Assembly (NCBI RefSeq): GCF_008001035.1
Contig: NZ_CP042856.1
Location: 1,550,001 to 1,614,000 of the forward strand
Length of the DNA stretch: 64,000 nt
Direction: 5' to 3'
From: Salinibacterium sp. dk2585
GTDB taxonomy: Bacteria > Actinomycetota > Actinomycetes > Actinomycetales > Microbacteriaceae
Part shown: piece after piece, positions 1 through 64,000 of the stretch
Layout: every line of letters begins with the position of its first letter
Position numbering within the stretch: the stretch's first letter is position 1
Position numbers and translations under genes: made by a program
Notes under the pieces: model-generated
The model's database searches: none
The model's input: only the letters and a program-made list of their open reading frames with translations
What the model was told of the DNA's origin: nothing

Positions 1-1032
1 ACGGTATCGCCCCTCGCCGAGGTCCTTGACGTCCCTCAGCGTGCGGTCGTACTCGTCGGAGATATCCCCCACGAGTTCCTCGATGAGATCCTCAAGCGAG
101 ACGAGACCAGCGATTCCGCCGTACTCATCCACCACCATCGCAAGGTGGTTTGACTCGAGCTGCATCTGGCGAAGGAGGTCATCGACGTTCTTGGACTCCG
201 GCACGAAGAGCGCCGGGCGGGCGACCTCGGCAACCGTCAAACTCTCGTGGCCACGCGGCTGTTCGTGAGTGAGCCGGGCAACGTCACGCAGGTAGAGCAC
301 ACCGAGCACCTCGTCGATATCCTCACCGGTCACAGGGATGCGCGAGACACCCTTTCCGAAGAACAGCGCAAGCGCCTCACCGATGCTTGCTGTGCCGTCG
401 ATCGTCACCATGTCGGTGCGCGGCACCATGACCTCACGCACAACCGTCTGGTTGAACTCGAAGATCGAATGGATGAGTTCGCGGTCCTGTTCCTCAAGCA
501 CCTCGAGCTCGGTCGCCTCGTCAACCATGCTGAGCAGCTGCTGCTCGGAACTGAAGGTCACCGTGCGCGGCCGGCCGGGGGTCACTCGATTGCCGACCGC
601 CACGAGGGCGGCCGCGAGGGGTCCGAGCAGCACCCGAAGCGCGTGGACGAGTCCCGCGGTCAACTGGATGATCGGGGCCGCATGCTCCCGCCCGACCGAG
701 CGCGGGCTCGATCCGACGAGAACGAAGGACGCCACAATCATGACGAGCGCGGAGCACAGGAGGGCCCACCACCACTCCTCGAAGAGCGTCGCGAAACTCA
801 TGGTGACGAGCACGGCCGCGGTCGTCTCCGCCACGACTCGCACGAAGTTGACGACGTTGACGTGGGCGCCCACATCCGCTGCAAGTGCGAGGATCGCGTC
901 TCTGCTGCGCGAGCGCTGGGCGAGCTCTTGCAGGTCGTTGCGCGAGAGCACGCCGAGCGCGGAGTCTATGGCGGCCAGGAGACCACCGAACGCGATGAGC
1001 AGGATGGCCGCAATGACGAACGCCGCGGTCAC
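1..1032 (-). CDS. CNNM/CorC-type transporter (hemolysin family), 3' part missing
   Basis: Membrane protein with an N-terminal CNNM (DUF21) transmembrane domain followed by a pair of CBS domains; the family is linked to Mg2+/Co2+ transport. The frame is open from a GTG start with GGGGAG eight bases upstream to the window edge (344 codons). Hydrophobic helices occur near residues 3-22, 62-80 and 85-103. The CBS region includes [24 protein letters not shown] and [18 protein letters not shown], all characteristic. The C-terminal CorC_HlyC domain would lie beyond position 1. It is the last visible gene of the hrcA-to-ybeY operon, 43 bp after ybeY. Family call secure; transported substrate unknown. 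Confidence 0.9.
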
Positions 1033-1075
1033 CTGCGCACTCCCCGCATCGGCGGGGTGGCACTCGGGCCGTCGC

Positions 1076-1540
1076 TCACCGTCGTCGACGCTCCTGCATG
1101 GTGAAGCCCACGAGGATGTCGCGCTGCAGCCCGAACATCTCGCGCTCCTCCTCAGGCTCGGCGTGGTCGAAGCCGAGGAGGTGCAGGATGCCGTGCGTCG
1201 TCAGCATGAGGAGTTCGTCGCCGAGGCTGTGGCCGGCGGTCTCCGCCTGTGCCTGTGCCACCTGGGGGCAGAGCACGACATCGCCCAGCAGGCCGGCTGG
1301 GGTGATCGCATCCTCAGTACCGGGCCGCAGTTCGTCCATGGGGAAGCTGAGCACGTCGGTCGGACCCGGCTCGTCCATCCACTGCACGTGGAGCTGCTCC
1401 ATGGCTGCCTCGTCGACCAGCACGATCGAGAGTTCCGCGTCTGGATGCACGTGAAGCTCGTCGAGCGCATAGGTCGCGAGCCGCTGCAGCGCGGCCTCGT
1501 CGACCTCCACAACCGACTCGTTGTTGATCTCGATGCTCAC
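1076..1540 (-). CDS. ybeY: Endoribonuclease YbeY (16S rRNA maturation)
   Basis: Zinc-dependent single-strand endoribonuclease involved in 16S rRNA 3'-end maturation and ribosome quality control. The 154-residue length is typical. The metal-binding signature H-G-x-L-H-L-x-G-F-D-H is present as [12 protein letters not shown] near the C-terminus. The GTG start overlaps the phoH stop (GTGA), so translation is probably coupled. The phoH-ybeY-corC order is a conserved bacterial arrangement. Confidence 0.95.
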
Positions 1541-2556
1541 CTGGAGCGCCCCCGTCTCTCGTAATCATCGCGCTGCTTCTCGGCGTCGTAGCGCGTGTAG
1601 GCGTCGACGATGCGTCCGACGAGGCTGTGACGCACGACGTCGTCGCTCGTGAGCTCCGCGAAGTGGATCTCATCGATCGAATCGAGCACGCGGGTCACAA
1701 GCTTGAGACCGCTCGCGCCCGTCGGCAGGTCCATCTGCGTGATGTCGCCCGTGACAACCATCTTGGAGCCGAAGCCGAGCCGTGTGAGGAACATCTTCAT
1801 CTGCTCGGGCGTCGTGTTCTGCGCCTCGTCGAGGATCACGAAGGAGTTGTTGAGGGTGCGACCTCGCATGTAGGCGAGCGGCGCGACCTCGATCGTGCCG
1901 ATCGCGAGAAGCTTGACGACGACCTCGGGGTCCATCATCTCGTTGAGCGCGTCGTAGAGAGGCCGCAGGTAGGGGTCGATCTTGTCGGTGAGGGTGCCGG
2001 GAAGGAACCCGAGGCGCTCCCCCGCCTCGACCGCCGGCCGCGTCAGGATGATGCGCTCGACCTCCTTGCGCTGCAACGCCTGCACCGCCTTGGCCATCGC
2101 GAGGTAGGTCTTTCCGGTTCCCGCGGGACCGATCCCGAAGACGACCGTGTGGTCATCGATCGCATCAACGTAGGCGCGCTGTCCCATGGTCTTCGGGCGG
2201 ATGCTCTTGCCACGGCTCGTGAGGATGACCTGGCCGAGCACATCCGACGCCCGTGCGCCCGAGTCATCCGCGATGATCCGGGCTGCCTCGGTGACGTCGC
2301 TCGCGCTGAGCTCGACGTCGTCGCGAATGAGGGCTACCAGTTCGTCGACGAGCGATCGCGCAGCCCTCACGTCGTCATCGGGGCCTTCGAGGGTGACCTC
2401 GTTGCCCCTCACGTGCACCTCGACGAGTGGATGCTGCGCCTCGATCGTGCGCAGCAGGCGGTCGTTGGGGCCCAGCAGCCGCACCATGGCGACGCCGTCG
2501 ACGTAGACGGTCTCCCGCTTCACGGGGGCTGGTGTTCCTATCGGGTCGTCAGTCAC
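1537..2556 (-). CDS. PhoH-family ATPase
   Basis: PhoH-like P-loop ATPase, a cytoplasmic protein thought to act in RNA metabolism together with YbeY. It has Walker A GPAGTGKT, Walker B VILDEAQN, and an N-terminal KH-like stretch before the ATPase core. About 339 residues, the usual length. A TTG three bases upstream (2559) is an alternative start; GTG at 2556 is preferred as the commoner start codon. Its 5' end overlaps the HIT gene and its 3' end overlaps ybeY, so the three form one translationally linked unit. Confidence 0.93.
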
Positions 2557-2905
2557 CAATGGTCTCTTCTGTCAGGCGGCCCCCGAGAACGTGGGCGTGC
2601 ACGTGGAATACGGTCTGGCCTGCCGCCGTGCCGGTGTTGAACACGAGCCGGAACTCACCGCCGCAGTGCTCCTCTGCCAGCTTCTTCGCGGTCGCCACCA
2701 TCTCCGCCAGGAGGCTGGGGTCGGCCTCCGCCAGCTCGACGACGTCGCGGTACTTCGGCGTCTTGGGAATCACGAGGAGGTGCACGGGCGCCTGCGGCGC
2801 GATGTCACGGATGGCGATGACCGCGTCGCTCTCGAACAGGATCTCTGCGGGGATCTCCCTGTTGATGATTCGCGTGAAGATCGAGACTTCGTCTTGGCCT
2901 GGCAT
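2549..2905 (-). CDS. Histidine triad (HIT) nucleotide-binding protein
   Basis: Small HINT-type nucleotide phosphoramidase or hydrolase of 118 residues. The triad motif HVHAHVLGG near the C-terminus and the N-terminal segment IFTRIINREIPAEI are diagnostic. It starts with ATG. The last codons overlap the start of phoH. It sits 39 bp after rsmE in the leftward operon. The physiological substrate cannot be told from sequence. Confidence 0.93.
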   Translation of the reverse strand: MPGQDEVSIFTRIINREIPAEILFESDAVIAIRDIAPQAPVHLLVIPKTPKYRDVVELAEADPSLLAEMVATAKKLAEEHCGGEFRLVFNTGTAAGQTVFHVHAHVLGGRLTEETIGD

Positions 2906-2944
2906 GAGTCCAGCTTAAGCGCTTCCGCTCTCGCGGGTGAGGCG

Positions 2945-3673
2945 CTACCAGCGTTCCGTGAGTGCGCTGAGCACGGCAAGTGCCGCCGGGCCCGCAGTGC
3001 TCGTGCGCAAGACACTGCTGCCGAGCCTCACGGGCACACAGCCAGCGGCGGCGAGCATGTCGAGTTCCTCCGGCGCAATGCCGCCCTCGGGACCGACGAC
3101 GAGCACGATGTCCCTTCCAGATGCCTCCACCGAGGTCAGCGGGGTCTGCGCCGTCGGCTCGAGCACGAGCACGAGTGCCGACTCGGCGAGTCGAGCGATC
3201 TCCTTCGTGGTCACGGGCTCATGCACCTGCGGCAGATACGGCCTCATCGACTGCTTCGTGGCCTCACGCACGATCGCGCGCCAGCGTTCCCGCCCCTTGT
3301 CCCGCTTGTTGGCGTCCCACTTCACGACCGACCTGCTGGCCGCCCAGGGCACGACCGCATCGACGCCGAGCTCTGTCGATGCCTGCACGGCCGACTCGTC
3401 GCGCCCGCCCTTCGCCAGCGCCTGCACGAGCGTGATCCGAGCGGAAGGCGGCGGATGCCTCACGACCTCGTCGGCCCGGATGCTCAGCCGTGTGGGCGCG
3501 GCCTCCTCGACGGTTCCCGTCGCGACGAGGCCCTCCCCGTTGCCGATCGACAGCACCTCGCCCACGCGCACCCGGCTCACCGAAACGGCGTGCTTCGCCT
3601 CGGCACCCTCGATCGTCACCAGCGACCCCGGCGCGGTGTCGCTGAGGCCGTCCGCGAGATAGAAGTGCGCCAT
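2945..3673 (-). CDS. rsmE: 16S rRNA (uracil1498-N3)-methyltransferase RsmE
   Basis: SPOUT-class SAM-dependent methyltransferase that modifies m3U1498 of 16S rRNA. 242 residues. The C-terminal SPOUT knot is recognised by LVVGPEGGIAPEEL followed by VRLGSSVLRTSTAGPAAL; the N-terminal PUA-like domain begins MAHFYLADGL. It starts 5 bp after the dnaJ stop, and the dnaJ-rsmE pairing is widespread in Gram-positive bacteria. Confidence 0.95.
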   Translation of the reverse strand: MAHFYLADGLSDTAPGSLVTIEGAEAKHAVSVSRVRVGEVLSIGNGEGLVATGTVEEAAPTRLSIRADEVVRHPPPSARITLVQALAKGGRDESAVQASTELGVDAVVPWAASRSVVKWDANKRDKGRERWRAIVREATKQSMRPYLPQVHEPVTTKEIARLAESALVLVLEPTAQTPLTSVEASGRDIVLVVGPEGGIAPEELDMLAAAGCVPVRLGSSVLRTSTAGPAALAVLSALTERW

Positions 3674-3678
3674 GCGCG

Positions 3679-4779
3679 CTAGATGTTGAGGAAGCGGTCG
3701 CGAAGCTTCTGGAAGAGTCCCTGCTGGAAATGCGAGAGGTGCGGAGGCACCGCATTCTGCACTCGTGCCAGTTCCTGGATGAGGTCCTTCGCCTTGCCGT
3801 TGAGCTTCGTCGGCGTCAGCACCTGCACCCCGATCTTGAGGTCGCCGCGGCCTGAGCCGCGAAGGTGTGTGATACCACGGTCCTTGACCGTGATGACCTC
3901 GGCGCTTTGCGTGCCGGGCTTGATCTCCACCTCGACCGGGCCGTCGAGGGACTCGAAGACGGCGCGCGTGCCGAGCACGGCATCCGTCATCTGCACCTCG
4001 AGCGTTGCGAGCAGGTCGTCGCCGTTGCGACTGAAGACGTCGTGGTGCCGCACCTTGATCTCGAGGTAGAGGTCACCGCTCGGCCCGCCACCCTGGCCGA
4101 CCTCACCCTGGCCGGGCATCTGCAGGCGGAGGCCCGTGTCAACCCCGGCCGGGATGTCGACGGGAATCTTGCGCCGCGCGCGCACGCGACCCTGGCCTGA
4201 GCAGGTCTGGCACGGGTGCGGGATGACCGTGCCGTAGCCGCGGCAGGTGCCACACGGGCTCGAGGTCATGACGTTGCCCAGCAGGCTGCGCACGGAGCGC
4301 TGGATGAGTCCCGATCCGCCACAGATGTCGCAGGTCTGGAGGTCGGTGCCGGGCGCACAGCAGGAGCCGCCACACGTCTTGCACACGACAGCCGTGTCGA
4401 CCTCGACCTCACGGGACGTGCCGAAGATGACATCCGCGAGCTCGACCTCGACGCGCAGCAGGGCGTCCTGGCCACGCTCTGTGCGCGACCGGGGCGGACG
4501 AGTGCCGCCCCCGCCACCGAAGAAGGTCTCGAAGATGTCACCGAAGCCGCCCCCGAAACCGGCGCCGAAGCCAGCCTGGTCGCCCAGGTCATATTCCTGC
4601 TTGCGCTTGGGATCCGACAGCACGTCGTAGGCGTGGGTCACGTCCTTGAAGCGGTCGGCTGCATCGGCTCCCGGGTTCACGTCGGGGTGCAGTTCGCGCG
4701 CGAGGCGGCGGTACGCCTTCTTGATCTCTTCCGGCGTCGCGCTGCGGTCGACGCCGAGCACCTCGTAATGGTCAGCCAA
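3679..4779 (-). CDS. dnaJ: Molecular chaperone DnaJ
   Basis: Hsp40 co-chaperone that stimulates DnaK ATPase and delivers unfolded clients. It has a J domain at residues 1-65 with the essential HPD in LHPDVNPG, a Gly/Phe-rich linker at about 70-95, and four zinc-binding repeats (CKTCGGSC, CDICGGSG, CGTCRGYG, CQTCSGQG). The first repeat ends in Cys instead of the usual Gly. C-terminal substrate domains follow; 366 residues in total. It lies 93 bp downstream of hrcA, so it is predicted to be under the CIRCE site upstream of hrcA. No separate CIRCE or HAIR sequence is visible in the hrcA-dnaJ gap. Confidence 0.96.
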   Translation of the reverse strand: MADHYEVLGVDRSATPEEIKKAYRRLARELHPDVNPGADAADRFKDVTHAYDVLSDPKRKQEYDLGDQAGFGAGFGGGFGDIFETFFGGGGGTRPPRSRTERGQDALLRVEVELADVIFGTSREVEVDTAVVCKTCGGSCCAPGTDLQTCDICGGSGLIQRSVRSLLGNVMTSSPCGTCRGYGTVIPHPCQTCSGQGRVRARRKIPVDIPAGVDTGLRLQMPGQGEVGQGGGPSGDLYLEIKVRHHDVFSRNGDDLLATLEVQMTDAVLGTRAVFESLDGPVEVEIKPGTQSAEVITVKDRGITHLRGSGRGDLKIGVQVLTPTKLNGKAKDLIQELARVQNAVPPHLSHFQQGLFQKLRDRFLNI

Positions 4780-4872
4780 TGCAGTTCCTCAATATTGTTC
4801 TCTCACGGCTCCGTCCACCCTGCGGCGTGCGGATGTCGCGGGCTCCCGCCCTCGACCGTCGATCTGTTCTCG

Positions 4873-5895
4873 TCAGTTCTCGCTCAGCAGCTTGGAGAGG
4901 TAGCGCGCCACAGCACGCACCGCCGTCATGTTGCTCGAATAGTCCATGCGCGTCGGGCCGAGCACACCGAGCCGCGCGACCTCGCCGCTCGATCCCGCGT
5001 ATCCAGAGCTGAGCACCGATGCCTCACCGAGCCCGAAGGACTCATTCTCGCGGCCGATCCGCACCGCGATGCCGCCCATCTCCTGTTCCATCTCGCTGAA
5101 CAGGCGCAGCAGGGTCACCTGCTCCTCGATCGCCTCCAGCACAGGATAGATGCTGCCACTGAAATCCTCCTCGGTGCGGGCGAGGTTCGCCGCTCCAGCC
5201 ATCACGAGCTTGTCGTGCCGGCTTGCGACAACCTGCTCACCGAGGCTGCTCGCGACGACCGCGACGAAAGGTCGCCGGTGCGGCTCGAAGGATTCGGCCA
5301 AGCCCTCCAGCTGCTCCGCGGCATCCTTCAACACGAGGCCCGCGAGTTCGCTGTTGATGCGGGTGCGGAGCTCCCCAAGGAACTCCTCGTCGATCCCCAT
5401 TGGCACGTCGATGATGCGCTGCTCAACCCGGCCCGTGTCGGTGATAAGCACGGTCATGAGGCGCACCTGGTTGAGTGGCACGAGCTCGACATGACGGATG
5501 CGTGATCGCCCGAGCGTCGGGTACTGCACGAGGGCCACCTGGTGCGTCAGCTGCGAGAGCAGTCGCACGCTGCGCGCGAGCACGTCGTCGAGATCGGTCG
5601 ACTCACCCAGGAAGGCCTCGATCGCGTGCCGCTGCGCTGCAGACAGGGGCCGGAGATCGGCGAGCTGATTGACGAAGAGGCGATACCCCTTGTCTGTCGG
5701 CACCCGTCCGGACGACGTGTGCGGCGCCGTGATGAGGTCTTCCTCCTCCAGCTGCGCCATGTCGCTGCGGATCGTGGCCGCGGACACTCCGAAGGAGTGA
5801 CGCTCGACGATCGACTTGGAGCCGACCGGCTCCCGTGAGGCGACATAGTCCTGCACGATGACACGAAGCACCTCAAGGCCCCGATCGGAAACCAT
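4873..5895 (-). CDS. hrcA: Heat-inducible transcription repressor HrcA
   Basis: Repressor of class I heat-shock genes; it binds CIRCE operators and depends on GroEL for folding. The N-terminal winged helix includes SRIDxxG-like SREPVGSKSIVERH and VSAATIRSDMAQLEEEDLI. The start is set at ATG 5895 (MVSDRGLEVLRVIV) because GGAGG lies eight bases upstream; an ATG at 5901 and a GTG at 5910 are too close to or overlap that site. 340 residues. The gene heads the operon with dnaJ and is probably autorepressed through the CIRCE 20 bp upstream. Confidence 0.95.
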   Translation of the reverse strand: MVSDRGLEVLRVIVQDYVASREPVGSKSIVERHSFGVSAATIRSDMAQLEEEDLITAPHTSSGRVPTDKGYRLFVNQLADLRPLSAAQRHAIEAFLGESTDLDDVLARSVRLLSQLTHQVALVQYPTLGRSRIRHVELVPLNQVRLMTVLITDTGRVEQRIIDVPMGIDEEFLGELRTRINSELAGLVLKDAAEQLEGLAESFEPHRRPFVAVVASSLGEQVVASRHDKLVMAGAANLARTEEDFSGSIYPVLEAIEEQVTLLRLFSEMEQEMGGIAVRIGRENESFGLGEASVLSSGYAGSSGEVARLGVLGPTRMDYSSNMTAVRAVARYLSKLLSEN

Positions 5896-5914
5896 CCCCA
5901 TCACCTCCACCGTC

Positions 5915-5941
5915 TTGGCACTCGCATCAAGTGACTGCCAA
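5915..5941 (-). promoter_or_regulatory. CIRCE operator overlapping the hrcA promoter -10
   Basis: On the plus strand the site reads TTGGCACTC, nine spacer bases, GACTGCCAA. The arms are inverted repeats with one mismatch and match the CIRCE consensus (TTAGCACTC-N9-GAGTGCTAA) closely. On the transcribed (minus) strand a TAGAAT -10-like hexamer at 5941-5946 shares one base with the operator, so HrcA bound here would block RNA polymerase. The distal end lies 20 bp from the hrcA ATG. Confidence 0.85.
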
Positions 5942-6049
5942 TTCTACCGCGATGCACCGCCCGCGAAATCATTGCCCCCCGGAGTGGGTGGCGCTAGGTT
6001 ATGCAGTGCCTGCGCTACCCTCAGCTTTTTCTCAGGCAGACAGAACACT

Positions 6050-6071
6050 CGATCCCCCACGTCGGGGATCG
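6050..6071 (+). other. Perfect hairpin in the leader of the first DUF4870 gene
   Basis: An 8-bp perfect inverted repeat (CGATCCCC, six-base loop, GGGGATCG) ends 18 bp before the ATG at 6090. The AGAAAGG ribosome-binding site lies between hairpin and start. It may tune mRNA stability or translation; no T-run follows, so a terminator is unlikely. The rest of 5942-6049 shows only the hrcA promoter side. Confidence 0.35.
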
Positions 6072-6089
6072 CCCAGAGAAAGGCATGAC

Positions 6090-6482
6090 ATGACCGACCA
6101 GACTCCTCCCGCAGCTCCGCTGAGCCAGGCCGAGGACCGCCAGTGGGCCTCGTTCGCTCATCTTGGCGGGATCCTCTCCTTCCTGCCCCCGCTCATCATT
6201 TGGCTCGTGTTCAAAGACCGCGGGTCGTTCACGGACCAGGAGGCGAAGGAGTCCCTCAACTTCCAGATCACAGTGGCCATCGCACAGATCGCCTGGTTCG
6301 TCGTCAACCTCGTGCTGACCGCCATCACGTTCGGGTTCTGGAGCATTTTTGGGCTCTTCCTGCAGCCACTCATCGCGTTCGCGATCTGGGCCGGAGCAGT
6401 CGTGTTCTGCATCATCGCCTTCACGAAGACGAAAGACGGCATTGCGTACCGCTACCCGCTGACGCTCCGGCTCGTCAAGTAG
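6090..6482 (+). CDS. DUF4870 membrane protein (first of two)
   Basis: Small integral membrane protein of 130 residues in the DUF4870 (Tic20-like) family. The start ATG 6090 is preceded by AGAAAGG. The N-terminus is Pro/Gln-rich, followed by the family motif WASFAHLGGILSFLPPLIIWLVFKD and then ESLNFQIT; three or four hydrophobic helices follow, and the tail ends GIAYRYPLTLRLVK. Its paralogue starts 77 bp downstream, beyond a terminator, so the two are probably expressed partly independently. Function unknown. Confidence 0.85.
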   Translation: MTDQTPPAAPLSQAEDRQWASFAHLGGILSFLPPLIIWLVFKDRGSFTDQEAKESLNFQITVAIAQIAWFVVNLVLTAITFGFWSIFGLFLQPLIAFAIWAGAVVFCIIAFTKTKDGIAYRYPLTLRLVK

Positions 6483-6493
6483 TCGTTGAGCCG

Positions 6494-6532
6494 AAGGAGA
6501 AGGCCGGGACTTCGTTCCCGGCCTTCTCCTTT
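6494..6532 (+). terminator. Strong intrinsic terminator with TTCG loop
   Basis: A 16-bp perfect stem (6494-6509 with 6516-6531) closes a six-base CTTCGT loop and is followed by TT. It lies 11 bp after the stop of the first DUF4870 gene and 28 bp before the second, separating the two paralogues. Confidence 0.85.
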
Positions 6533-6559
6533 GCCTCGGGCGCTTGGTTTAATAGGCGC

Positions 6560-6976
6560 ATGACCAACGCAGCCCCGCCCCCTCCCGGGCAGTACCAGCC
6601 GAACCAGCCCATGAGTCCCGCCGATGAGAAGCTCTGGGCGACGCTCGTGCACGTGGGCGGGATCTTTTTCAGCTTCATCCCGGCGCTCGTCGGCTACCTC
6701 GTGCTCAAGGATCGCGGCCCCTTCGTGCGCGAACACACCCGTTCGGCGCTGAACTTCCAGATCTCGTACACGATCTACTCGATCGCTGCCGCCATCATTC
6801 TTTTCATCGTGGCCATCCCGCTGGCGGTGTTCACCTTCGGCATCGGATTCGCGATCGTCTACCTGGCCATGATCATCCCGATCGCGATGGTCGTCTTCAT
6901 GATCATCGCGGCGGTCAAGGCCAACCAGGGCTTCTACTACCGCTATCCACTCACGATCGAGTTCATCAAGCAGTAG
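6560..6976 (+). CDS. DUF4870 membrane protein (second of two)
   Basis: Paralogue of the preceding gene, 138 residues. The ATG at 6560 begins a Pro-rich N-terminus (PPPPGQYQPNQPMSPADEKLW) and the same core: LVHVGGIFFSFIPALVGYLVLKDRG, then SALNFQISYTIYSIAA, with long hydrophobic helices and the shared ending YRYPLTIEFIKQ. Tandem duplication is evident. No enzyme motif is visible; a membrane-scaffold role is only a guess. Confidence 0.85.
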   Translation: MTNAAPPPPGQYQPNQPMSPADEKLWATLVHVGGIFFSFIPALVGYLVLKDRGPFVREHTRSALNFQISYTIYSIAAAIILFIVAIPLAVFTFGIGFAIVYLAMIIPIAMVVFMIIAAVKANQGFYYRYPLTIEFIKQ

Positions 6977-6993
6977 GAGATTCGCGGCCGCCG

Positions 6994-8226
6994 TCACTCA
7001 AGCAGTCGCCGCACGACAGCATCCGCAAGGAGCCGCCCTCGCAGGGTCAGCACGACTGATCCGCGCAGGGCGGCTTTGGCGTCCAGCAGCTCATCCGCGA
7101 TGAGCCCGGCTACCGCAAGCCTGCCCGCCTCGGAGAGTTCCGTCGTGCGGAGGCCATCGCGGACGCGAGCGCCGAGAAGCACGCGCTCAACAGCCTTCGT
7201 CTGGTCGTCGAGTACCTCGCGTCCGGCCGCTGGCGAGTTCCCACCAAGCACGCGCTCTGCATAGGCGGCTGGATGCTTCACATTCCACCAGCGCACGCCC
7301 CCGACATGGCTGTGGGCGCCGGGCCCGACGCCCCACCAGTCCTGTCCGCGCCAGTACGCGAGGTTATGGCGGCTGCGATGATCACCGCCGTCCGTCGGCC
7401 TGGCCCAGTTACTGACCTCGTACCAGTCGTAGCCGGCATCGGCGAGCAGGGCATCCGCAAGCTCGTACATGTCGGCCTCGAGGTCATCGTCGGGCTCCGC
7501 CACCTCGCCGCGACGGATCTGCCGCGCGAGCTTGGTGCCGTCCTCGACGATGAGCGCATAGGCGGAGAGGTGGTCAGGTTCCTGCGCGATCGCGTGCTCC
7601 AGCGAGCGGCGCCAGTCCTCGAGAGACTCCCCCGGCGTGCCGTAGATGAGGTCGAGGCTCACGTCGAGGCCGGCGTCGCGCGCCCACTGCACGACGAGCG
7701 GGATGCGCGCGGGGTCATGCGTGCGCTCCAGGGTGGCGAGCACGTGGGGAACGGCCGACTGCATGCCGAACGACACACGGGTGAATCCTGCCCGTGCGAG
7801 CTCCTGGAGATAGGCGGCATCCACTGAATCTGGATTGGCCTCCGTCGTGACCTCGGCTCCAGCGGCCAGCGCCCACTCAGCGCGGACGGCGTCAAGCATG
7901 TGCACGAGATCGGATGCGGGCAGCAGAGTTGGCGTGCCGCCTCCGAAGAAGACGGCCGACACGGGCCGCGGCGCAAGCCCAGCCTCCCGCAGAACCCGCG
8001 CAGCGAAGGAGACCTCGAGCGCCGCCTGCCCGGCATAGTCGCGACGATGCACGCCGCGCAGCTCTTCGGCTGTGTAGGTGTTGAAGTCGCAGTAACCGCA
8101 GCGCACGCGACAGAACGGCACGTGCAGGTAGACGCCGAAATCGCGCGCGGCAGCGCCGCCAGCGACCGTCACCGGCAAGAGGCCGTCGAGGGGAGCCGGG
8201 TCGGCGAGGGGAAGGGCGGAGGGCAT
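6994..8226 (-). CDS. hemW: Radical SAM heme chaperone HemW
   Basis: HemW binds heme and a [4Fe-4S] cluster and is thought to insert heme into respiratory proteins; it was formerly annotated as a coproporphyrinogen III oxidase-like protein. The radical-SAM motif is FCRVRCGYCDF (CxxxCxxC), with GGGTPTLLP, EANPDSVD and SFGMQS typical of the family. 410 residues, ATG start. It starts only 2 bp after the DUF1990 stop, implying co-transcription. It is the usual neighbour of lepA in Actinobacteria. Confidence 0.94.
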   Translation of the reverse strand: MPSALPLADPAPLDGLLPVTVAGGAAARDFGVYLHVPFCRVRCGYCDFNTYTAEELRGVHRRDYAGQAALEVSFAARVLREAGLAPRPVSAVFFGGGTPTLLPASDLVHMLDAVRAEWALAAGAEVTTEANPDSVDAAYLQELARAGFTRVSFGMQSAVPHVLATLERTHDPARIPLVVQWARDAGLDVSLDLIYGTPGESLEDWRRSLEHAIAQEPDHLSAYALIVEDGTKLARQIRRGEVAEPDDDLEADMYELADALLADAGYDWYEVSNWARPTDGGDHRSRHNLAYWRGQDWWGVGPGAHSHVGGVRWWNVKHPAAYAERVLGGNSPAAGREVLDDQTKAVERVLLGARVRDGLRTTELSEAGRLAVAGLIADELLDAKAALRGSVVLTLRGRLLADAVVRRLLE

Positions 8227-8228
8227 CG

Positions 8229-8885
8229 TCAGTCGACGGGACCAGAGAGCGCCGAGAAGTACCGGCGGCGAAGCGCGCGCTGCGCGAGCAAAAGGAGGGG
8301 GCTAACGGCTGTCCACTTGCCGGGTGCCGGACGGGAAAGCGACCTCAGCATCATCCAGACCGAGCCGTCATCCTCAAGGTCGACCACGAAGAGCTCCTCG
8401 CCGCTGAGGGGGTGGCCCGGCAGCGTGCCGTAGGCGAAGCCCTTGCGATTCGGCTCGTCGATCACGTAGATGACGCGCACGGGTTCGCGCAGTGTGAAAG
8501 GGCCGACCGAGAACACGAGCCAGACCGAGTCACCGGGGGTCACGAATGGCAAACCGTCGGGCCCGTAGGTCACCTCTTTGCGCTCACCCGTGCCGGCCGC
8601 GGCGACGGGCGCTCCCGAGTCGTTGAAGGTCACGGGCGTATAGCTGCCCTCACGAACCTCGCGGGGCGTCTCCGTGAGCTCAACGTCGAAGCCACTGCGA
8701 ACCTTGATGCCCCACGACATGGTCGCCCGCCATGCGAACTCCCACCGCGCCGGTCCCGTGCCGATGCGCACGCGCTTCTCGAACGCGCGGTACCCCTTCG
8801 GCGGAAACGCGATCGACTCCTGCGACTGCGTCGCGCCTACGGCCGCGTAGTTGACGGGGAGGCTCCAGAGCGCCTTCTTGGACAC
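8229..8885 (-). CDS. DUF1990 family protein
   Basis: 218-residue protein with a GTG start. It is recognised as DUF1990 by the segments FPPKGYRAFEKRVRIGTGPARWEFAW, EVREGSYTPVTF-like positions and FAYGTLPGHPLSGEELFVV. The family is cytoplasmic, of unknown function, and may adopt a START/lipocalin-like fold. No signal peptide or catalytic motif is obvious. It lies 2 bp upstream of hemW on the same strand. Confidence 0.8.
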   Translation of the reverse strand: MSKKALWSLPVNYAAVGATQSQESIAFPPKGYRAFEKRVRIGTGPARWEFAWRATMSWGIKVRSGFDVELTETPREVREGSYTPVTFNDSGAPVAAAGTGERKEVTYGPDGLPFVTPGDSVWLVFSVGPFTLREPVRVIYVIDEPNRKGFAYGTLPGHPLSGEELFVVDLEDDGSVWMMLRSLSRPAPGKWTAVSPLLLLAQRALRRRYFSALSGPVD

Positions 8886-9001
8886 CTAGCTCGCTCCGAG
8901 GCAAAGGGATGCGGCAAGCGTTTGCGCCTCACAGCGCAGGAAGGAACGGCACGACAGAGGCATCCGGCAAGGATACCGCGCGCGTCTGAGTGCCTTCCGC
9001 G

Positions 9002-9229
9002 CTACCAGACGCCGCGCGCCCGAGCGTCAGCGCAGACACGTGAACCCTCGAGCAGGCCGCATGCGCCGCTCAGATTGTCATCGGCGAGCTCGTCGTCATT
9101 CGCGATGCCGACAACTGATGGCTGCTGCAACACTCCAGCCAACCAGTCCGGAGCGTCTTCGCACGCCCGTAGGGTCTCCTCTACTGCCCTGTTGAAGGCC
9201 TTGTCGGCGAGCCGGTTCACCTCGCGCAA
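9002..9229 (-). CDS. Short unrecognised ORF, possible gene remnant
   Basis: Open frame of 75 codons from TTG 9229. The frame stays open about 27 codons further upstream, to a TAG near 9309, without any ATG or GTG start, and reads as a charged helical segment (DEELERLREVNRLADKAF). This suggests either a TTG-started small protein or a gene that has lost its 5' end. Its composition is coding-like but no family was recognised. It fills most of the 430-bp gap between lepA and DUF1990; 8886-9001 shows nothing else. Confidence 0.3.
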   Translation of the reverse strand: MREVNRLADKAFNRAVEETLRACEDAPDWLAGVLQQPSVVGIANDDELADDNLSGACGLLEGSRVCADARARGVW

Positions 9230-9318
9230 ACGCTCGAGCTCTTCGTCCTTCCGAGCTTCGTCGTTGTGCTTGGCATCGAGCGCATGATGTGACCCTAGGA
9301 CGGGGTGCTACCGGAGAT

Positions 9319-11172
<1,854 letters not shown>

Positions 11173-11287
11173 GCGTTCCTCTGTGACTGGGTCGGCGCCG
11201 CGGACGCGGCACGAAGATGGACGCCACGATTGTCCCATGACGAGGCCCGGCACTCGAATCCCGCCCCGCACCCACACGGCAATCGAA

Positions 11288-11317
11288 TTGTCGAATCGCC
11301 CCGCACACTGGTAAAGT
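11288..11317 (+). promoter_or_regulatory. Predicted rpsT promoter
   Basis: TTGTCG (11288-11293), an 18-bp spacer and TAAAGT (11312-11317) resemble a housekeeping sigma promoter. A start near 11324 gives a leader of about 130 bases before rpsT. The 283-bp gap also holds the lepA upstream region, where no convincing promoter was picked. Confidence 0.5.
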
Positions 11318-11455
11318 TGCCTGTTGGCTTGCGCACCGCGTTCATCCCCCACGATTCACCCGGTGCGAACTGCAGCCCCGCCACCGCTCGTTGCCCTCTA
11401 CAACGGCGCTGGGAATGGCTGCCACACACCGTCCGGAACAACAGAAAGAACTACC

Positions 11456-11716
11456 TTGGCAAACATCAAGTCGCAGCTGAAGCGCATCCTCACCAACAAG
11501 AAGGCGACGGAGCGCAACAAGGCCGTCAAGAGCGAGCTCAAGACCGCCGTGCGCGCCACGCGTACAGCCATCGCCGCCGGCGACAAGGAAGCCGCCACGA
11601 CCGCGCTCCAGCTCGCCAGCAAGAAGCTCGACAAGGCTGTGAGCAAGGGCGTCATCCACAAGAACCAGGCCGCCAACAAGAAGTCGGCGATCGCCAAGCA
11701 GGTTGCGGCGCTCTAA
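11456..11716 (+). CDS. rpsT: 30S ribosomal protein S20
   Basis: 86-residue primary 16S rRNA-binding protein. It begins at TTG 11456, giving [21 protein letters not shown], the conserved N-terminus; AGAAAGAA lies just upstream. UUG is also the start codon of E. coli rpsT, where it takes part in autoregulation, so the weak start may be functional here too. It is followed by a strong terminator 14 bp after the stop. Confidence 0.97.
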
Positions 11717-11730
11717 GCAGCAAAACCTCG

Positions 11731-11765
11731 AACGCCCCGTCTCACACTGTGAGGCGGGGCGTTTT
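11731..11765 (+). terminator. Intrinsic terminator of rpsT
   Basis: A 15-bp stem with one T-G pair (AACGCCCCG-T-CTCAC and its complement) closes a three-base ACT loop and ends in TTTT. It sits directly downstream of rpsT. Confidence 0.9.
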
Positions 11766-11827
11766 CGTTGCGGAAGTGTGATTTACGGCCCTCCATAGTT
11801 GAGTTCGGCTTCGATATCGTCGGCATC

Positions 11828-12526
11828 ATGCCGACGCGTTCCCGCATCCTCGTCCCGGCTCTGGCTCTGCTCGCCTGGGTGCTCGCGCTGAGCGGCTGCG
11901 TGATCGCACCCGGCACAGTGGCAGCGCCTGTCCCATCGTCCACAGCGCCAGCGCCGGCCCGCACGCCCGAGCCGCCGAGCGAACCGCCCGAGCCAGCGCC
12001 TGAGCCGACCCCGAGTGACGACCCGTGGGCACTCACACCGGGGGGCATCGGCGACCTCCGCGTCGGTAAGCCCGCCGCTAACTCGACGCTCGTCACTTAC
12101 GATCCAGAGTTCTGCACCCGCGGTACACCGAAAGGCTGGTGGGATGAGGCCTGGAACCCCGGCCGGTGGATCACTGTCGACCCGAACCTAGGGCTGAGCC
12201 TTTGGGTCGATGATGCTGGCATCGTGCAGGTTATCGACGTGCGTAATCCCGCGCTGAGCACACCCGAGGGCTTCGCCGTTGGCAAACCTGTCGGCACAGA
12301 GATACGAATGACCCACCACGGTCTTCGGCAGGGGCCCGGGGCAATCGACTCGACGATGGAGTACCTGTCAACTCCTGAGGGCAACCTCGGCTTCGAGATC
12401 GGCACAGATCCGAGCTTAGGCTCTTACAACGCCGTGGATCTCGTGCTCAACATCCAGATCACTGCTCCCGGTCGTGAGCCCTACGGCTGGAACTCCTCCG
12501 ACGCGATCGCGGGTGGCTGCCTCTGA
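11828..12526 (+). CDS. Secreted lipoprotein of unknown function
   Basis: 232 residues. The N-terminus is a lipoprotein signal (MPTRSR, then a hydrophobic run, lipobox LSGC), followed by a Pro/Ala/Glu-rich linker and a globular part beginning around residue 65 (WALTPGGIGDLRVGKP). The mature C-terminal domain reads as a beta-rich domain common in Microbacteriaceae lipoproteins. It is convergent with holA (9 bp apart). No enzyme motif recognised. Confidence 0.8.
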   Translation: MPTRSRILVPALALLAWVLALSGCVIAPGTVAAPVPSSTAPAPARTPEPPSEPPEPAPEPTPSDDPWALTPGGIGDLRVGKPAANSTLVTYDPEFCTRGTPKGWWDEAWNPGRWITVDPNLGLSLWVDDAGIVQVIDVRNPALSTPEGFAVGKPVGTEIRMTHHGLRQGPGAIDSTMEYLSTPEGNLGFEIGTDPSLGSYNAVDLVLNIQITAPGREPYGWNSSDAIAGGCL

Positions 12527-12535
12527 CCAAGCTGC

Positions 12536-13591
12536 TTACCGCCGCTCCAAGCGATACTCTCCGCGTGAGGCGATCACGCCGACCATGCGCTCGAGCGCGA
12601 AGACGGGGTCGCGCTCGGCACCCTTGACCGCGGCATCGGTCTCGGCGAGCACCTCGATGCAGCGACCGAGGCCATTGCCGCTCCACCCCTGCAGGTCACG
12701 CTTGGCACGGTCGACCTGCCACGGCGCCATCCCCAGCTGCTGCGCGAGCTGGCCCGAGCCTCCCCTCGCACCCGAGACCTTCGCCATCGTGCGGAGCTTC
12801 ATGGCGAAGGCTGCGACGATCGGCACGGGGTCGGCACCGGATGCCAAGGCGTGGCGGAGCATGACGAGGGCCTCGCCGTGGCGGCCGGCGATCGCGACAT
12901 CCGCGACCTTGAAGGCCGTGGTCTCGACCCGGCCCGAGTAGTACTTCTCCACCGTTGCCTCGGTGATCTCGGCGCTCGAGTCCGAGATGAGTTGCTGGCA
13001 GGCGGATGCGAGTTCGGCGATGTCGTCGGCGAACGCGGCAACGAGCGCGCGGATGGCGCCCGCCGTGGCCCGGCGCCCCGCGACTTTGAACTCGGCGACA
13101 GCGAAGTCTGCCTTGTCAGACTCCTTCTTGAGCTCTGTGCAGGCGACCTCGATCCCGCCACCGGCGCCGCTCCGGATGGCGTCGAGCAGCTTCTTTCCGC
13201 GCACGCCGCCCGCGTGCCGCAACACAAGGTAGGTGCCTTCGGCGGGCGACTCGAGGTATGAGAGCGCCTCCGCGATGAAGGCGTCCGTGCACTTCTCGAC
13301 GCCCGTCACACGGATCATGCGGGGCTCGCCGAAGAGCGACGGGCTTGCAACCGTGAGGAGCTGCCCCGGCGCATAGCCGGCCGCGTCGATATCGCTCACC
13401 TCAAGGCTCGGGTCCTCGGCCTTGAGCAGGTCGCGGAGCATCCGGATGGCACGGTCAGCGAGGAAGCCCTCCGTGCCCGACACGAGCACGATCGGGGCCG
13501 GACGCACCTTCGACCAGTCCAGTTGCGGGATGGCGACCGACGATTTCGCGCTTCGCGCTGCAGGCCTTGCTGCCACGGTGCTCCTACTCAC
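12536..13591 (-). CDS. holA: DNA polymerase III subunit delta
   Basis: Clamp-loader delta subunit that opens the beta clamp. 351 residues from a GTG start. The N-terminal segment PIVLVSGTEGFLADRAI and the C-terminal region MKLRTMAKVSGARGGSGQLAQQLGM match the family. No functional Walker A is expected or seen. It lies 50 bp after comEC, the classic comEA-comEC-holA order. Confidence 0.92.
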   Translation of the reverse strand: MSRSTVAARPAARSAKSSVAIPQLDWSKVRPAPIVLVSGTEGFLADRAIRMLRDLLKAEDPSLEVSDIDAAGYAPGQLLTVASPSLFGEPRMIRVTGVEKCTDAFIAEALSYLESPAEGTYLVLRHAGGVRGKKLLDAIRSGAGGGIEVACTELKKESDKADFAVAEFKVAGRRATAGAIRALVAAFADDIAELASACQQLISDSSAEITEATVEKYYSGRVETTAFKVADVAIAGRHGEALVMLRHALASGADPVPIVAAFAMKLRTMAKVSGARGGSGQLAQQLGMAPWQVDRAKRDLQGWSGNGLGRCIEVLAETDAAVKGAERDPVFALERMVGVIASRGEYRLERR

Positions 13592-13641
13592 TCAAGGTCG
13601 TCCGAGGCATGACGCTCGGTCTCGTGACGACGAATGACAGC

Positions 13642-15996
13642 CTAGCGTCGGGCGGCGACATCCTCGTCTGAAGCCGACGCTGGTGCCACCTGCCCCGTCT
13701 CGCTCCACACCCCGATCCTGCCGTCGTCCCGCGCCCACGAGAGCACGAGGCCGTGCTGATCGGTGCGGGCCACCGCCGTGCCGAGGCGCCCGAGGAGCGA
13801 CAGGATGCTCGGAGTCGGGTGCCCATAGGTGTTGTCGGCGCCGACGCCGATGACCCCGATGGTGGCGGGAACAGACTCGTAGAGGCGTTCGTACTGGTCG
13901 GCGGAGCCGTGGTGCGACACCTTGACGATGTCCACACCGCCCAAGGCGCTCAACTGCGAACGGGCGCCCGCGAGCATCCGGAGCTGTGCCTCGCGTCCGA
14001 GGTCACCAAGGAGGAGCGTGCTCAGGCACTGGCACGCACGCCCGTCGACCGCGAGCACGACGCTCGCATCGTTGCCGGGCGGCATGGCCGGCGTTCGCGC
14101 CGGCCACAGGACCGTCCACCGCAGTCGCCCGAGCTCGCCCGCGAGGCCACGTGTGGCCGGGAGAACCTGGGCGCCTGCGTCGGCGAAGTCTCGAAGCATC
14201 CGCTCGTCCTCGGCCGACGCCGGCGGACCAGCCACGACCGTGCCGACCCTACCGACGACCGCCTCGACGCCGCCCACGTGGTCGAGGTCGAAATGCGAGA
14301 GCACCAGGATATCGACGTGTGAGATGCCGAGCCGTGAAAGGCAGTCGTCGAGCGCGGCGGCGTCGGGGCCCGCATCGACGAGCATGACGGTGTCGCTGTC
14401 GCGGAGGAGCTGGGCGTCACCCTGCCCTACGTCGCACGCTGCGAACTGCCACTCCCCGGGAGTGTGGAGGGCCACGCGGATCCGGTCACCGGCGACGAGG
14501 CCGCCCGCAATGACGAGCACACCGCACAACCCGAGGGTCCACCAGCGCCTCCTTCGCGCGAGCGTCACTCCGAGGCCGAGCACCGTCAGAGCAACCGCGA
14601 GCCCGAAGCCGAGTGCACCCTCCGCCCACGGGAGCTGGGCGCCGGGGAGCCCGCTGAAGAACGCGGCCACTGCGGCAATCCAGGCGGACGGAAGCCATGC
14701 GAGCCACGCGATCGCCTCGGCGGCCCACGGGGCGAGCGGATTGACCACGCAGGCCACGAGCCCCAGCACCGTCGCTGCCGGCGCCGCCGGCGCCGCAAGG
14801 AGGTTGGCGATCACCCCGTAGCTGGGAATGGCGGGCGCGAGCAGGATGATGACCGGCTGGCAGGCGAGCTGCGCCGCAAGGGGCACGGCGATCACGGCGG
14901 CAAGCGGTGCCGGAAGCACGGTGGTCATGCGCGCCGCCAGGGGCCCGGCGAGCACGAGAAGCCCCGCGGTCGCGAGCACCGAGAGCACGAAGCCATAGCT
15001 GCGCGCCAACCACGGGTCGATCGCGAGCAGGACGAGCACGGCGAGGGCCAGCACCGGCACCCCGGCCGCACCTCTCCCCCACGCCTTGGCCACGAGCACC
15101 GCGACGGCCATGGCAGAGGCGCGCATGACGCTGGGTTCCGGGGTCACGATGAGCACAAAGAGGGCCAGGGCGGCGAGGGAGGTGAGCACGCGCATGCCTC
15201 GGGGAACCCGCAGGGCTGCTCCCAGCGCGAGGACCAGGCCGACCACGATGGCGCAGTTCGCGCCAGACACGGCGGTGAGGTGCGTCAGCGAGGAGGTCTT
15301 CATCTCCTCCTCCAGCGCCTCGTCGACCGCACTGGTGTCCCCGATCGCCAGGCCCGGAAGGAGACCGGCGCCCGGCTGCGGCATTCCTGCCACGAGCGTC
15401 CGGAACCCCTCGCGGAGCTCGCCCGCCCATGCGACCGGCCCCGGCTGGACCTGCTCGACGGAAGCCTGACTCCTCGCGAAGACGAGGAACGCCGAGGCAT
15501 CGGCCGGCGAGGTCACGGCGAGTGTGCCCGACACCGTGACGCGGTCCCCCACCTCGATCGGCTCCGTGACCCTCGCGAAGATCGTGACCGGCACGGCGGC
15601 ATCCATCCGCAACCCCGCTCCTTCGACGTGATCGATTCGCGCACCGAACCTCGCGGTTGCTGCCGGTTGCACGACCGCCTGGGTGGCGGTCGCCTCGAGC
15701 GTGACGTGGCGCGAGTCCTCGGCCGCGGCGACGAGTTCGGCAGGGCGTCGCTCATCGACGGATGCGGCGGCGCACGCGAGCAGGAGCGCCCCGGCTGCCG
15801 AGGCCAAGGCAATTGTCATCAGCACCCCGCGCCGCCGACCCCGGCCGGTCAGGAAGAGAAGGACGGCGAGCAGCGCGGCGGCAATCGCCGCCGGAGCGGC
15901 GGCTCCCTCGACGCCCAGCAGGATGCCGACGACAAGCCAGGAGGCCGCGACGGGCACCGCGAGACGCAGGTCGAGCGGCGGACGTCGATCGGTCAT
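13642..15996 (-). CDS. comEC: ComEC/Rec2 family competence protein
   Basis: Polytopic membrane protein thought to form the DNA uptake channel. 784 residues: N-terminal helices with a DUF4131/OB-like segment (about 60-190), the ComEC core (HLTAVSGANCAIVVGLVLAL, conserved), and a C-terminal metallo-beta-lactamase domain with LSHFDLDHVGG and KVSHHGS. All three parts are intact. No DNA-uptake pilus genes are in this window. Downstream of comEA by 13 bp. Confidence 0.93.
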   Translation of the reverse strand: MTDRRPPLDLRLAVPVAASWLVVGILLGVEGAAAPAAIAAALLAVLLFLTGRGRRRGVLMTIALASAAGALLLACAAASVDERRPAELVAAAEDSRHVTLEATATQAVVQPAATARFGARIDHVEGAGLRMDAAVPVTIFARVTEPIEVGDRVTVSGTLAVTSPADASAFLVFARSQASVEQVQPGPVAWAGELREGFRTLVAGMPQPGAGLLPGLAIGDTSAVDEALEEEMKTSSLTHLTAVSGANCAIVVGLVLALGAALRVPRGMRVLTSLAALALFVLIVTPEPSVMRASAMAVAVLVAKAWGRGAAGVPVLALAVLVLLAIDPWLARSYGFVLSVLATAGLLVLAGPLAARMTTVLPAPLAAVIAVPLAAQLACQPVIILLAPAIPSYGVIANLLAAPAAPAATVLGLVACVVNPLAPWAAEAIAWLAWLPSAWIAAVAAFFSGLPGAQLPWAEGALGFGLAVALTVLGLGVTLARRRRWWTLGLCGVLVIAGGLVAGDRIRVALHTPGEWQFAACDVGQGDAQLLRDSDTVMLVDAGPDAAALDDCLSRLGISHVDILVLSHFDLDHVGGVEAVVGRVGTVVAGPPASAEDERMLRDFADAGAQVLPATRGLAGELGRLRWTVLWPARTPAMPPGNDASVVLAVDGRACQCLSTLLLGDLGREAQLRMLAGARSQLSALGGVDIVKVSHHGSADQYERLYESVPATIGVIGVGADNTYGHPTPSILSLLGRLGTAVARTDQHGLVLSWARDDGRIGVWSETGQVAPASASDEDVAARR

Positions 15997-16009
15997 TTCG
16001 TCGGCGCGG

Positions 16010-16636
16010 TCATACGGTCACGAGGCTCCGCATGCCTTCCAGGGTCTTCTCGCCGATTCCGGTGACCGCAAGGAGATCGTCGACGCTGGAGAAGCGGCCG
16101 TTGGCGTCGCGCCATGCGATGATGCGCGCCGCCATTGCCGGCCCCACGCGCGGCAGGGTCTCAAGCGTCGCCGCATCGGCCATGTTGATGTTGACTCGTC
16201 CATCCCCGGCCGTACCCGCGGCTCCGACGGGGTCACCGACGGCGCCGATCACGGGCACTGCGATCTGCTCACCGTCGTCCACGAAGCGGGCGAGGTTGAT
16301 GGCGCCACGATCGGCATCCGGCGCGAATCCACCCGCCGCCGCAACGGCATCCACCGCCCGCGACCCCTCCGGGAGCTCGAACAGTCCCGGACTGGCAACG
16401 GCCCCGAGGACGTGGACGTAGATGGCCGCCGCGGGAGCTTCGGTCGGCGGGACATCCTGCCCGAGCGTGCCGGTCTCGCCCCGGGATCCCAGCGCCGAGA
16501 CCAGGACCGCGACCCCGAGCCCGAGAAGCAGCAGGATGACGGCCGCTCCCGCGCCGACACGCAGGCGCGCCGGCCCGGGTGCGGCCAGCATCGCTGCAGC
16601 CGCCGACGACATCCCTGAGGATCGCTGCGAGCCCAT
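16010..16636 (-). CDS. comEA: ComEA-like helix-hairpin-helix DNA-binding protein
   Basis: 208 residues: one N-terminal transmembrane helix (about 28-50), a SLBB-like segment (VHVLGAVASPGLFELPEGSRAVDAV) and a C-terminal pair of HhH motifs (INMADAATLETLPRVGPAMAARII and FSSVDDLLAVTGIGEKTLEGM). This matches the membrane-anchored double-stranded DNA receptor upstream of ComEC. Start ATG 16636. Confidence 0.92.
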   Translation of the reverse strand: MGSQRSSGMSSAAAAMLAAPGPARLRVGAGAAVILLLLGLGVAVLVSALGSRGETGTLGQDVPPTEAPAAAIYVHVLGAVASPGLFELPEGSRAVDAVAAAGGFAPDADRGAINLARFVDDGEQIAVPVIGAVGDPVGAAGTAGDGRVNINMADAATLETLPRVGPAMAARIIAWRDANGRFSSVDDLLAVTGIGEKTLEGMRSLVTV

Positions 16637-16681
16637 GGCGGCACGCTACGCACGCCGCGACCCCCGGCGACGGCGGGCGGG

Positions 16682-16698
16682 ATGCCCTGTGAGGGCAT
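16682..16698 (-). terminator. Hairpin downstream of leuS
   Basis: A perfect 7-bp inverted repeat (ATGCCCT, GTG loop, AGGGCAT) lies 26 bp after the leuS stop. No T-run follows, as is common for actinobacterial terminators, so the call is tentative. Confidence 0.4.
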
Positions 16699-16724
16699 AC
16701 CGCGGGCGCATGCCGTGGAGGACG

Positions 16725-19280
16725 TTACTTCTTGGTCGTGATGCTCACGATCTTCGGTGCGCGCACGATCACGCGGTCCACCTCGCGGTCGCCCAGGGCC
16801 CGCACCGCGCCAGCCGACGCGAGCGCGAGTGACTCGAGCTCGGCGGGGTCGATCGTGGGGCTGACCTCGAGCTTTTCGCGTACCTTGCCGTCAACCTGCA
16901 CGACCGCCGTCACCGACTGCTCGACGAGCAACACGGGGTCAGGCTTGCGCCAGCCGTAGTGAGCCACCGAGCCGGTGTAGCCGAGCCGCTCCCACATGTC
17001 CTCCGCCGTGTAGGGGGCGAAGAGGCTGAGTCCGAGGGCGACCGTCTCGGTCGCCTCACGCACCGCAGGGTCCGCACCGCCTGCGCCACCGTCGATCGCC
17101 TTCCGCGTCGCGTTGACCAGCTCCATGAGCCGCGCGACGACGACATTGAACTTGAAGGACTCCGTCAGGCCGGGGGCGTCGGCGAGGAAGCGGTGGGTGA
17201 CGCGCCGCAGCGACTCGTCCCCCGTCTTCCACTCGACATCCGGTGAGCTCGTCACGTCGCCCGCGAGGCGCCACGCTCGCGCCAGGAACTTCGCCGAACC
17301 GGCGGGCGAGACATCCGCCCAGTCGATGTCATCCTCAGGCGGACCTGCGAAGGCCATCGTGAGGCGCACCGCGTCGACGCCGTGCTCCTCGAGCTGCTCG
17401 CTCAGCTGCACGATGTTGCCCTTGGACTTGCTCATTGCCGAGCCGTCCATGAGCACCATGCCCTGGTTGAGCAGCGCCGAGAAGGGCTCCGTGAACGTGA
17501 CATAGCCGAGGTCGTAGAGCACCTTGGTGATGAAGCGCGCGTAGAGCAGGTGGAGGATCGCGTGGGTCACGCCACCGACGTACTGGTCGACGGGCGCCCA
17601 CTTCTCGGCCTCGGCCGGGTCGAAGGCCCGGCTGTCGTCCTTCGGGTTGAGGAACCGCAGGAAGTACCAGGAGCTGTCGACGAAGGTGTCCATCGTGTCG
17701 GCGTCGCGACGCGCGGGCGAACCGTCGATCGGATGCGGCACATTCACCCAGTCCTCGGCCGCACCGAGCGGCGACGAGCCCTTGGGCTTGAGGTCGAGAC
17801 CCTCGGAGGGCGGAAGCACGACGGGCAGCTGGTCCTCGGGAACGGGAACCATTGAGCCGTCCTCCCCGTGGATGATCGGGATGGGCGTTCCCCAGTAGCG
17901 CTGGCGCGAGATCAGCCAGTCGCGCAGGCGGTAGTTGCGAGCCGAGCGCCCCGTGCCGGCGGCCTCAAGCTGCTCGATGACGCGCTTGATCGCGTTGGCC
18001 TTGCTCAAGCCGTCGAGCGGACCGGAGTTGATCATTCGCCCCTCGCCGCCGAGGGCCTCACCAGTAACGGCCGGGTCGACCGGTGGGAGATCGGGAAGTA
18101 CCGGGTCGCCATTCTCGTCGGTCTCGATGACGGGGATCGCGCCGGTCACGGGCGCGTTTGTGTCGACGACGACCCGAACGGGCAGGCCGAACTTGAGTGC
18201 GAAGTCGAGGTCGCGCTGGTCGTGTGCGGGAACAGCCATGATGGCGCCCGTGCCGTAGTCCGAGAGCACGTAGTCGGCAGCCCAGATCGGCAATCGCTCG
18301 CCATTGACGGGATTGATCGCGAAGCGGTCGAGGAAGACGCCCGTCTTCTCACGGCCAGCATCCTGCCGGTCGATCTCGGACTTCTTTTGCACCTCGGAGA
18401 GGTAGCCGGCGAACTGCTGCTTGACCGTCTCGTTCGAGTCCGAGACGAGCTCTGCGGCGAGGTCGGAATCAGGGGCCACGACCATGAAGGTCGCGCCATA
18501 GAGCGTGTCGGGACGGGTCGTGAAGACGGAGACCTTCTCGCTCCTGCCCTCGATCTCGAAGTCGACTTCGGCACCGATCGAGCGGCCGATCCAGTTGCGC
18601 TGCATCGCGATGACCTTCGAAGGCCAGTTGCCCTCGAGCTGGTTCAGGTCATCGAGCAGGCGGTCGGCGTAGTCGGTGATCTTGAAGTACCACTGCGTGA
18701 GCTTCTTCTTCTCGGCCGCGGCACCGCAGCGCTCGCACGTGCCGTCGACCACCTGCTCGTTGGCGAGCACGGTCTGGTCCTGGGGGCACCAGTTGACCCA
18801 CGATGCCTTGCGGTAGGCGAGGCCCTTCTCATACATCTTGAGGAACAGCCACTGGTTCCACTTGTAGTACTCAGGGTCGCTCGTGTGAATGACGCGGTCC
18901 CAGTCGAACGATGCGGCATAGAGCTTCATGCTCCGCTTCTGCTGGTCGATGTTCTGGTACGTCCAGTCGCGCGGGTCGATGCCGCGCTTGATCGCCGCAT
19001 TCTCGGCCGGCAGGCCGAAGGAATCCCAGCCGATCGGGTGCAGCACGTTGAAGCCCTGCTGCCGCCAGTAGCGGGCGATCACATCGCCGAGGGCGTATGC
19101 CTCCGCGTGGCCCATGTGGAGGTCGCCGGAGGGGTACGGAAACATGTCGAGCACATACTTGCGCGGCTTGTTGTCGTCGTTCGAGGTGCGGAAGGGCTTG
19201 GTCTCCTCCCAAACGGCCTGCCACTTCGCCTGGATGGAGTGGAAGTCGTACTCGGTGCCGTCATCGTGCTGCTGGGCCAC
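16725..19280 (-). CDS. leuS: Leucyl-tRNA synthetase
   Basis: Class Ia aminoacyl-tRNA synthetase of 851 residues. HIGH-type signature is [18 protein letters not shown]-type is AMSKSKGN. The CP1 editing domain is present ([12 protein letters not shown] and VPAHDQRD). A CxxC pair (CERCG) marks the zinc-binding insertion. GTG start. Located 69 bp after the SGNH hydrolase; no T-box leader was seen in that gap. Confidence 0.97.
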
Positions 19281-19349
19281 TGGTGCTCTCTATTCGTTGC
19301 GTGATTCGGTGCAGACCTCCCAGATTAGCGAACTGGGCGCGCCGCCGAG

Positions 19350-20120
19350 CTACCCCTCGTCTGGCGCGACCGGCCGCAGCTGCGGCCAGCGAGGTGCGAG
19401 CCCGTCGCCAGAGGAGCGGCCGGTGAGCCGGCGGCCGAACCAGGGCCCGAGATACTCGCGTGCCCACGCGGCATCCGCGCGCGCCGCCTCCAGCCGGCTC
19501 CGCCTGGGGAGCGGCTCAAGTGACTCGGGCTCGACCATGTGGTCCTCACGAAGACGGGCCATCACACGCTTCGCCATGGTGATATGGCCCCTTGTCGACA
19601 TGTGCAGCCGGTCGACATCCCACATGCGCGGGTCGTTGTACTCGTCGAAGCGCCAGTAGTCGACGATGTGCGCACCGCGCTCGTCGGCGATCTCGCGGAG
19701 CAGTTCGTTGTAGATCGCCGTGCGCGGCCGGGTCTTGCGGAAGAACGCTGACTTGGCCGTGTCGAACCCCGTGAACAGCACGACGTCAGCCCCTGCATCC
19801 CGGATGCGCCCCACAGCGTCGTCGTAGACCGCCATGAGCGCATCGATGTCGACGGAGGGGCGCAGGATGTCGTTGCCGCCCGCATAGATCGTGACCAGCG
19901 TCGGCGCCATCTCGATTGCGGGTTCGACCTGCTCCTCCACGACCTGGAGCAGTTTGCGCCCGCGGATCGCGAGGTTGGCATAGCTCGTGTCGGCATCCGT
20001 CGCCGCGAGGAGTGCTGCGAAGCGGTCCGCCCAGCCCCTGACGCCGTTCGGCAGGCTCGGGTCAGGGTCGCCGACGCCCTCCGTGAACGAGTCTCCCAGC
20101 GCCACGTATCGAATGGTCAC
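19350..20120 (-). CDS. SGNH/GDSL hydrolase
   Basis: 256-residue GDSL-type esterase or acyl hydrolase. Catalytic blocks: GDSFTEG (nucleophile Ser, near residue 10), a Gly in block II, YAGGNDIL (Asn), and VDRLHMSTRGH (Asp and His). There is no signal peptide, so it is cytoplasmic. Its GTG start overlaps the pabB stop (GTGA), so it is translated with pabB; the metabolic reason is not evident. Substrate unknown. Confidence 0.9.
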   Translation of the reverse strand: MTIRYVALGDSFTEGVGDPDPSLPNGVRGWADRFAALLAATDADTSYANLAIRGRKLLQVVEEQVEPAIEMAPTLVTIYAGGNDILRPSVDIDALMAVYDDAVGRIRDAGADVVLFTGFDTAKSAFFRKTRPRTAIYNELLREIADERGAHIVDYWRFDEYNDPRMWDVDRLHMSTRGHITMAKRVMARLREDHMVEPESLEPLPRRSRLEAARADAAWAREYLGPWFGRRLTGRSSGDGLAPRWPQLRPVAPDEG

Positions 20121-21511
20121 GCCAACACCCTACGGTGTCGCTCGCTGACCGAATCCTCCGACTGCCCATCGCGCCTGAGCAGCACCCCCAGGAGCGCGGC
20201 GGCCTTGAGCTTGACCTCCGCGAGTTCCTCGTCCGGGACGGAGAGCGCCGTGATACCGCCGCCTGCGCCGACAGTCGCCCCGTCTTTGTCCATCACGATC
20301 GTGCGGATCACCATCGCGAGGTCGAGACGGCCATCGAAGCCGAGATACCCGAATGTCCCCGCATAGATGCCGCGCGGGCGGACCTCGAGGCGGGTGAGGA
20401 TGCGCACGGCCTCACGCTTGGGGGCACCCGTCATCGAGCCGGCGGGGAAGCACGCCGCGATGGCGTCGATCGCGGACAGGCCGGCGCGAAGCCGGCCACG
20501 CACCGTGCTCACGAGCTGGTGCACGTGCGGATAGGTCTCGACACGAAGGAGCGAGGGCACCGCGACTGTTCCGAGCTCGCAGACGCGAGCGAGGTCGTTG
20601 CGCATGAGGTCGACGATCATGAGGTTCTCGGCCTGCTCCTTGTCGCTCGCCCTGAGTTCGCGCGCCAGGTCGCGGTCGGCCTCGGGTGTGCGGCCGCGCG
20701 GCCGCGTGCCTTTGATGGGCTGGGTCTCGACGGTTCTCTCAACAGGATCCACCGCGAGGAACTGCTCGGGCGAGGCACTCAGCAGGGCGGTGTCGCCGAT
20801 GCGCAGGAGGCCACCGTGGTGGGCGGGGCTCGACCGCCGGAGCGCGAGGTAGGCGGCCACCGCATCCGTCGCGCCCTCGACGCGCGCCGTCGTCGTGAGG
20901 CACAGCTGGTAGGCATCCCCCTGCCTGATCGCATGCTGGCACTCCGCGATCATGCGAAGGTACTGCTCGTCGTCGTGCGCCCACACGACTGGCCCGCCGT
21001 GCGGCACCTGCGCAGGGACGGTCGGCGGGTTGGCGGAGGCGGCCCGGAGCGTCCGGCAGGTCGACTCCCGCCACGCCTCGAGCTCACCGCTCCACTCCTC
21101 GCCGAGGGCGAGCAGCGTCACCGTGCGGGAGGCGTGATCGAACACGAGGGCTCGATCGACGCGCAGCATGGCGGCATCCGGATGCTGACTGCCCTGCCCG
21201 AAGGACTCCCCCAGCGTGTGGGCGCTGTAGTCGTAGCCGATCCAGCCGACCCAGCCGAGGCGGAAGCCCTGGGCAGCGGACACCTCGACGTCGCCGTGGG
21301 CTGCAAACTCCCGCCGGAGGGTATGCAGCAGTGGCTCGCCTGACTGGGGAGAGACCCGGGCGGATGCCCGTCCCATGGCACTCACGCCGGCGGTCGCCGC
21401 CGGGCCGCAGTCGAGCCAGAAGGAGTCCTCATCCTGCGAATGCAGGGTGAGGTATGCGCTTTCAGGGTCCAGCCACAGCCCCAGTGGAGCTTCGAGAACC
21501 CGTCGACGCAT
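20117..21511 (-). CDS. pabB: Aminodeoxychorismate synthase component I
   Basis: Converts chorismate with ammonia to 4-amino-4-deoxychorismate for folate. 464 residues. The active-site motif PIKGT carries the Lys typical of PabB, where anthranilate synthase has PIAGT. Other signatures: SASPEQFL, DLMRNDLARVC, HQLVSTVRGRL and FPAGSMTGAPK. No glutaminase domain is fused. It starts 11 bp from pabC on the other strand, with no Shine-Dalgarno and a TANNNT hexamer six bases before ATG, so the transcript is probably leaderless. Confidence 0.93.
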   Translation of the reverse strand: MRRRVLEAPLGLWLDPESAYLTLHSQDEDSFWLDCGPAATAGVSAMGRASARVSPQSGEPLLHTLRREFAAHGDVEVSAAQGFRLGWVGWIGYDYSAHTLGESFGQGSQHPDAAMLRVDRALVFDHASRTVTLLALGEEWSGELEAWRESTCRTLRAASANPPTVPAQVPHGGPVVWAHDDEQYLRMIAECQHAIRQGDAYQLCLTTTARVEGATDAVAAYLALRRSSPAHHGGLLRIGDTALLSASPEQFLAVDPVERTVETQPIKGTRPRGRTPEADRDLARELRASDKEQAENLMIVDLMRNDLARVCELGTVAVPSLLRVETYPHVHQLVSTVRGRLRAGLSAIDAIAACFPAGSMTGAPKREAVRILTRLEVRPRGIYAGTFGYLGFDGRLDLAMVIRTIVMDKDGATVGAGGGITALSVPDEELAEVKLKAAALLGVLLRRDGQSEDSVSERHRRVLA

Positions 21512-21523
21512 ACGCTAACAATA
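21511..21523. promoter_or_regulatory. Overlapping divergent leaderless promoters of pabB and pabC
   Basis: Only 11 bp separate the two start codons. On the plus strand TACGCT (21511-21516) precedes ATG 21523 by six bases. On the minus strand TATTGT (21523-21518) precedes ATG 21511 by six bases. Both fit the TANNNT-N6-ATG layout of actinobacterial leaderless genes, and neither gene has a Shine-Dalgarno. Each -10 lies against or in the other gene's start codon. No good -35 hexamers are visible. Confidence 0.6.
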
Positions 21524-22320
21524 TGAGTGCTCACGCGATCCTGCGGTGGACCGGAACCGGACTCGACGCTGCCCTGCAGGGTGAGGCCGATGACGGAGAC
21601 ATCCTCGTCGCAGACTCGTGGCTTGTCACACATGGCGCTGCCCTTGCGATCGCCCTGCACCGGGACCGCTTCCTCGCGACCGCGAGCGAGCTTGTCAAGG
21701 ATGCGGAGGCGTTCTGGGACGCGGTGATCGCGACCATCCCCCGCACCGGCGAATGGTTCCCCCGGGTCGAGCTGCGTCGCACCGGCCGTCGCGTCGAGGC
21801 CTTCCTTCGCGTGCGCCCGGCGCCCGAGCGACGCCTCAGCACGACGCTGCTGACGCACGAGGGCGAGGATCCCCGCGACCGGCCCCGCATCAAGGGTCCG
21901 TCGCTCGCGGCGCTCGAGACCCTCCGAGCACAGGCCCGCGACAGGGGGGCGGATGACGTCGTGATCGTCGATCCGCTCGGTCACGTCGCCGAGACGGCGT
22001 CGTCTGCGCTCGCCTGGTGGCGCGGCGACATACTCTGCCTTCCCGCCCAGGAACTCGATCGTGTCGACAGCGTGACGGCACGCGCCCTCCTCGCGCTCGC
22101 GACCGCCACGGGCACACAGCTCTCGTGGGAGACGACGACTCCCGAGGAGCTCGACGGCCTTGAGGTCTGGACCCTGAATGCCCTCCACGGGGTGCGCATC
22201 GCCACGAACTGGGTGGATGGGCCCGCGACGGCGGAGAAGCCCGGCAGGCTCGGCGAATGGCGTGCCCGGCTTGAAACCCTATGTCGCCCGCTTCCGCAGA
22301 TGACGGTGACCCCCGCGTGA
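21523..22320 (+). CDS. pabC: Class IV aminotransferase, probable aminodeoxychorismate lyase
   Basis: PLP-dependent fold-type IV protein of 265 residues; it likely releases pyruvate from aminodeoxychorismate to give p-aminobenzoate, pairing with the divergent pabB. The PLP lysine is expected in RIKGPSLAALETLRAQA, followed by GADDVVIVDPLGHVAETASSALAWW, the usual D-x-x-G-x-V-x-E block. The start ATG 21523 was chosen because a TACGCT -10 lies six bases upstream (leaderless). A D-amino-acid or branched-chain aminotransferase is less likely given the context. Confidence 0.82.
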   Translation: MSAHAILRWTGTGLDAALQGEADDGDILVADSWLVTHGAALAIALHRDRFLATASELVKDAEAFWDAVIATIPRTGEWFPRVELRRTGRRVEAFLRVRPAPERRLSTTLLTHEGEDPRDRPRIKGPSLAALETLRAQARDRGADDVVIVDPLGHVAETASSALAWWRGDILCLPAQELDRVDSVTARALLALATATGTQLSWETTTPEELDGLEVWTLNALHGVRIATNWVDGPATAEKPGRLGEWRARLETLCRPLPQMTVTPA

Positions 22321-22988
22321 ACGAGGTACTCACCTGGCTCCTCGACCTCGTGCAGTCGGTCGATCCCGTGCTGCGCACGATCCTCGCAGGGGTGGGCATC
22401 CTCCTCGAAACCTCGGTGCTCGTGGGCCTGATCGTGCCGGGCGACTCGATCGTGATTGTCGCGTCCACCGCCATTGACTCCGTCGTCGAGTACGTCGCGA
22501 TGCTCGCCGCGGTCGTGCTCGGAGCACTCGGCGGCGAGAGCATCGGTTTCATGCTCGGCCGCTACTTCGGCCCGCGCATCCGCGCCAGCCGCCTGGGACG
22601 GCGCATCGGCGAGAAGCAGTGGGTGCGCGCCGAGAACTACACCGACAGGCGCGCGGGCGTCGCGGTCTTCATCTCGCGCTTCCTGCCCGTGCTGCACTCG
22701 CTCGTGCCGCTCACGGCGGGCATGAGCTCCATGCGCTACCGCACCTTCATGGCGTGGACTGTGCCGGCCTGCCTGCTCTGGGCTGGCGGGTACGTGACTG
22801 TCGGATGGCTCGCCGCAGGGTCATACCGCGAGCTGGCCGACCAACTGCACTACGCCGGGTACATCTTCGTGGCCGTCATCGTCGCGTTCCTGCTGCTCGT
22901 TGTGCTCGCCAAGTACCTGCTGGGACGAGCCGAGGCGCGCTACATGCGGCGCGCTGGTGACGGGGACGCGTCGACGATCGACGACTGA
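22317..22988 (+). CDS. DedA/SNARE-associated family membrane protein
   Basis: Polytopic inner-membrane protein of the DedA family (polyprenyl-phosphate or phospholipid flippase candidates). Signatures: ETSVLVGLIVPGDSIVIVAS, GGESIGFMLGRYFG, FISRFLPVLHSLVPLTAGMS. The GTG start overlaps the pabC stop (GTGA); an in-frame ATG at 22281 is an alternative start that overlaps pabC by 40 bp. Neither has a good Shine-Dalgarno. 223 residues from GTG. Confidence 0.88.
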   Translation: MNEVLTWLLDLVQSVDPVLRTILAGVGILLETSVLVGLIVPGDSIVIVASTAIDSVVEYVAMLAAVVLGALGGESIGFMLGRYFGPRIRASRLGRRIGEKQWVRAENYTDRRAGVAVFISRFLPVLHSLVPLTAGMSSMRYRTFMAWTVPACLLWAGGYVTVGWLAAGSYRELADQLHYAGYIFVAVIVAFLLLVVLAKYLLGRAEARYMRRAGDGDASTIDD

Positions 22989-23014
22989 TGGTCGACGACT
23001 GACGCGAGCGGCGA

Positions 23015-23656
23015 TCAGGACGTGAAGGCGCTCGCCAGGTAGGAGTGCACGAGGGCCCGGCCCTCCGCGATGATGCGCTCGTCGCCCGCCGGGTCGAAGG
23101 CGAAGGCGCGTGCGAGCAGCGAGTCGACGAGCTGCACGGCGACCTCGACGCGCAGCGAAAGATCGTCGCCCGTCACGTCGAAGCGGTTGGCGAACACCTC
23201 CGCCAGGACGGACGCGACGACCGCGTTGTGCGTGCGGTCCTCCTCGCGCGGGCGCACGTCAATCACGTCGCCGAAGCGGAGCGAGCGAAAGCCAGGCTTG
23301 GTCGCGAAGGAGCGCACAGCCGTGTCGATCACGGCGTCAACCGCCTCCTGCCACGAGGTCACCGACTCCGCCTGGAGCGCGCTCGACACCTCCTCGATGA
23401 AGTCGTTGAGGAAGCGCACGCTGAGGCTCTGCAGCACCGCGATGCGGTCGGGAAAGTAGCGGTAGACCGTGCCGATGGAGGCGCCGGCCCGCTCGGCAAC
23501 CATGGCTGTCGTGAGGCGCTCGTATCCGATCTCATCGATGACCTCGGCCGCGGAATCCAGCAGGCGGGTCAGTCGGGCGGCACTGCGGGCCTGGACGGGC
23601 TCATTTCGAAGGGCAGCCGTCGTGGCGTGCAGGGCGTCCAGATCGGAATTGGGCAA
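23015..23656 (-). CDS. TetR/AcrR family transcriptional regulator
   Basis: 213 residues with an N-terminal helix-turn-helix (LTTAMVAERAGASIGTVYRYFPDRIAVL) and a helical ligand-binding C-terminal domain. The start is TTG 23656 with GGAG eight bases upstream; no ATG or GTG fits before the HTH. A candidate operator lies 17 bp upstream. The divergent neighbour is the App1-type phosphatase gene at 23832, a possible target, but effector and regulon are unknown. Confidence 0.9.
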   Translation of the reverse strand: MPNSDLDALHATTAALRNEPVQARSAARLTRLLDSAAEVIDEIGYERLTTAMVAERAGASIGTVYRYFPDRIAVLQSLSVRFLNDFIEEVSSALQAESVTSWQEAVDAVIDTAVRSFATKPGFRSLRFGDVIDVRPREEDRTHNAVVASVLAEVFANRFDVTGDDLSLRVEVAVQLVDSLLARAFAFDPAGDERIIAEGRALVHSYLASAFTS

Positions 23657-23672
23657 GGCGGGGGCTCCTCTA

Positions 23673-23686
23673 TTAACGAAAGTTCA
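23673..23686. promoter_or_regulatory. Candidate TetR operator
   Basis: TTAACGAAAGTTCA is an inverted repeat (TTAAC, four bases, GTTCA) with one mismatch, placed between the TetR TTG start and the divergent gene. A GC-rich hairpin (CGCCCCC, five-base loop, GGGGGCG) at 23705-23723 follows. The rest of the 175-bp gap shows nothing further. Confidence 0.4.
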
Positions 23687-23831
23687 GCTTGTAATCCTAC
23701 GCCCCGCCCCCGTAGCGGGGGCGCGGGTCGAGCGCGGGCGCCAGCATGTCAAGGCAAACTGTCAGACTGCATGGCGGGGCGACTCCGGGCATCCGCTCAT
23801 CGAGGCGGCGCGCTCATGCCAGACTGGAGCA

Positions 23832-24872
23832 ATGGCGAAGCCCCACAACGCGCCGGATCGCGGCAGTGCGGTCTCGCCGATTCCACATTTCGCCTCACGG
23901 CTCGAGGATGCATTCCACGACTTCCGTGAACGCAGCGCCCGCCGCCGGGGCCACCAGCCGACAGTGATTCCCTACGCCGGCTACGGTTCCACCGGCTGGA
24001 TCCGCGTGCTCGGCCGCGTGCTGCTCTCGAAGCCCGGCACCGCGACCAGGTACAAGAAGATCCGGGGATGGCGCAGCTTCACGAGCGTGCCCCTCAACGA
24101 CGTCGCAGTCACGATCCGGATCGGAGACGAGGAGCATCCAGTCCACGCAGACCGCGGGGGTGTGATCGACGCGGTCGTGGCCGTCCAACTCGAGCCCGGT
24201 TGGAACACCGTGCACATCCGCACGGAGGGCTCGGAGGAGGTCGAGGCACCCGTCTTCATCGTCGACCCGGCCGTGCGCTTCGGGCTCATCTCCGACATCG
24301 ACGACACCGTCATGGTGACGGCACTGCCCCGGCCCTTTCTCGCCGCCTGGAACACCTTCGTGCTCGATGAGCACGCCCGCCGACCCGTGCCCGGCATGGC
24401 CGTGCTCTATGAACGGCTCCTGCACGATCATCCGGGTGCCCCCTGCTTCTACCTCTCGACGGGCGCGTGGAATGTCGCACCGACCCTGAGCCGGTTCCTG
24501 CTTCGCCACCTGTACCCGAGCGGGCCGCTCCTGCTCACGGACTGGGGGCCGACGCACGACCGCTGGTTCCGCAGCGGACGGTTGCACAAGGAGGAGACGC
24601 TGCGCCGCCTCGCGAAGGAGTTCCCCGACATGCGCTGGCTGCTCGTCGGAGACGACGGGCAGCACGACCCCGAGATCTACGGCGGCTTCGCCGAGGAGCA
24701 CCCCGAGCAGGTGCAGGCGATCGCCATTCGCCAGCTCTCGACCGGCGAGGCTGTGCTCGCGGGTGGACGCAAGTCAGACGACGAGCGTGCCGAGAGGACC
24801 GCGACCCCCTGGTACTACGCCGCCGACGGCGCCGGCCTCTCGGAGCAGTTGATCGGGCCAGACCCCCTCTGA
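23832..24872 (+). CDS. App1-type phosphatidate phosphatase domain protein (DUF2183)
   Basis: 346-residue protein of the DUF2183/App1 family. The haloacid-dehalogenase-like catalytic signature DxDxT is present as SDIDDTV near residue 156, followed by FYLSTGAWN, LLTDWGPTHDRWFRSG and LVGDDGQHDPEIY, all family blocks. ATG start at 23832. The N-terminal part (about 50-140) is a beta-rich domain. Substrate in bacteria not established; the yeast founder acts on phosphatidate. Confidence 0.87.
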   Translation: MAKPHNAPDRGSAVSPIPHFASRLEDAFHDFRERSARRRGHQPTVIPYAGYGSTGWIRVLGRVLLSKPGTATRYKKIRGWRSFTSVPLNDVAVTIRIGDEEHPVHADRGGVIDAVVAVQLEPGWNTVHIRTEGSEEVEAPVFIVDPAVRFGLISDIDDTVMVTALPRPFLAAWNTFVLDEHARRPVPGMAVLYERLLHDHPGAPCFYLSTGAWNVAPTLSRFLLRHLYPSGPLLLTDWGPTHDRWFRSGRLHKEETLRRLAKEFPDMRWLLVGDDGQHDPEIYGGFAEEHPEQVQAIAIRQLSTGEAVLAGGRKSDDERAERTATPWYYAADGAGLSEQLIGPDPL

Positions 24873-24944
24873 ACACCCCATGGGCTAGCGTGGGATGCCG
24901 TATGCCGACGACGTCTCATCGACGGCCCTGGACCATGGAGAGCA

Positions 24945-25772
24945 ATGATCGAGCACCCGCCCGTTGAACGCCACCCGATGGCGATCCGCACGCTGACGGT
25001 TGATTCTGTTGCCCGGCTCGGAGCCTCCTTCGTGCGGGTGACCCTCACGGGCGACGACCTGCGAGGCTTCACGAGCACGGGGCCCGCCGACCACGTCAAG
25101 GCGTTCTTCGCCGACCCCGTAACAGGCGAACTCGCCGTGCCCACCATGACCGCCGAGGGCATGAAGCGTCCGGAGCACGGCACCGTCATCGCTCGCGACT
25201 ACACCCCACGCGCCTTCAGGCCCGCGACGGAGGGCTCCCCTGCACAACTCGACCTCGACTTTGTCATCCACGGCACGGATGCCCCGGCCAGCACCTGGGC
25301 AAGCTCGGCCGCGCCCGGCGACACGCTCGTCGTTGGGGGCCCCCGCGGATCGCATCCGGTGCCGACAGGGATGACGCGGGTCATCCTGGGTGCCGACCTC
25401 AGTGCTCTCCCGGCCGTAGCCCGCTGGATCGAGATGCTGCCGGAAGACGTCGAGATTTGCGCGTTCGTCGAGCTGGAGCATCCGTCAGACGCCGGATACC
25501 TCGACCCCGAACTGGTGCACCGGGCGAACGTCATCTGGCTCGATGGCGGCGCTGGCTCGCTCGAGCGCGCCATCCGTCGCCTCGGTGACATCGGCGACGA
25601 CACCTACCTCTGGCTCGCAGGCGAAGCGGATGCCCTCGTGCCCGTGCGCCGCTACCTCCGCCGCGAGCTCGGCCTGCCCGCCGAGCAGGTGAAGGTCGAC
25701 GGCTACTGGCGTCGCGGTGAGCAGGGACGTGACCACCACGCGCCAATCGACCCGAGCGACCCTGAGGACTGA
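24945..25772 (+). CDS. Siderophore-interacting protein (ferric-siderophore reductase)
   Basis: FAD-containing NAD(P)H-dependent reductase that frees iron from siderophores. 275 residues. N-terminal FAD-binding half (VARLGASFVRVTLTGDDL, RDYTPRAFRP-type RxYT motif as ARDYTPRAF), then a SIP C-terminal domain (LGADLSALPAVARWIEMLP, and YLWLAGEADALVPVRRYLRRELG). The end WRRGEQGRDHH is typical. No iron-box (IdeR/DtxR-like) site was recognised upstream. Confidence 0.92.
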   Translation: MIEHPPVERHPMAIRTLTVDSVARLGASFVRVTLTGDDLRGFTSTGPADHVKAFFADPVTGELAVPTMTAEGMKRPEHGTVIARDYTPRAFRPATEGSPAQLDLDFVIHGTDAPASTWASSAAPGDTLVVGGPRGSHPVPTGMTRVILGADLSALPAVARWIEMLPEDVEICAFVELEHPSDAGYLDPELVHRANVIWLDGGAGSLERAIRRLGDIGDDTYLWLAGEADALVPVRRYLRRELGLPAEQVKVDGYWRRGEQGRDHHAPIDPSDPED

Positions 25773-25819
25773 CCGACAAGTCAGCGACGCCTCCGCGCGC
25801 CCGGGCATACGGTGTTGAC

Positions 25820-26866
25820 ATGCGCCCGATCACCGCTGTGAGAGCCGCCTCGCGGAGCCCCCTGCTGCAGGTGGTCAAGACCTCACTCGCCTCGGTGATC
25901 GCGTGGGTCGCAGCGTGGTTCCTGCTCGACCAGCCTCTCCCGATCTTTGCGACGATCGCGGCCCTGCTGGTCGTGCAGCCGAGCCTCAACCAGTCGCTCG
26001 CGAAGGGGATCGAGCGCAGTCTCGGGGTGCTCCTCGGCGTGCTGCTCGCCTATGGCGCGAGCCACCTGTTCGGGGATTCGAGCTGGGGCGTGCTCGGGAT
26101 CATCGTCGTCGCGCTCTTCCTCGCCTGGGCGTTGCGCCTCACGCCCGGCTCCACCAACCAGATCCCCATCAGCGCCATGCTCGTGCTCGCGATCGGGGCC
26201 GGCAACACTGCCGACTACGCGCTCGAACGCGTCATCGAGACCGTCATCGGCGTGATCGTGGCCCTCATCGTCAACTTCGCCATCGTGCCGCCCGTGCTGC
26301 GCGAGCCCTCGCGACGCGCGGTCCGGGAGCTCGCCAACCGCATCGCCGACACGCTCGACGAGCTCTCGCAGGTACTCACGCGGGGCACCGATCGCGCAGA
26401 ACTCCAGGACATCCTGACGCGCGCGCGCCGGTTGCGTGCCCTCCAACGGGATGCGGCCGAACAGGTCACCCGCGCTGAGGAGAGCCTGCTGCTCAACCCT
26501 CGCCGCGGCATCCACCGCGAGGAAATCGCCTGGGACGCGGAACTGCTGCGCCGGCTCAACGTGCTCGTGACGCGCGTGCTCGGCATGACCAGGGCGGTGC
26601 ACGACCACTACGACGAGACACTCCGCGCGGAGCCGATGGTGCGGGCGATCGGCTCCGAACTCGACCGTGCCGCGCACGACCTGCGACTGCTCGCCGCACC
26701 GCGCCGCGAACCGGATGCCGAACCCCTGACGTCTGATCTCCCGGCGCTCACGGCCCCGCTCGCGATCGCCGTCCCCCACCCGGAACACTGGATCCTCATC
26801 GGTGCCCTGATGGAGGACCTGCGGCGGGTGCGTGAGGAGATCATGGGCGGCCGCGAGGACGCGTGA
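25820..26866 (+). CDS. FUSC-family/aromatic acid exporter-like membrane protein
   Basis: 348 residues. Six hydrophobic segments span roughly residues 12-150 (VIAWVAAWFLL, IFATIAALLVVQPSLNQSL, GVLLGVLLAYGAS, VLGIIVVALFLAW, IPISAMLVLAIGAG, VIGVIVALIVNF), followed by a cytoplasmic helical C-terminus. This is the half-size FUSC/ArAE layout. Substrate unknown. It starts 47 bp after the siderophore-interacting gene. Confidence 0.82.
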   Translation: MRPITAVRAASRSPLLQVVKTSLASVIAWVAAWFLLDQPLPIFATIAALLVVQPSLNQSLAKGIERSLGVLLGVLLAYGASHLFGDSSWGVLGIIVVALFLAWALRLTPGSTNQIPISAMLVLAIGAGNTADYALERVIETVIGVIVALIVNFAIVPPVLREPSRRAVRELANRIADTLDELSQVLTRGTDRAELQDILTRARRLRALQRDAAEQVTRAEESLLLNPRRGIHREEIAWDAELLRRLNVLVTRVLGMTRAVHDHYDETLRAEPMVRAIGSELDRAAHDLRLLAAPRREPDAEPLTSDLPALTAPLAIAVPHPEHWILIGALMEDLRRVREEIMGGREDA

Positions 26867-26913
26867 CCCGCCGATGCAGGCGACCGCGCCCGCGTGGATA
26901 ACGCCCGCAATGA

Positions 26914-26942
26914 TTGACCAGCACGGGGCCCGCTGCTAACGT
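26914..26942 (+). promoter_or_regulatory. Predicted promoter of the small membrane-protein gene
   Basis: TTGACC (26914-26919), a 17-bp spacer and TAACGT (26937-26942). It is the best promoter match in the 128-bp gap and would start transcription about 45 bases before ATG 26995. Confidence 0.55.
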
Positions 26943-26994
26943 TCGACCACTGCACACCCGAAGGCAGTTCCTTTACCCGAAGGCCTTACCCGCC

Positions 26995-27369
26995 ATGTCC
27001 GTGCGCACCTTCGCGCTCGTCTTAATCGAGCCTGCACTCGTCACCCACGACGAGACGACATTCAACGTCACCGGCCTCGTCAGCGTGCCCGTGCTCCTCG
27101 TCATCGCCGCCGCCTGCGGCATCCTCATCGTGCTGGTGGTTGACCTGCTGCGTCTTCGACGCGAATCACGACTCACCGCCCTGCACACAGTCGCGAGCGT
27201 CATGCTCGCAGCGGCGGTCGTGTCGCTCGCGGCGGTCTTCGCCGCCGGGATCGCGACGGTGCCAGCGGCGCGCGCGGACACGGTCGGGAATGGCATTGCC
27301 GATGTCTCACCCGACGCCGTGCAGGACCCGCTCCTCGGTGTGCAGCTCCCCACCCTCCCCGCGGAGTGA
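26995..27369 (+). CDS. Small membrane protein, unrecognised
   Basis: 124 residues from ATG 26995, with CGAAGG nearby upstream. Two hydrophobic helices (about 21-46, VSVPVLLVIAAACGILIVLVV-like, and about 61-85) flank a short basic loop; the C-terminus after the second helix is a short acidic tail. No known family recognised. A promoter candidate just upstream and an own ribosome site support it as a real gene. It converges with the next gene (8 bp apart). Confidence 0.6.
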   Translation: MSVRTFALVLIEPALVTHDETTFNVTGLVSVPVLLVIAAACGILIVLVVDLLRLRRESRLTALHTVASVMLAAAVVSLAAVFAAGIATVPAARADTVGNGIADVSPDAVQDPLLGVQLPTLPAE

Positions 27370-27377
27370 CGGCAGGA

Positions 27378-27857
27378 TCAGTCGTTCCGTCGGATCCAGG
27401 TGAGCGAGGCGAAGTCCTCCGGTGAGATCCCCAGTTCGGCAGCCGTCGATGCGACGATCGTGCGCAGCTCGCCCAGTTCTGCACCCTCGCGCACCAGGAT
27501 GTCGATCCCGCTCGCGACGGCACGCGTGCGCCGGTTGCGCATGACAAGGATCGACCCCGTCTCGTCGACGCCAGCAGCCGACCAGCGGCGAGTCACGAGA
27601 GCGTCGGTGCCCGAACCCCTCCACGCGAACTCGTCACGGACCCAGCGCGTCTTGCCCGACAGGGTGCGCGGTCGGCCGTCCACGCCCGCGAACTCGATCG
27701 TCTCGGTCAGGCGCAGCGGCGAGGTGCCAGCGACACGGAAGGTGAAACGCGGCTCGCCGTGTCGCCCGTCAAGCCAGAAGAGTTGGCTTGTCGCACCGAG
27801 GCCCCATGAGCCCGGGAGCACCTCGGCGAGACGGTGGGACGTCGGCCGCGTGCGCAT
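27378..27857 (-). CDS. Hypothetical protein, lipocalin-like beta-rich
   Basis: 159 residues, ATG start, no signal peptide. Alternating hydrophobic strands (LFWLDGRHGEPRFTFRV, LRLTETIEFAG, TRWVRDEFAWRG, GSILVMRNRR) suggest a small beta-barrel like lipocalin-like actinobacterial proteins. No catalytic motif. It lies 74 bp downstream of the DUF3516 helicase on the same strand. Confidence 0.6.
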   Translation of the reverse strand: MRTRPTSHRLAEVLPGSWGLGATSQLFWLDGRHGEPRFTFRVAGTSPLRLTETIEFAGVDGRPRTLSGKTRWVRDEFAWRGSGTDALVTRRWSAAGVDETGSILVMRNRRTRAVASGIDILVREGAELGELRTIVASTAAELGISPEDFASLTWIRRND

Positions 27858-27931
27858 TCCCCCACACTAACGAGGCTGTCTGGGAGGCTTTCACCCCAGT
27901 CCGGGAGGGTTGCGATCCCGACCGGATGCCG

Positions 27932-30460
27932 TCAGAGGCGATCGACGGCCGTCACCGCGATGATCGCCTCGCCCGCCTCATCCGAAGCATCGAGGTCTAC
28001 GACAGCGCTGATCCCCCAGTCGTGGTGCCCCTCCGGGTCGTCGAGGATCTGCCGCACGCGCCACTCGCCCGGCACGCGCTCGACGAGCAGGAGTGCGCTG
28101 CTGCGAGCATCCGCGCCCGTCAGGATCTCGTCGTGCTCCTGCCAGTAGGAGTCGAGTGCCTCCCGCCAACGCTCGGCCGTGAAGCCTGCGTGCGCGTCGA
28201 GTTCGCCCAGGTCGTCGTAGCGTTCGAGCGCCGCGAGCTGCACTCGCCGGAACAGTGCGTTGCGCACGAGCACCATGAAGGCCCGCTCGTTCGACGTCAC
28301 GCCGCGCGGCGCCGGTGGCGTCACGGGTGCGTCAGAATGCCGCTCTGGATCGGGGTGGCTGAGTTCCTCCCACTCGTCGAGAAGGCTCGAGTCGACCTGG
28401 CGCACGAGTTCACCCAGCCACTCGATGAGGTCGCGCAGCTGCTCGGTCTTGAGCTCCTCGGGAATGGTCTGCCGGGCCGCCCGGTAGGCATCCGAGAGAT
28501 AGCGCAGCAGGAGGCCCTCGCTCCGCGCGAGCGAATAGAAGCCCACGTACTCATTGAACGTCATCGCGCGCTCGTAGAGGTCCCTGACAACAGACTTGGG
28601 CTTGAGCTCGAAGTCGCCGACCCAGGGCTGCGAGGAACGATAGGTCTCGAAGGCCTGCTGGAGCAGCTCCTCGAGCGGCTTGGGGTAGGTCACCTGTTCG
28701 AGAAGCTCCATGCGTTGCTCGTACTCGATGCCCTCCGCCTTCATGGCGGCAACGGCCTCGCCTCGCGCTCGGGATTGCTGCGCGGAGAGCACTGGACGAG
28801 GGTCCTCAAGGATCGCCTCGAGCACCGAGATGATGTCGAGCGCGAGTGTGTCGGATGGCGGCGCAGAACCGTCCTCGGGCGGGCTGATGAGGTCGAACAC
28901 GGCCAGCGCGAATGGCGAGAGCGGCTGGTTGAGGGCGAAGTTCGGTTGCAGGTCGACCGTGAGGCGGATCTGGCCGTCGACCTCCTCGACGACCCCGGCC
29001 GTGCGCAGCGTGCGGTAGATGGCCAGCGCTTGTCGCAGCAGCGCGCGCTGTCGCGGCCGAGGCTCGTGATTGTCCTCCAGCAGGCGCCGCACCTCGGTGA
29101 AGGGATCCTGCCCGCGTGCGATCACGTTGAGCACCAGGGAGTGACTCACCGACATGGTCGAGGTGAGGCGTTCGGGGTCAGCCGAGATGAGGCGCTCGAA
29201 GCTCGGTTCACCCCACGACACGAAGCCCTCCGGCGCTCGCTTGCGCACGATCTTCTTGAGCTTCTTGGGGTCGTCCCCCGCCTTCGCGACGGCCTTCGCG
29301 TTCTCCGACTCATGCTCGGGCGACTGCACGACGACGGTGCCCGCCGTGTCGAAGCCCGCACGCCCGGCCCGCCCTGCGACCTGGTGGAATTCCCGTGCCG
29401 AGAGCTGGCGCATCCGGATGCCGTCGAACTTGGTGAGGCCTGTCAGGAGCACTGTGCGAATGGGCACGTTGATTCCGACGCCGAGCGTGTCGGTTCCGCA
29501 GATGACCTTGAGCAGGCCCTGCTGGGCGAGCTGCTCGACGAGGCGGCGGTACTTGGGGAGCATCCCCGCGTGGTGCACGCCGATGCCCGCACGCACGAGG
29601 CGCGACAACGTGCGGCCGAAGCCCGTCGTGAATCTGAAGTCGCCGATCGCGTCGGCGATGCGATCGCGCTGTTCGCGAGTCGCGACCCGGATACTCGTGA
29701 GCGCCTGTGCCCGCTCGAGAGCTGCTGCCTGGGAGAAGTGCACGATGTAGATGGGCGCACGGTGGGTCTCGAGGAGTTCCTCAACCGTCTCGTGCACGGG
29801 GGTCGTGACGTACTCGTAGGAGAGAGGGACCGGCCGTTCGACACCAGTCACCGTCGCGGTGCTGCGACCGGTGCGCCGGGAGAGGTCGTCGGCGAGCCAG
29901 GCGACGTCGCCGAGCGTTGCGGACATGAGCACGAACTGCGCGTGCGGCAGGGCGAGCAGCGGCACCTGCCAGGCCCAGCCGCGTTCCGGGTCGGCGTAGA
30001 AGTGGAACTCGTCCATGACGACAAGCCCAACCTCGGCCTGCTCGCCGTGGCGCAGCGCGACGTTCGCGAGGATCTCTGCCGTGCAGCAGACGATGGGCGC
30101 ATCCGCATTGACACTCGAATCGCCCGTAACCATGCCGACGTTCTTCGCCCCGAAGATCTCGACGAGCGAGAAGAACTTCTCCGACACGAGCGCCTTGATG
30201 GGCGCCGTGTAGTAGCTGCGTCGCCCCGAGGCGAGCGCCGCCGCGTGCGCGGCGACCGCAACGAGGGACTTTCCCGTGCCGGTCGGCGTGCTCAGCACGA
30301 CATTGGCGCCCGTGACGATCTCGAGCACCGCCTCCTCCTGTGCCGGATAGAGCGTCAAACCCCGCCCCGACGCCCACGCTTCGAACGCGGCGTAGACCCC
30401 GTCAGGGTCACCCCCGAGCCCTTCGACGGCAGCGGCGAGGTCCACGGGATGTGTCGGCAT
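27932..30460 (-). CDS. DEAD/DEAH-box RNA helicase with DUF3516 domain
   Basis: 842-residue superfamily 2 helicase of the Ski2/Dob10-like actinobacterial group. Motif I STPTGTGKS, motif II MDEFHFY, motif III LMSATLGD, motif V GTDTLGVGINVP and motif VI QVAGRAGRAGFD are intact; the C-terminal half from about residue 450 is the DUF3516 region. ATG 30460 was chosen because the helicase begins MPTHPVDLAAAVEGLGG; the frame continues upstream but only as antisense-like sequence over the hydrolase gene. Starts 17 bp after that gene, so co-transcribed. Confidence 0.92.
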   Translation of the reverse strand: MPTHPVDLAAAVEGLGGDPDGVYAAFEAWASGRGLTLYPAQEEAVLEIVTGANVVLSTPTGTGKSLVAVAAHAAALASGRRSYYTAPIKALVSEKFFSLVEIFGAKNVGMVTGDSSVNADAPIVCCTAEILANVALRHGEQAEVGLVVMDEFHFYADPERGWAWQVPLLALPHAQFVLMSATLGDVAWLADDLSRRTGRSTATVTGVERPVPLSYEYVTTPVHETVEELLETHRAPIYIVHFSQAAALERAQALTSIRVATREQRDRIADAIGDFRFTTGFGRTLSRLVRAGIGVHHAGMLPKYRRLVEQLAQQGLLKVICGTDTLGVGINVPIRTVLLTGLTKFDGIRMRQLSAREFHQVAGRAGRAGFDTAGTVVVQSPEHESENAKAVAKAGDDPKKLKKIVRKRAPEGFVSWGEPSFERLISADPERLTSTMSVSHSLVLNVIARGQDPFTEVRRLLEDNHEPRPRQRALLRQALAIYRTLRTAGVVEEVDGQIRLTVDLQPNFALNQPLSPFALAVFDLISPPEDGSAPPSDTLALDIISVLEAILEDPRPVLSAQQSRARGEAVAAMKAEGIEYEQRMELLEQVTYPKPLEELLQQAFETYRSSQPWVGDFELKPKSVVRDLYERAMTFNEYVGFYSLARSEGLLLRYLSDAYRAARQTIPEELKTEQLRDLIEWLGELVRQVDSSLLDEWEELSHPDPERHSDAPVTPPAPRGVTSNERAFMVLVRNALFRRVQLAALERYDDLGELDAHAGFTAERWREALDSYWQEHDEILTGADARSSALLLVERVPGEWRVRQILDDPEGHHDWGISAVVDLDASDEAGEAIIAVTAVDRL

Positions 30461-30477
30461 GATCTCTCGATCCTGCC

Positions 30478-32223
30478 CTAGTCGCGGCGTGCCGGCTGAC
30501 GAGGCGTCACACGTCGGGCCGGGGCGACGCGCGGCAGCCTGCCCACGTGAGGCGCCACGAGCAACACGAGCGAGACGGCGCCTGCAAGCAAACCGGGGGC
30601 CGCGCCCCGCCACGAGAGCGCAGCGGACGTCGTGAGCATCGCAAGCAGGATGGCCCTGTAGACGAGGCCACCCAGCCACAGGCGCGGCGGGCGCGGCACC
30701 CGCCGCCAGGCGATCCTGGCAGCGTGCTGGCGCCAGAGCGCCTCGTTGATCCACAGCCCCAGCACCGCGAGCGCGACGGCCGCGACGATCCAGGCCGCAT
30801 TCTCCCCGAGCAGGTCGGTGAGGGCCGGAGGCGTCCATTCGACCGGGCCAAGAAGCGGCGGGCCAGCCATCAGTACGGTCGCCGAGAGTGCGAGCACGAG
30901 CATCCGTTGCAGTCCCAGCGCGCGCACGCCACGGGAATGCCGGATGCGACGCAGTGACGCGTGCGGATCCGCGGCGGGCGTCGGAAGGTCGAGCAGCAGT
31001 CGCGCGACCGGGTCGACGACCTGGGGAATGTTGCCGGCATAGGCGAGGTGTTCCGTGAACGGCCAGCCCGTGTTGAGCACGGGACGCTCCTCCGGCCCGG
31101 GCGCCGAGCGCCGTGGCGTCGTGCGCTCGAAGGACTCCCGCCAACGGTGCAGGCGGTTGACGGCGGTCGTCGAGATCGGTCCCGAGGGGAAGGGATCGAA
31201 GACGCCCCAGAAGTTGCTCCAGCGCACGGGTGGTTCGTGCCGCGACCAGCCCACAACCGGGTTCTCCATCGCGGGAAGGTCCTGGGCCGCGCCAGACCAC
31301 CTGGCGCGCCCGAGAAGCGTGACGGCGGCGCCGACCGTGATAAGCGAGTCGACGCGGGGCGGCCTGCGACCGTCGGGCCGATTGAAGAGCACGTCCGCCG
31401 CGATCGAGGCGCCCTGTGAATGCCCAAGCACGACGAGCCGGCCCTCGCCGCCGTTGGCAGCGACCGCACGCTCGAGCCGCCCCTCCGCCTCATCCAGGGC
31501 CTCCGCCACGACGCGGCGCATCGCAGCGGCTCGCACAGGTCGACGAGTCCACGCGGCCGCATCACCGATGAACTCCACGACAAGCTCCACGATGGGCCCG
31601 AGCACGCGGGAGACACCGGGAATCAGCAGCACGGGGCCGACGAGGATGAGCGCGGCGTACCCGGCGAGGAGGAGCGCGGCGAGCGCAAGCCCGAGGATCA
31701 CCAGCGCAGCCAGGGTGGCCACCGCGGTCGCCACGGACAGCGGCAGCAGCAGGATCGTCCACACGGCGCGTGGCACGGGCGTCCTCGCGGCGGCCCAAGC
31801 CGGAAGCGCGACGACGTCGAGCATCATCTGCACAAGGAGCCGAGCGATGAAGCCACCGAGACGAGCGATCGTGCGGCGGAGGAAGCTGAGCCCCCACACG
31901 AAGGTCTCACCCCTGCCGATCCCGGGGAAGGCCTCGGCCCAGCGGGCCTCCGTGATCGTCACCTCGACGAGCCGCTCTGCCCCCGAGTCATCCGCCACCT
32001 GCGTCGCCACGACGACTCTCGGATCCAGGTCGACATCGAGGTCGACCGCGACGAGGCGAGCGGAAGCTTCGTCTCCCGCAAGCCAGTCGATGCGCCGAAC
32101 CAGCGGCTCGGCCCACCTCAGGAGCGTCTCTCGCGGTCGCTGCCGACCGATGCCGTGCACGAGCACGAGTTCGACGAATGACACGTGCGGTGGCGCGTGC
32201 TCCCCGTGGCCGACGTCGTTCAT
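30478..32223 (-). CDS. Large alpha/beta-hydrolase-like membrane protein
   Basis: 581 residues from ATG 32223. The N-terminal VELVLVHGIGRQRP is an oxyanion-type HG motif, and LVVLGHSQGASIAADVLF contains the GxSxG nucleophile elbow. Between them (about residues 105-200) and at the C-terminus (about 460-570) are several long hydrophobic helices, so the hydrolase domain is membrane-embedded. Likely an esterase or lipase, substrate unknown. It heads a two-gene unit with the DUF3516 helicase, divergent from the zinc-ribbon SDR. Confidence 0.75.
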   Translation of the reverse strand: MNDVGHGEHAPPHVSFVELVLVHGIGRQRPRETLLRWAEPLVRRIDWLAGDEASARLVAVDLDVDLDPRVVVATQVADDSGAERLVEVTITEARWAEAFPGIGRGETFVWGLSFLRRTIARLGGFIARLLVQMMLDVVALPAWAAARTPVPRAVWTILLLPLSVATAVATLAALVILGLALAALLLAGYAALILVGPVLLIPGVSRVLGPIVELVVEFIGDAAAWTRRPVRAAAMRRVVAEALDEAEGRLERAVAANGGEGRLVVLGHSQGASIAADVLFNRPDGRRPPRVDSLITVGAAVTLLGRARWSGAAQDLPAMENPVVGWSRHEPPVRWSNFWGVFDPFPSGPISTTAVNRLHRWRESFERTTPRRSAPGPEERPVLNTGWPFTEHLAYAGNIPQVVDPVARLLLDLPTPAADPHASLRRIRHSRGVRALGLQRMLVLALSATVLMAGPPLLGPVEWTPPALTDLLGENAAWIVAAVALAVLGLWINEALWRQHAARIAWRRVPRPPRLWLGGLVYRAILLAMLTTSAALSWRGAAPGLLAGAVSLVLLVAPHVGRLPRVAPARRVTPRQPARRD

Positions 32224-32296
32224 GCTGCCGAGGATACGAGCAGCGCATGACAATGTGGCGGGCGACTCCATGCCTGTGCCGGGTAGAATCGGCACA

Positions 32297-33808
32297 ATGA
32301 GCACCGCCCCAGAATCGTCGACCGACGTGTCGCCCGCGACAGGCCACGACGGGATAGACCCCGACGATCTCGCCACGACCCTGCGGGTGCTCGCGGAACT
32401 CGATCGACTCGACGATGAGCATCCCGATTTCGTGGCCGTGCGTCGCGCGACGGCACGGATGTTCAAGGCCGTCAAGCGCAACCGCAAGGTTGAGAAGCGC
32501 AGTGCCGTCGCGGAGGCCGACCGTGCCGTCGTCGCGGCGACCGCGACGGGTGCGCCTGACCGCATCGATGACGAGACGCGGGGCGTGCCGCTCGCGCCGG
32601 GCACGACCGCTCCCATCGCCGGTCATCTCATCAAGTCGCGTGCCTGCTACATCTGCAAGCAGCACTTCACGCAGGTCGACGCCTTCTACCACCAGCTCTG
32701 CCCCGACTGCGCCGCCTTTAGCCACGAGAAGCGGAATGCCCGCACCGACCTCACGGGCAAGCGTGCCCTGCTCACCGGTGGCCGCGCGAAGATCGGCATG
32801 CACATTGCCCTCCGCCTGCTGCGCGATGGTGCCCACACGACGATCACGACACGCTTCCCTCGCGACGCCGTGCGGCGATTCTCCTCGCTCGAGGACTCGG
32901 CAGATTGGCTCCACCGCCTGCGTGTCGTCGGAATCGACCTGCGCGACCCGGCCCAGGTCATCGGCCTTGCAGACTCCGTCGCCGAGCAGGGCCCGCTCGA
33001 CATCCTCATCAACAACGCCGCCCAGACGGTGCGCCGCTCCCCCGGCGCGTACAGCGCGCTCGTCGAGGCCGAAAGGGCTCCGCTGCCAGACGGCCCCCAG
33101 GTCGAGCTGGTGACCTTCGGGCACACGAATGACCAGCATCCGCTCTCCATCGCCGCATCGGTCACAGCGCACCCGCTGCTCGCTCGCACGGCCGTCGACG
33201 CCGACCAACGCACGGCGGCAGAGGCACTCGCGGCCGAGGCGATGACGGCCGGTTCGTCGTCACTCGAGCGACTGGCCGCCGGCACCGCGATCGACGCCGG
33301 CGGGCTCATCCCCGACGAGGACCACATCAACAGCTGGACCCAGCACGTGCAGCAGGTCGAGCCGCTCGAGATGCTCGAGGTGCAGCTCGCCAACGCGACC
33401 GCGCCCTTCCTCCTCATCAGCCGCCTCCGCGCCGCGATGGCCGCGTCACCGGCCCGCCGCAAGTACGTCGTCAACGTCTCGGCGATGGAGGGCCAGTTCT
33501 CGCGGCGCTACAAGGGCCCGGGGCATCCGCACACCAACATGGCGAAGGCCGCCCTCAATATGCTCACCCGCACGAGCGCGGGCGAGATGCTCGAGGCCGA
33601 CGGAATTCTCATGACAGCCGTCGATACGGGATGGATTACGGACGAGCGCCCGCATCACACGAAAGTGCGCCTGGCCGAGGAGGGCTTCCACGCTCCCCTC
33701 GATCTCGTCGACGGCGCGGCGCGGGTCTACGACCCCATCGTGATGGGCGAAGCGGGGACCGACCTTTTCGGCGTCTTCCTCAAGGACTACAAGCCCGCCG
33801 CCTGGTGA
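32297..33808 (+). CDS. Zinc-ribbon / short-chain dehydrogenase fusion
   Basis: 503 residues. The N-terminal 110 residues are helical. A four-Cys zinc-ribbon-like module follows (C117-x2-C120 and C135-x2-C138), then an SDR Rossmann domain starting ALLTGGRAKIGMHIALRLL with LDILINNAAQT. At the expected catalytic Tyr of YxxxK the sequence reads T-N-M-A-K, so the Tyr is replaced by Thr. A long insertion lies after NNAAQT. Function unknown; the family exists in other Actinobacteria and fungi. Its TGA overlaps the next ATG. Confidence 0.8.
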   Translation: MSTAPESSTDVSPATGHDGIDPDDLATTLRVLAELDRLDDEHPDFVAVRRATARMFKAVKRNRKVEKRSAVAEADRAVVAATATGAPDRIDDETRGVPLAPGTTAPIAGHLIKSRACYICKQHFTQVDAFYHQLCPDCAAFSHEKRNARTDLTGKRALLTGGRAKIGMHIALRLLRDGAHTTITTRFPRDAVRRFSSLEDSADWLHRLRVVGIDLRDPAQVIGLADSVAEQGPLDILINNAAQTVRRSPGAYSALVEAERAPLPDGPQVELVTFGHTNDQHPLSIAASVTAHPLLARTAVDADQRTAAEALAAEAMTAGSSSLERLAAGTAIDAGGLIPDEDHINSWTQHVQQVEPLEMLEVQLANATAPFLLISRLRAAMAASPARRKYVVNVSAMEGQFSRRYKGPGHPHTNMAKAALNMLTRTSAGEMLEADGILMTAVDTGWITDERPHHTKVRLAEEGFHAPLDLVDGAARVYDPIVMGEAGTDLFGVFLKDYKPAAW

Positions 33809-34641
33809 TGCAGATGTGGACCCCCGCGCAGCCCGAGGACTACCTCGCGCGCTGGGGGCTCACGGTTGTCGGCGAGACCCTCACGACGCCGTCGTCAACG
33901 CTCATCCCCGTATCGTTCGACGGCAGGGAGGGAATGCTCAAGGTCGCCCGGATCGACGAGGAGGCGCGCGGCAACAGCGTGCTGGCGTGGTGGCACGGCG
34001 CGGGCGCCGCACCCGTCTGGCGCGTCGATGAGCACGCGGCACTCCTGGCGCGGGCCACGGGGCGCACGCTCGCCACCATCTCCGTCGACGGCGACGATCA
34101 TGCCGCGACGCTCGAACTCTGTTCACTGGCGCAGACCCTACATGGGGCATCCGCGCTCTCGTCGCCGCCGGCAGGGCTCGTGGCGCTGGCTGACTGGTTC
34201 CGTGAGCTGTTCGAGATGGCCGAGCACCATCCGCGCGGCGCCGGCGGCGTCTGGAGCCGGGCAGCAGGGCTCGCCTCAACGCTCCTCGCGGATGCGAGCC
34301 AGGACGTCGTGCTGCACGGCGACCTGCACCACGACAACGTGCTCGATTTCGGCGACGGTGACTGGCGTGCGATCGACCCGAAGGGCGTGCACGGCAACCG
34401 GCTCTTCGACTACACGGTGCTGCTCAGAAACCCACGGAGGGATGTCGCCCTCGCCCATTTCGCCGAACGCGTGCAGCTCATCGCGAAGTCGAGCCGTGCT
34501 CCCGTGAGCACCGTGCTCGAGTGGGCTGTCGCATCGTGCGCGCTGAGCGCGGCTTGGTCGACGAATGACGGCGACACCGAGGCCGCATCCACGAGCTTGG
34601 CGCTCGCGAGCCTTGCCGAGCGGATGCTCGGCGAATCCTGA
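33808..34641 (+). CDS. APH(6)/hydroxyurea-type phosphotransferase
   Basis: 277-residue kinase-fold protein resembling streptomycin 6-kinase-type enzymes. Catalytic loop VLHGDLHHDNVLDF (HGDxxxxN), followed by the metal-binding Asp in AIDPKG. ATG 33808 overlaps the SDR stop (TGATG), indicating coupled translation. Chromosomal, without other resistance genes, so a resistance role is unproven; a small-metabolite kinase is equally possible. Confidence 0.85.
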   Translation: MQMWTPAQPEDYLARWGLTVVGETLTTPSSTLIPVSFDGREGMLKVARIDEEARGNSVLAWWHGAGAAPVWRVDEHAALLARATGRTLATISVDGDDHAATLELCSLAQTLHGASALSSPPAGLVALADWFRELFEMAEHHPRGAGGVWSRAAGLASTLLADASQDVVLHGDLHHDNVLDFGDGDWRAIDPKGVHGNRLFDYTVLLRNPRRDVALAHFAERVQLIAKSSRAPVSTVLEWAVASCALSAAWSTNDGDTEAASTSLALASLAERMLGES

Positions 34642-34651
34642 TCCTGCGGGC

Positions 34652-34990
34652 TCAACCCGTGAGTGCGACGGTGAGTGCACCCGCACCCAGGAGCGTCACG
34701 AGCGCCGACACGAGGACCACATTGCCGACGGATGCCTGTGTGCGAGCCTGCACGATGCCGAGCGACTGTCGCGTGTAGCGGCGGCGCTGCGACATGACGA
34801 TGACGACGCCGATGGCAGTGCAGAGCGCCAACGGGGCAACGAGTGCGGCACCGAAGTGGGGTGTCCAGCGCAGCATGATGGCGGCGGCAACCAGAAAGGA
34901 GACGGCGGTGCGCGACCATGCGAGGGCCGTGCGCTCCGGCTGGAGGCCATCGTCGGAATGAGGTCGGCACGGGCCGGCAACAGCGCTCAC
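34652..34990 (-). CDS. DUF202 membrane protein
   Basis: 112 residues. The family core LQPERTALAWSRTAVSFLVAAAIMLR is followed by two further helices (LVAPLALCTAIGVVIVM and VVLVSALVTLLGAGALTVAL). Overlaps the upstream DUF202 gene by 4 bp (ATGA). Function unknown. Confidence 0.85.
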   Translation of the reverse strand: MSAVAGPCRPHSDDGLQPERTALAWSRTAVSFLVAAAIMLRWTPHFGAALVAPLALCTAIGVVIVMSQRRRYTRQSLGIVQARTQASVGNVVLVSALVTLLGAGALTVALTG

Positions 34991-35355
34991 GATGCAAGGA
35001 CGACAGCGAGGGTCACGATGGCTGCGGCCGCGACGCCAAGGGATAGCAAGGGCACGATGGATGGGATCGGCAGCGCCCGCCCGTGGCGCATGCTGAGCTC
35101 GACACGGCGCCAGCGCGCAGCTGCCCCGATCGCGATCAGGATGCCCAGCAGGATGACCAGCAGCACGAGCGCCTGGCGCAGGGGCGCCGCGAAGCTATCC
35201 GCCGCGAAAGCCTCGAGCGCCAGCCCGCCCGCAATGAAGGCGAGGGCCGTGCGGATCCAGGCCAGGAAGGTGCGCTCGTTGGCGAGCGTGAATCGCGGGT
35301 CGGGCTCGACGCCGCCCGGCAGCACTGCCTCGGCGACCCGCCCGCGCTCCCCCAT
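34987..35355 (-). CDS. YidH-like DUF202 membrane protein
   Basis: 122 residues from ATG 35355 (MGERGRVAEAVLPGG). The motif RFTLANERTFLAWIRTALAFIAGGLALEAF is the longer YidH-type DUF202 signature, followed by two more membrane helices. Pairs with the following DUF202 gene, a common arrangement. It begins 4 bp after the coniferyl-alcohol dehydrogenase-like gene, so it may be read from the same promoter. Confidence 0.86.
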   Translation of the reverse strand: MGERGRVAEAVLPGGVEPDPRFTLANERTFLAWIRTALAFIAGGLALEAFAADSFAAPLRQALVLLVILLGILIAIGAAARWRRVELSMRHGRALPIPSIVPLLSLGVAAAAIVTLAVVLAS

Positions 35356-35359
35356 CCGA

Positions 35360-36148
35360 CTACGCCCCGAGCGCTGCCGCGGTCGCACGGTAGGCCGTGA
35401 GGCCGCCGTCGACCCGCAGGTCGGCACCGTTGACCCAGGCGGAGTCCTGCCCGAGCAGGAACACGATGACCCGTGCGATGTCGAGCGGTTCACCAAAACG
35501 TCCGAGCAGCGCGGCGGCGCTGTCGACCCTGTCGCGGCCGTGGTCGTTCTTGAAGTCCTCGAGGATGGGGGTCTGCACGGGGCCGGGGCTCACCGAGTTG
35601 ACCCGGATGCGCTTCGGCAGCAGCTCCCCCGCCAGGTACTCGGTCAGCAGGTTCACACACTGCTTCGAGAAGAGGTACGACTCCTCGCGCAGCGGCTCGG
35701 CCACCGCGTTAAGGGCAGCGGCGCGATCCTCGGCGAGGGCGAAGGCCGCGCACTGTTCTGCGTGCGAACGCCATTGGAAGGCGACGGACGAGGCGAGGTT
35801 GACCACGCTCGAGCCCGGCTGCAGCGCGGGTTCGAGCGCGCGCGTCAGGTCGCGCAGGCCGAAGACGTTGATGCCCAACACGAGCTGCCACGGTGCGGTG
35901 CCCGGGACCCCCGCGACATTGGCGAGGCCGGCGATTCCGCCAGGAGCCGCTTCCCGCACGGCTGCCGCGATCGCGTCGATCCCCTCAGCACTCGAGAGGT
36001 CGCCCTGCACGAAGTGGCCGTCGAAGGACGCGGGGACGGCGCGGTCGATCCCGATGACGGGGTGTCCAGCCTCAGCCAGCAGCGCGGCGGTGGCGGCACC
36101 GATCCCCGAGGCGACACCGGTGACGACGATGGGCAGTGGCTTGGGCAT
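35360..36148 (-). CDS. Coniferyl-alcohol dehydrogenase-like SDR
   Basis: 262-residue short-chain dehydrogenase. N-terminal IVVTGVASGIGAATAALLAE binds NAD(P). The catalytic Ser is in LASSVAFQW and Tyr/Lys in SYLFSKQ, separated by a long insertion (HAEQCAAFALAEDRA onward), a feature of the 3-alpha-hydroxysteroid/coniferyl-alcohol dehydrogenase group. RVNSVSPGPVQTPIL and ADLRVDGG complete the fold. Expected reaction: an aryl or cinnamyl alcohol to the aldehyde. It is divergent from an aldehyde dehydrogenase, with an IclR-like site midway, supporting a shared pathway. Confidence 0.85.
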   Translation of the reverse strand: MPKPLPIVVTGVASGIGAATAALLAEAGHPVIGIDRAVPASFDGHFVQGDLSSAEGIDAIAAAVREAAPGGIAGLANVAGVPGTAPWQLVLGINVFGLRDLTRALEPALQPGSSVVNLASSVAFQWRSHAEQCAAFALAEDRAAALNAVAEPLREESYLFSKQCVNLLTEYLAGELLPKRIRVNSVSPGPVQTPILEDFKNDHGRDRVDSAAALLGRFGEPLDIARVIVFLLGQDSAWVNGADLRVDGGLTAYRATAAALGA

Positions 36149-36219
36149 CCAGGACTCCTTCGGTTCGGGGTGCGTGCCTCACCATGCTGCGCCCGGCACG
36201 GCCCTGCGCGCACACCGAC

Positions 36220-36234
36220 TTCCATTCAGTGAAA
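36220..36234. promoter_or_regulatory. Candidate IclR-type operator between SDR and aldehyde dehydrogenase
   Basis: TTCCATTCAGTGAAA is an inverted repeat (TTYCA-N5-TGRAA); TGGAA-type half-sites occur in the E. coli IclR consensus. It sits near the midpoint of the 151-bp gap, 71 bp from the SDR start and 65 bp from the aldehyde dehydrogenase start. A related copy lies at 42458-42472 (shared TTTC, four bases, AATGGAA when read on the opposite strand). Confidence 0.5.
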
Positions 36235-36299
36235 CCGACATCGGCGGAAGGGGCTCCCGTCGCGATGCTGGAGGGGAATCGCTCCGAGGAAGGACACCC

Positions 36300-37676
36300 A
36301 TGACTGCCGTGTACGAGGTCATCGACCCCGCAACCCTCGAGGTCATCGGCGTCGCCCCCGACCACAGCGAGGCGGATGTCGCGGCCGCCGTCGACCGCGC
36401 GATCCGGGCCGAACGGTCCTGGGCCTCCGACCGCGAACAGCGGCGAGGCGCCCTGCGAGCCATCGCCGGCAGCATCCGCGCCGATGAGGAGCGCCTCGCC
36501 CGCCTGCTCTCGCTCGAACAGGGCAAGGTCATGGCGGACGCCGTGGGTGAATTCCGCGTGGCCGCCGGTCTCTTCGACTACTACGCCGAACTCGATTGGC
36601 CTGAAGTCGAGACGCTGCCCGACCGCGCCGACCGCTCCCTCGAGGTGCACAATCGCCCCGTCGGGGTCGTCGGTACCATCACGCCCTGGAACTTTCCCAT
36701 CTCGCTGCTCTGCGTCAAGCTCGCTCCCGCCCTCGTGGCTGGCTGCACCGTCATCGCCAAGCCCTCCGCCACGACGCCGCTCTCGACCATCGCGCTCGTG
36801 GAGCTCGCGGCCAGGGTACTGCCAGAGGGCGTGCTGCAGGCGAGCACGAGCCGCGGACGCGCCGTCAACGTCGCCCTAAGCACGCTGCCCGGGGTGCGCA
36901 AGATCTCCTTCACAGGATCGACGGAGGTCGGTTCCGCGATCGCGCAGCAGGCCGCCGCGACCGTCAAGCGGGTCACGCTGGAGCTGGGCGGCAACGACCC
37001 CGCCATCGTGCTTGACGACGCCCACATCGAGACCACTGCCCGAGGCATCGTCGGCAGCGCCTTCCGCAATTCCGGCCAGGTCTGCATGGCCGTTAAGCGC
37101 GTCTACGCGCCCCGCAATCGGGTCGACGAACTCATCGACGCCATCGCGGCCGCCGCCGCCGCCCACGTGCTCGGTCACGGTGTCGCCGAGGGCACGACCA
37201 TGGGCCCCATGCACAACCGCTCGCAGCTCGACATCGTGAGTGGCCTCATCATCGATGCCGAGGCATCCGGCGCACGCGTCGTGACCGGCGGGGCACGCGG
37301 ATGCGAGCTGCCGGGCCACTTCCTGCAGCCCACCGTCATCGCGAACGCCGAACCCGGCATGCGCATCGTCGAGGAGGAACAGTTCGGCAACGCGCTGCCC
37401 ATCGTCGCCTACGACGAGCTCGAGACGACGCTCGAGCTCGTCAACGCCGGCGAGTTCGGCCTCGGCGCCTCCGTCTGGAGCCCCGACCTCGAGCGCGCCC
37501 ACACGATCGCCTCCCGCATTGACGCGGGAACCGTGTGGATCAATCAGCACACGCTCGTCGAAGTCGACGCGCCATTCGGCGGCTGGAAGGCCTCAGGCAT
37601 CGGCCGTGAGCGAGGCCGCTGGGGCCTTTCGGAGTACCTCCAGACGCGCACGCTCAACGCCCGGCCACACGGCTAG
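36300..37676 (+). CDS. NAD(P)-dependent aldehyde dehydrogenase
   Basis: 458 residues from ATG 36300, with GAGGAAGG upstream. Catalytic Glu228 lies in VTLELGGNDP and Cys262 in NSGQVCMAVKRVY. Cofactor segments TPWNFPISLL and FTGSTEVG are present, ending in PFGGWKASGIGRERG. The sequence is of the succinate-semialdehyde/aromatic aldehyde type. Neighbours suggest it oxidises an aromatic aldehyde made by the divergent SDR. Only 18 bp precede the MBL-fold gene, so the two form an operon. Confidence 0.9.
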   Translation: MTAVYEVIDPATLEVIGVAPDHSEADVAAAVDRAIRAERSWASDREQRRGALRAIAGSIRADEERLARLLSLEQGKVMADAVGEFRVAAGLFDYYAELDWPEVETLPDRADRSLEVHNRPVGVVGTITPWNFPISLLCVKLAPALVAGCTVIAKPSATTPLSTIALVELAARVLPEGVLQASTSRGRAVNVALSTLPGVRKISFTGSTEVGSAIAQQAAATVKRVTLELGGNDPAIVLDDAHIETTARGIVGSAFRNSGQVCMAVKRVYAPRNRVDELIDAIAAAAAAHVLGHGVAEGTTMGPMHNRSQLDIVSGLIIDAEASGARVVTGGARGCELPGHFLQPTVIANAEPGMRIVEEEQFGNALPIVAYDELETTLELVNAGEFGLGASVWSPDLERAHTIASRIDAGTVWINQHTLVEVDAPFGGWKASGIGRERGRWGLSEYLQTRTLNARPHG

Positions 37677-37694
37677 ACCACACGGAAAGACGTC

Positions 37695-38624
37695 ATGACC
37701 ACAGAACTCATCACGCTCGGCACCGCCGCCGGGCCCGCAATCCGGGGCACCGAACCCGGCATCTCGAGCGCCCTCATCGTCGACGGTAGGCACTACATCG
37801 TCGACTTCGGGCTCGGCTGCGTGCGAGCCGCGCACGCTGCGGGCCTGCGGGGTCGTGACTTCGTGGCGGGCTTCATCACCCACCTGCACTCCGACCACGT
37901 CATCGAACTGCCCGGGTTCCTGCTGTGGAACTGGGGCGCGCCCGTTGACGGCTTCGAACACCCCATCGCGATCCTCGGCCCGGGGCAGGACCCAACGCAC
38001 GCCGACGGCGCGAGCCTCTCCGGCACGGCCCAGATGGTCGCGCACACGCTGCAGGCCTACTCCTACGACCTCGACATCCGGGTGAACGACGAGGCACGGC
38101 CCGAGATGTCCCGCCTCGTACGGGTCTCCGACATCACGACACCGGAACCGGATGCTCCCGATGCCGCGCTCCCCTTCGGTGTCTACAGCGACGACCGCGT
38201 CGCCGTGACTGCGGCCCTCGTGGAGCATCCGCCGGTCTTTCCCGCGCTCGCGTATCGCTTCGAGACGGCCGCCGGCTCGGTGACCTTCTCCGGCGACACC
38301 GCTGAGTGCGACGCGCTCGCGACCCTAGCGGATGGCACGGACGTGCTCGTCCACGAGGCAGTCAACCTCGACTACTACACGGCACGCGGCTTCGATCCCG
38401 CCTTCATCGCGCACCAGGCCGAGTCCCACACGTCACCAGAGGGCGCCGGGCGCATCGCGAGCAGGGCGGGGGCCCGGATGCTCGTGCTCTCCCACCTCGC
38501 TGGCGTCGCCTCCGCTGAGGAATGGCAGGAGCGGGCCGCGACGACATACTCGGGCCCGATCCATGTTGCCAGCGGCGGCGACCGGATCGCGCTGCGTGAG
38601 GTCGCTTCGGCCACGATGGCCTGA
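37695..38624 (+). CDS. Metallo-beta-lactamase-fold hydrolase
   Basis: 309 residues. The metal motif is THLHSDHVIELPGF (HxHxDH), with VTFSGDTAECD and VLSHLAG contributing further ligands; the layout is RNase Z/arylsulfatase-like rather than beta-lactamase. No signal peptide. Downstream partner of the aldehyde dehydrogenase gene; hydrolysis of an ester or lactone intermediate is a reasonable inference but not shown. A strong terminator follows. Confidence 0.85.
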   Translation: MTTELITLGTAAGPAIRGTEPGISSALIVDGRHYIVDFGLGCVRAAHAAGLRGRDFVAGFITHLHSDHVIELPGFLLWNWGAPVDGFEHPIAILGPGQDPTHADGASLSGTAQMVAHTLQAYSYDLDIRVNDEARPEMSRLVRVSDITTPEPDAPDAALPFGVYSDDRVAVTAALVEHPPVFPALAYRFETAAGSVTFSGDTAECDALATLADGTDVLVHEAVNLDYYTARGFDPAFIAHQAESHTSPEGAGRIASRAGARMLVLSHLAGVASAEEWQERAATTYSGPIHVASGGDRIALREVASATMA

Positions 38625-38636
38625 CAGCAACAGAGG

Positions 38637-38668
38637 AAGGGGCCCCGCTCACTGAGCGTGGCCCCTTT
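38637..38668. terminator. Bidirectional terminator between convergent genes
   Basis: A 14-position stem (AAGGGGCC-C-CGCTC against GAGCG-T-GGCCCCTT, one internal C/T mismatch) closes a three-base ACT loop and ends in TTT on the plus strand. It lies between the MBL gene (+) and the MFS gene (-) and can serve both. Confidence 0.85.
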
Positions 38669-38681
38669 CGTGTGCCGGGAG

Positions 38682-40046
38682 TCAGGCGATGTCGAGTCCG
38701 AGCTTGCGACGGTCGCGCTGTTGGTTGATGAACAGGCAGGCCGCGAGACCGGCGACCGCGAGCATCGCGCCCGTGAGCAGGAAGGCGTTCGAGTATCCGA
38801 TCGCGGCCGTGGGTGCCCCGTCGACCAGGAATCCGACGACCATGGGCGCGCAGAGGCCGCCGGCCGTGAGGAAGGCGTTCGTGATCTGCAGCACGGCGCC
38901 ACGTTGCGACACGCTAGAGGTCTCGGCTGCGATGAGGTAGGTCATCGCGAACAGCGCGGGCGAGGTGCCGAAGCCGAACATGAAGCAGATGGTGGCGAGC
39001 GTCGGGTCGGCGACGACCGTGCCCGCGATGACCATGACGCCCGCAAACAGCGCCGCACCCCCGAGCACGAGACCGCGCGACTTGCGGGTCGCGAGACCTC
39101 GAGCGCTCAACACCTGTGTGAACCAGCCGAGACCGATCGTCGCGATCGTGCCCCAGATCGCCGGAAGCGCGATGAGCGAGCCACCCTGCTGGGTCGTCGT
39201 GCCGAGCACCGTCTCGTAGTAGGCCGGCAGCCAGGTTGTTGCGACCGTGAACGTCCAGTAGCCAAGGAACGAGCAGAGCACGGCGAGGAGCCAGGTCGGC
39301 GTGAGGAAGGAGCGCAGGTAGGGCACCTTGGTGTCGGCGGCAGCCGCGGCACGCTCATCGACGATCGTCGCCGCGGTGCCCTCGATACGGGCCTCCTCCC
39401 TTGCTGAGGTGTAGGGGCCCTCTCGGCCGACGATGACCCAGATGACCGACCACACGACACCGATAATGGCGAGGAAGACGAAAGTCGACTTCCACCCGAA
39501 CTCCGAGCTGATCCAGGCCAGCACGGGCGCGAAGGCGACGATCCCGAGCGTCACGCCCGACGAGACGATGGATGCGGGGGTCGCCGACTTCGCGGCGGGG
39601 AACCACTTGTAGGCGGCATGCATCGAGATGGGCGCGAGCGGCCCCTCCCCTGCGCCCAGGAGCAGGCGACTGAACCACAGCGCCGGGAGGGAGGCGAAGA
39701 CGAAGATGGGCACCTGCGCAATAGACCAGATCAGGCAGAGCGTCAGCAGGATCCACTTGGACTTGACCCTGTTGGCGATCGGTGCTGCGACGAACTGGGC
39801 GATGCCGAACAGCATGAAGACGGCGCTGCCGAGCAGGCCGAACTGGCTCGGCGTGATGCCGAGGTCGTTCATGAGCGGCACCGCGACGATGCCGAGGATG
39901 GCTTTGTCTGCCCAGCTGATCATCATCAGGACGAGCAACATGGTCGTCATCGACCAGCCGATCATCCTGCGACGACGAGGGGTCCAGGTCGCGGGGTCCT
40001 GCGATGCCGGAGCGACGGTCTGGGGTGGTGGCACGGTGGCAGTCAT
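38682..40046 (-). CDS. MFS transporter, ACS-like
   Basis: 454 residues, 12 predicted helices. The N-terminal block MISWADKAILGIVAVPLMNDLGITPSQFG and GAGEGPLAPISMHAAYKWFP are typical of the anion:cation symporter (ACS) family, which imports organic acids such as sugar acids and phthalate. Central hydrophilic loop around 215-245. It follows the P450 gene by 56 bp on the same strand and is likely the uptake system of the module. Substrate inferred from context only. Confidence 0.88.
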   Translation of the reverse strand: MTATVPPPQTVAPASQDPATWTPRRRRMIGWSMTTMLLVLMMISWADKAILGIVAVPLMNDLGITPSQFGLLGSAVFMLFGIAQFVAAPIANRVKSKWILLTLCLIWSIAQVPIFVFASLPALWFSRLLLGAGEGPLAPISMHAAYKWFPAAKSATPASIVSSGVTLGIVAFAPVLAWISSEFGWKSTFVFLAIIGVVWSVIWVIVGREGPYTSAREEARIEGTAATIVDERAAAAADTKVPYLRSFLTPTWLLAVLCSFLGYWTFTVATTWLPAYYETVLGTTTQQGGSLIALPAIWGTIATIGLGWFTQVLSARGLATRKSRGLVLGGAALFAGVMVIAGTVVADPTLATICFMFGFGTSPALFAMTYLIAAETSSVSQRGAVLQITNAFLTAGGLCAPMVVGFLVDGAPTAAIGYSNAFLLTGAMLAVAGLAACLFINQQRDRRKLGLDIA

Positions 40047-40102
40047 GGGTCTCCTGAATCGCGCGCTCGGCGGTGAGGGCGCGATGTCGTGTGCGAAATT
40101 GG

Positions 40103-41302
40103 TTACGCGGCCCTAATGGCCACGGGCAGCGAGGTGAATCCCCGCAACACGTTGTGGACGAGGGGCACGGGTTCTCCGGCCGGCTCGATCGTGAGCACCC
40201 GCTCGAGCAATTGCTGCAGCACGATCTCGATCTCGAGGCGGGCAATGGGCTGGCCGACGCACTGGTGCAGGCCCATCCCAAAGGCGAGGTGCCCCGAGGA
40301 GTTGCGGTCGAGCCTGAACTCGTCGGCGTCGTCGCCCCATCGGCGGGGATCGCGATTGGCGGCGCCGATGAACACGAGCACCTTCGCTCCCGCTGGCAGG
40401 TGTACGCCGCCGAGGACGGTGTCTACCGTGACGGTGCGGTGGTACTTCTGGAAGGGCGATTCGAGCCGCAGCGCCTCGTCAATCGCGAATTTCGCGAGCG
40501 ATGGCGTCTCGCGAAGCTGCGCCCACACCTCTGGCAGCCGCGCCAGCACCGAGAGGGTGTTGCCGATGCCGAAGATCGTGGTGTCGATTCCTGCCGACAG
40601 GAGCGCGCGCACGAGCAGCGTTGCCTGCTGCACAGAGATCAGGCCATCCTCGACCCGGTCCCAGATCTTGGCGCCGAAGCCGTCGGCGTCGAGGCTTTCG
40701 CGCTCGCACGCACGCATGACGACCTCCGCGTGTGCCTCTCCCTCGGCGAAGGCCTCCTCGAGGATGGCGTTCTTGGGGCCGAAGGCGTTGAAGACCATGT
40801 TGCCGTAGGGCAGCAGGTGCTCCCGTCCCTCCTGCGGAATCCCGACCGCATCCGGGAAGACGCGGATCGGGTACTGCTCGGCAAGGTCGGTCACCGCGTC
40901 GAAGCGGTCCAGTCTGGCCAGCGCAGAGGTGATCTCAGCGGCCGGCGGAGTGAACGGGCCACGCAGCGACCGCACCGTGCCTGGGTTAATCACGCCCGTG
41001 AGGGCACGACGCATGACGGTGTGCGTCGGCGGGTCGGATTCGAGGATGCTCGGCGGGCGCCATCCCTCGTCCTCGCGGATGTCATGGGGGCCGAGGCCGC
41101 CGGAGGAACAGTAGGTCTCGAAGTCTGTGAGGATCTCGTAAACCTCCTCGTGGCCCGCGACCGCGAAACAGTTGTACTTGGAGAGCCACGTCACCGAGCC
41201 GGCATCGCGAAGTCGCGCCAGGAGCGGATGCGGGTCCTGGATGTTCTCGATCGAGAACGGGTCGTCGTCGAGCACCATCGCGTCGATCATCGTCTTCGTC
41301 AT
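40103..41302 (-). CDS. Cytochrome P450, CYP199-like
   Basis: 399 residues from ATG 41302. The heme-ligand loop FGMGLHQCVG carries Cys348; I-helix LLSAGIDTT has acid-alcohol pair Asp240-Thr241; ExxR is E276/R279. Long stretches (WRPPS then ESDPPTHT, YPIRVFPDAVG, LLPYGNMVFNAFGP, NRDPRRW) resemble CYP199, whose members O-demethylate 4-methoxybenzoates. Compared from memory with CYP199A, an Arg in the B-C loop is Gly68 here, and a Ser after the conserved R232 is Ala233. Encoded after its likely reductase; soluble, no membrane anchor. Confidence 0.88.
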   Translation of the reverse strand: MTKTMIDAMVLDDDPFSIENIQDPHPLLARLRDAGSVTWLSKYNCFAVAGHEEVYEILTDFETYCSSGGLGPHDIREDEGWRPPSILESDPPTHTVMRRALTGVINPGTVRSLRGPFTPPAAEITSALARLDRFDAVTDLAEQYPIRVFPDAVGIPQEGREHLLPYGNMVFNAFGPKNAILEEAFAEGEAHAEVVMRACERESLDADGFGAKIWDRVEDGLISVQQATLLVRALLSAGIDTTIFGIGNTLSVLARLPEVWAQLRETPSLAKFAIDEALRLESPFQKYHRTVTVDTVLGGVHLPAGAKVLVFIGAANRDPRRWGDDADEFRLDRNSSGHLAFGMGLHQCVGQPIARLEIEIVLQQLLERVLTIEPAGEPVPLVHNVLRGFTSLPVAIRAA

Positions 41303-41325
41303 CGGAGATTCCTGTTCGTCGGCAC

Positions 41326-41378
41326 GGGTCAGGGTTTGAGCAAGGGTCGGGGTTCGAGCACGGTCAGAGGTCGAGCAC
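41326..41378. repeat. Three imperfect tandem repeats at the reductase-P450 junction
   Basis: Units 41326-41343, 41344-41361 and 41362-41378 are near copies (first two 15/18 identical). The third unit covers the last codons and stop of the reductase gene, so the gap before the P450 seems to have grown by duplication of that gene's 3' end. Confidence 0.65.
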
Positions 41379-42365
41379 GAGACGTGGGCAGCCAGCCGCC
41401 GCGCGGGAGACGCAGACGAGCATGACGTCGCCCGCATCGCGGTCGGCCTCGGTCAGCACAGCATCGCGGTGTTCGATGTCACCCGAGACGACCCGGGTCT
41501 CACACGTGCCGCAGAGGCCGGTGCGGCAGCTGGAGAGCACGCGCGCTCCGACCGCTTCGACGGCCTCGAGCACGGTCGTGCCCACCTCGACCGTCACGGT
41601 CGTGCCCGAGCGCACCAACTCGACCTCGAAGGGTTCGGTCGAGCCGCCCGCGTCGAGTGCGGCGGCCACGAACCGCTCGGTGTGGAGCGCGCCGGGGGGC
41701 CAGCCCATGCAGAACTCCTCGATCGCGGCAAGCATGCCGGCGGGGCCGCACGCGTAGACGAGCATGTGGGCCCTCGGCAGGGCGAGGAGCGATGCTAGGT
41801 CGAGACGGCCGCTCTCGTCCTCGGCCGCGACTGTCAGCCGTTCCGCGCCGTACGTCTCGACGAGCTGGCGGGCAAAGGCCATCGTCGAGCGGCTGCGACC
41901 GCCGTAGATGAGGCGCCAGTCCCTGCCGTCGCGCTCGGCTGCCTCGATCATCGGGATGATCGGCGTGATGCCGATACCGCCGGCGATGAAGAGGTACTTG
42001 CGCGAGTCGAGGAGGGGAAAGTTATTGCGTGGCTCAGAGATCGTGACGGGCGCGCCCTCGACCAGGGCCTCGTGGACCCGCCGGGAACCGCCGCGGGAGT
42101 CGGGTGTGTACAGCACAGCGATGCGGAGGTGGCTCAGGTCGCTCGGACTCGAGCAGAGCGAGTACTGCCGCACGATGTCGTCGCCGACGTGGACGTCGAT
42201 GTGTGACCCCGGATCCCAGCCGTGGAAAGGCTCTCCGTCGGCGCGGCGAAGCACGAGCGAAACGACCCGGTCAGCGACGGTCTCGACGCGGTCCACGATC
42301 GCGTCGATCGCCCCGGTCGTGCCGCTGGCCTCGGCCGGGCCGGTCTCGATGGTCATAGCCCTCAT
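41364..42365 (-). CDS. Phthalate-dioxygenase-type reductase (FMN, NADH, 2Fe-2S)
   Basis: 333 residues from ATG 42365, chosen because AGGAG and GGAG lie upstream; ATG 42356 is alternative. Flavin motif RQYSLCSSP, NAD(P) motif GGIGITPIIPMI and YACGPAGMLAAI, then a C-terminal plant-type ferredoxin domain with SSCRTGLCGTC and a later CVS. This domain order is the PDR/VanB type. It precedes the P450 by 61 bp and probably supplies its electrons directly, a two-component counterpart of CYP116B-type fusions. Confidence 0.88.
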   Translation of the reverse strand: MRAMTIETGPAEASGTTGAIDAIVDRVETVADRVVSLVLRRADGEPFHGWDPGSHIDVHVGDDIVRQYSLCSSPSDLSHLRIAVLYTPDSRGGSRRVHEALVEGAPVTISEPRNNFPLLDSRKYLFIAGGIGITPIIPMIEAAERDGRDWRLIYGGRSRSTMAFARQLVETYGAERLTVAAEDESGRLDLASLLALPRAHMLVYACGPAGMLAAIEEFCMGWPPGALHTERFVAAALDAGGSTEPFEVELVRSGTTVTVEVGTTVLEAVEAVGARVLSSCRTGLCGTCETRVVSGDIEHRDAVLTEADRDAGDVMLVCVSRAAAGCPRLVLDL

Positions 42366-42457
42366 GCTCCATTGCTCCTAGCTCGTTCGCGGTCGACGCT
42401 CGCGTGACCTTGACGAGAGCGATGCTAGGGCTGCCTCCAGCGCCACTCGGCGCGGTT

Positions 42458-42472
42458 TTTCGTCTAATGGAA
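42458..42472. promoter_or_regulatory. Second candidate IclR-type operator, upstream of reductase-P450-MFS
   Basis: TTTCGTCTAATGGAA shares the TTTC-N4-AATGGAA pattern with the site at 36220-36234 but its left arm is weaker. It overlaps the IclR stop codon and lies about 93 bp upstream of the reductase start. Confidence 0.35.
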
Positions 42473-43291
42473 TTCGCTCGCCACGAGGCCATCCTCTGGA
42501 AAGGAGCTCGAGTCGCTGTAGAGGCGACGAGCGACGCTGCGGGCCGCAATGCGGAGCACGGGGATGACCGTGCCGCGGGCAGGCGGACGGTCCTGCGTCA
42601 CCACGCCGAGTGCCCCGACGAAGGTGCCACTCGCGAGGATGATCGGCACTGCGAGGCCATAGTTCGCCGGTCCCGCCTCCTCCGCCGTCGCTGCGTACCC
42701 CCGCGACTTCACGGCAGCGATCTCGCGAGCGAGTGCGTCGGCATCCGTGATGGTGTTGGCGGTGTGGCGCTCGAGACGGCGAGAAACCCGCGACAGCATC
42801 TCGGGGTCACCGAAGGCGAGCATCACCTTGCCTGCGGCACTCGCATGCAGCGGCATCCGGGCACCCACCTGGCGGAAGGGAGTGCCAGCGCGCGTGCCGG
42901 AGATGCGTTCGACGAGGAGGGCCCGGTCGCCGTCGGGCACGAAGAGATTCACGATGTTCTGCGTGACGAAGAGCACGTCCTGCATGTAGGGCGCGGCGAC
43001 CTCGGCGATGTTCTGGCGCACGGGCGCGAGCAGGCCGAGCCGCCAGATCTCGCGCCCGATGACGAACTCCCGGCCCACCTTCGCGAGCGCTTCGGCGTGC
43101 ACCAGTTCGCCAGCGATGCGGTGGGTGGTGGCGACGGGGAGCCCCGCTCGCTTGGCGAGTTCCGTGAGCGCCAGGCGCGGATGCTCGCTGTCGAAGGCCG
43201 CGAGGATCGCGATTGCCTTGGAGGTGACGGAGGGTTGCGCGCTGGGGGTCGCGTGCGGGTCTCTGGCCTGACGGGGCCGCGGGTTTACCAT
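42464..43291 (-). CDS. IclR family transcriptional regulator
   Basis: 275 residues from ATG 43291. N-terminal winged helix (VTSKAIAILAAFDSEHP, LALTELAKRAGLPVATTHRIAGELV) and the IclR effector domain (RISGTRAGTPFRQVGARMPLHASAAGKVMLA; GYAATAEEAGPANYGLAVPI). IclR proteins often control aromatic catabolism with the substrate or an intermediate as effector. It is read in the same direction as, and immediately upstream of, the reductase, P450 and MFS genes. A TTCCA half-site lies just before its start. Confidence 0.9.
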   Translation of the reverse strand: MVNPRPRQARDPHATPSAQPSVTSKAIAILAAFDSEHPRLALTELAKRAGLPVATTHRIAGELVHAEALAKVGREFVIGREIWRLGLLAPVRQNIAEVAAPYMQDVLFVTQNIVNLFVPDGDRALLVERISGTRAGTPFRQVGARMPLHASAAGKVMLAFGDPEMLSRVSRRLERHTANTITDADALAREIAAVKSRGYAATAEEAGPANYGLAVPIILASGTFVGALGVVTQDRPPARGTVIPVLRIAARSVARRLYSDSSSFPEDGLVASEFH

Positions 43292-43436
43292 GATCTCTCC
43301 GTGCATTCCAGCGATGCGTCGCCGTGCGCTCTCGCCGGACGCTCAGTGCACGGTACCGCAGGCGGCTGGTAGAGATCTTCGCCCCGGGAATTCGCCCGAG
43401 AATCGGGGGGCGCACCCTCTTGGACTTCTCGGTCGC

Positions 43437-44114
43437 CTATCCCCCTGGCCTGTCCCGATCCTCGTCCCCAGGATGGCCGTGGTCCCCCACGAGCGGCACG
43501 AATGCCACCCCCAGGAGTGGCGTCTCGGTGACCCGGCCGTCGACGTCCTTGCGCACGAGGAGCAGCTGCTGGTGACCGTAGGAACCTTCGACCGGCATGA
43601 CGAGCCGGCCGCCCGGCGCCAGTTGTTCCAGGAGCGGCGGGGGAACCGAGTGCCCCGCCGCCGTCACCACGATCGCGTCGAAGGGTGCCTCCTCCGCCAG
43701 TCCCCACGTCCCGTCCGCCGAATGCACGTGCACGTTGGCGTAGCCGAGTCGAGCCATTCGCTCCGCCGCCTGCTCCGCGAGGCGGGGATGGCGCTCCACC
43801 GTATCGACACGGGCGGCGAGCATCCCCAGCACGGCGGCACCGTAGCCCGACCCTGCGCCGATCTCGAGCACCCTGTCGCCCTCCTCCACCCGGACCGACT
43901 GGGCCATGAAGGCCACGATGTAGGGCTGCGAGATGGTCTGGCCCTCCTCGATCGGCAGGGGACGGTCGGCATAGGCATACCTCCGCGCGTGCTCGGCAAC
44001 GAACTCCTCGCGCGGCACCGTCGCCATCGCCGCGAGCACCCGCTCGTCATCAATCCCCCTCGCACGGAGGTGGCGGGCGAGCATGACCTCCTTGTCCCTG
44101 TCCAGGCCGTCCAT
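43437..44114 (-). CDS. pcm: Protein-L-isoaspartate O-methyltransferase
   Basis: SAM-dependent repair enzyme for isoaspartyl damage. 225 residues. Signatures: GQTISQPYIVAFMA (substrate), VLEIGAGSGYGAAVLG (motif I), DAIVVTAAGHSVPPPLLEQL and GGRLVMPV. ATG start. It ends 146 bp from the IclR start and is not obviously part of the aromatic module. 43292-43436 holds the presumed IclR promoter region and a TTCCA half-site. Confidence 0.9.
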   Translation of the reverse strand: MDGLDRDKEVMLARHLRARGIDDERVLAAMATVPREEFVAEHARRYAYADRPLPIEEGQTISQPYIVAFMAQSVRVEEGDRVLEIGAGSGYGAAVLGMLAARVDTVERHPRLAEQAAERMARLGYANVHVHSADGTWGLAEEAPFDAIVVTAAGHSVPPPLLEQLAPGGRLVMPVEGSYGHQQLLLVRKDVDGRVTETPLLGVAFVPLVGDHGHPGDEDRDRPGG

Positions 44115-44232
44115 GCCGCAATCATGCCGCCGCCTTCCTCACCCGCCAAGGCCTCGCACGCAATACACTGTGAGCGATGCCTTCCCACACCACGCCGCCG
44201 TGGTTCGACCCGGCGCCGCTAGCGTTCTTCCC

Positions 44233-44277
44233 ATGAGCACTCACCCTGAAATCGCGACACGGCCAGGCGACACCTGA
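44233..44277 (+). CDS. Possible 14-codon leader ORF before crcB
   Basis: ATG 44233 opens a 14-residue frame (MSTHPEIATRPGDT) whose TGA overlaps the crcB ATG (TGATG). If translated it would couple initiation of crcB. There is no clear Shine-Dalgarno, so it may be chance. No fluoride riboswitch was recognised in 44115-44276. Confidence 0.25.
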   Translation: MSTHPEIATRPGDT

Positions 44278-44738
44278 TGGCACCGCGCCCCGAGCACCTC
44301 AAGTGGGCACCGATCGGGCTCGTCTTCGTTGGCGGCGCGTGTGGTGCAGCAACTAGCGAGTGGCTCTCGCTGGTCATCCCCAAACTCGGCGAAGTGCCTG
44401 TCTCCATCGCCATCATCAACGTCATCGGTGCCTTCCTCCTCGGCTACTTGTACGAAGCGTTGACCCGCCTCGACAACACGAAGCCGACCGGCAAGAACCT
44501 CAAGCTCCTTTTGGGCACCGGATACTGCGGCGGTTTCACGACCTACAGCTCACTCGCCACCGACACCGGCGTGCTGTTCCGCGATGGCTTGCCGGTTGAA
44601 GCGACTATCTACTCGCTGGGCACCGTTCTCGTCGGAGCATGTGCCACCTGGCTCGGCATCGTCATCGCCAACGCGGTGAACAAGGCCCGCGGGCCCGAAA
44701 CGGAGCAGCCCGCTGACCAGACCTGGAAGGCATCATGA
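44277..44738 (+). CDS. crcB: Fluoride channel CrcB/Fluc (first subunit)
   Basis: 153-residue four-helix membrane protein that exports fluoride. Family blocks: FVGGACGAATSEWLSL, INVIGAFLLGYLYEAL (with the conserved Asn) and LLGTGYCGGFTTYSSLATDT. The C-terminal tail is longer than usual. It overlaps the second crcB by 4 bp (ATGA). Paired genes usually form an antiparallel heterodimer, whereas single CrcB proteins form homodimers. Local GC is lower than that of the surrounding genes. Confidence 0.93.
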   Translation: MAPRPEHLKWAPIGLVFVGGACGAATSEWLSLVIPKLGEVPVSIAIINVIGAFLLGYLYEALTRLDNTKPTGKNLKLLLGTGYCGGFTTYSSLATDTGVLFRDGLPVEATIYSLGTVLVGACATWLGIVIANAVNKARGPETEQPADQTWKAS

Positions 44739-45112
44739 CTCCCATGATCTTTCTGCTCCTCGCCGTTGGCGGCGGCGTAGGCGCTTGCATCCGCTTCACC
44801 GTCGACGGGCTGATCCGCTCACATATGAAGACCAAATTCCAGTGGGCGACAACGATCATCAATGCCTCAGGATCACTGGTGCTCGGCTTCCTCACCGGCC
44901 TGACCATGGTGCATCTGCTGCCCACCGACCTCGGCATCGTCATCGGCACCGGATTGCTCGGCGGGTACACGACCTTCAGCACCGCCAGCTACGAGACCGT
45001 GCAACTCATCAAGGAGAAGCGCTACGGCCACGCGTTTATCAGCGGCGTTGTCATGCTCGTGCTCTGTGTCGCACTCGCCGGACTCGGACTCTGGATCGGC
45101 GCCTCCATCTGA
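44735..45112 (+). CDS. crcB: Fluoride channel CrcB/Fluc (second subunit)
   Basis: 125 residues. Blocks [34 protein letters not shown] and [19 protein letters not shown] match Fluc proteins, including the Asn and the GGxTTFS motif. Coupled to the first subunit. Positions 44821-44880 count 28 G+C in 60, well below neighbouring core genes, suggesting horizontal origin. Confidence 0.93.
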
Positions 45113-45151
45113 CGAAGAAGCCCGCGCCCCGGTATCGGCAGACTTGCACCC

Positions 45152-45304
45152 GCCCATCGCCTGCGAGTCCGACGACACGATCGAGATCACGCCTTCGTCG
45201 TGCAGCACCGTTTCTGCCGCGATCGTCTCGGCGTGCACCCGCGAGTCGGCGAACGACACGTCTTCGGGGATGTCGAGTGCGTGCCCGCCTCCCGCGCCTT
45301 CTGT
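45152..45304 (-). pseudogene. ureC: Decayed fragment of urease alpha subunit
   Basis: The minus-strand frame contains TEGAGGGHA followed directly by [20 protein letters not shown] and [22 protein letters not shown]. These match two conserved parts of UreC: the [12 protein letters not shown] segment and the PEDVAFAESRI...AAEDVLHD...SSDSQAMGR segment. About 40 residues expected between them are missing, and the sequence stops resembling UreC on both sides. Only about 50 codons survive, with no start. It fills the gap between crcB and the channel-FUSC gene; no other urease gene is in the window. Confidence 0.8.
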
Positions 45305-45326
45305 GCCCACTGGCCCCTCGGCTGCG

Positions 45327-48300
45327 CTATGTCCCGGCGCGATCCAGCCGGATATCGCCGGCCTGCGGCGCAAGGTCGACGGCCATGATCGCGACCGTTT
45401 GGTTGGCCCTCGCGAGCGCACGGAGCGCCGCCTCGGCCGAGTGTGGCTCGTCCGTATCCCCGAGATCGTCGATGCCGATGTCAGGGCGCACCGGACCGGA
45501 GGCCCGACCTTCATAGGCCGCAATGAGGGCATCAAAGTTCTGAGCGGTCGCCGTCTCGAGCTGCTCCCACTGGTCATCGGTGAGGCGCGCTTTGGCGCGA
45601 TGGCCCTGTTCAGCGGATGCGATGAAGTGCCTGGTGTAGTACAGCAGCTCCCAGAATCCGGTGAGGCGGTTCTCGATCCCGCCGGGCGCGAATGCACCGG
45701 AACCGTGACGCAGCGGACCCGCCGTTGCCTGAAGGTCTCGCAGCCGGCTCGTCATCACGACTTCCTGCTTCGACAGCGCGGCAATATCGTCGGCCGACGG
45801 CTGTCGATTGCGCTTCCACAGCTCCAGGGTCGCCGTCGTGATCGACTCAACAGTCCTCGCGAGCTCGACCGCCTGCCTGGCGAACTTGTCGCTCGTGCGT
45901 GTCGGCAGAATCAACGCGGCGACGATCAGGGCGACGCCGGCTCCGATGATGGTCTCGACGATGCGCACACCGATTGTCTCAGTGTTCAAGCGGCCCATGA
46001 ACTCGTACATCTGCGCGAACATCATCGTCGTCCAGAACGACGTGAGCGGTGACGACGCCCCGCGGAAGTACGTCGTCGCGAAAATGCTGACCGCGAGCAC
46101 CGGCACGAGCACCGCCGGATTTGATCCTGCCGCAATGGCAATGCTGAACCCGACGATCGCACCGAGCACGGTTCCGGCGATCCGCTGCGAGCCCTTCACG
46201 AAGGTTTCGCCATCGGTTCCCCCGATCGCCTGGTATGCGGGCATGGCTGCCCAGTACTGGTGGGTTGTCGACACGAACGACCCGAGGGAGAGGGCAACGG
46301 CTGTTGAGACACCGGCCTGGACGGCTCTGCGCCAGATGGGTGCGGTGTCGGCGGAGACAGGAGCTTCCGCGGCTGCGGGGACGCCGTCCGTCGCCCTTGC
46401 ATCCCCGTCGGCGGTTGTCGCCGGAACCGCGGTCTCGGGCGCGGGGGACGATTGCGTCGACAGGTCGGCCCACGCAGGCACGGATGCGAGGTCAACGGCA
46501 CGCGCCGAATGCAGCACGTCGACCGCGTGCTGCAACTCGTGCGCAGCGCCGAGAACGCGACGTGCGGCTCGTGGCCAGTGGGCAGCCGACTTGAGTGACG
46601 GCAGCGATTCCAGTGAATCGGCTGCGGAGACAGCAGCGGGCGGGTTCGGGGTCGGGGCCTCGTCACCCTTTTTTGTAGGCGAAACCCACGCCGGAGCATC
46701 CGGGTAGCCGGTGATGTGCTTCTGCACCGACTGAAGGGCTCCGGCAAGGCGCGCGCGAACGTCGACCGGCACACCGGCTCCCGTCGCCAATCGGGCTTCG
46801 GACGACAGGTTCACCAGCGCAAGTTCAGCCTCGTGAACGCGGATGCGCAGCGCACTCGCCTGCTCGGCCGTCGACCCGATGTCGGGGTCATCACCCGTCA
46901 ACTGACCAGCCAGGAAGGAGGCCATCTGGTGCGTTCGCCGGAGTTCACTCCTGGTGCGGTGCATGAGATCGGGGTCCCATCGCGCCGCGGACACCGCATC
47001 GATCATCGGATCGAGCGCGCGCACCAGGCGGTTCTCAAAAGCGACAACCCCGCCTTTCACCACCCGGGCGTGTGCGCCCTTGTTCGGCACCAGCTGAAGC
47101 ACGACGGAACTGAGGACGCCGACAACCGCTGCGCCGGCGAACGGGAGGAGTTCGTCGACCTGGAGGTCGAGGATCAGCGTGAAGTAGTACGTCATGAACG
47201 CGAGCTGGCCCAGCCCACCCAATTTCGGACCGAAACGAGTGACGGCGATCCCGATAAAGGCCAAGGCGACAAGGGCCGCGCTCGCCGGAAGCGGCTCGCG
47301 CGGAATCAGTGCATGAATTCCGAGCGAGACCAGCACGGGCACGAGGGAGATGAGCGCGGCGAGCCGCCGGATCCCGTGCCCACCCCCGGATGCCGCACTG
47401 GTGAACATGGCGATCATTCCGCCGAAGATGGCGGCCGGGAACGCCGGGAGGCCAATCTGGGGCAGACTGACGGCAAGAACTGCCACTGCGAGCGCCGCAG
47501 CGAGGAGTCCCCTGATGGCCCCGATGAGCCGAGTGAAGCCCGGGTCGACGAGGGTGATTCTCCGGGACAGGAAGCCCCAAATTCCTCCGTTGCCGTCCTT
47601 CCGCTCGGTTTCATCTGGCGCTGGCGCCAGGATCGCCTCCGGCGCTTCATCCTGCGGGTTGGAGTAGATCGGCTGGTAGTCCAGGTCGCGACTGATCGCC
47701 GCGCTGAACTGCTGGGCACGGTAGGCGAACGGCAGCCACGCCAGGTAGCGGGAGTACGACTCGTTCAGGTCTGTCAGGGGTTCAATACCCACGAGCCTGG
47801 CCATCTCTCGGTTGACGAGGACGAAGCGGCTCACCCAGTAGTCGACGTCGTCCTTTCTCCTGACACGTCGACGCAACGTGGTCCGTTCCTGCGCGAGTTC
47901 GGCGCGTACCTGCCGAGAGAACTCACCGGCCGTCACCGTCTCAGGCACATCGGTGCTCGTCCAGTTGAGCAATGGATGCATGTAGGTCTCGAACTCTTCG
48001 AACTGGTCCGTCAGCGGCAGGAGCATTGGCTGAGCGGTGACCGGGTTCGGCGCGGGGAGGCCCCAGCGCAGACCGCCGATAATCCCGGCCAACATCTGGA
48101 TCGAGTACGGCAGCGAGAACGTATCGCGACCGCTTTGGAAGTAGTAGGCGGCGTGGTACAGACGCACCCCGTCGGTGTATGAGCTGAAGCTGTCAGACAC
48201 GCTCTGCAGGTGTGAGTCGAGCCCTGTCTCAGTGCCGCCGGGGAAGTACGGTTCGAGGCTCGAGATCGGGGGCCCGATCCCGTCTCCTGCGCTGTAGAAC

Positions 48301-48809
48301 TGCGACGACAGAGACCGAAGATTGGAGATCACGTCATATACGCCGAGCAGGAAGGTGAGAATGAGCGAGACCAGGACAACCCCGCTCACGGTCTCCACGA
48401 CCGAAAGGATTCGGAGAAAATCCGTGTTCGGCGTCAGTTGTGATGTCCCGACGGCAGACAGTTGGGCGGTGCTGAAGTACATCGCACCGAACAAATCGCC
48501 GTGCACGCCGTCGTACGTGAAGTTCTTGCCCTGCATCGAACCGAGGTAGATCAACCCGAAACCGATGATGGTTCCGCCGATCCAGGTGATCACGGCTCCC
48601 AGAACCTGCAGCCCGATCACCTGACGGAGAACAACCGGCCGCCAGCGCCGCGAGAGGCGTCGGGTGAACCGTCTCGTCAGCCCCCACTGCCAGCGGGCAA
48701 CCCGCCCGGCTACGAACCCCGCCTCGTCATAGTTGAGCGCGCTGAGGAACACATCGATGAGCGTCACCGCTAGAACGACGAATCCGAGTCCTACCCACAG
48801 GGCATCCAT
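45327..48809 (-). CDS. Ion-channel-like module fused to FUSC-type membrane domains
   Basis: 1160 residues. Residues 1-160 look like a two-helix K+-channel pore module: helix, helix, then [18 protein letters not shown] (110-127) in place of the usual TVGYGDITP filter, then a second helix ([17 protein letters not shown]). A soluble region follows to about 425, then two FUSC-type multi-helix blocks (about 430-565 and 815-985) joined by a helical and Pro/Ala-rich linker, and a cytoplasmic helical tail. Likely an ion-conducting or efflux membrane protein. No close family recognised; unusual architecture. Confidence 0.75.
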
Positions 48810-49106
48810 GCGGTCAGCCTAGAACTCAGCCTGCCGAGCACAAGATGCCTAGGACCATTGGGAATCGCGGCCGACTCGGCGGCGAACGCTGGTCAGTCCG
48901 TACGTGCCGATGGCCACTGCGTGGGCGGTCGGAGTGTCTGCCTCGCTACGAGACGTGCCGCCAGATCGAGAGAGACCGAACCGACTCGAAGGCGCTGGAA
49001 CGAGAAGCCTCACTGGCCCTACCTACGAGGGTGTGCAGACGATTCCGAAGCGCCCGGGCATTCGATGAGGCGACTACGAAAGCGAAACGCGTCGAATACA
49101 CGTCAA
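48810..49106. other. Gene-free stretch before tRNA-Ala
   Basis: About 300 bp with no supportable gene. Short open frames here use no recognisable domain, and those that cross the tRNA are artefacts. It contains the presumed promoter region of the channel-FUSC gene. Confidence 0.5.
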
Positions 49107-49148
49107 ACGGCCATTCCAAATCCCTCGCTCGGGTTCTGGAATGGCCGT
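49107..49148 (-). terminator. Long hairpin downstream of tRNA-Ala
   Basis: A 12-bp perfect inverted repeat (ACGGCCATTCCA at 49107-49118, TGGAATGGCCGT at 49137-49148), with a further AATCCC/GGGTT pairing inside the loop. It lies 17 bp past the tRNA 3' end and probably ends its transcript. No T-run is present. Confidence 0.6.
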
Positions 49149-49165
49149 CTGACCAGTGCTTTCTG

Positions 49166-49239
49166 TGGATCCAAGGGGATTTGAACCCCTGACCCCCTGC
49201 ATGCCATGCAGGTGCGCTACCGGGCTGCGCCATGGACCC
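49166..49239 (-). tRNA. tRNA-Ala (anticodon GGC)
   Basis: Full cloverleaf on the minus strand, 74 bases. Acceptor GGGTCCA pairs with TGGATCC, discriminator A. D-arm GCGC/GCGC, anticodon stem CCTGC/GCAGG with loop ATGGCAT (GGC anticodon, reading GCC), T-arm GGGG-TTCAAAT-CCCC. The CCA end is not encoded. Confidence 0.97.
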
Positions 49240-49272
49240 TCGGTGTTTGTCACTCCGTGAAGCAACTTCTCA

Positions 49273-49300
49273 AGATTACTACATTCCTGCCGAGCGCAAA
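49273..49300 (-). promoter_or_regulatory. Possible promoter of tRNA-Ala
   Basis: On the minus strand TTTGCG, a 16-bp spacer and TAATCT (49278-49273) precede the tRNA by 33 bp. It overlaps the 3' end of the preceding gene, so read-through from that operon is an alternative. Confidence 0.4.
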
Positions 49301-50241
49301 ATCGAGTGCGCCCAGAGAGCCTTCATTCCACGGATGGCGGAGCGAATCTCCTGCAGATGCTGCTGCGCGCCGAAGTGCTGCGTGTACTCACCGAGGTCGT
49401 TCGACTGGGCGTCCGCCCCAACCGTCTCGACCGCCATTCCTGCCTCGATCCCCAGCGTTTCCACGGCAACGGCGGCCTGGTACGGCACGTAGACAGGCGT
49501 GGTCACGACGAGCACCGACCTCGTATCGGCGCCGCTCGACCGCGCCCAGTGCCGGAACGTGTCGGCGGTGTCGGCGCGCCGGGCATCCGGGTCGCTGGAC
49601 GGAGCCGCGACCACCTCGAAGCGCACGCCCGGATGCGCGTCCCACGCGAGACGGGTCGTCCGCGCGTTGCCTGCACCGCCATGGGTCAAAGCGGGTGCGC
49701 CCAGGTCGAACGCCCGCCGCATCCCCTCGGCCATGGCATCCACCTCGTCGTGACCGGGAACGCCCAGCGCTGTCGCCAGCGCGGCTTCGTCGCCCTGGAA
49801 TGCCCTGTGCGCCCCCAGGAACACGATCCGCCGCGCCGCGACTCCCGCATCGAGGAGCGAGCGCACAAATCGTGGTTTCACTAGGCCGGCGCGCACCATT
49901 CCGCCGGTCATCACGATCGCGTCATACGTTCGCGCCGTGGGCCACGATGCGACGAGGCCGAGTTCCGGGGCGGCCTCGAACACAGCGGCAGCCTGCGCCG
50001 GGCTCAGTGCAGCGGATGCCGCGAGGTTACGCTCTCTCCCCTTGCGAAAGTCCCAGTGCTCAGCCGAGAAGGCGTCGAGCCACTCGAGCAGGGAGTCCGT
50101 GTCTGCCGCGACGGGGCGCTGTTCGCCCCAGAGGCGCACAAGTCGCCCGAGCGCGTCGGAACGTACCCATGCCGCGATGCCGTCAGCTGTCGCCTCGGCG
50201 GCACCAACACCGCCGCGCCACGACGGCACCCAGGCGGTCAT
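49279..50241 (-). CDS. Hypothetical protein, DUF218/YdcF-like
   Basis: 320 residues, ATG start overlapping the rsfS stop (ATGA). A Rossmann-like alternation is visible: YDAIVMTGGMVRAG, RRIVFLGAHRAF, SVLVVTTPVYVPYQAAVAVETLG. The last resembles the conserved late strand-helix of DUF218 (SanA/YdcF) proteins. The N-terminal 90 residues are helical. No signal or membrane segment. The family assignment is tentative; function unknown. Confidence 0.65.
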   Translation of the reverse strand: MTAWVPSWRGGVGAAEATADGIAAWVRSDALGRLVRLWGEQRPVAADTDSLLEWLDAFSAEHWDFRKGRERNLAASAALSPAQAAAVFEAAPELGLVASWPTARTYDAIVMTGGMVRAGLVKPRFVRSLLDAGVAARRIVFLGAHRAFQGDEAALATALGVPGHDEVDAMAEGMRRAFDLGAPALTHGGAGNARTTRLAWDAHPGVRFEVVAAPSSDPDARRADTADTFRHWARSSGADTRSVLVVTTPVYVPYQAAVAVETLGIEAGMAVETVGADAQSNDLGEYTQHFGAQQHLQEIRSAIRGMKALWAHSILRSAGM

Positions 50242-50639
50242 GCCCGCGCGTCGGCTCCTGCACTGCCGTCACCGGGCGCTTCAGGCAGGTCGAGAGGAAT
50301 CGCAGGGCAGTCCTTCCAGAGGCGCTCGAGCGAGTAGTAGATGCGCTCCTCCTCGTGGAAGACGTGCACGACAAGGTCGCCGAAGTCGAGGAGCACCCAC
50401 CGTCCCTCACTGCGGCCCTCACGGCGCAGGGGCTTGCTTCCAGCCTCAATCAGCTTGTCCTCGATCTCGCCAGCGATGGCGAGCACGTTGCGCTCGTTCC
50501 GACCGGATGCAAGCAGGAACACGTCCGTGAACGGCAGCGGCTCCGAGACATCGAGGGCGACGAGGTCGGACGCCTTCTTCGAGTCGGCCGCCGTGGCGGC
50601 GATGGTGAGAAGTTCGAGGGCGTGCTGGGATGCGGTCAC
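50238..50639 (-). CDS. rsfS: Ribosome silencing factor RsfS
   Basis: 133 residues from a GTG start. RsfS binds uL14 and blocks subunit joining in starved cells. Signatures: DLVALDVSEPLPFTDVFLLASGRNERN, EGRSEGRWVLLDFGDLVVHVFHEEERIYYSLERLW. It follows nadD and the Pro/Ala-rich gene in the usual nadD-rsfS order, here with one gene inserted. Confidence 0.95.
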   Translation of the reverse strand: MTASQHALELLTIAATAADSKKASDLVALDVSEPLPFTDVFLLASGRNERNVLAIAGEIEDKLIEAGSKPLRREGRSEGRWVLLDFGDLVVHVFHEEERIYYSLERLWKDCPAIPLDLPEAPGDGSAGADARA

Positions 50640-50680
50640 AGATTCCTAAAGGGTGGGTACTGGCATTCGTGGGGACGAGT

Positions 50681-52294
50681 CTAGAACGTACCGAACACGA
50701 ATCCCACGACAACGAGCACAGTGACGCTCACCATCATCGCTCCCGCGGTGATCGCGAGCACGACGGGCAGGCGGTTGCCGCTGCCGGAGTTGCGCGACAT
50801 CGCGATGACGTCGCGCGGTGAGGTGTGCGTGCTGACGGCACGGATCGCTCGGACGGGAGCGGACTCTCCCTCGATGTCGTCACGGTCGGCAGCATCGATG
50901 ATGGCGTCGAGTTCAGAGTGGTCGTAGCGCGCAGGATGCGCACCCGTCGTGCCAAGCGTCGTCGGCAGCGTGATAGACCCTGTGATGAGCACTTCGCCCG
51001 TCGCCGTCGCGAAGGGAACGGCGAGGTCGGAGCCGTCCGGAACCGCGGGCAGCACGAGGGCATTGCTCGTGATGGGACCGGTCGACGCCGCGACGTCGCG
51101 AGACGTCACCGATTCGGCGGACTGGCTCGCGTCGTCGAGCGCCTCCTGGGTCGACCAGTGGCCGACGGGGGTCACCTGCTGCTGCGGCGCGAAGTCGATG
51201 CCTCGAGCGGACTCGGGCGACCCGGGCAGCATGGTAGGCGGCGGGTACTGCGCAAGCGAGTACTGGGGAACGAACTCGCCCATCGGTGCAGGGGGTGGGG
51301 GCAGCTGTGGTGCCGGCAGGTCCGCAAGAGTCGGGATCTCAGTCGGCGACGTGCCGAACGGCATCCCGGCGGGCGGAGCAAGCTCAGAGAGCGGTACCGC
51401 CGTGTCGGACGGTGTCTCGACTGCGTCTTCAGCACGCGGCTCAGCGGGCGCGACCCCGGTCACATCGAGCGAGGACGGGATGTACTGGGGGCTCGCGAGG
51501 GCCGCGTGCGGGGGCTCAACCAGGGGCGGCGGCTCCGTCACCGCCTGCGGCTGTTCGGGGGCCGCCTGCGCCTCGGCCAGATCGGCCAGACCTGTGCTGG
51601 GCTGCACTGTGCTGGGCTGCGCGACGTCAACGGAGGACGCATCGAACTGCGGCGGAGCTGCCGGCGCAGGGAACGGCGCACTAGCGGGCGCGGCATCCAG
51701 CGCCTCGACAGCGGCTTCCGGCTCGGCCTCGCGAGCCCGAGCGGCCTCGAGCGCGCGCAGTTCACGCCGGGTGAGCGGCCGACCGGCCGCAGCTGGCGAA
51801 GCGTCGCCCACGGCTGGCGCCGACGGCGGGGCGACCGCCGCAGCGGCGGACCCGGCGGGACGGAAATCCCGGAGGCGGTACGCGTGGGCGTCCGAATCGG
51901 GCTCGGACGCGGGAGCCGGAGCCGGAGCCGGAGGAGCTTCCCGAGTGTCAGCCGCGGGGGTGAATGCGGCGAGGTCGGCAAAGGAAAGTGCGCCCGTCTC
52001 TGCAAGACGCTGCGCACGACGCGATCCGGGCCGGATGGCGTTCGCGGAGGTCGAGGGCGCACCATCGAATCGGGCGGGGGTCGCATCCGAGGCGGTGGGA
52101 GCTGCTGGCGGGAAGGTATCGAACGGAACAGAGTCCTCGTGGCCGGAATCGCCCATGGTCGCCTCCGGGTTGTCGAGATCGATGCTGCCCGTCTGGCCCC
52201 GGGCGCCGGAGAACTCGCTGCCACCTTCGTGGGCACGCTCGTTCATCCTGACCTGCCTCCGCGAAAGCGGCGGCTGGTCACCCCAGGCTGTCAT
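50681..52294 (-). CDS. Long disordered Pro/Ala-rich protein with C-terminal membrane anchor
   Basis: 537 residues. Almost entirely low-complexity Pro/Ala/Glu sequence, with two related charged motifs (PLSRRQVRMNERA near the start and PLTRRELRALEAARA near 180). One hydrophobic segment closes the protein (VVLAITAGAMMVSVTVLVVVG). That gives a tail-anchored, largely unstructured protein. A GGAGCC tandem run near 51912-51930 encodes alternating Ala-Pro. Common between nadD and rsfS in Microbacteriaceae; function unknown. ATG overlaps the nadD TAA (TAATG). Confidence 0.7.
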   Translation of the reverse strand: MTAWGDQPPLSRRQVRMNERAHEGGSEFSGARGQTGSIDLDNPEATMGDSGHEDSVPFDTFPPAAPTASDATPARFDGAPSTSANAIRPGSRRAQRLAETGALSFADLAAFTPAADTREAPPAPAPAPASEPDSDAHAYRLRDFRPAGSAAAAVAPPSAPAVGDASPAAAGRPLTRRELRALEAARAREAEPEAAVEALDAAPASAPFPAPAAPPQFDASSVDVAQPSTVQPSTGLADLAEAQAAPEQPQAVTEPPPLVEPPHAALASPQYIPSSLDVTGVAPAEPRAEDAVETPSDTAVPLSELAPPAGMPFGTSPTEIPTLADLPAPQLPPPPAPMGEFVPQYSLAQYPPPTMLPGSPESARGIDFAPQQQVTPVGHWSTQEALDDASQSAESVTSRDVAASTGPITSNALVLPAVPDGSDLAVPFATATGEVLITGSITLPTTLGTTGAHPARYDHSELDAIIDAADRDDIEGESAPVRAIRAVSTHTSPRDVIAMSRNSGSGNRLPVVLAITAGAMMVSVTVLVVVGFVFGTF

Positions 52295-52899
52295 TACTCA
52301 CTCCGATACAGATGATGTTTGGCGATGTACTGTACTACCCCGTCCGGTACGAGATACCAGACGGGAAACCCCCGACCCACCCGGCTACGACAGTCCGTCG
52401 AAGAAATCGCCAAGGCAGGCACCTCAAGCAAGCTTACGTCGTGCTCCGGCAAACCGGAAACGTTGAGGATGTGACCTGGCCGTGAAACTGCTACGAAATG
52501 AGCAAGTTCGAAGAGTTCGTCGACGTTCTTCCAGTCCACGATCTGGGCGATGGCGTCCGCTCCCGTGATGAAGAAGAGCTCTGCCTCCGGCCGAAGGCGC
52601 CGCATGTCGTGCAGCGTGTCGATCGTGTAGGTGGGCCGGTCTCGATCGATGTCGACTCGGCTCACCGTGAACGACGGGTTCGAAGCCGTCGCAATCACCG
52701 TCATGAGGTAGCGGTGCTCGCTGCCCGTGGCATCCGGCTTCTGGTACGGCTGCCCGGTCGGAACGAAGACCACCTCGTCCAGGCCGAAATGCTGGGCAAC
52801 CTCGCTGGCGGCGACGAGGTGACCGTTATGGATGGGATCAAATGTCCCGCCCATGATGCCGACGCGAGGACGACCGGAGTCGGGGTCCACCGCCGTCAT
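52294..52899 (-). CDS. nadD: Nicotinate-nucleotide adenylyltransferase
   Basis: 201 residues. Adenylates nicotinate mononucleotide in NAD synthesis. Nucleotidyltransferase motif [23 protein letters not shown]-terminal [13 protein letters not shown] (ISSTxxR). Terminates TAA overlapping the next gene's ATG. Confidence 0.96.
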
Positions 52900-52909
52900 C
52901 GAGGCGCCG

Positions 52910-53110
52910 TCAGTCGTGCGTGCCCGCGCCGGGGCCCGCGTTCGTGGACTGACGCTTGTTGCGGTGTGCCACGTCGCGGAAGCTGTAGGTGACGAGGCCG
53001 ATCGTCACGAAGAAGGCCGCAGCGATGACTGCGAACCAGATTGGGTCCATGATCATCGGGGCGAGCTCGTGGTGGCCCTCTTCGGCAGCGATGACAGCAA
53101 GCAGTGACAT
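52910..53110 (-). CDS. Small single-pass membrane protein
   Basis: 66 residues: an N-terminal hydrophobic start, then [32 protein letters not shown], one clear helix with a basic cytoplasmic tail. It lies between proA and nadD, 10 bp from nadD. No family recognised, but consistent with a conserved small actinobacterial protein at this place. Confidence 0.75.
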
Positions 53111-53154
53111 TAGTTCTCCGTTCGACGCGACTCTAATCTACCGTGCGTGGCGGC

Positions 53155-54423
53155 TCAGCCGCGCACCTGCCCGGAACCGCGCACAATCCACTTGGTGCTC
53201 GTCAGTTCAGGGAGCCCCATCGGGCCGCGCGCGTGCAGCTTCTGGGTTGAAATGCCCACCTCAGCGCCAAAGCCGAACTCTCCCCCGTCGGTGAATCGGG
53301 TCGAGGCGTTGACCATCACGACGGCCGAATCCACCTCAGCGAGGAATCGTTCGCTGCTTGCGAGATCCGCGGTGACGATCGACTCGGTGTGGTGGGTGGA
53401 GTACCGACGGATGTGGTCGAGTGCGCCGTCGAGGTCGTCGACGACCCGCACGGCGAGGTCAAGGCTCATGTACTCGGTCGCCCAGTCCTCCTCCGTCGCG
53501 GGCACGACATCCGCGAAGATGCCCGCAGTGCGCTCGTCGGCGTGCAGCGTGACGCCGCTCTCGCGGAGCGCGTAGAGCACGGGAGGCAGCAGTCGCTCTG
53601 CCGCATCCGCGTGCACGAGCAGGGTCTCGGCGGCGTTGCAGACGCTGGGGCGGTGCGTCTTCGCGTTGTGCACGATCTCGACCGCAGCGCTGACGTCAGC
53701 CGAGGCGTCGAGGAAGACGTGCACGACGCCAGCGCCCGTCTCGATGACCGGGACCTGGGATTCGCGCACGACCGTCTGGATGAGGTCTGCACTGCCGCGC
53801 GGGATCAGCACGTCGATGAGGCCACGCGAGCGCATGAGCTCGGTCGCACCCTCGCGGCCGAACTCGTCGATACCCTGCACGAGCTCACCGGGCAGGCCCA
53901 CCGAGGAGACGGCATCCTGGATGATCCGCACGAGGGCCGTGTTGGAGTGGATCGCCGCCGAACCCCCACGAAGCACGACAGCGTTGCCGCTCTTGAGTGC
54001 CAGCGACGCGATGTCGATTGTGACATTGGGCCGGGCCTCATAGATGGCGCCGACCACGCCGAAGGGAACGCGCACCTGCGTGAGCGCCAAGCCGTTCGGC
54101 AGGCTCGAGCCCTGCACGACGCGACCCACGGGGTCGGCCAACGCCGCAATGTCGCGCACCGCGGCCGCGAGACCGCTGAGTCGCGCCTCGTCGAGCCGGA
54201 GGCGGTCTTGCAAGCCCTCGCTCAGCCCGTTCTCACGCCCATTGGCGAGGTCGAGCTCGTTCGCCGCGAGGATGCGATCCGCGTTTCCCAGGACGGCCGC
54301 GGCGATTGCCTCCAGCGCGTCATTCTTGAGCTGCGTCGTCGCCGTGGCGAGAGCACGGGAGGCGTCTCTCGACGCCACCAGCTTCTGCTGGAGAGTTGGG
54401 GTCGCAAGGGTCTGCTCGGGCAT
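53155..54423 (-). CDS. proA: Gamma-glutamyl phosphate reductase
   Basis: 422 residues. Second step of proline synthesis, reducing gamma-glutamyl phosphate to the semialdehyde. Catalytic Cys in HRPSVCNAAETLL; also RGGSAAIHSN and VNASTRFTDGGEFGFGAEVGISTQKLHARGPMGL. ATG start. Encoded 37 bp after proB, same strand. Confidence 0.96.
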   Translation of the reverse strand: MPEQTLATPTLQQKLVASRDASRALATATTQLKNDALEAIAAAVLGNADRILAANELDLANGRENGLSEGLQDRLRLDEARLSGLAAAVRDIAALADPVGRVVQGSSLPNGLALTQVRVPFGVVGAIYEARPNVTIDIASLALKSGNAVVLRGGSAAIHSNTALVRIIQDAVSSVGLPGELVQGIDEFGREGATELMRSRGLIDVLIPRGSADLIQTVVRESQVPVIETGAGVVHVFLDASADVSAAVEIVHNAKTHRPSVCNAAETLLVHADAAERLLPPVLYALRESGVTLHADERTAGIFADVVPATEEDWATEYMSLDLAVRVVDDLDGALDHIRRYSTHHTESIVTADLASSERFLAEVDSAVVMVNASTRFTDGGEFGFGAEVGISTQKLHARGPMGLPELTSTKWIVRGSGQVRG

Positions 54424-54460
54424 GGGCCCAGTCTATCGACTGCCCGACGGCACCGGCCCG

Positions 54461-55300
54461 TCAGCCGAGGGAGTGCTCGACGAGGCCCGCCGCGAACCAC
54501 GTGCCGACGGGTGCGCCGCCCAGCGCCTCGCTCACCTGCGCAGTCGAGGTGAGCAGCACAGGGGTTCCGGCACCGGCGGCGAGCCGCGCGGCATCCACCT
54601 TGGTGCGCGCTCCTCCCGTGCCGACCCCGGCCGCTCCGATGCCGCCGAACTCGACCGAGTCGAGCGGCTCACCGAAGGGAACGTCGACGATGCGCTCCGA
54701 GCCCTCGACCCACGGCGGCTTCGTGTAGAGGCTGTCGACATCGGAGAGCAGTACGAGCACATCCGCATTGAGGAGCTTTGACACGCGAGCCGCCAGCTCA
54801 TCGTTGTCGCCGAAGCGGATCTCGGCGGTCGCGACCGTGTCGTTCTCGTTGACGATCGGCAGGATCCGCAGATCCAGCAGTCGTTCCATGGCGCGTCGTG
54901 CGTTGGCCCGATTGACCTTCGCCTCGAGGTCTCCCGCGGTCAGGAGCACCTGGGCAGCGACGATCTTGTAACGAGCGAGGCTCTCCTGGTACCGATAGAT
55001 GAGCACGTTCTGACCTACGGCCGCGGCGGCCTGCTTCGTGGCGAGGTCTGCGGGCCGGTCCTGCAGGTTCAGGAACGGCAGCCCCGTTGCGATCGCACCG
55101 GACGACACGAGCACGATCTCCGCACCGCGCGCGTGGGCGCCTGCGAGGGCATCCATGAGGGGGGCGACCTGGCCTGCGTTCTCGCCGCTGATCGACGACG
55201 AGCCCACCTTGACGACGATCCGGCGGGCGCGCGGGATGTCCGCTCGCGACGTGACGGGGCTCAGCGTGGGAATCGTGCTTGTCGTGGGCTGCGCTGTCAT
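54461..55300 (-). CDS. proB: Glutamate 5-kinase, short form without PUA domain
   Basis: 279 residues. Amino-acid kinase fold: VVKVGSSSIS, VLVSSGAIATG, NENDTVATAEIRFGDNDELAA, LLSDVDSLYTKPP and GTGGARTKVDAARLAAGAG. The protein ends soon after the kinase domain, so the C-terminal PUA domain of E. coli-type ProB (about 367 residues) is absent. The N-terminal 25 residues are an extra Thr/Pro-rich extension. 8 bp from obgE. Confidence 0.94.
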   Translation of the reverse strand: MTAQPTTSTIPTLSPVTSRADIPRARRIVVKVGSSSISGENAGQVAPLMDALAGAHARGAEIVLVSSGAIATGLPFLNLQDRPADLATKQAAAAVGQNVLIYRYQESLARYKIVAAQVLLTAGDLEAKVNRANARRAMERLLDLRILPIVNENDTVATAEIRFGDNDELAARVSKLLNADVLVLLSDVDSLYTKPPWVEGSERIVDVPFGEPLDSVEFGGIGAAGVGTGGARTKVDAARLAAGAGTPVLLTSTAQVSEALGGAPVGTWFAAGLVEHSLG

Positions 55301-55308
55301 CGGTCCTG

Positions 55309-56883
55309 TCAGTCGTCTGAAACGGATGTTTCGCCGGAGGTCTCCTCCGACGCTGCAGCGTCGCGGCGATCCACCGCGAAGCCCTCATCATCATTCCAGA
55401 GCCCGGCCTCGCGTTCGCGAATGAGTTCGGCGCGGGCGGCCGCCTTGGCGTCCATGCGCTCGAAGTACGCTTCTCGGCGCGCATTACGGGTCGGCCTTGC
55501 GGACTCGCCGAGGCGAGCATCCGTGCCTCGAGGGCTCGTGATGAGTTCGGCGGCGGAGGTCAGCGTCGGCTCCCAGTCGAAGACGACACCCTCGCCCGCC
55601 CCGATGATGACGGTAGATCCGGCGACGGCGCCCGACTTGAAGAGCGAATCCTCGACGCCGAGCTTGGCAAGGCGATCCGCGAGGAAGCCGATCGCCTCGT
55701 CGTTCGTGAAGTCGGTCTGGGCGACCCAGCGCTCCGGCTTGGCTCCGATGATGCGGTAGATGTTGCCGTGCGTACCGCCTTCGACGCGCACGTCGAAGGC
55801 CGCCTCATTGACTGCGCGGGGTCGAAGCACGATGCGCTCGCGAGGAGGCTCTGCTGCCTTGGCGGCACGCTCCTCCTCTACGAGCTCTCCGAGGGCATAG
55901 GAGAGCTCTCGGAGCCCGGCGCGACTGACGGCCGAGACCTCGAAGACGCGGTAACCCTGCTGCTCGAGCTCGGGGCGCACGAACTCGGCGAGGTCGCGCG
56001 CATCCGGCACGTCGATCTTGTTCAGGACGACGACCTGCGGGCGCTCCAGCAGTGGCGTCTGCCCCTCCGGCACCTCGTAGGACTCCAGTTCGTGACGGAT
56101 GATCTCGAGGTCGCTGAGCGGGTCGCGGCCCGGTTCCAAGGTCGCGCAGTCGAGCACGTGCACGAGCGCGGAGCACCGCTCCACGTGACGGAGGAACTCG
56201 AGCCCGAGCCCCCTGCCCTCGCTCGCGCCCTCGATGAGGCCGGGGACGTCAGCGACCGTGTAGCGACTCTCCCCCGCCTGGACGACGCCGAGGTTCGGGT
56301 GCAGCGTCGTGAAGGGGTAGTCGGCGATCTTGGGCTTCGCAGCCGACACTGCCGCAATGAGGCTCGACTTGCCCGCCGAGGGGTACCCGACGAGAGCGAC
56401 ATCCGCGACGACCTTGAGCTCGAGGACGACGTCGCCCTCCCAGCCGGGGGTGCCGAGCAGGGCGAAGCCGGGGGCCTTGCGCTTGGTGTTGGCGAGGGCT
56501 GCGTTGCCGAGGCCCCCCTGGCCACCGGGCGCGACGACGATGCGCATGTCCGGCTCCGTGAGATCGGCGAGGACGGTGCCGTCTGGGTCCTTCACGACGG
56601 TGCCGACAGGAACCGCCAGCTCGAGGTCGGATCCCGTCGTGCCCGCACGGTGGTCTCCCATGCCGGGCTGCCCGTTCTCGGAGCTGCGGTGCGGCGAGCG
56701 GTGGTACGACAGCAGCGTCGTGACCTGCGGGTCGCTGACCAGCACGATGTCACCACCGTGACCGCCATTGCCGCCGTCGGGGCCCGCGAGGGGCTTGAAC
56801 TTCTCGCGCTTGACTGACACGCAGCCATTGCCGCCGTGCCCCGAGCGCAGATGCAGGGTCACGTGGTCCACGAAGGTTGCCAT
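55309..56883 (-). CDS. obgE: GTPase ObgE/CgtA
   Basis: 524 residues from ATG 56883. Obg glycine-rich fold at the N-terminus ([18 protein letters not shown]), G domain ([29 protein letters not shown]), and OCT domain near 330-430 ([16 protein letters not shown]). A charged C-terminal extension follows, typical of actinobacteria. Acts in 50S assembly and stringent response. Follows rpmA after a hairpin. Confidence 0.96.
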
Positions 56884-56938
56884 AACCGTGATCCTTGTCT
56901 CGAAACGGGCCGAAAGCGGCCGGGGTGAAAACACCGAA

Positions 56939-56958
56939 GGGCGAGCCGAAGCCCGCCC
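56939..56958 (-). terminator. TTCG-loop hairpin between rpmA and obgE
   Basis: On the minus strand GGGCGGGC, loop TTCG, GCTCGCCC (8 bp, one G-T pair), then a weakly T-rich stretch. It lies 20 bp after rpmA and could partly end transcription, giving obgE less message than the ribosomal proteins. Confidence 0.6.
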
Positions 56959-56978
56959 CACGAGTGAAGTGATTGTGC

Positions 56979-57236
56979 CTAGGAGGCAGCCGCCACGATG
57001 TTGACGACCTTGCGGCCGCCCTTCTGGCCGAACTCGACGGCGCCAGCCTCGAGTGCGAACAGCGTGTCGTCGCCGCCGCGCCCGACGTTCACGCCGGGGT
57101 GGAAGTGCGTGCCGCGCTGGCGGACGAGGATCTCGCCGGCGTTGACGGTCTGGCCGCCGAAGCGCTTGACGCCGAGGCGCTGCGCGTTGGAGTCGCGGCC
57201 GTTACGGGTGGACGATGCGCCCTTTTTGTGTGCCAT
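56979..57236 (-). CDS. rpmA: 50S ribosomal protein L27
   Basis: 85 residues, [20 protein letters not shown], unprocessed-type N-terminus (no cleaved leader). Located near the peptidyl transferase centre. Follows rplU by 26 bp. Standard member of the rplU-rpmA-obg block. Confidence 0.98.
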
Positions 57237-57262
57237 TTGTCAGCCCCTAATGCTTTCGATGC

Positions 57263-57571
57263 TTACTTGATGCCGGTGATCTTGACGCGCGTGAGCTCCG
57301 AGCGGTGGCCCTGGCGCTTCTTGTAGCCGGTCTTGTTCTTGAACTTCTGGATGACGATCTTGGGGCCGCGCAGGTCGCCGAGGACCTCTGCCGTGACCGT
57401 GACCTTCGCAAGCGCCTTCGCGTCGTGCGTGATCTTGTCGCCGTCAACGAGCAGCACGGGGGCGAGCTCGATGTTGCCATCCTTGTTGGCCGCGACACGG
57501 TCAAGGACGACGACCGAGCCGACCTCGACCTTTTCCTGCCGACCGCCGGCGCGCACGATTGCGTAAACCAC
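57263..57571 (-). CDS. rplU: 50S ribosomal protein L21
   Basis: 102 residues from a GTG start ([18 protein letters not shown]). Signature [22 protein letters not shown] at the C-terminus. First gene of the block, with a good promoter 109 bp upstream of the start codon. A six-codon ORF (MKLFFK) lies within its leader, ending about 20 bp before the start; this may be chance. Confidence 0.97.
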
Positions 57572-57679
57572 TTGGGAACCCTAACTACTTGAAGAAAAGC
57601 TTCATGATTTCACCGCGACTGATGCCCGGCGAAGAACTTGGCGTTGAATGCGGGCTTGGCCAGCGCACGCCAAGGGTCA

Positions 57680-57709
57680 ATACTAGTCGACACCCGGGCT
57701 GGCGGTCAA
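57680..57709 (-). promoter_or_regulatory. Promoter of the rplU-rpmA operon
   Basis: On the minus strand TTGACC (57709-57704), 18-bp spacer, TAGTAT (57685-57680). A start near 57673 gives a leader of about 100 bases. The best-matching sigma-A type promoter in the window. Confidence 0.7.
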
Positions 57710-57799
57710 ACCTCGTCAAGCATAGCCGCTCCGCGAACGACGCCGGGCCATGAGCCGGCCGTGCGACGTTCGCAAGGCTTCCAAGTCTAGACTCCACAC

Positions 57800-58084
57800 A
57801 TGGCGGTTCTGATCGACACGCCCATGTGGCCGGCGCACGGCACTCTCTGGGCTCACCTCGTGAGCGACGAGGCGATCGACGAGCTCCACGACTTCGCCCG
57901 GCGCGCCGGACTCCCCCGGCGGTCGTTCGACCTCGACCACTATGACGTGCCCGCCGAGCGGGTGCCGGCGCTCGTTGAGCTGGGGGCCACACCCGTGAGC
58001 AACCGCGAACTCGTGCGGCGCCTCGCTGCGAGCGGCCTTCGCGTCAGCCAACGTGAACGGCGCGCGGGAGACTCATCCCGCTGA
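57800..58084 (+). CDS. DUF4031 protein
   Basis: 94 residues. MAVLIDTPMWPAHGTLWAHLVSD, then HDFARRAGLPRRSFDLDHYDVP are the family core. Small cytoplasmic protein of unknown function, possibly metal-binding. ATG start. Its 3' end overlaps the convergent gene by 12 bp. Confidence 0.85.
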   Translation: MAVLIDTPMWPAHGTLWAHLVSDEAIDELHDFARRAGLPRRSFDLDHYDVPAERVPALVELGATPVSNRELVRRLAASGLRVSQRERRAGDSSR

Positions 58085-59212
58085 GGCGCTCCACTGCGTT
58101 CCGAATCCCGGGAACTCGGCGACGACCTTGCCCTCGGCGACCGAGATGATGCGGGTGACGATCGACACTGCCCTAGCGTGCGGGAAGTATGCGTCGGAGA
58201 CCATGCCCGCGACATCCGGAACCACTTCGACCGCCACGTGCCGCCCGTCAGGGGCAAGCTTGAAGCCGTCAACACCCTCCTCTTCGCTCGCGCGGTAGAG
58301 CACGCGCGGCGACTCGCCGTCGTCGACGACGATTGCGCTCGACACGCGCCCGCTGTCGCCCGCAGGAAGCGCAAGCTTCTGCACGCGCTCGGGTCCATCG
58401 ACAAGGAACACGACGTCACCACCAAAGGGAACCGCGCCGTCTACCGGGGTGGGACCGAACGGGGTAGCCGTGCCGTCGTCGAGCGACAGTGCGACGGTGT
58501 CGTGATGGTCCCGCACGATGGCGGTGCCGCCGTCTGCCGAGACGGCCTCGATGCCCTCCCACTCCCCCAGGCCCTCAGCGTTCTCCGGCGCGTCGGGAGA
58601 GAATCGGAGCAGCTCTTCCTCCGTATCGATTGCGAGCATCTCGCCTGTTCCTGGGACCCAGGACCATGCGGCCGCCTCGAAAGGAGCGCCGTCGCGCTCG
58701 ACAACCTTCACGGCGTCGTCGCTAGCATCGAGCCAAAGCAGGGCATTCGAGAATTTGCGCACCTGAGGATCGCCCACACTCGTGAACCGGAACGCGGCTC
58801 GTTCCCCCTCCGACGCGAGCGAATCGACAGAACCCACCGCGGGCAGAGCGACCTCGCTCGAGGTACCGTCCGCCGTGTCGACGGTCGTCACAGAGTGAGC
58901 GTCCGGCGTGCCACTCACGACGACCAGGCTGCTCTCCGTGGCGGCGAACGCTACGATCCTCTCCGCCGAGTAGACGACCGTTGACTCGCCGGTCTCGAGA
59001 TCGAACTCGATGACTGCGTCCGGACCGCCCACGGCCGGATCCGCGCGATCGAGCACAAAGCCCGTGCGCACCTCAGGAAGCGGGGTCGCAGACTCGCTGC
59101 CGCCCACGGGGCTGCCGCCCCGCAGGAACGTGAAGAACACGACTGCGGCAACCCCCACCGTGAGCACCGCGACGCCGACCCAGAGGGCACGACCTCGCGT
59201 CGTCTTGCTCAT
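58073..59212 (-). CDS. Membrane-anchored beta-propeller-like protein
   Basis: 379 residues: N-terminal transmembrane helix (ALWVGVAVLTVGVAAVVFFTFL, about residues 9-30), then an extracytoplasmic domain of repeated short strands and loops (VVYSAERIVAFAATESSLVVVSG; ALLWLDASDDAVKVV; LLRFSPDAPENAEG; TAIVRDHHDTVALSLDDG), consistent with a WD40/TolB-like propeller. No enzyme motif. It follows rne by 17 bp and is probably transcribed with it. Function unknown. Confidence 0.65.
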   Translation of the reverse strand: MSKTTRGRALWVGVAVLTVGVAAVVFFTFLRGGSPVGGSESATPLPEVRTGFVLDRADPAVGGPDAVIEFDLETGESTVVYSAERIVAFAATESSLVVVSGTPDAHSVTTVDTADGTSSEVALPAVGSVDSLASEGERAAFRFTSVGDPQVRKFSNALLWLDASDDAVKVVERDGAPFEAAAWSWVPGTGEMLAIDTEEELLRFSPDAPENAEGLGEWEGIEAVSADGGTAIVRDHHDTVALSLDDGTATPFGPTPVDGAVPFGGDVVFLVDGPERVQKLALPAGDSGRVSSAIVVDDGESPRVLYRASEEEGVDGFKLAPDGRHVAVEVVPDVAGMVSDAYFPHARAVSIVTRIISVAEGKVVAEFPGFGTQWSASAG

Positions 59213-59229
59213 GGCTGTTCGTTCCCCGA

Positions 59230-61854
59230 TCAGTCGTCGAGGGTGATCGACGTGCCCGATCCCGCCTGTACGACGCCGGCGCTCGACGCGCGGCGCGAAC
59301 CGCGGGAGCGACCCTGCCCGGGCTGCTTCGGCTCCGGTAGGGCGTCCAGCACGGTGCCGAGGATCTGCTCCGCGTCCTCCGAGCTGATCTTGCGCGCGGC
59401 ACGGGGTGCCTTCACGACGGGAATGTCGAGGATCTCAACGACCTCTTCCTGCGCTTCGGCAGTACGGTCTTCCGCAGCGCTGTCGCCCTTCACGCCCGCC
59501 TGCGGGGTCGCGTCGGCCTTCGCGGCCGCGTCTCCGGCATCGGCATCCTTCGACTCCGCGGCACCCTTCGAACGCGAGCGCCGGGAACGCGACTTCGAGG
59601 GCTTCTCCTCGGCGCTGGCACTCCCCGCCGTGGCATCGGCCGTGGCCTGCGCTCCCTCGGTGTCCGACTTCTCCGCGCTCTCCGACTCCGCCGTCTGGTT
59701 GGCAATCGTGCTCGCCGCGATCTGTGCGAGCGCGTTCTTCACGTCCTCCGTGATGGCGTGGGTCGCGGCCGCCTTGGGAGCGGCGTTGGAGCCGCCACCG
59801 CTGTTGCTGTTGCCGCTGCCGCTGCCATTGCCATTGCCATTGCCATTGCCACCCTTGCCGCCACGGCCGCGGCGCGATTCGGGCTGCGGCGTCTGGCGGT
59901 GCTTCGTGACGGGGTCGTGGTGCACGATGATGCCGCGGCCGGCACAGGTCTCGCAGGGCTCGCTGAAGGACTCGAGCAGGCCGAGTCCGAGCTTCTTGCG
60001 CGTCATCTGCACGAGGCCGAGCGAGGTGACCTCGGCGACCTGGTGCTTCGTGCGGTCACGGCTCAGGCACTCGACGAGGCGACGAAGCACGAGGTCGCGG
60101 TTCGACTCGAGCACCATGTCGATGAAGTCGACGACGATGATGCCGCCGATGTCACGCAGGCGCAGCTGGCGCACGATCTCCTCGGCAGCCTCGAGGTTGT
60201 TCTTGGTGACCGTCTCCTCGAGGTTTCCTCCCGAGCCGACGAACTTGCCCGTGTTGACGTCGACGACGGTCATGGCCTCGGTGCGGTCGATCACGAGCGA
60301 GCCACCAGATGGCAGCCAGACCTTGCGGTCGAGCGCCTTCTCGATCTGCTCGCTAATGCGGTACTCGTCGAAGGAGTCCTTCTCACCGACGTGAGCCTCG
60401 ACCCGGTCGACGAGGTCAGGTGCGACCTGACGCAGGTAGCTCGTGATGGTCTCGCGGGCATCCGCACCCTCGATAACGAGCTTGTGGAAGTCCTCGTTGA
60501 AGACATCGCGCACGATCTTGACGAGGAGGTCCGGCTCGCTGTGAAGCAGGGCGGGCGCGTTGACCGATTCAATCGCGGCACTGATCGCCGACCACTGCGA
60601 CGTGAGTCGGTTGACGTCGAGCGTCAGCTGCTCCTCCGTAGCACCCTCGGCAGCCGTGCGCACGATGACGCCGGTGTTGTCGGGGAGCACCTCCTTGAGA
60701 ATCTTCTTGAGGCGTGCCCGCTCGGTGTCGGGCAGCTTGCGGCTGATGCCGTTCATCGAGCCGTTTGGCACGTACACGAGGTAGCGGCCGGGGAGCGAAA
60801 CCTGGCTCGTGAGCCGGGCACCCTTGTGTCCGACGGGGTCCTTCGTCACCTGCACGAGCACCTTGTCGCCGGGCTTGAGCGCCAGCTCGATGCGCCGCGC
60901 TTGGTTCTTGCCTTCGGCGGAGTTCTCGGCCGCAGCATCCCAGTCGACCTCGCCCGAGTACAGCACGGCGTTTCGGCCGCGACCGATGTCGACGAAGGCG
61001 GCCTCCATGCTGGGGAGCACGTTCTGCACGCGACCGAGGTACACGTTGCCGATGAGCGACGACTCCTGCGACTGGGCAACGTAGTGCTCGACAAGCACGC
61101 CGTCCTCCAGCACGCCGATCTGGATGCGGTTGTTCTTCTGGCGCACGACCATGACACGGTCAACGCTCTCGCGACGCGCCAGGAACTCGGCCTCCGTGAC
61201 CACGGGACGACGACGGCCAGCGTCACGGCCGTCGCGACGGCGCTGCTTCTTGGCCTCGAGCCGCGTCGATCCGCGCACCTTCTGCGGTTCATTCGAGGGC
61301 TCGGGCTGCTGCTTCGACTGGCGAGCCTGGCGGCCGGAGGATCGCTCCTGCGGCCCCCGGTCCTGGGAGCGCTCGGACTCAGCCTGCTCGTCATCACCGG
61401 AACGGCGACGAGTGCGACGGCGGCTCGACGAGGACTCGTCCTCGGCATCGTCGGATGGCCGTGGCGGCACCATGGTCGGCAGGTCGGGGGCACGGAAGAG
61501 CAGGGTCGTCGTCGACGTCGCAACGAGCGGCTCAGGCGCAGCGGGAATCTCCTGTGACTCGGTCGTGGCCGAGGTGTCTGCAGCGGCGTCCTCGGCAGGC
61601 TCCGTCGCGGCGGCAGCCTCACTGCCTTCAGCGGCACGGGTCTCTGCTGCCGCGGTCGAACCAGCAGCGGGCTCCACCGAAGGAGTCACGGCCTCGGCAC
61701 CCGAATCCGTTCGTTCCTCGGAAGGTGCAGAGACGGCACCCTGCGAGGCCTCGGCCTCGCCGCTCTTCGCCTTACGGCCACCGAAGAGCCTCACACGCCT
61801 GCGCGAGCCTTCCTTCTGCGTACCACCGTCATTGTTTTCGTTTGTCTCCACCAT
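59230..61854 (-). CDS. rne: Ribonuclease E/G
   Basis: 874 residues from ATG 61854 (MVETNENNDGG), preferred over an upstream in-frame start; GGAG lies upstream. A long disordered, acidic/basic N-terminal region (1-220), then the S1 domain (GNVYLGRVQNVLPSMEAAFVDIG), RNase-H-like and catalytic DNase I-like parts with VVDVNTGKF and VVDFIDM (catalytic Asp residues), and Zn-link CETCAGRG. The C-terminus is disordered with a GN repeat. Main mRNA decay enzyme in Actinobacteria. Confidence 0.95.
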   Translation of the reverse strand: MVETNENNDGGTQKEGSRRRVRLFGGRKAKSGEAEASQGAVSAPSEERTDSGAEAVTPSVEPAAGSTAAAETRAAEGSEAAAATEPAEDAAADTSATTESQEIPAAPEPLVATSTTTLLFRAPDLPTMVPPRPSDDAEDESSSSRRRTRRRSGDDEQAESERSQDRGPQERSSGRQARQSKQQPEPSNEPQKVRGSTRLEAKKQRRRDGRDAGRRRPVVTEAEFLARRESVDRVMVVRQKNNRIQIGVLEDGVLVEHYVAQSQESSLIGNVYLGRVQNVLPSMEAAFVDIGRGRNAVLYSGEVDWDAAAENSAEGKNQARRIELALKPGDKVLVQVTKDPVGHKGARLTSQVSLPGRYLVYVPNGSMNGISRKLPDTERARLKKILKEVLPDNTGVIVRTAAEGATEEQLTLDVNRLTSQWSAISAAIESVNAPALLHSEPDLLVKIVRDVFNEDFHKLVIEGADARETITSYLRQVAPDLVDRVEAHVGEKDSFDEYRISEQIEKALDRKVWLPSGGSLVIDRTEAMTVVDVNTGKFVGSGGNLEETVTKNNLEAAEEIVRQLRLRDIGGIIVVDFIDMVLESNRDLVLRRLVECLSRDRTKHQVAEVTSLGLVQMTRKKLGLGLLESFSEPCETCAGRGIIVHHDPVTKHRQTPQPESRRGRGGKGGNGNGNGNGSGSGNSNSGGGSNAAPKAAATHAITEDVKNALAQIAASTIANQTAESESAEKSDTEGAQATADATAGSASAEEKPSKSRSRRSRSKGAAESKDADAGDAAAKADATPQAGVKGDSAAEDRTAEAQEEVVEILDIPVVKAPRAARKISSEDAEQILGTVLDALPEPKQPGQGRSRGSRRASSAGVVQAGSGTSITLDD
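59825..59850. repeat. CCATTG hexanucleotide microsatellite inside rne
   Basis: Four exact tandem CCATTG copies and a partial fifth encode alternating Gly-Asn in the disordered C-terminal region of RNase E. Slippage would change length by two residues without shifting frame. Confidence 0.85.
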
Positions 61855-62209
61855 CGCTGGTGCACTCCTAAGCCGGTGTGGCAAACCGCGCTGCCATCCG
61901 GAACTCTCTCGCGGGGCCCGCTATCGGCGGTCCCGCTAATCCTTACGACGCGTTTCGCGGGGATACGTGCAGCTGTGCCCTGCGGCTCCTGCCCTTGACG
62001 CTTTCGTCCTCAGGCGAACTCACGGATGCTGCTGTAGCGGTATCGGCCCTGTCTCGCTCGTCTTCTGTCATTCTGTACTGCACGCCCGGCGTGCCATGCC
62101 TGTGACGACCTCGTCGTCACTGTCGCGAACGACTCGGCTGGCAGGCCGGAAAGCTTCTTCTTCGTCACCGTGAGCGCGGCTCGCGGTGAACATCTCACAA
62201 ATTATCGCA
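61855..62209 (-). promoter_or_regulatory. Long rne leader with extended -10 promoter
   Basis: The gap between rne and the divergent gene is 432 bp with no gene. On the minus strand TGC-GATAAT (62209-62201) looks like an extended -10; a start near 62194 would give a leader of about 340 bases. The leader holds a 7-bp hairpin (GTGACGA, five-base loop, TCGTCAC, at 62102-62120). Long cleaved leaders are known for mycobacterial and E. coli rne, where they serve autoregulation. Confidence 0.45.
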
Positions 62210-62286
62210 TGCATCCGCGAGAGTGCCGCATTCGGGGGTGCAAGTCGCCTGCGACTGCCAACCTGGAGGGATGACAGGATGGCCTT

Positions 62287-63108
62287 ATGGTCGATGTCCA
62301 GCGTGCCCGCCGTCAGGTCTGGGCGCTTCTCGCAATCGCCGCCGTGGCCCTGTCCATCGGGATCGCATGCTTCTTCTTGACAGTGCATGCCTTCGGCGGC
62401 ATGTCCCCCGAGTCGCGGGTCGAAGCGCTCCTCCTGGGGGTGCCCGCGCCGACCGCCGCCCTTCCGCTTGCGACCTTGGTCATCGCCCTCGCGATCATCC
62501 GCGCGGCGGCCCTGCGCTCGCCCGGGGGCACCCGAACGGCACCGCGGCGGCTGGCTGGAGCGTTGCTCGTCATCGCGGGCGGGATCGGCTTGCTCGCCGC
62601 ATGGGCGCTCACGGCGGACAAGGTCGTGACGCTGACCCAACCCGAGGCACCTCTCGAATGCAATTTCAGCCTGCTGGTGCAGTGCGGCGCCAACCTCGAG
62701 TCGTGGCAGGGCTCACTGCTCGGCTTTCCCAATCCGCTGCTCGGCCTGGTGGGATGGTCGGCAGCGATCGCGGTGGGCGTCTGCCTCTTCGTCGGCATCC
62801 GCATCACGGACTGGCTCTGGGTCGCCTTCACGGTCGGTGTCGCGGCAGCGATGGCATTCGTGCTGTGGCTCATCGGCCAGAGCGTCTACGTGCTCGGCAC
62901 GCTGTGCCCATGGTGCATGGTCACGTGGATCGTCACGATTCCCGTGTTCTGGTGGGTCTCGGCAGAACTCGCGCGGCGGGTCGGAGGCCCCCGGCTCTCA
63001 GCCGGGGGCGCCCGCGCTGCAGGGTGGTGGCCCACCCTGACGGTATTCAGCTACCTCGTCGTGGCCGTCCTCGCACAGCTACAGCTCGACGTGATCGCTC
63101 GTCTCTGA
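62287..63108 (+). CDS. Vitamin K epoxide reductase family protein
   Basis: 273 residues, about six or seven hydrophobic helices. The VKOR redox motif CPWC is in YVLGTLCPWCMVTW; a loop Cys pair is present earlier (LECNFSLLVQCGANLESWQGSLLGFPN), matching the family. It re-oxidises a DsbA-like partner for disulfide formation outside the membrane. No DsbA gene is next to it here. Convergent with ndk (7 bp apart). Confidence 0.92.
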   Translation: MVDVQRARRQVWALLAIAAVALSIGIACFFLTVHAFGGMSPESRVEALLLGVPAPTAALPLATLVIALAIIRAAALRSPGGTRTAPRRLAGALLVIAGGIGLLAAWALTADKVVTLTQPEAPLECNFSLLVQCGANLESWQGSLLGFPNPLLGLVGWSAAIAVGVCLFVGIRITDWLWVAFTVGVAAAMAFVLWLIGQSVYVLGTLCPWCMVTWIVTIPVFWWVSAELARRVGGPRLSAGGARAAGWWPTLTVFSYLVVAVLAQLQLDVIARL

Positions 63109-63115
63109 ACTGGGC

Positions 63116-63538
63116 TCAGTCGAACCAGAGCGCGAGTTCCCGCGCTGCAGACTCGGGCGAGTCGCTGCCGTGCACGAGGTTCTGCTGCACACGAGCACCC
63201 CAGTCGCGCCCGAGGTCGCCGCGGATAGTGCCTGGCGCCGCCGTAGTGGGGTCGGTTGTCCCGGCGAGGGAACGGAAGCCCTCGATCACGCGGTTGCCCG
63301 CGAGGCGGATGGCGACGACCGGTCCGCTCTCCATGAACTCGACCAGGGGCTCATAGAAGGGCTTGCCCTCGTGCTCGGCGTAGTGCTTCGCCAGCAGCTC
63401 ACGATCGGCCTGCACGAGGCGCAGGTCGACGAGCTGGTACCCCTTCGACTCGATGCGGCGGAGGATTTCCCCCGTCAGGCCACGGGCAACGCCGTCGGGC
63501 TTGACCAGGACGAGTGTTTCTTCGATTTCCATTGACAT
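63116..63538 (-). CDS. ndk: Nucleoside diphosphate kinase
   Basis: 140 residues from ATG 63538 (alternative ATG two codons downstream). Begins SMEIEETLVLVKPDGVARG; active-site His in TIRGDLGRDWGARVQQNLVHGSDSPESAARE. Balances nucleoside triphosphates. In the folC-DUF4233-ndk order common in Actinobacteria. Confidence 0.97.
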   Translation of the reverse strand: MSMEIEETLVLVKPDGVARGLTGEILRRIESKGYQLVDLRLVQADRELLAKHYAEHEGKPFYEPLVEFMESGPVVAIRLAGNRVIEGFRSLAGTTDPTTAAPGTIRGDLGRDWGARVQQNLVHGSDSPESAARELALWFD

Positions 63539-63564
63539 GGTGCTCCTTTTGCTGGGGACAAAGG

Positions 63565-63942
63565 TCAGGCGGGGGTGATGCCCATCGCGGCATTGCGTCG
63601 GTCGAGCTTTCGACCGGTGACGAAACAATAGATCCAGATCGCCACGAAGATGGCGCCCGAGACGTAGAGGGCCGGCAGGAGTAGGCCCAGCGCGATGAGG
63701 CCGACCTGGAGCGCCCACCCCAGCCACTCGGCCCACGGGAAGCGCAGGTACGCCGCTGTGACCAGGAGCAGCGCGATGAGCAGCACTCCCCCGCCGAGCG
63801 CCACGAGGGGCGGCAGGATGTCGAGCCCGAAGATCGTGAGCGCGACAAAGAACACGAGGGCCGCCTCGAGGCCGAGCACGATCGAGAGCAGGCTCTCGGT
63901 CACGCTGCGGATACGGCGCTGCCGGGGCGCGCGGGCCATCAT
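63565..63942 (-). CDS. DUF4233 membrane protein
   Basis: 125 residues with four hydrophobic helices (LLSIVLGLEAALVFFVALTIFG first). ATG 63942 overlaps the folC TGA (ATGA), so translation is coupled; a GTG at 63951 is less likely. DUF4233 proteins almost always sit next to folC and ndk in Actinobacteria; function unknown. Confidence 0.88.
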   Translation of the reverse strand: MMARAPRQRRIRSVTESLLSIVLGLEAALVFFVALTIFGLDILPPLVALGGGVLLIALLLVTAAYLRFPWAEWLGWALQVGLIALGLLLPALYVSGAIFVAIWIYCFVTGRKLDRRNAAMGITPA

Positions 63943-64000
63943 GCCTTCCACCCCTCGCTCCTGGCCAGGTCCATCGCTTCACCCACGAGCGTGATGGACC
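63939..64000 (-). CDS. folC: Folylpolyglutamate synthase, 3' end only
   Basis: Only the last 20 codons are in the window (SITLVGEAMDLARSEGWKA then TGA). The sequence matches the usual FolC C-terminus (V-x-GE-A...A...GW) and its place before DUF4233 supports the call. Confidence 0.7.
   Translation of the reverse strand, partial: SITLVGEAMDLARSEGWKA

Follow-up and report, generated by a model that had tools for sequence, protein, structure and literature searches.

The cytochrome P450 described here is a genuine member of its superfamily, is related to the bacterial demethylases of lignin-derived acids, and by its sequence falls on a CYP199 branch of its own. We put at about an even chance a reading in which it is the oxygenase of a two-component system with a PDR-type NADH reductase, as in PbdAB, and works within a seven-gene module on an aromatic compound, most likely an acid. 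The gene lies in a 64,000-nucleotide stretch of the Salinibacterium sp. dk2585 chromosome, referred to as the window (Table 1). The gene system around it is more interesting than the two residues on which the original prediction turned.

Table 1. Features of the module, with positions counted from the first nucleotide of the window
Feature	Position	Strand	Remarks
Short-chain dehydrogenase (SDR), coniferyl-alcohol-dehydrogenase-like	35360..36148	-	234 bits, cut-off 242
Candidate operator CTTCCATTCAGTGAAAC	36219..36235		between divergent SDR and ALDH genes
Aldehyde dehydrogenase (ALDH)	36270..37676	+	
MBL-fold hydrolase (RNase Z / arylsulfatase-like)	37695..38624	+	
MFS transporter	38682..40046	-	nearest to anion carriers DgoT, sialin, VGLUT
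CYP199-like cytochrome P450	40103..41302	-	399 aa; Cys348 in FGMGLHQCVG, AGIDTT in helix I
F284-Q-K-Y-H288 codons	40439..40453	-	VQTFF in CYP199A4 and PbdA
Ala233 codon	40604..40606	-	replaces second carboxylate Ser (PbdA Ser237, CYP199A4 Ser244)
W81-R82-P83-P84-S85 codons	41048..41062	-	carboxylate Arg and first Ser kept; one-residue deletion directly after Ser85
Gly68 codon	41099..41101	-	position named in the original prediction; Ala in PbdA
PDR-type reductase (NAD domain, then C-terminal 2Fe-2S)	41364..42365	-	likely P450 electron partner
Candidate operator TTTTCGTCTAATGGAAT	42457..42473		91 nt before reductase start
IclR-family regulator	42464..43306	-	nearest NCBIfam PcaR/PcaU/PobR, below its cut-off

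The P450 reading frame is intact in translation and is recognised by PF00067 (Pfam, 92 bits). Its nearest solved chains, matched over the full length, are PbdA (9g9q, E 3.9e-115), CYP199A2 (2fr7) and CYP199A4 (4dnz), with 47–48% identity, which bears out the original match to CYP199 along the whole protein. The predicted model (mean pLDDT 91.6) superimposes on all the CYP199A-type structures listed with Z 55–57 and rmsd 1.4–1.6, the next P450 scoring Z 44.5. The hallmark motifs FGMGLHQCVG, AGIDTT and E276..R279 are present, their key letters being invariant in a 45-row alignment, and this is the sole P450 found in the 2.84 Mb host genome. Assignment to the CYP199 family calls for amino-acid identity above about 40% with named members, a level that the protein exceeds while also carrying the heme-Cys motif, the acid-Thr pair in helix I and ExxR. 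Membership of the CYP199A subfamily goes by more than about 55% identity to its members; at 47–48% the protein falls short, it sits in a separate clade (SH-aLRT 100), and of the Arg-Ser-Ser carboxylate site reported as conserved in CYP199A it keeps Arg82 and Ser85, the third residue being Ala233. We compared 80 loci from named genomes, 41 of which form, together with the window, the clade of module P450s; the other 39 are A-type.

According to the sections of PMC11530827 on the active site, the substrate carboxylate in PbdA is contacted by Arg84, Ser87 and Ser237, plus a water on Arg236, and this Arg-Ser-Ser site is said to be conserved in CYP199A; the equivalent contacts in CYP199A4 are given as Arg92, Ser95 and Ser244 in a passage of PMC11854964. 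In our alignment the WRPPS motif supplies PbdA Arg84 (its R) and Ser87 (its S), and VRS supplies Arg236-Ser237. The window P450 has WRPPS (R82, S85) and VRA (R232, A233), so that one of the three contacts is changed. The original prediction had named two: the replacement of Ser by Ala233, with R232 kept, holds, as Ala233 aligns to PbdA Ser237 and CYP199A4 Ser244, while the supposed loss of the contact Arg at Gly68 does not, as that residue (Arg84 in PbdA, Arg92 in CYP199A4) is retained as R82. Gly68 aligns to CYP199A4 Arg78 and PbdA Ala70, and the A-type loci have Ala (30/39) or Arg (9/39) there. Since PbdA and these 30 loci carry Ala, an Arg at this position is not needed for benzoate binding, and we rejected Gly68 as a carboxylate contact.

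Mutants of PbdA offer a guide to what the remaining change might do. In the parts of PMC11530827 that report them, S237A turned over 4-methoxybenzoate at 2600 units against 2700 for the wild type, with a Kd of 29 versus 3.8 uM, and p-methoxybenzaldehyde at 27 units (~1% of the acid), against no detected turnover by the wild type; R84M gave no turnover of the aldehyde, and S87A/S237A gained its coupled O-demethylation (180 units). Since S237A keeps its activity on 4-methoxybenzoate, the Ser to Ala change alone predicts no carboxylate-free substrate, although carried over to a protein with 48% identity this result is a guide and nothing firmer. Differences from PbdA beyond those originally noted are the deletion after WRPPS and V288F, T290K, F291Y and F292H in SPVQTFFR (PbdA numbering). 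Because Val288 and Phe291 are among the residues that PMC11530827, in its account of the structure, describes as lining the PbdA pocket, Phe284 should alter the pocket of the aligned window protein; Lys286 and His288 may be directed away from it, close to the heme-binding Arg. With the other pocket differences seen in the clade, a changed substrate is likely. The same account names the pocket phenylalanines as Phe173 and Phe176; the numbering that fits Arg84, Ala174, Ser237 and Phe291 puts the FNAF phenylalanines at 175 and 178, and the printed pair is probably a slip.

The clade stands apart with SH-aLRT 100 and a stem of 0.63, as judged from a quick tree with no bootstrapping; L019/L020 and L014/L017 are nearly identical pairs in it. 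Gly68, Ala233, Phe284 and His288 are fixed in 42/42 members, and every member lacks one residue right after WRPPS, WRPAG or WRRAG. The clade signature is SPFQ(K/M)(F/Y)HR, versus SPVQTFFR in the ordinary CYP199A type; position 286 is Lys in 30 members and Met in 12, and position 287 is Phe in 41, with Tyr in the window alone. All 39 A-type loci have Ser at both serine positions, and 38 of them (the exception is L047) have Val at the 288 position. Across all 81 proteins, 42 module and 39 A-type, the Arg of the WRPPS position (Arg82) and Arg232 are invariant. Ser85 is kept in 36 of the 42 clade members, and the other six, which read WRPAG or WRRAG, have neither serine. An A-type probe run on 35 of the 41 clade genomes found many CYP199-type places; among the best 20 with DNA, which we classified, six were A-type with Arg-Ser-Ser (L112–L117), four belonged to another group and ten were module copies. 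The module is therefore not just a second copy of a CYP199A-type enzyme, since 6/35 module genomes also carry an ordinary one. The four in the other group (L118, L119, L120 and L122) are CYP199-related; their B-C loop is shortened, ARG or PKG replaces PPS, and their genomes hold the module as well.

The original prediction had placed an SDR and an aldehyde dehydrogenase next door, and both genes were confirmed. The PDR-type reductase gene adjoins that of the P450, as in PbdAB, across a gap of 61 bases, and from this adjacency we infer that the reductase passes electrons to the P450. Among the 42 module loci we counted the P450 and the reductase 42 times each, ALDH in 41, SDR in 38, MBL in 36, IclR in 35 and MFS in 32; these are tblastn counts with the window proteins at identity thresholds of 42–55% that we set ourselves, and several absences fall at the end of a locus. 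Ten loci have no close MFS in their flanks, eight of them in the order MBL-ALDH-SDR-IclR-RED-P450 (RED, reductase). The gene orders make up 16 distinct strings, some distinct only by truncation at locus ends. Since the set stays constant while the order is shuffled, the genes are expected to share a function, and the conserved module is probably one pathway for an aromatic compound. In the flanks of the 39 A-type loci no match to SDR, ALDH, MBL or MFS appeared at E 1e-10; a 48–54% identical reductase lies upstream in 25 of them, and the remaining 14, whose flanks hold no PDR-type reductase, all come from Proteobacteria except L044.

Set beside PbdA/PbdB of Rhodococcus jostii RHA1 (9g9q; portions of PMC11530827), the window P450 has the same fold (Z 56.0, rmsd 1.4), a reductase partner, the carboxylate Arg and first Ser, the equivalent of Arg236 and the pocket Phe residues; it differs in having 48% identity, Ala for Ser237, the deletion and four substitutions given above, and SDR, ALDH, MBL and MFS genes around it. 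CYP199A4 and CYP199A2 of Rhodopseudomonas resemble it in fold, WRPPS, heme motifs and about 47% identity, and differ in the same residues and gene set as PbdA. The guaiacol O-demethylase GcoA/GcoB (CYP255A) consists of a P450 and a single flavin/2Fe-2S reductase. GcoA was not recognised among the nearest P450 matches listed, and structure entry 5ogx, which we take to be GcoB, matches the window reductase in the 2Fe-2S part alone, which is N-terminal in 5ogx and C-terminal in the window.

The two operons of the module also share a sequence motif. A palindrome, TTTCCATNNNATGGAAA, precedes the reductase-P450 operon and recurs between SDR and ALDH; an alignment of the SDR/ALDH intergenic stretches revealed TTTCC...GGAAA. 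With at most three mismatches over its 14 fixed positions it occurs before the reductase in 30/42 loci and before SDR in 25/38, compared with 130/4000 random 250-base stretches of the same loci, true sites included. The best match in a whole locus has two mismatches or fewer in 29/41 module loci, 0/41 shuffled ones and 0/25 A-type loci with a reductase, a test that is not independent because the consensus was drawn from the same loci it was scored on. Loci whose reductase lies inside an operon (SDR-RED-P450 in L026–L031, MFS-RED-P450 in L003, L036 and L039) lack a good site ahead of that gene; L003, L036 and L039 have one with 0–1 mismatch before the MFS gene. The window's own sites are weaker, with 3 and 4 mismatches, and a sharper pattern drawn from these two, TTCCATTNNNNGAAA, occurs genome-wide in those two places only (reversed control, 0). 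As far as sequence goes, the shared palindrome suggests one IclR regulon over both operons, with the IclR protein presumably binding at the candidate operators. The conserved gene set and this operator-like motif back the originally proposed link between the P450 and SDR/ALDH.

A pathway can be proposed from these parts. The MFS transporter would bring the aromatic compound in, and SDR and ALDH would convert an alcohol through the aldehyde to the acid, either before or after the P450; the first order is likelier, given the invariance of Arg82 and Arg232 and the resemblance of the carrier to anion transporters. Fed by the reductase, the P450 would oxidise the para substituent, most likely by O-demethylation with release of formaldehyde, and the product would enter PobA and the protocatechuate branch. 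Control of both operons would probably lie with IclR, acting at the shared palindrome. The likeliest substrate is a para-substituted aromatic acid anchored by Arg82, its identity being a guess; such an acid would be bound by Arg82, Ser85 and Arg232 and would sit differently owing to Ala233, the deletion after WRPPS and Phe284. The host genome encodes PobA, a 4-hydroxybenzoate 3-monooxygenase by NF006091 (544 bits, cut-off 351) that scores below the stricter TIGR02360 cut-off, and PcaH, PcaG and PcaC above their curated cut-offs; a PcaB-like protein narrowly misses its own. By these assignments the host can probably use 4-hydroxybenzoate, the product of para-O-demethylation of 4-methoxybenzoate. 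Among the points against the proposed pathway is that it gives the MBL hydrolase no role, though at a guess this enzyme may release the compound from an ester or a conjugate (its nearest solved chain is 8gyg, a partial match labelled arylsulfatase). Another is that six of the 42 module proteins have lost Ser85 too. A substrate was sought through solved structures matching the SDR, MBL hydrolase, MFS and reductase and through relatives on plasmids, and none emerged.

More tentatively, and at rather less than an even chance, the clade may be an unrecognised CYP199 subfamily that left benzoates by stepwise loss of the serine contacts, at the Ser237 position in all 42 members and at the Ser87 position also in six and in the sister P450s described below. 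It would be the natural counterpart of the engineered PbdA S237A and S87A/S237A. Together with the SDR, ALDH, MBL hydrolase and anion carrier it would form an IclR regulon so far undescribed, for the breakdown of a class of aromatics to which no P450 has yet been assigned. The sisters are encoded in two genomes of the host's family (L137 4414-9086 in G041 and L138 7835-12786 in G064). They are 51–52% identical to the window protein, read WRPRG or WRPQG, VRA and SPFQSFFRT with the same deletion, and adjoin an IclR regulator, an aromatic amino-acid lyase (PF00221, 524/536 bits) and a PDR reductase, possibly as a lyase-linked P450 pathway.

Other substrates have to be weighed against the proposed para-substituted acid. 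It is conceivable, if unlikely, that the acid has a longer or different arm (an arylacetate, an arylpropenoate or another ring), with Ala233 and the shortened loop making room and Arg82 as the anchor. The deletion next to WRPPS and V288F, fixed in all 42 proteins, would suit such an acid, and so would the sister group with its deletion, VRA, SPFQ and lost Ser85, where the lyase would supply an arylpropenoate-type acid; that group, however, is just 51–52% identical to the window protein and is without the module. We regard as still less probable a plain O-demethylase of 4-methoxybenzoate or veratrate, equivalent to PbdA and changed at one Ser by neutral drift. Arg82, Ser85, Arg232, both Phe of the FNAF pocket and the PDR reductase are kept, and S237A was fully active on the acid in the PbdA mutant data cited above, but 42 proteins from several families share the differences without exception, 6/35 such genomes also hold the ordinary CYP199A type, and the gene set around the P450 is another. 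Fixed Ala233, the deletion, Phe284 and His288 argue for a substrate that is not simply 4-methoxybenzoate. Both of these alternatives overlap with the para-substituted acid that we prefer. Doubtful, lastly, is action of the P450 ahead of SDR/ALDH on the originally proposed kind of substrate, a carboxylate-free aryl alcohol, aldehyde or phenol. In its favour, each of the 42 module proteins has lost one carboxylate Ser and six (WRPAG/WRRAG) have lost both, SDR and ALDH lie in the presumed regulon of the P450, and S87A/S237A of PbdA gained 180 units on the aldehyde in the same mutant data, yet Gly68 was misassigned, Ser85, Arg82 and Arg232 remain in the window protein, the transporter is of anion type, and PbdA S237A showed 27 units on the aldehyde versus 2600 on the acid, with no aldehyde turnover in R84M.

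The use of lignin streams by biology is limited by O-demethylation, and in the laboratory work of PMC11530827 the two PbdA serines tune activity on acid versus aldehyde. Natural proteins in which one or both are replaced, fixed in a conserved module, make the step from sequence to substrate a question open to test, and the conserved companions and operator-like motif mark out a concrete pathway. In the open-licence PMC literature, by title and start of abstract, we recognised no paper describing the module and found nothing under CYP199B to CYP199E or under 8GYG.

Carriers of the module are mostly Micrococcaceae, plus Streptomyces, Blastococcus and Halopolyspora. None of four other genomes of the host genus matched the P450 at E 1e-60, and in the host family 10/150 sampled genomes did, the window's own included, the best other at 52% identity. 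This pattern suggests acquisition from a source outside the host lineage, a direction that we infer. Around the presumed insertion, the PCMT gene and the stretch from 49165 match G151 at 90%, and window positions 1 to 43431 found no match in 19 kb of G151. Window 44277-48809 encodes a 1160-aa protein and two adjacent small membrane proteins that resemble a CrcB fluoride-exporter pair; at the corresponding place G151 holds only ~1.1 kb between conserved flanks.

The MBL gene was sought apart from the P450, and at E 1e-60 one of 394 genomes from the class matched, the window's own. Plasmid records gave no hit to the SDR at E 1e-50, and MBL relatives on plasmids (7 records) were below 60% identity, with other surroundings in both loci viewed. 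For the P450, 40 plasmid records matched, likewise all below 60%, and L132, L133 and L134 read as ordinary A-type. On a Rhodococcus opacus plasmid (L132 7442-12398) an A-type P450, a PDR reductase, a tautomerase and a 4-hydroxybenzoate 3-monooxygenase lie near one another and would suit as a control for the p-methoxybenzoate route. On the Pseudonocardia plasmid pBCI1-2 (L133 6644-10176) an A-type P450 and the alpha subunit of a Rieske oxygenase flank a single PDR/VanB reductase, as if the two shared it.

Follow-up and report, generated by a model that had tools for sequence, protein, structure and literature searches.

The NaK channel of Bacillus cereus carries the filter TVGDGN, in which only sites S3 and S4 are present, and with these two ion sites the channel is non-selective and lacks K+ selectivity (PMC9822992). 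PF13515 is the pore-forming core of the ALMT anion channels of plants, which are placed in the PF13515 group (PMC10490231). Transport of ammonia/ammonium belongs to the ureolytic energy metabolism of Ureaplasma (PMC7930009). Exporters of the FUSC/AaeB/YccS type (PF13515, PF04632, TIGR01666) possess no N-terminal channel module. The window analysed here, a stretch of 64,000 nucleotides from Salinibacterium sp. dk2585, encodes a protein in which such a module is present: a K+-channel-like pore and a FUSC-type transporter are fused in one chain of 1160 aa, as the preliminary description had proposed, and the same architecture was found in 11 intact proteins. Both parts belong to known families, but their combination, the filter and the link to urease described below had no match in searches of an open-access literature library, where nothing was found on a channel-FUSC architecture, on this filter or on a FUSC-urease association. 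The gene is present in one copy in the genome. The features of the locus are as follows (positions in the window):

45327..48809, minus strand: complete CDS of the channel-FUSC fusion protein, 1160 aa (ORF and 11 intact fused proteins)
48315..48809, minus strand: residues 1-165, TM0-TM1-pore loop-TM2 channel module (PF07885 at 103-154, K2P/NaK profile match, hydropathy)
48429..48458, minus strand: residues 118-127, filter position, [10 protein letters not shown], K+ signature TxGYGD lost (alignment with stand-alone relatives keeping GxGD; VGT[SGT]Q shared by 10 of the 11 fusions)
47595..48314, minus strand: residues 166-405, conserved and mostly helical tail, predicted to be cytosolic (up to about residue 380 it has a homologous counterpart in the tail of the stand-alone 380-aa channels)
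46710..47540, minus strand: residues 424-700, first FUSC-type membrane block and soluble helices (co-linear BLAST to the FUSC proteins L012, L013 and L011; not recognised by Pfam)
45330..46340, minus strand: residues 824-1160, second FUSC block (FUSC_2 at 839-963) and C-terminal soluble helices (PF13515, E = 2.7e-16)
45152..45305, minus strand: ureC scrap adjoining the 3' end of the fusion gene, in two colinear pieces (38 bp with 92 % and 123 bp with 98 % DNA identity to ureC of the congeneric genome G143)

The fusion gene is a single intact ORF without internal stops, and the plus strand of the same segment is interrupted by stops. Full-length fused proteins, 11 including that of the window, occur in Microbacteriaceae and Rhodococcus and are 35-83 % identical to the window protein. 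The set comprises the window, Microterricola pindariensis (judged from identical contig coordinates to be G766 as well, and counted once), three Rhodococcus, G149, G129, G143, G064, G804 and G718. Comparison of the window gene with that of G149 gave a dN/dS of about 0.07-0.14. Since this ratio is low and the relatives are intact, the fusion ORF is real and constrained, and the joining of two genes by a frameshift or an assembly error, considered in the preliminary description, is ruled out. The fusion is rare and patchy in its distribution: with the exception of the window, none was present among 297 sampled genomes of the class, and a search of plasmids yielded FUSC parts only and not the fusion.

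The channel module was recognised as PF07885 (Ion_trans_2) with 24.2 bits (cut-off 22.5), and six of seven other fused proteins scanned exceeded the same cut-off, only L123 remaining without a match. A profile of the N-terminal family run against PDB matched K2P and NaK channels with E values down to 2e-13. Hydropathy placed TM0 within residues 1-28 and TM1 (58-92) and TM2 (129-165) on the two sides of the pore loop; from the predicted topology, the arginine-rich loop at 29-60 is probably cytoplasmic. AlphaFold2 models of the full-length protein and of the N-terminal part, based on five-sequence alignments, were of low confidence in both runs (mean pLDDT of 44.7 and 36.4). Only their helix pattern is usable; it comprises a pore helix from residue 106, a break at the filter and a long helix from residue 129, and is compatible with the pore loop expected at residues 95-130. 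The length of 160 residues given earlier for the channel part needs correction: this part extends over about 380-400 aa and includes an extra N-terminal membrane helix and a conserved tail.

A search of the phylum with residues 1-430 retrieved stand-alone proteins of ~370-420 aa, homologous over residues 1-379, together with shorter relatives of ~300 aa. These actinobacterial PF07885 proteins with three TM segments (~300-400 aa, e.g. L065-L072) match TM0, TM1, the pore, TM2 and the tail of residues 1-380, and a YYF/YYH-type tail motif is common to stand-alone and fused channels. Unlike the fused proteins, they have no FUSC part and keep GLGD, GFGD or GYGD filters, which in the close group read TLGLGD, TLGFGD, TVGFGD or GLGYGD. 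The N-termini of the fused proteins form one clade with a support of 100/99, and the channel module of this stand-alone family was joined to a FUSC transporter once, in a single origin. A split-gene ancestor, with a stand-alone channel gene beside a stand-alone FUSC gene, was not found around 11 stand-alone loci, and the flanking DNA of the stand-alone loci examined contained no homologue of the FUSC part of the fusion. A circularly permuted ATP-grasp gene is adjacent to L066 and one gene away from L065, and a similar-looking protein is encoded beside L068.

The K+-selective filter TxG[YFL]GD is missing in all 11 fused proteins, so that the replacement of the K+ signature, noted previously for the window protein, is a real loss conserved across the fused clade. 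The filters read VGTSQ in eight proteins, VGTTQ in R. coprophilus, VGTGQ in G064 and AGADN in G718. Ala119 ('SAVG') is private to the window protein, the ten other fused proteins having Thr at this position. The loss concerns the outer filter half, and the pore of the fused clade is strongly conserved. The channel module, which occurs with the K+ signature in the stand-alone proteins and without it in the fused ones, constitutes a natural experiment. The fused proteins and NaK have pore-loop homology in common, and in both TVG is kept and YGD is lost; the fused proteins differ in having VGTSQ instead of VGDGN and in the addition of TM0, the tail and the FUSC part. By analogy, VGTSQ may be accompanied by a NaK-like loss of selectivity. 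Because (T)VG is retained and YGD is absent as in the NaK filter, we infer a pore of low selectivity, which would pass monovalent cations with little discrimination. The ion selectivity of a non-canonical filter is not readable from sequence, and the pore could also be non-conducting.

A sensor role was proposed in the preliminary description as the alternative to altered ion selectivity: a non-conducting pore might act as a sensor or assembly platform, either multimerising the FUSC transporter or gating it in answer to pH, a ligand of the tail or the membrane potential. Consistent with such a role, every fused protein has lost the K+ signature while conserving the pore helix, TM2 and the tail, and tail residues 166-300 of the fused proteins have a mean identity of 64 %, as high as that of the membrane part. 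However, the filter stretch is among the better conserved parts, beyond what would be expected of a passive scaffold: the mean pairwise identity of the 11 fused proteins is 68 % in the pore stretch 104-130 versus 52 % over the whole protein, which indicates that the pore is not decaying, and the VGT[SGT]Q motif is shared by all but one of them. We consider the sensor or platform role possible but doubtful, and a cation-conducting pore is retained as the preferred reading.

In the FUSC part, the second block gave 60.3 bits with FUSC_2 against a cut-off of 25.6, and each of the seven other fused proteins that were scanned also exceeded it. The fusion is co-linear with FUSC proteins of 800-850 aa. 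The first block (424-580) had no match in the Pfam scan; BLAST against proteins of the same bacterial family aligned residues 422-993 co-linearly to the 807-aa FUSC protein L013 and residues 422-558 to L011, with L012 as a further match. Of the two FUSC-type blocks of the preliminary description, the second is clear from PF13515 and the first is a probable one, supported mainly by co-linear BLAST homology. Comparison of the profiles of the two blocks (hhalign) gave no significant internal repeat. An ArAE_1 match is also present, and NCBIfam matches of the YccS type are weak, YccS (TIGR01666) reaching 30.8 bits against a curated cut-off of 470.75. The only match of the FUSC part among PDB profiles was the anion channel GmALMT12, in the second block, with E = 0.74, which is not significant alone. 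The PF13515 core is common to the fusion and the plant ALMT channels; the C-terminal domain is different and the relationship is remote.

The fusion gene lies beside a urease operon in 9 of 11 cases, the exceptions being the window, which has the ureC scrap, and G064. At six Microbacteriaceae loci (L076, L077, L078, L002, L122 and L123) it is situated on the same strand directly upstream of ureA-ureB-ureC-ureF-ureG-ureD. The nicO gene follows ureD in L076, L077, L078 and L122; in L123 it lies upstream of the fusion gene, and the L002 sequence stops short of this position. At the three Rhodococcus loci the fusion is divergent from amt, an ammonium transporter gene, which is followed by ureABC. 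A neighbouring gene for a protein of ~700 aa had been taken for the FtsH protease on the basis of size and conservation; this was wrong, and Pfam identified the product as UreC. Among 400 genomes of the family the fusion was present in eight, all eight with ureC, and a full ureC match was obtained in 27 genomes overall (hypergeometric probability of the co-occurrence 1.5e-10, ignoring kinship). In nearly every case, then, the gene adjoins a urease operon of the same type. This association, which was missing from the earlier reading of the sequence alone, is the most informative fact on the fusion, and genomes with and without a fusion-linked urease form a further part of the natural experiment. 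The fusion-linked UreC proteins are 76-89 % identical to UreC of L076, and the unlinked ureases compared (G022, G093, G000, G143 and G064) are about 47-53 % identical to it. Provisionally, one urease type appears to go with the fusion, five unlinked ureases having been compared among the 27 ureC genomes.

At the window locus the ureC scrap beside the fusion gene is most simply explained by deletion of the linked urease operon, and the window fusion protein is an intact orphan after the loss of that operon. The genome keeps a second, different urease at 2.37 Mb (L121, C1:2364001-2383000), whose UreC is about 53 % identical to the fusion-linked type; both urease types are present in G143. Whereas the ureC scrap is nearest to the congeneric G143, the window fusion protein shares only 62 % identity with that of G143 and is closest to the protein of G149, from a different genus (82-83 %). 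This discordance suggests exchange of the fusion gene or of the operon. Recent decay following the loss of the operon was also considered and left no clear sign, with 15 private changes at conserved sites in the window protein versus 11 in that of G149. One of the 15 is T119A (codon 48453-48455, minus strand); it occurs only in the genome without the linked urease operon, which may be due to chance.

Since the fusion gene is almost always found beside one urease type, we infer a function in common with urease: the fusion protein would work in the same process as the linked enzyme, with transport as its contribution. The chances of such a tie appear about even. Against it we count the fusion of G064, which is unlinked to urease and lies at a contig end in a genome whose own urease is of a different type and on another contig, and a Streptomyces replicon that has a similar ureC but no fusion. 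The window gene is intact in the absence of its operon, so the protein does not strictly depend on that operon for its role. NH4+ would be the most plausible cation for the pore, although as the permeant ion it is a tentative proposal with the balance against it; in Rhodococcus the Amt encoded between the fusion and ureABC could itself handle ammonium, which speaks against this role. The FUSC part, whose relatives include exporters (AaeB) and anion channels (ALMT), may carry an anion or may be gated by the pore and the tail, and the pore and FUSC part together would lighten the burden of ammonium (and counter-anion) that ureolysis places on the cell. In its most specific form, which we regard as quite unlikely, the cation pore would act in one chain with an anion-type FUSC pathway to release NH4+ electroneutrally with bicarbonate or carbamate as the counter-anion, providing a urease-coupled salt exit. 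Such a putative exit would differ from the known systems (Amt, UreI, UT and Urt). If true, two transport principles would be united in one chain, and urea breakdown would give a biological context to the poorly understood FUSC exporters and to an orphan group of bacterial channels.

A general efflux pump of the FUSC type, exporting aromatic or other organic acids and merely sharing the urease neighbourhood, is an unlikely alternative. It would agree with the FUSC_2, ArAE_1 and YccS-type matches, with the persistence of the window gene after its operon was lost and with the unlinked copy in G064, but it is opposed by the linkage to urease in two bacterial groups, each with an arrangement of its own, and by the co-occurrence with ureC in eight of eight genomes. 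Uptake of urea for the linked urease is about equally unlikely, since, although the gene adjoins the urease operon in two arrangements and no urea transporter family was seen in the part of the neighbourhood scanned, urea transport is not known for FUSC proteins or for the channel family, and urea also crosses membranes passively.

Two adjacent CrcB-family genes (44277-45112, plus strand; Pfam CRCB) are convergent with the fusion gene in the window and probably encode paired Fluc fluoride channel subunits.
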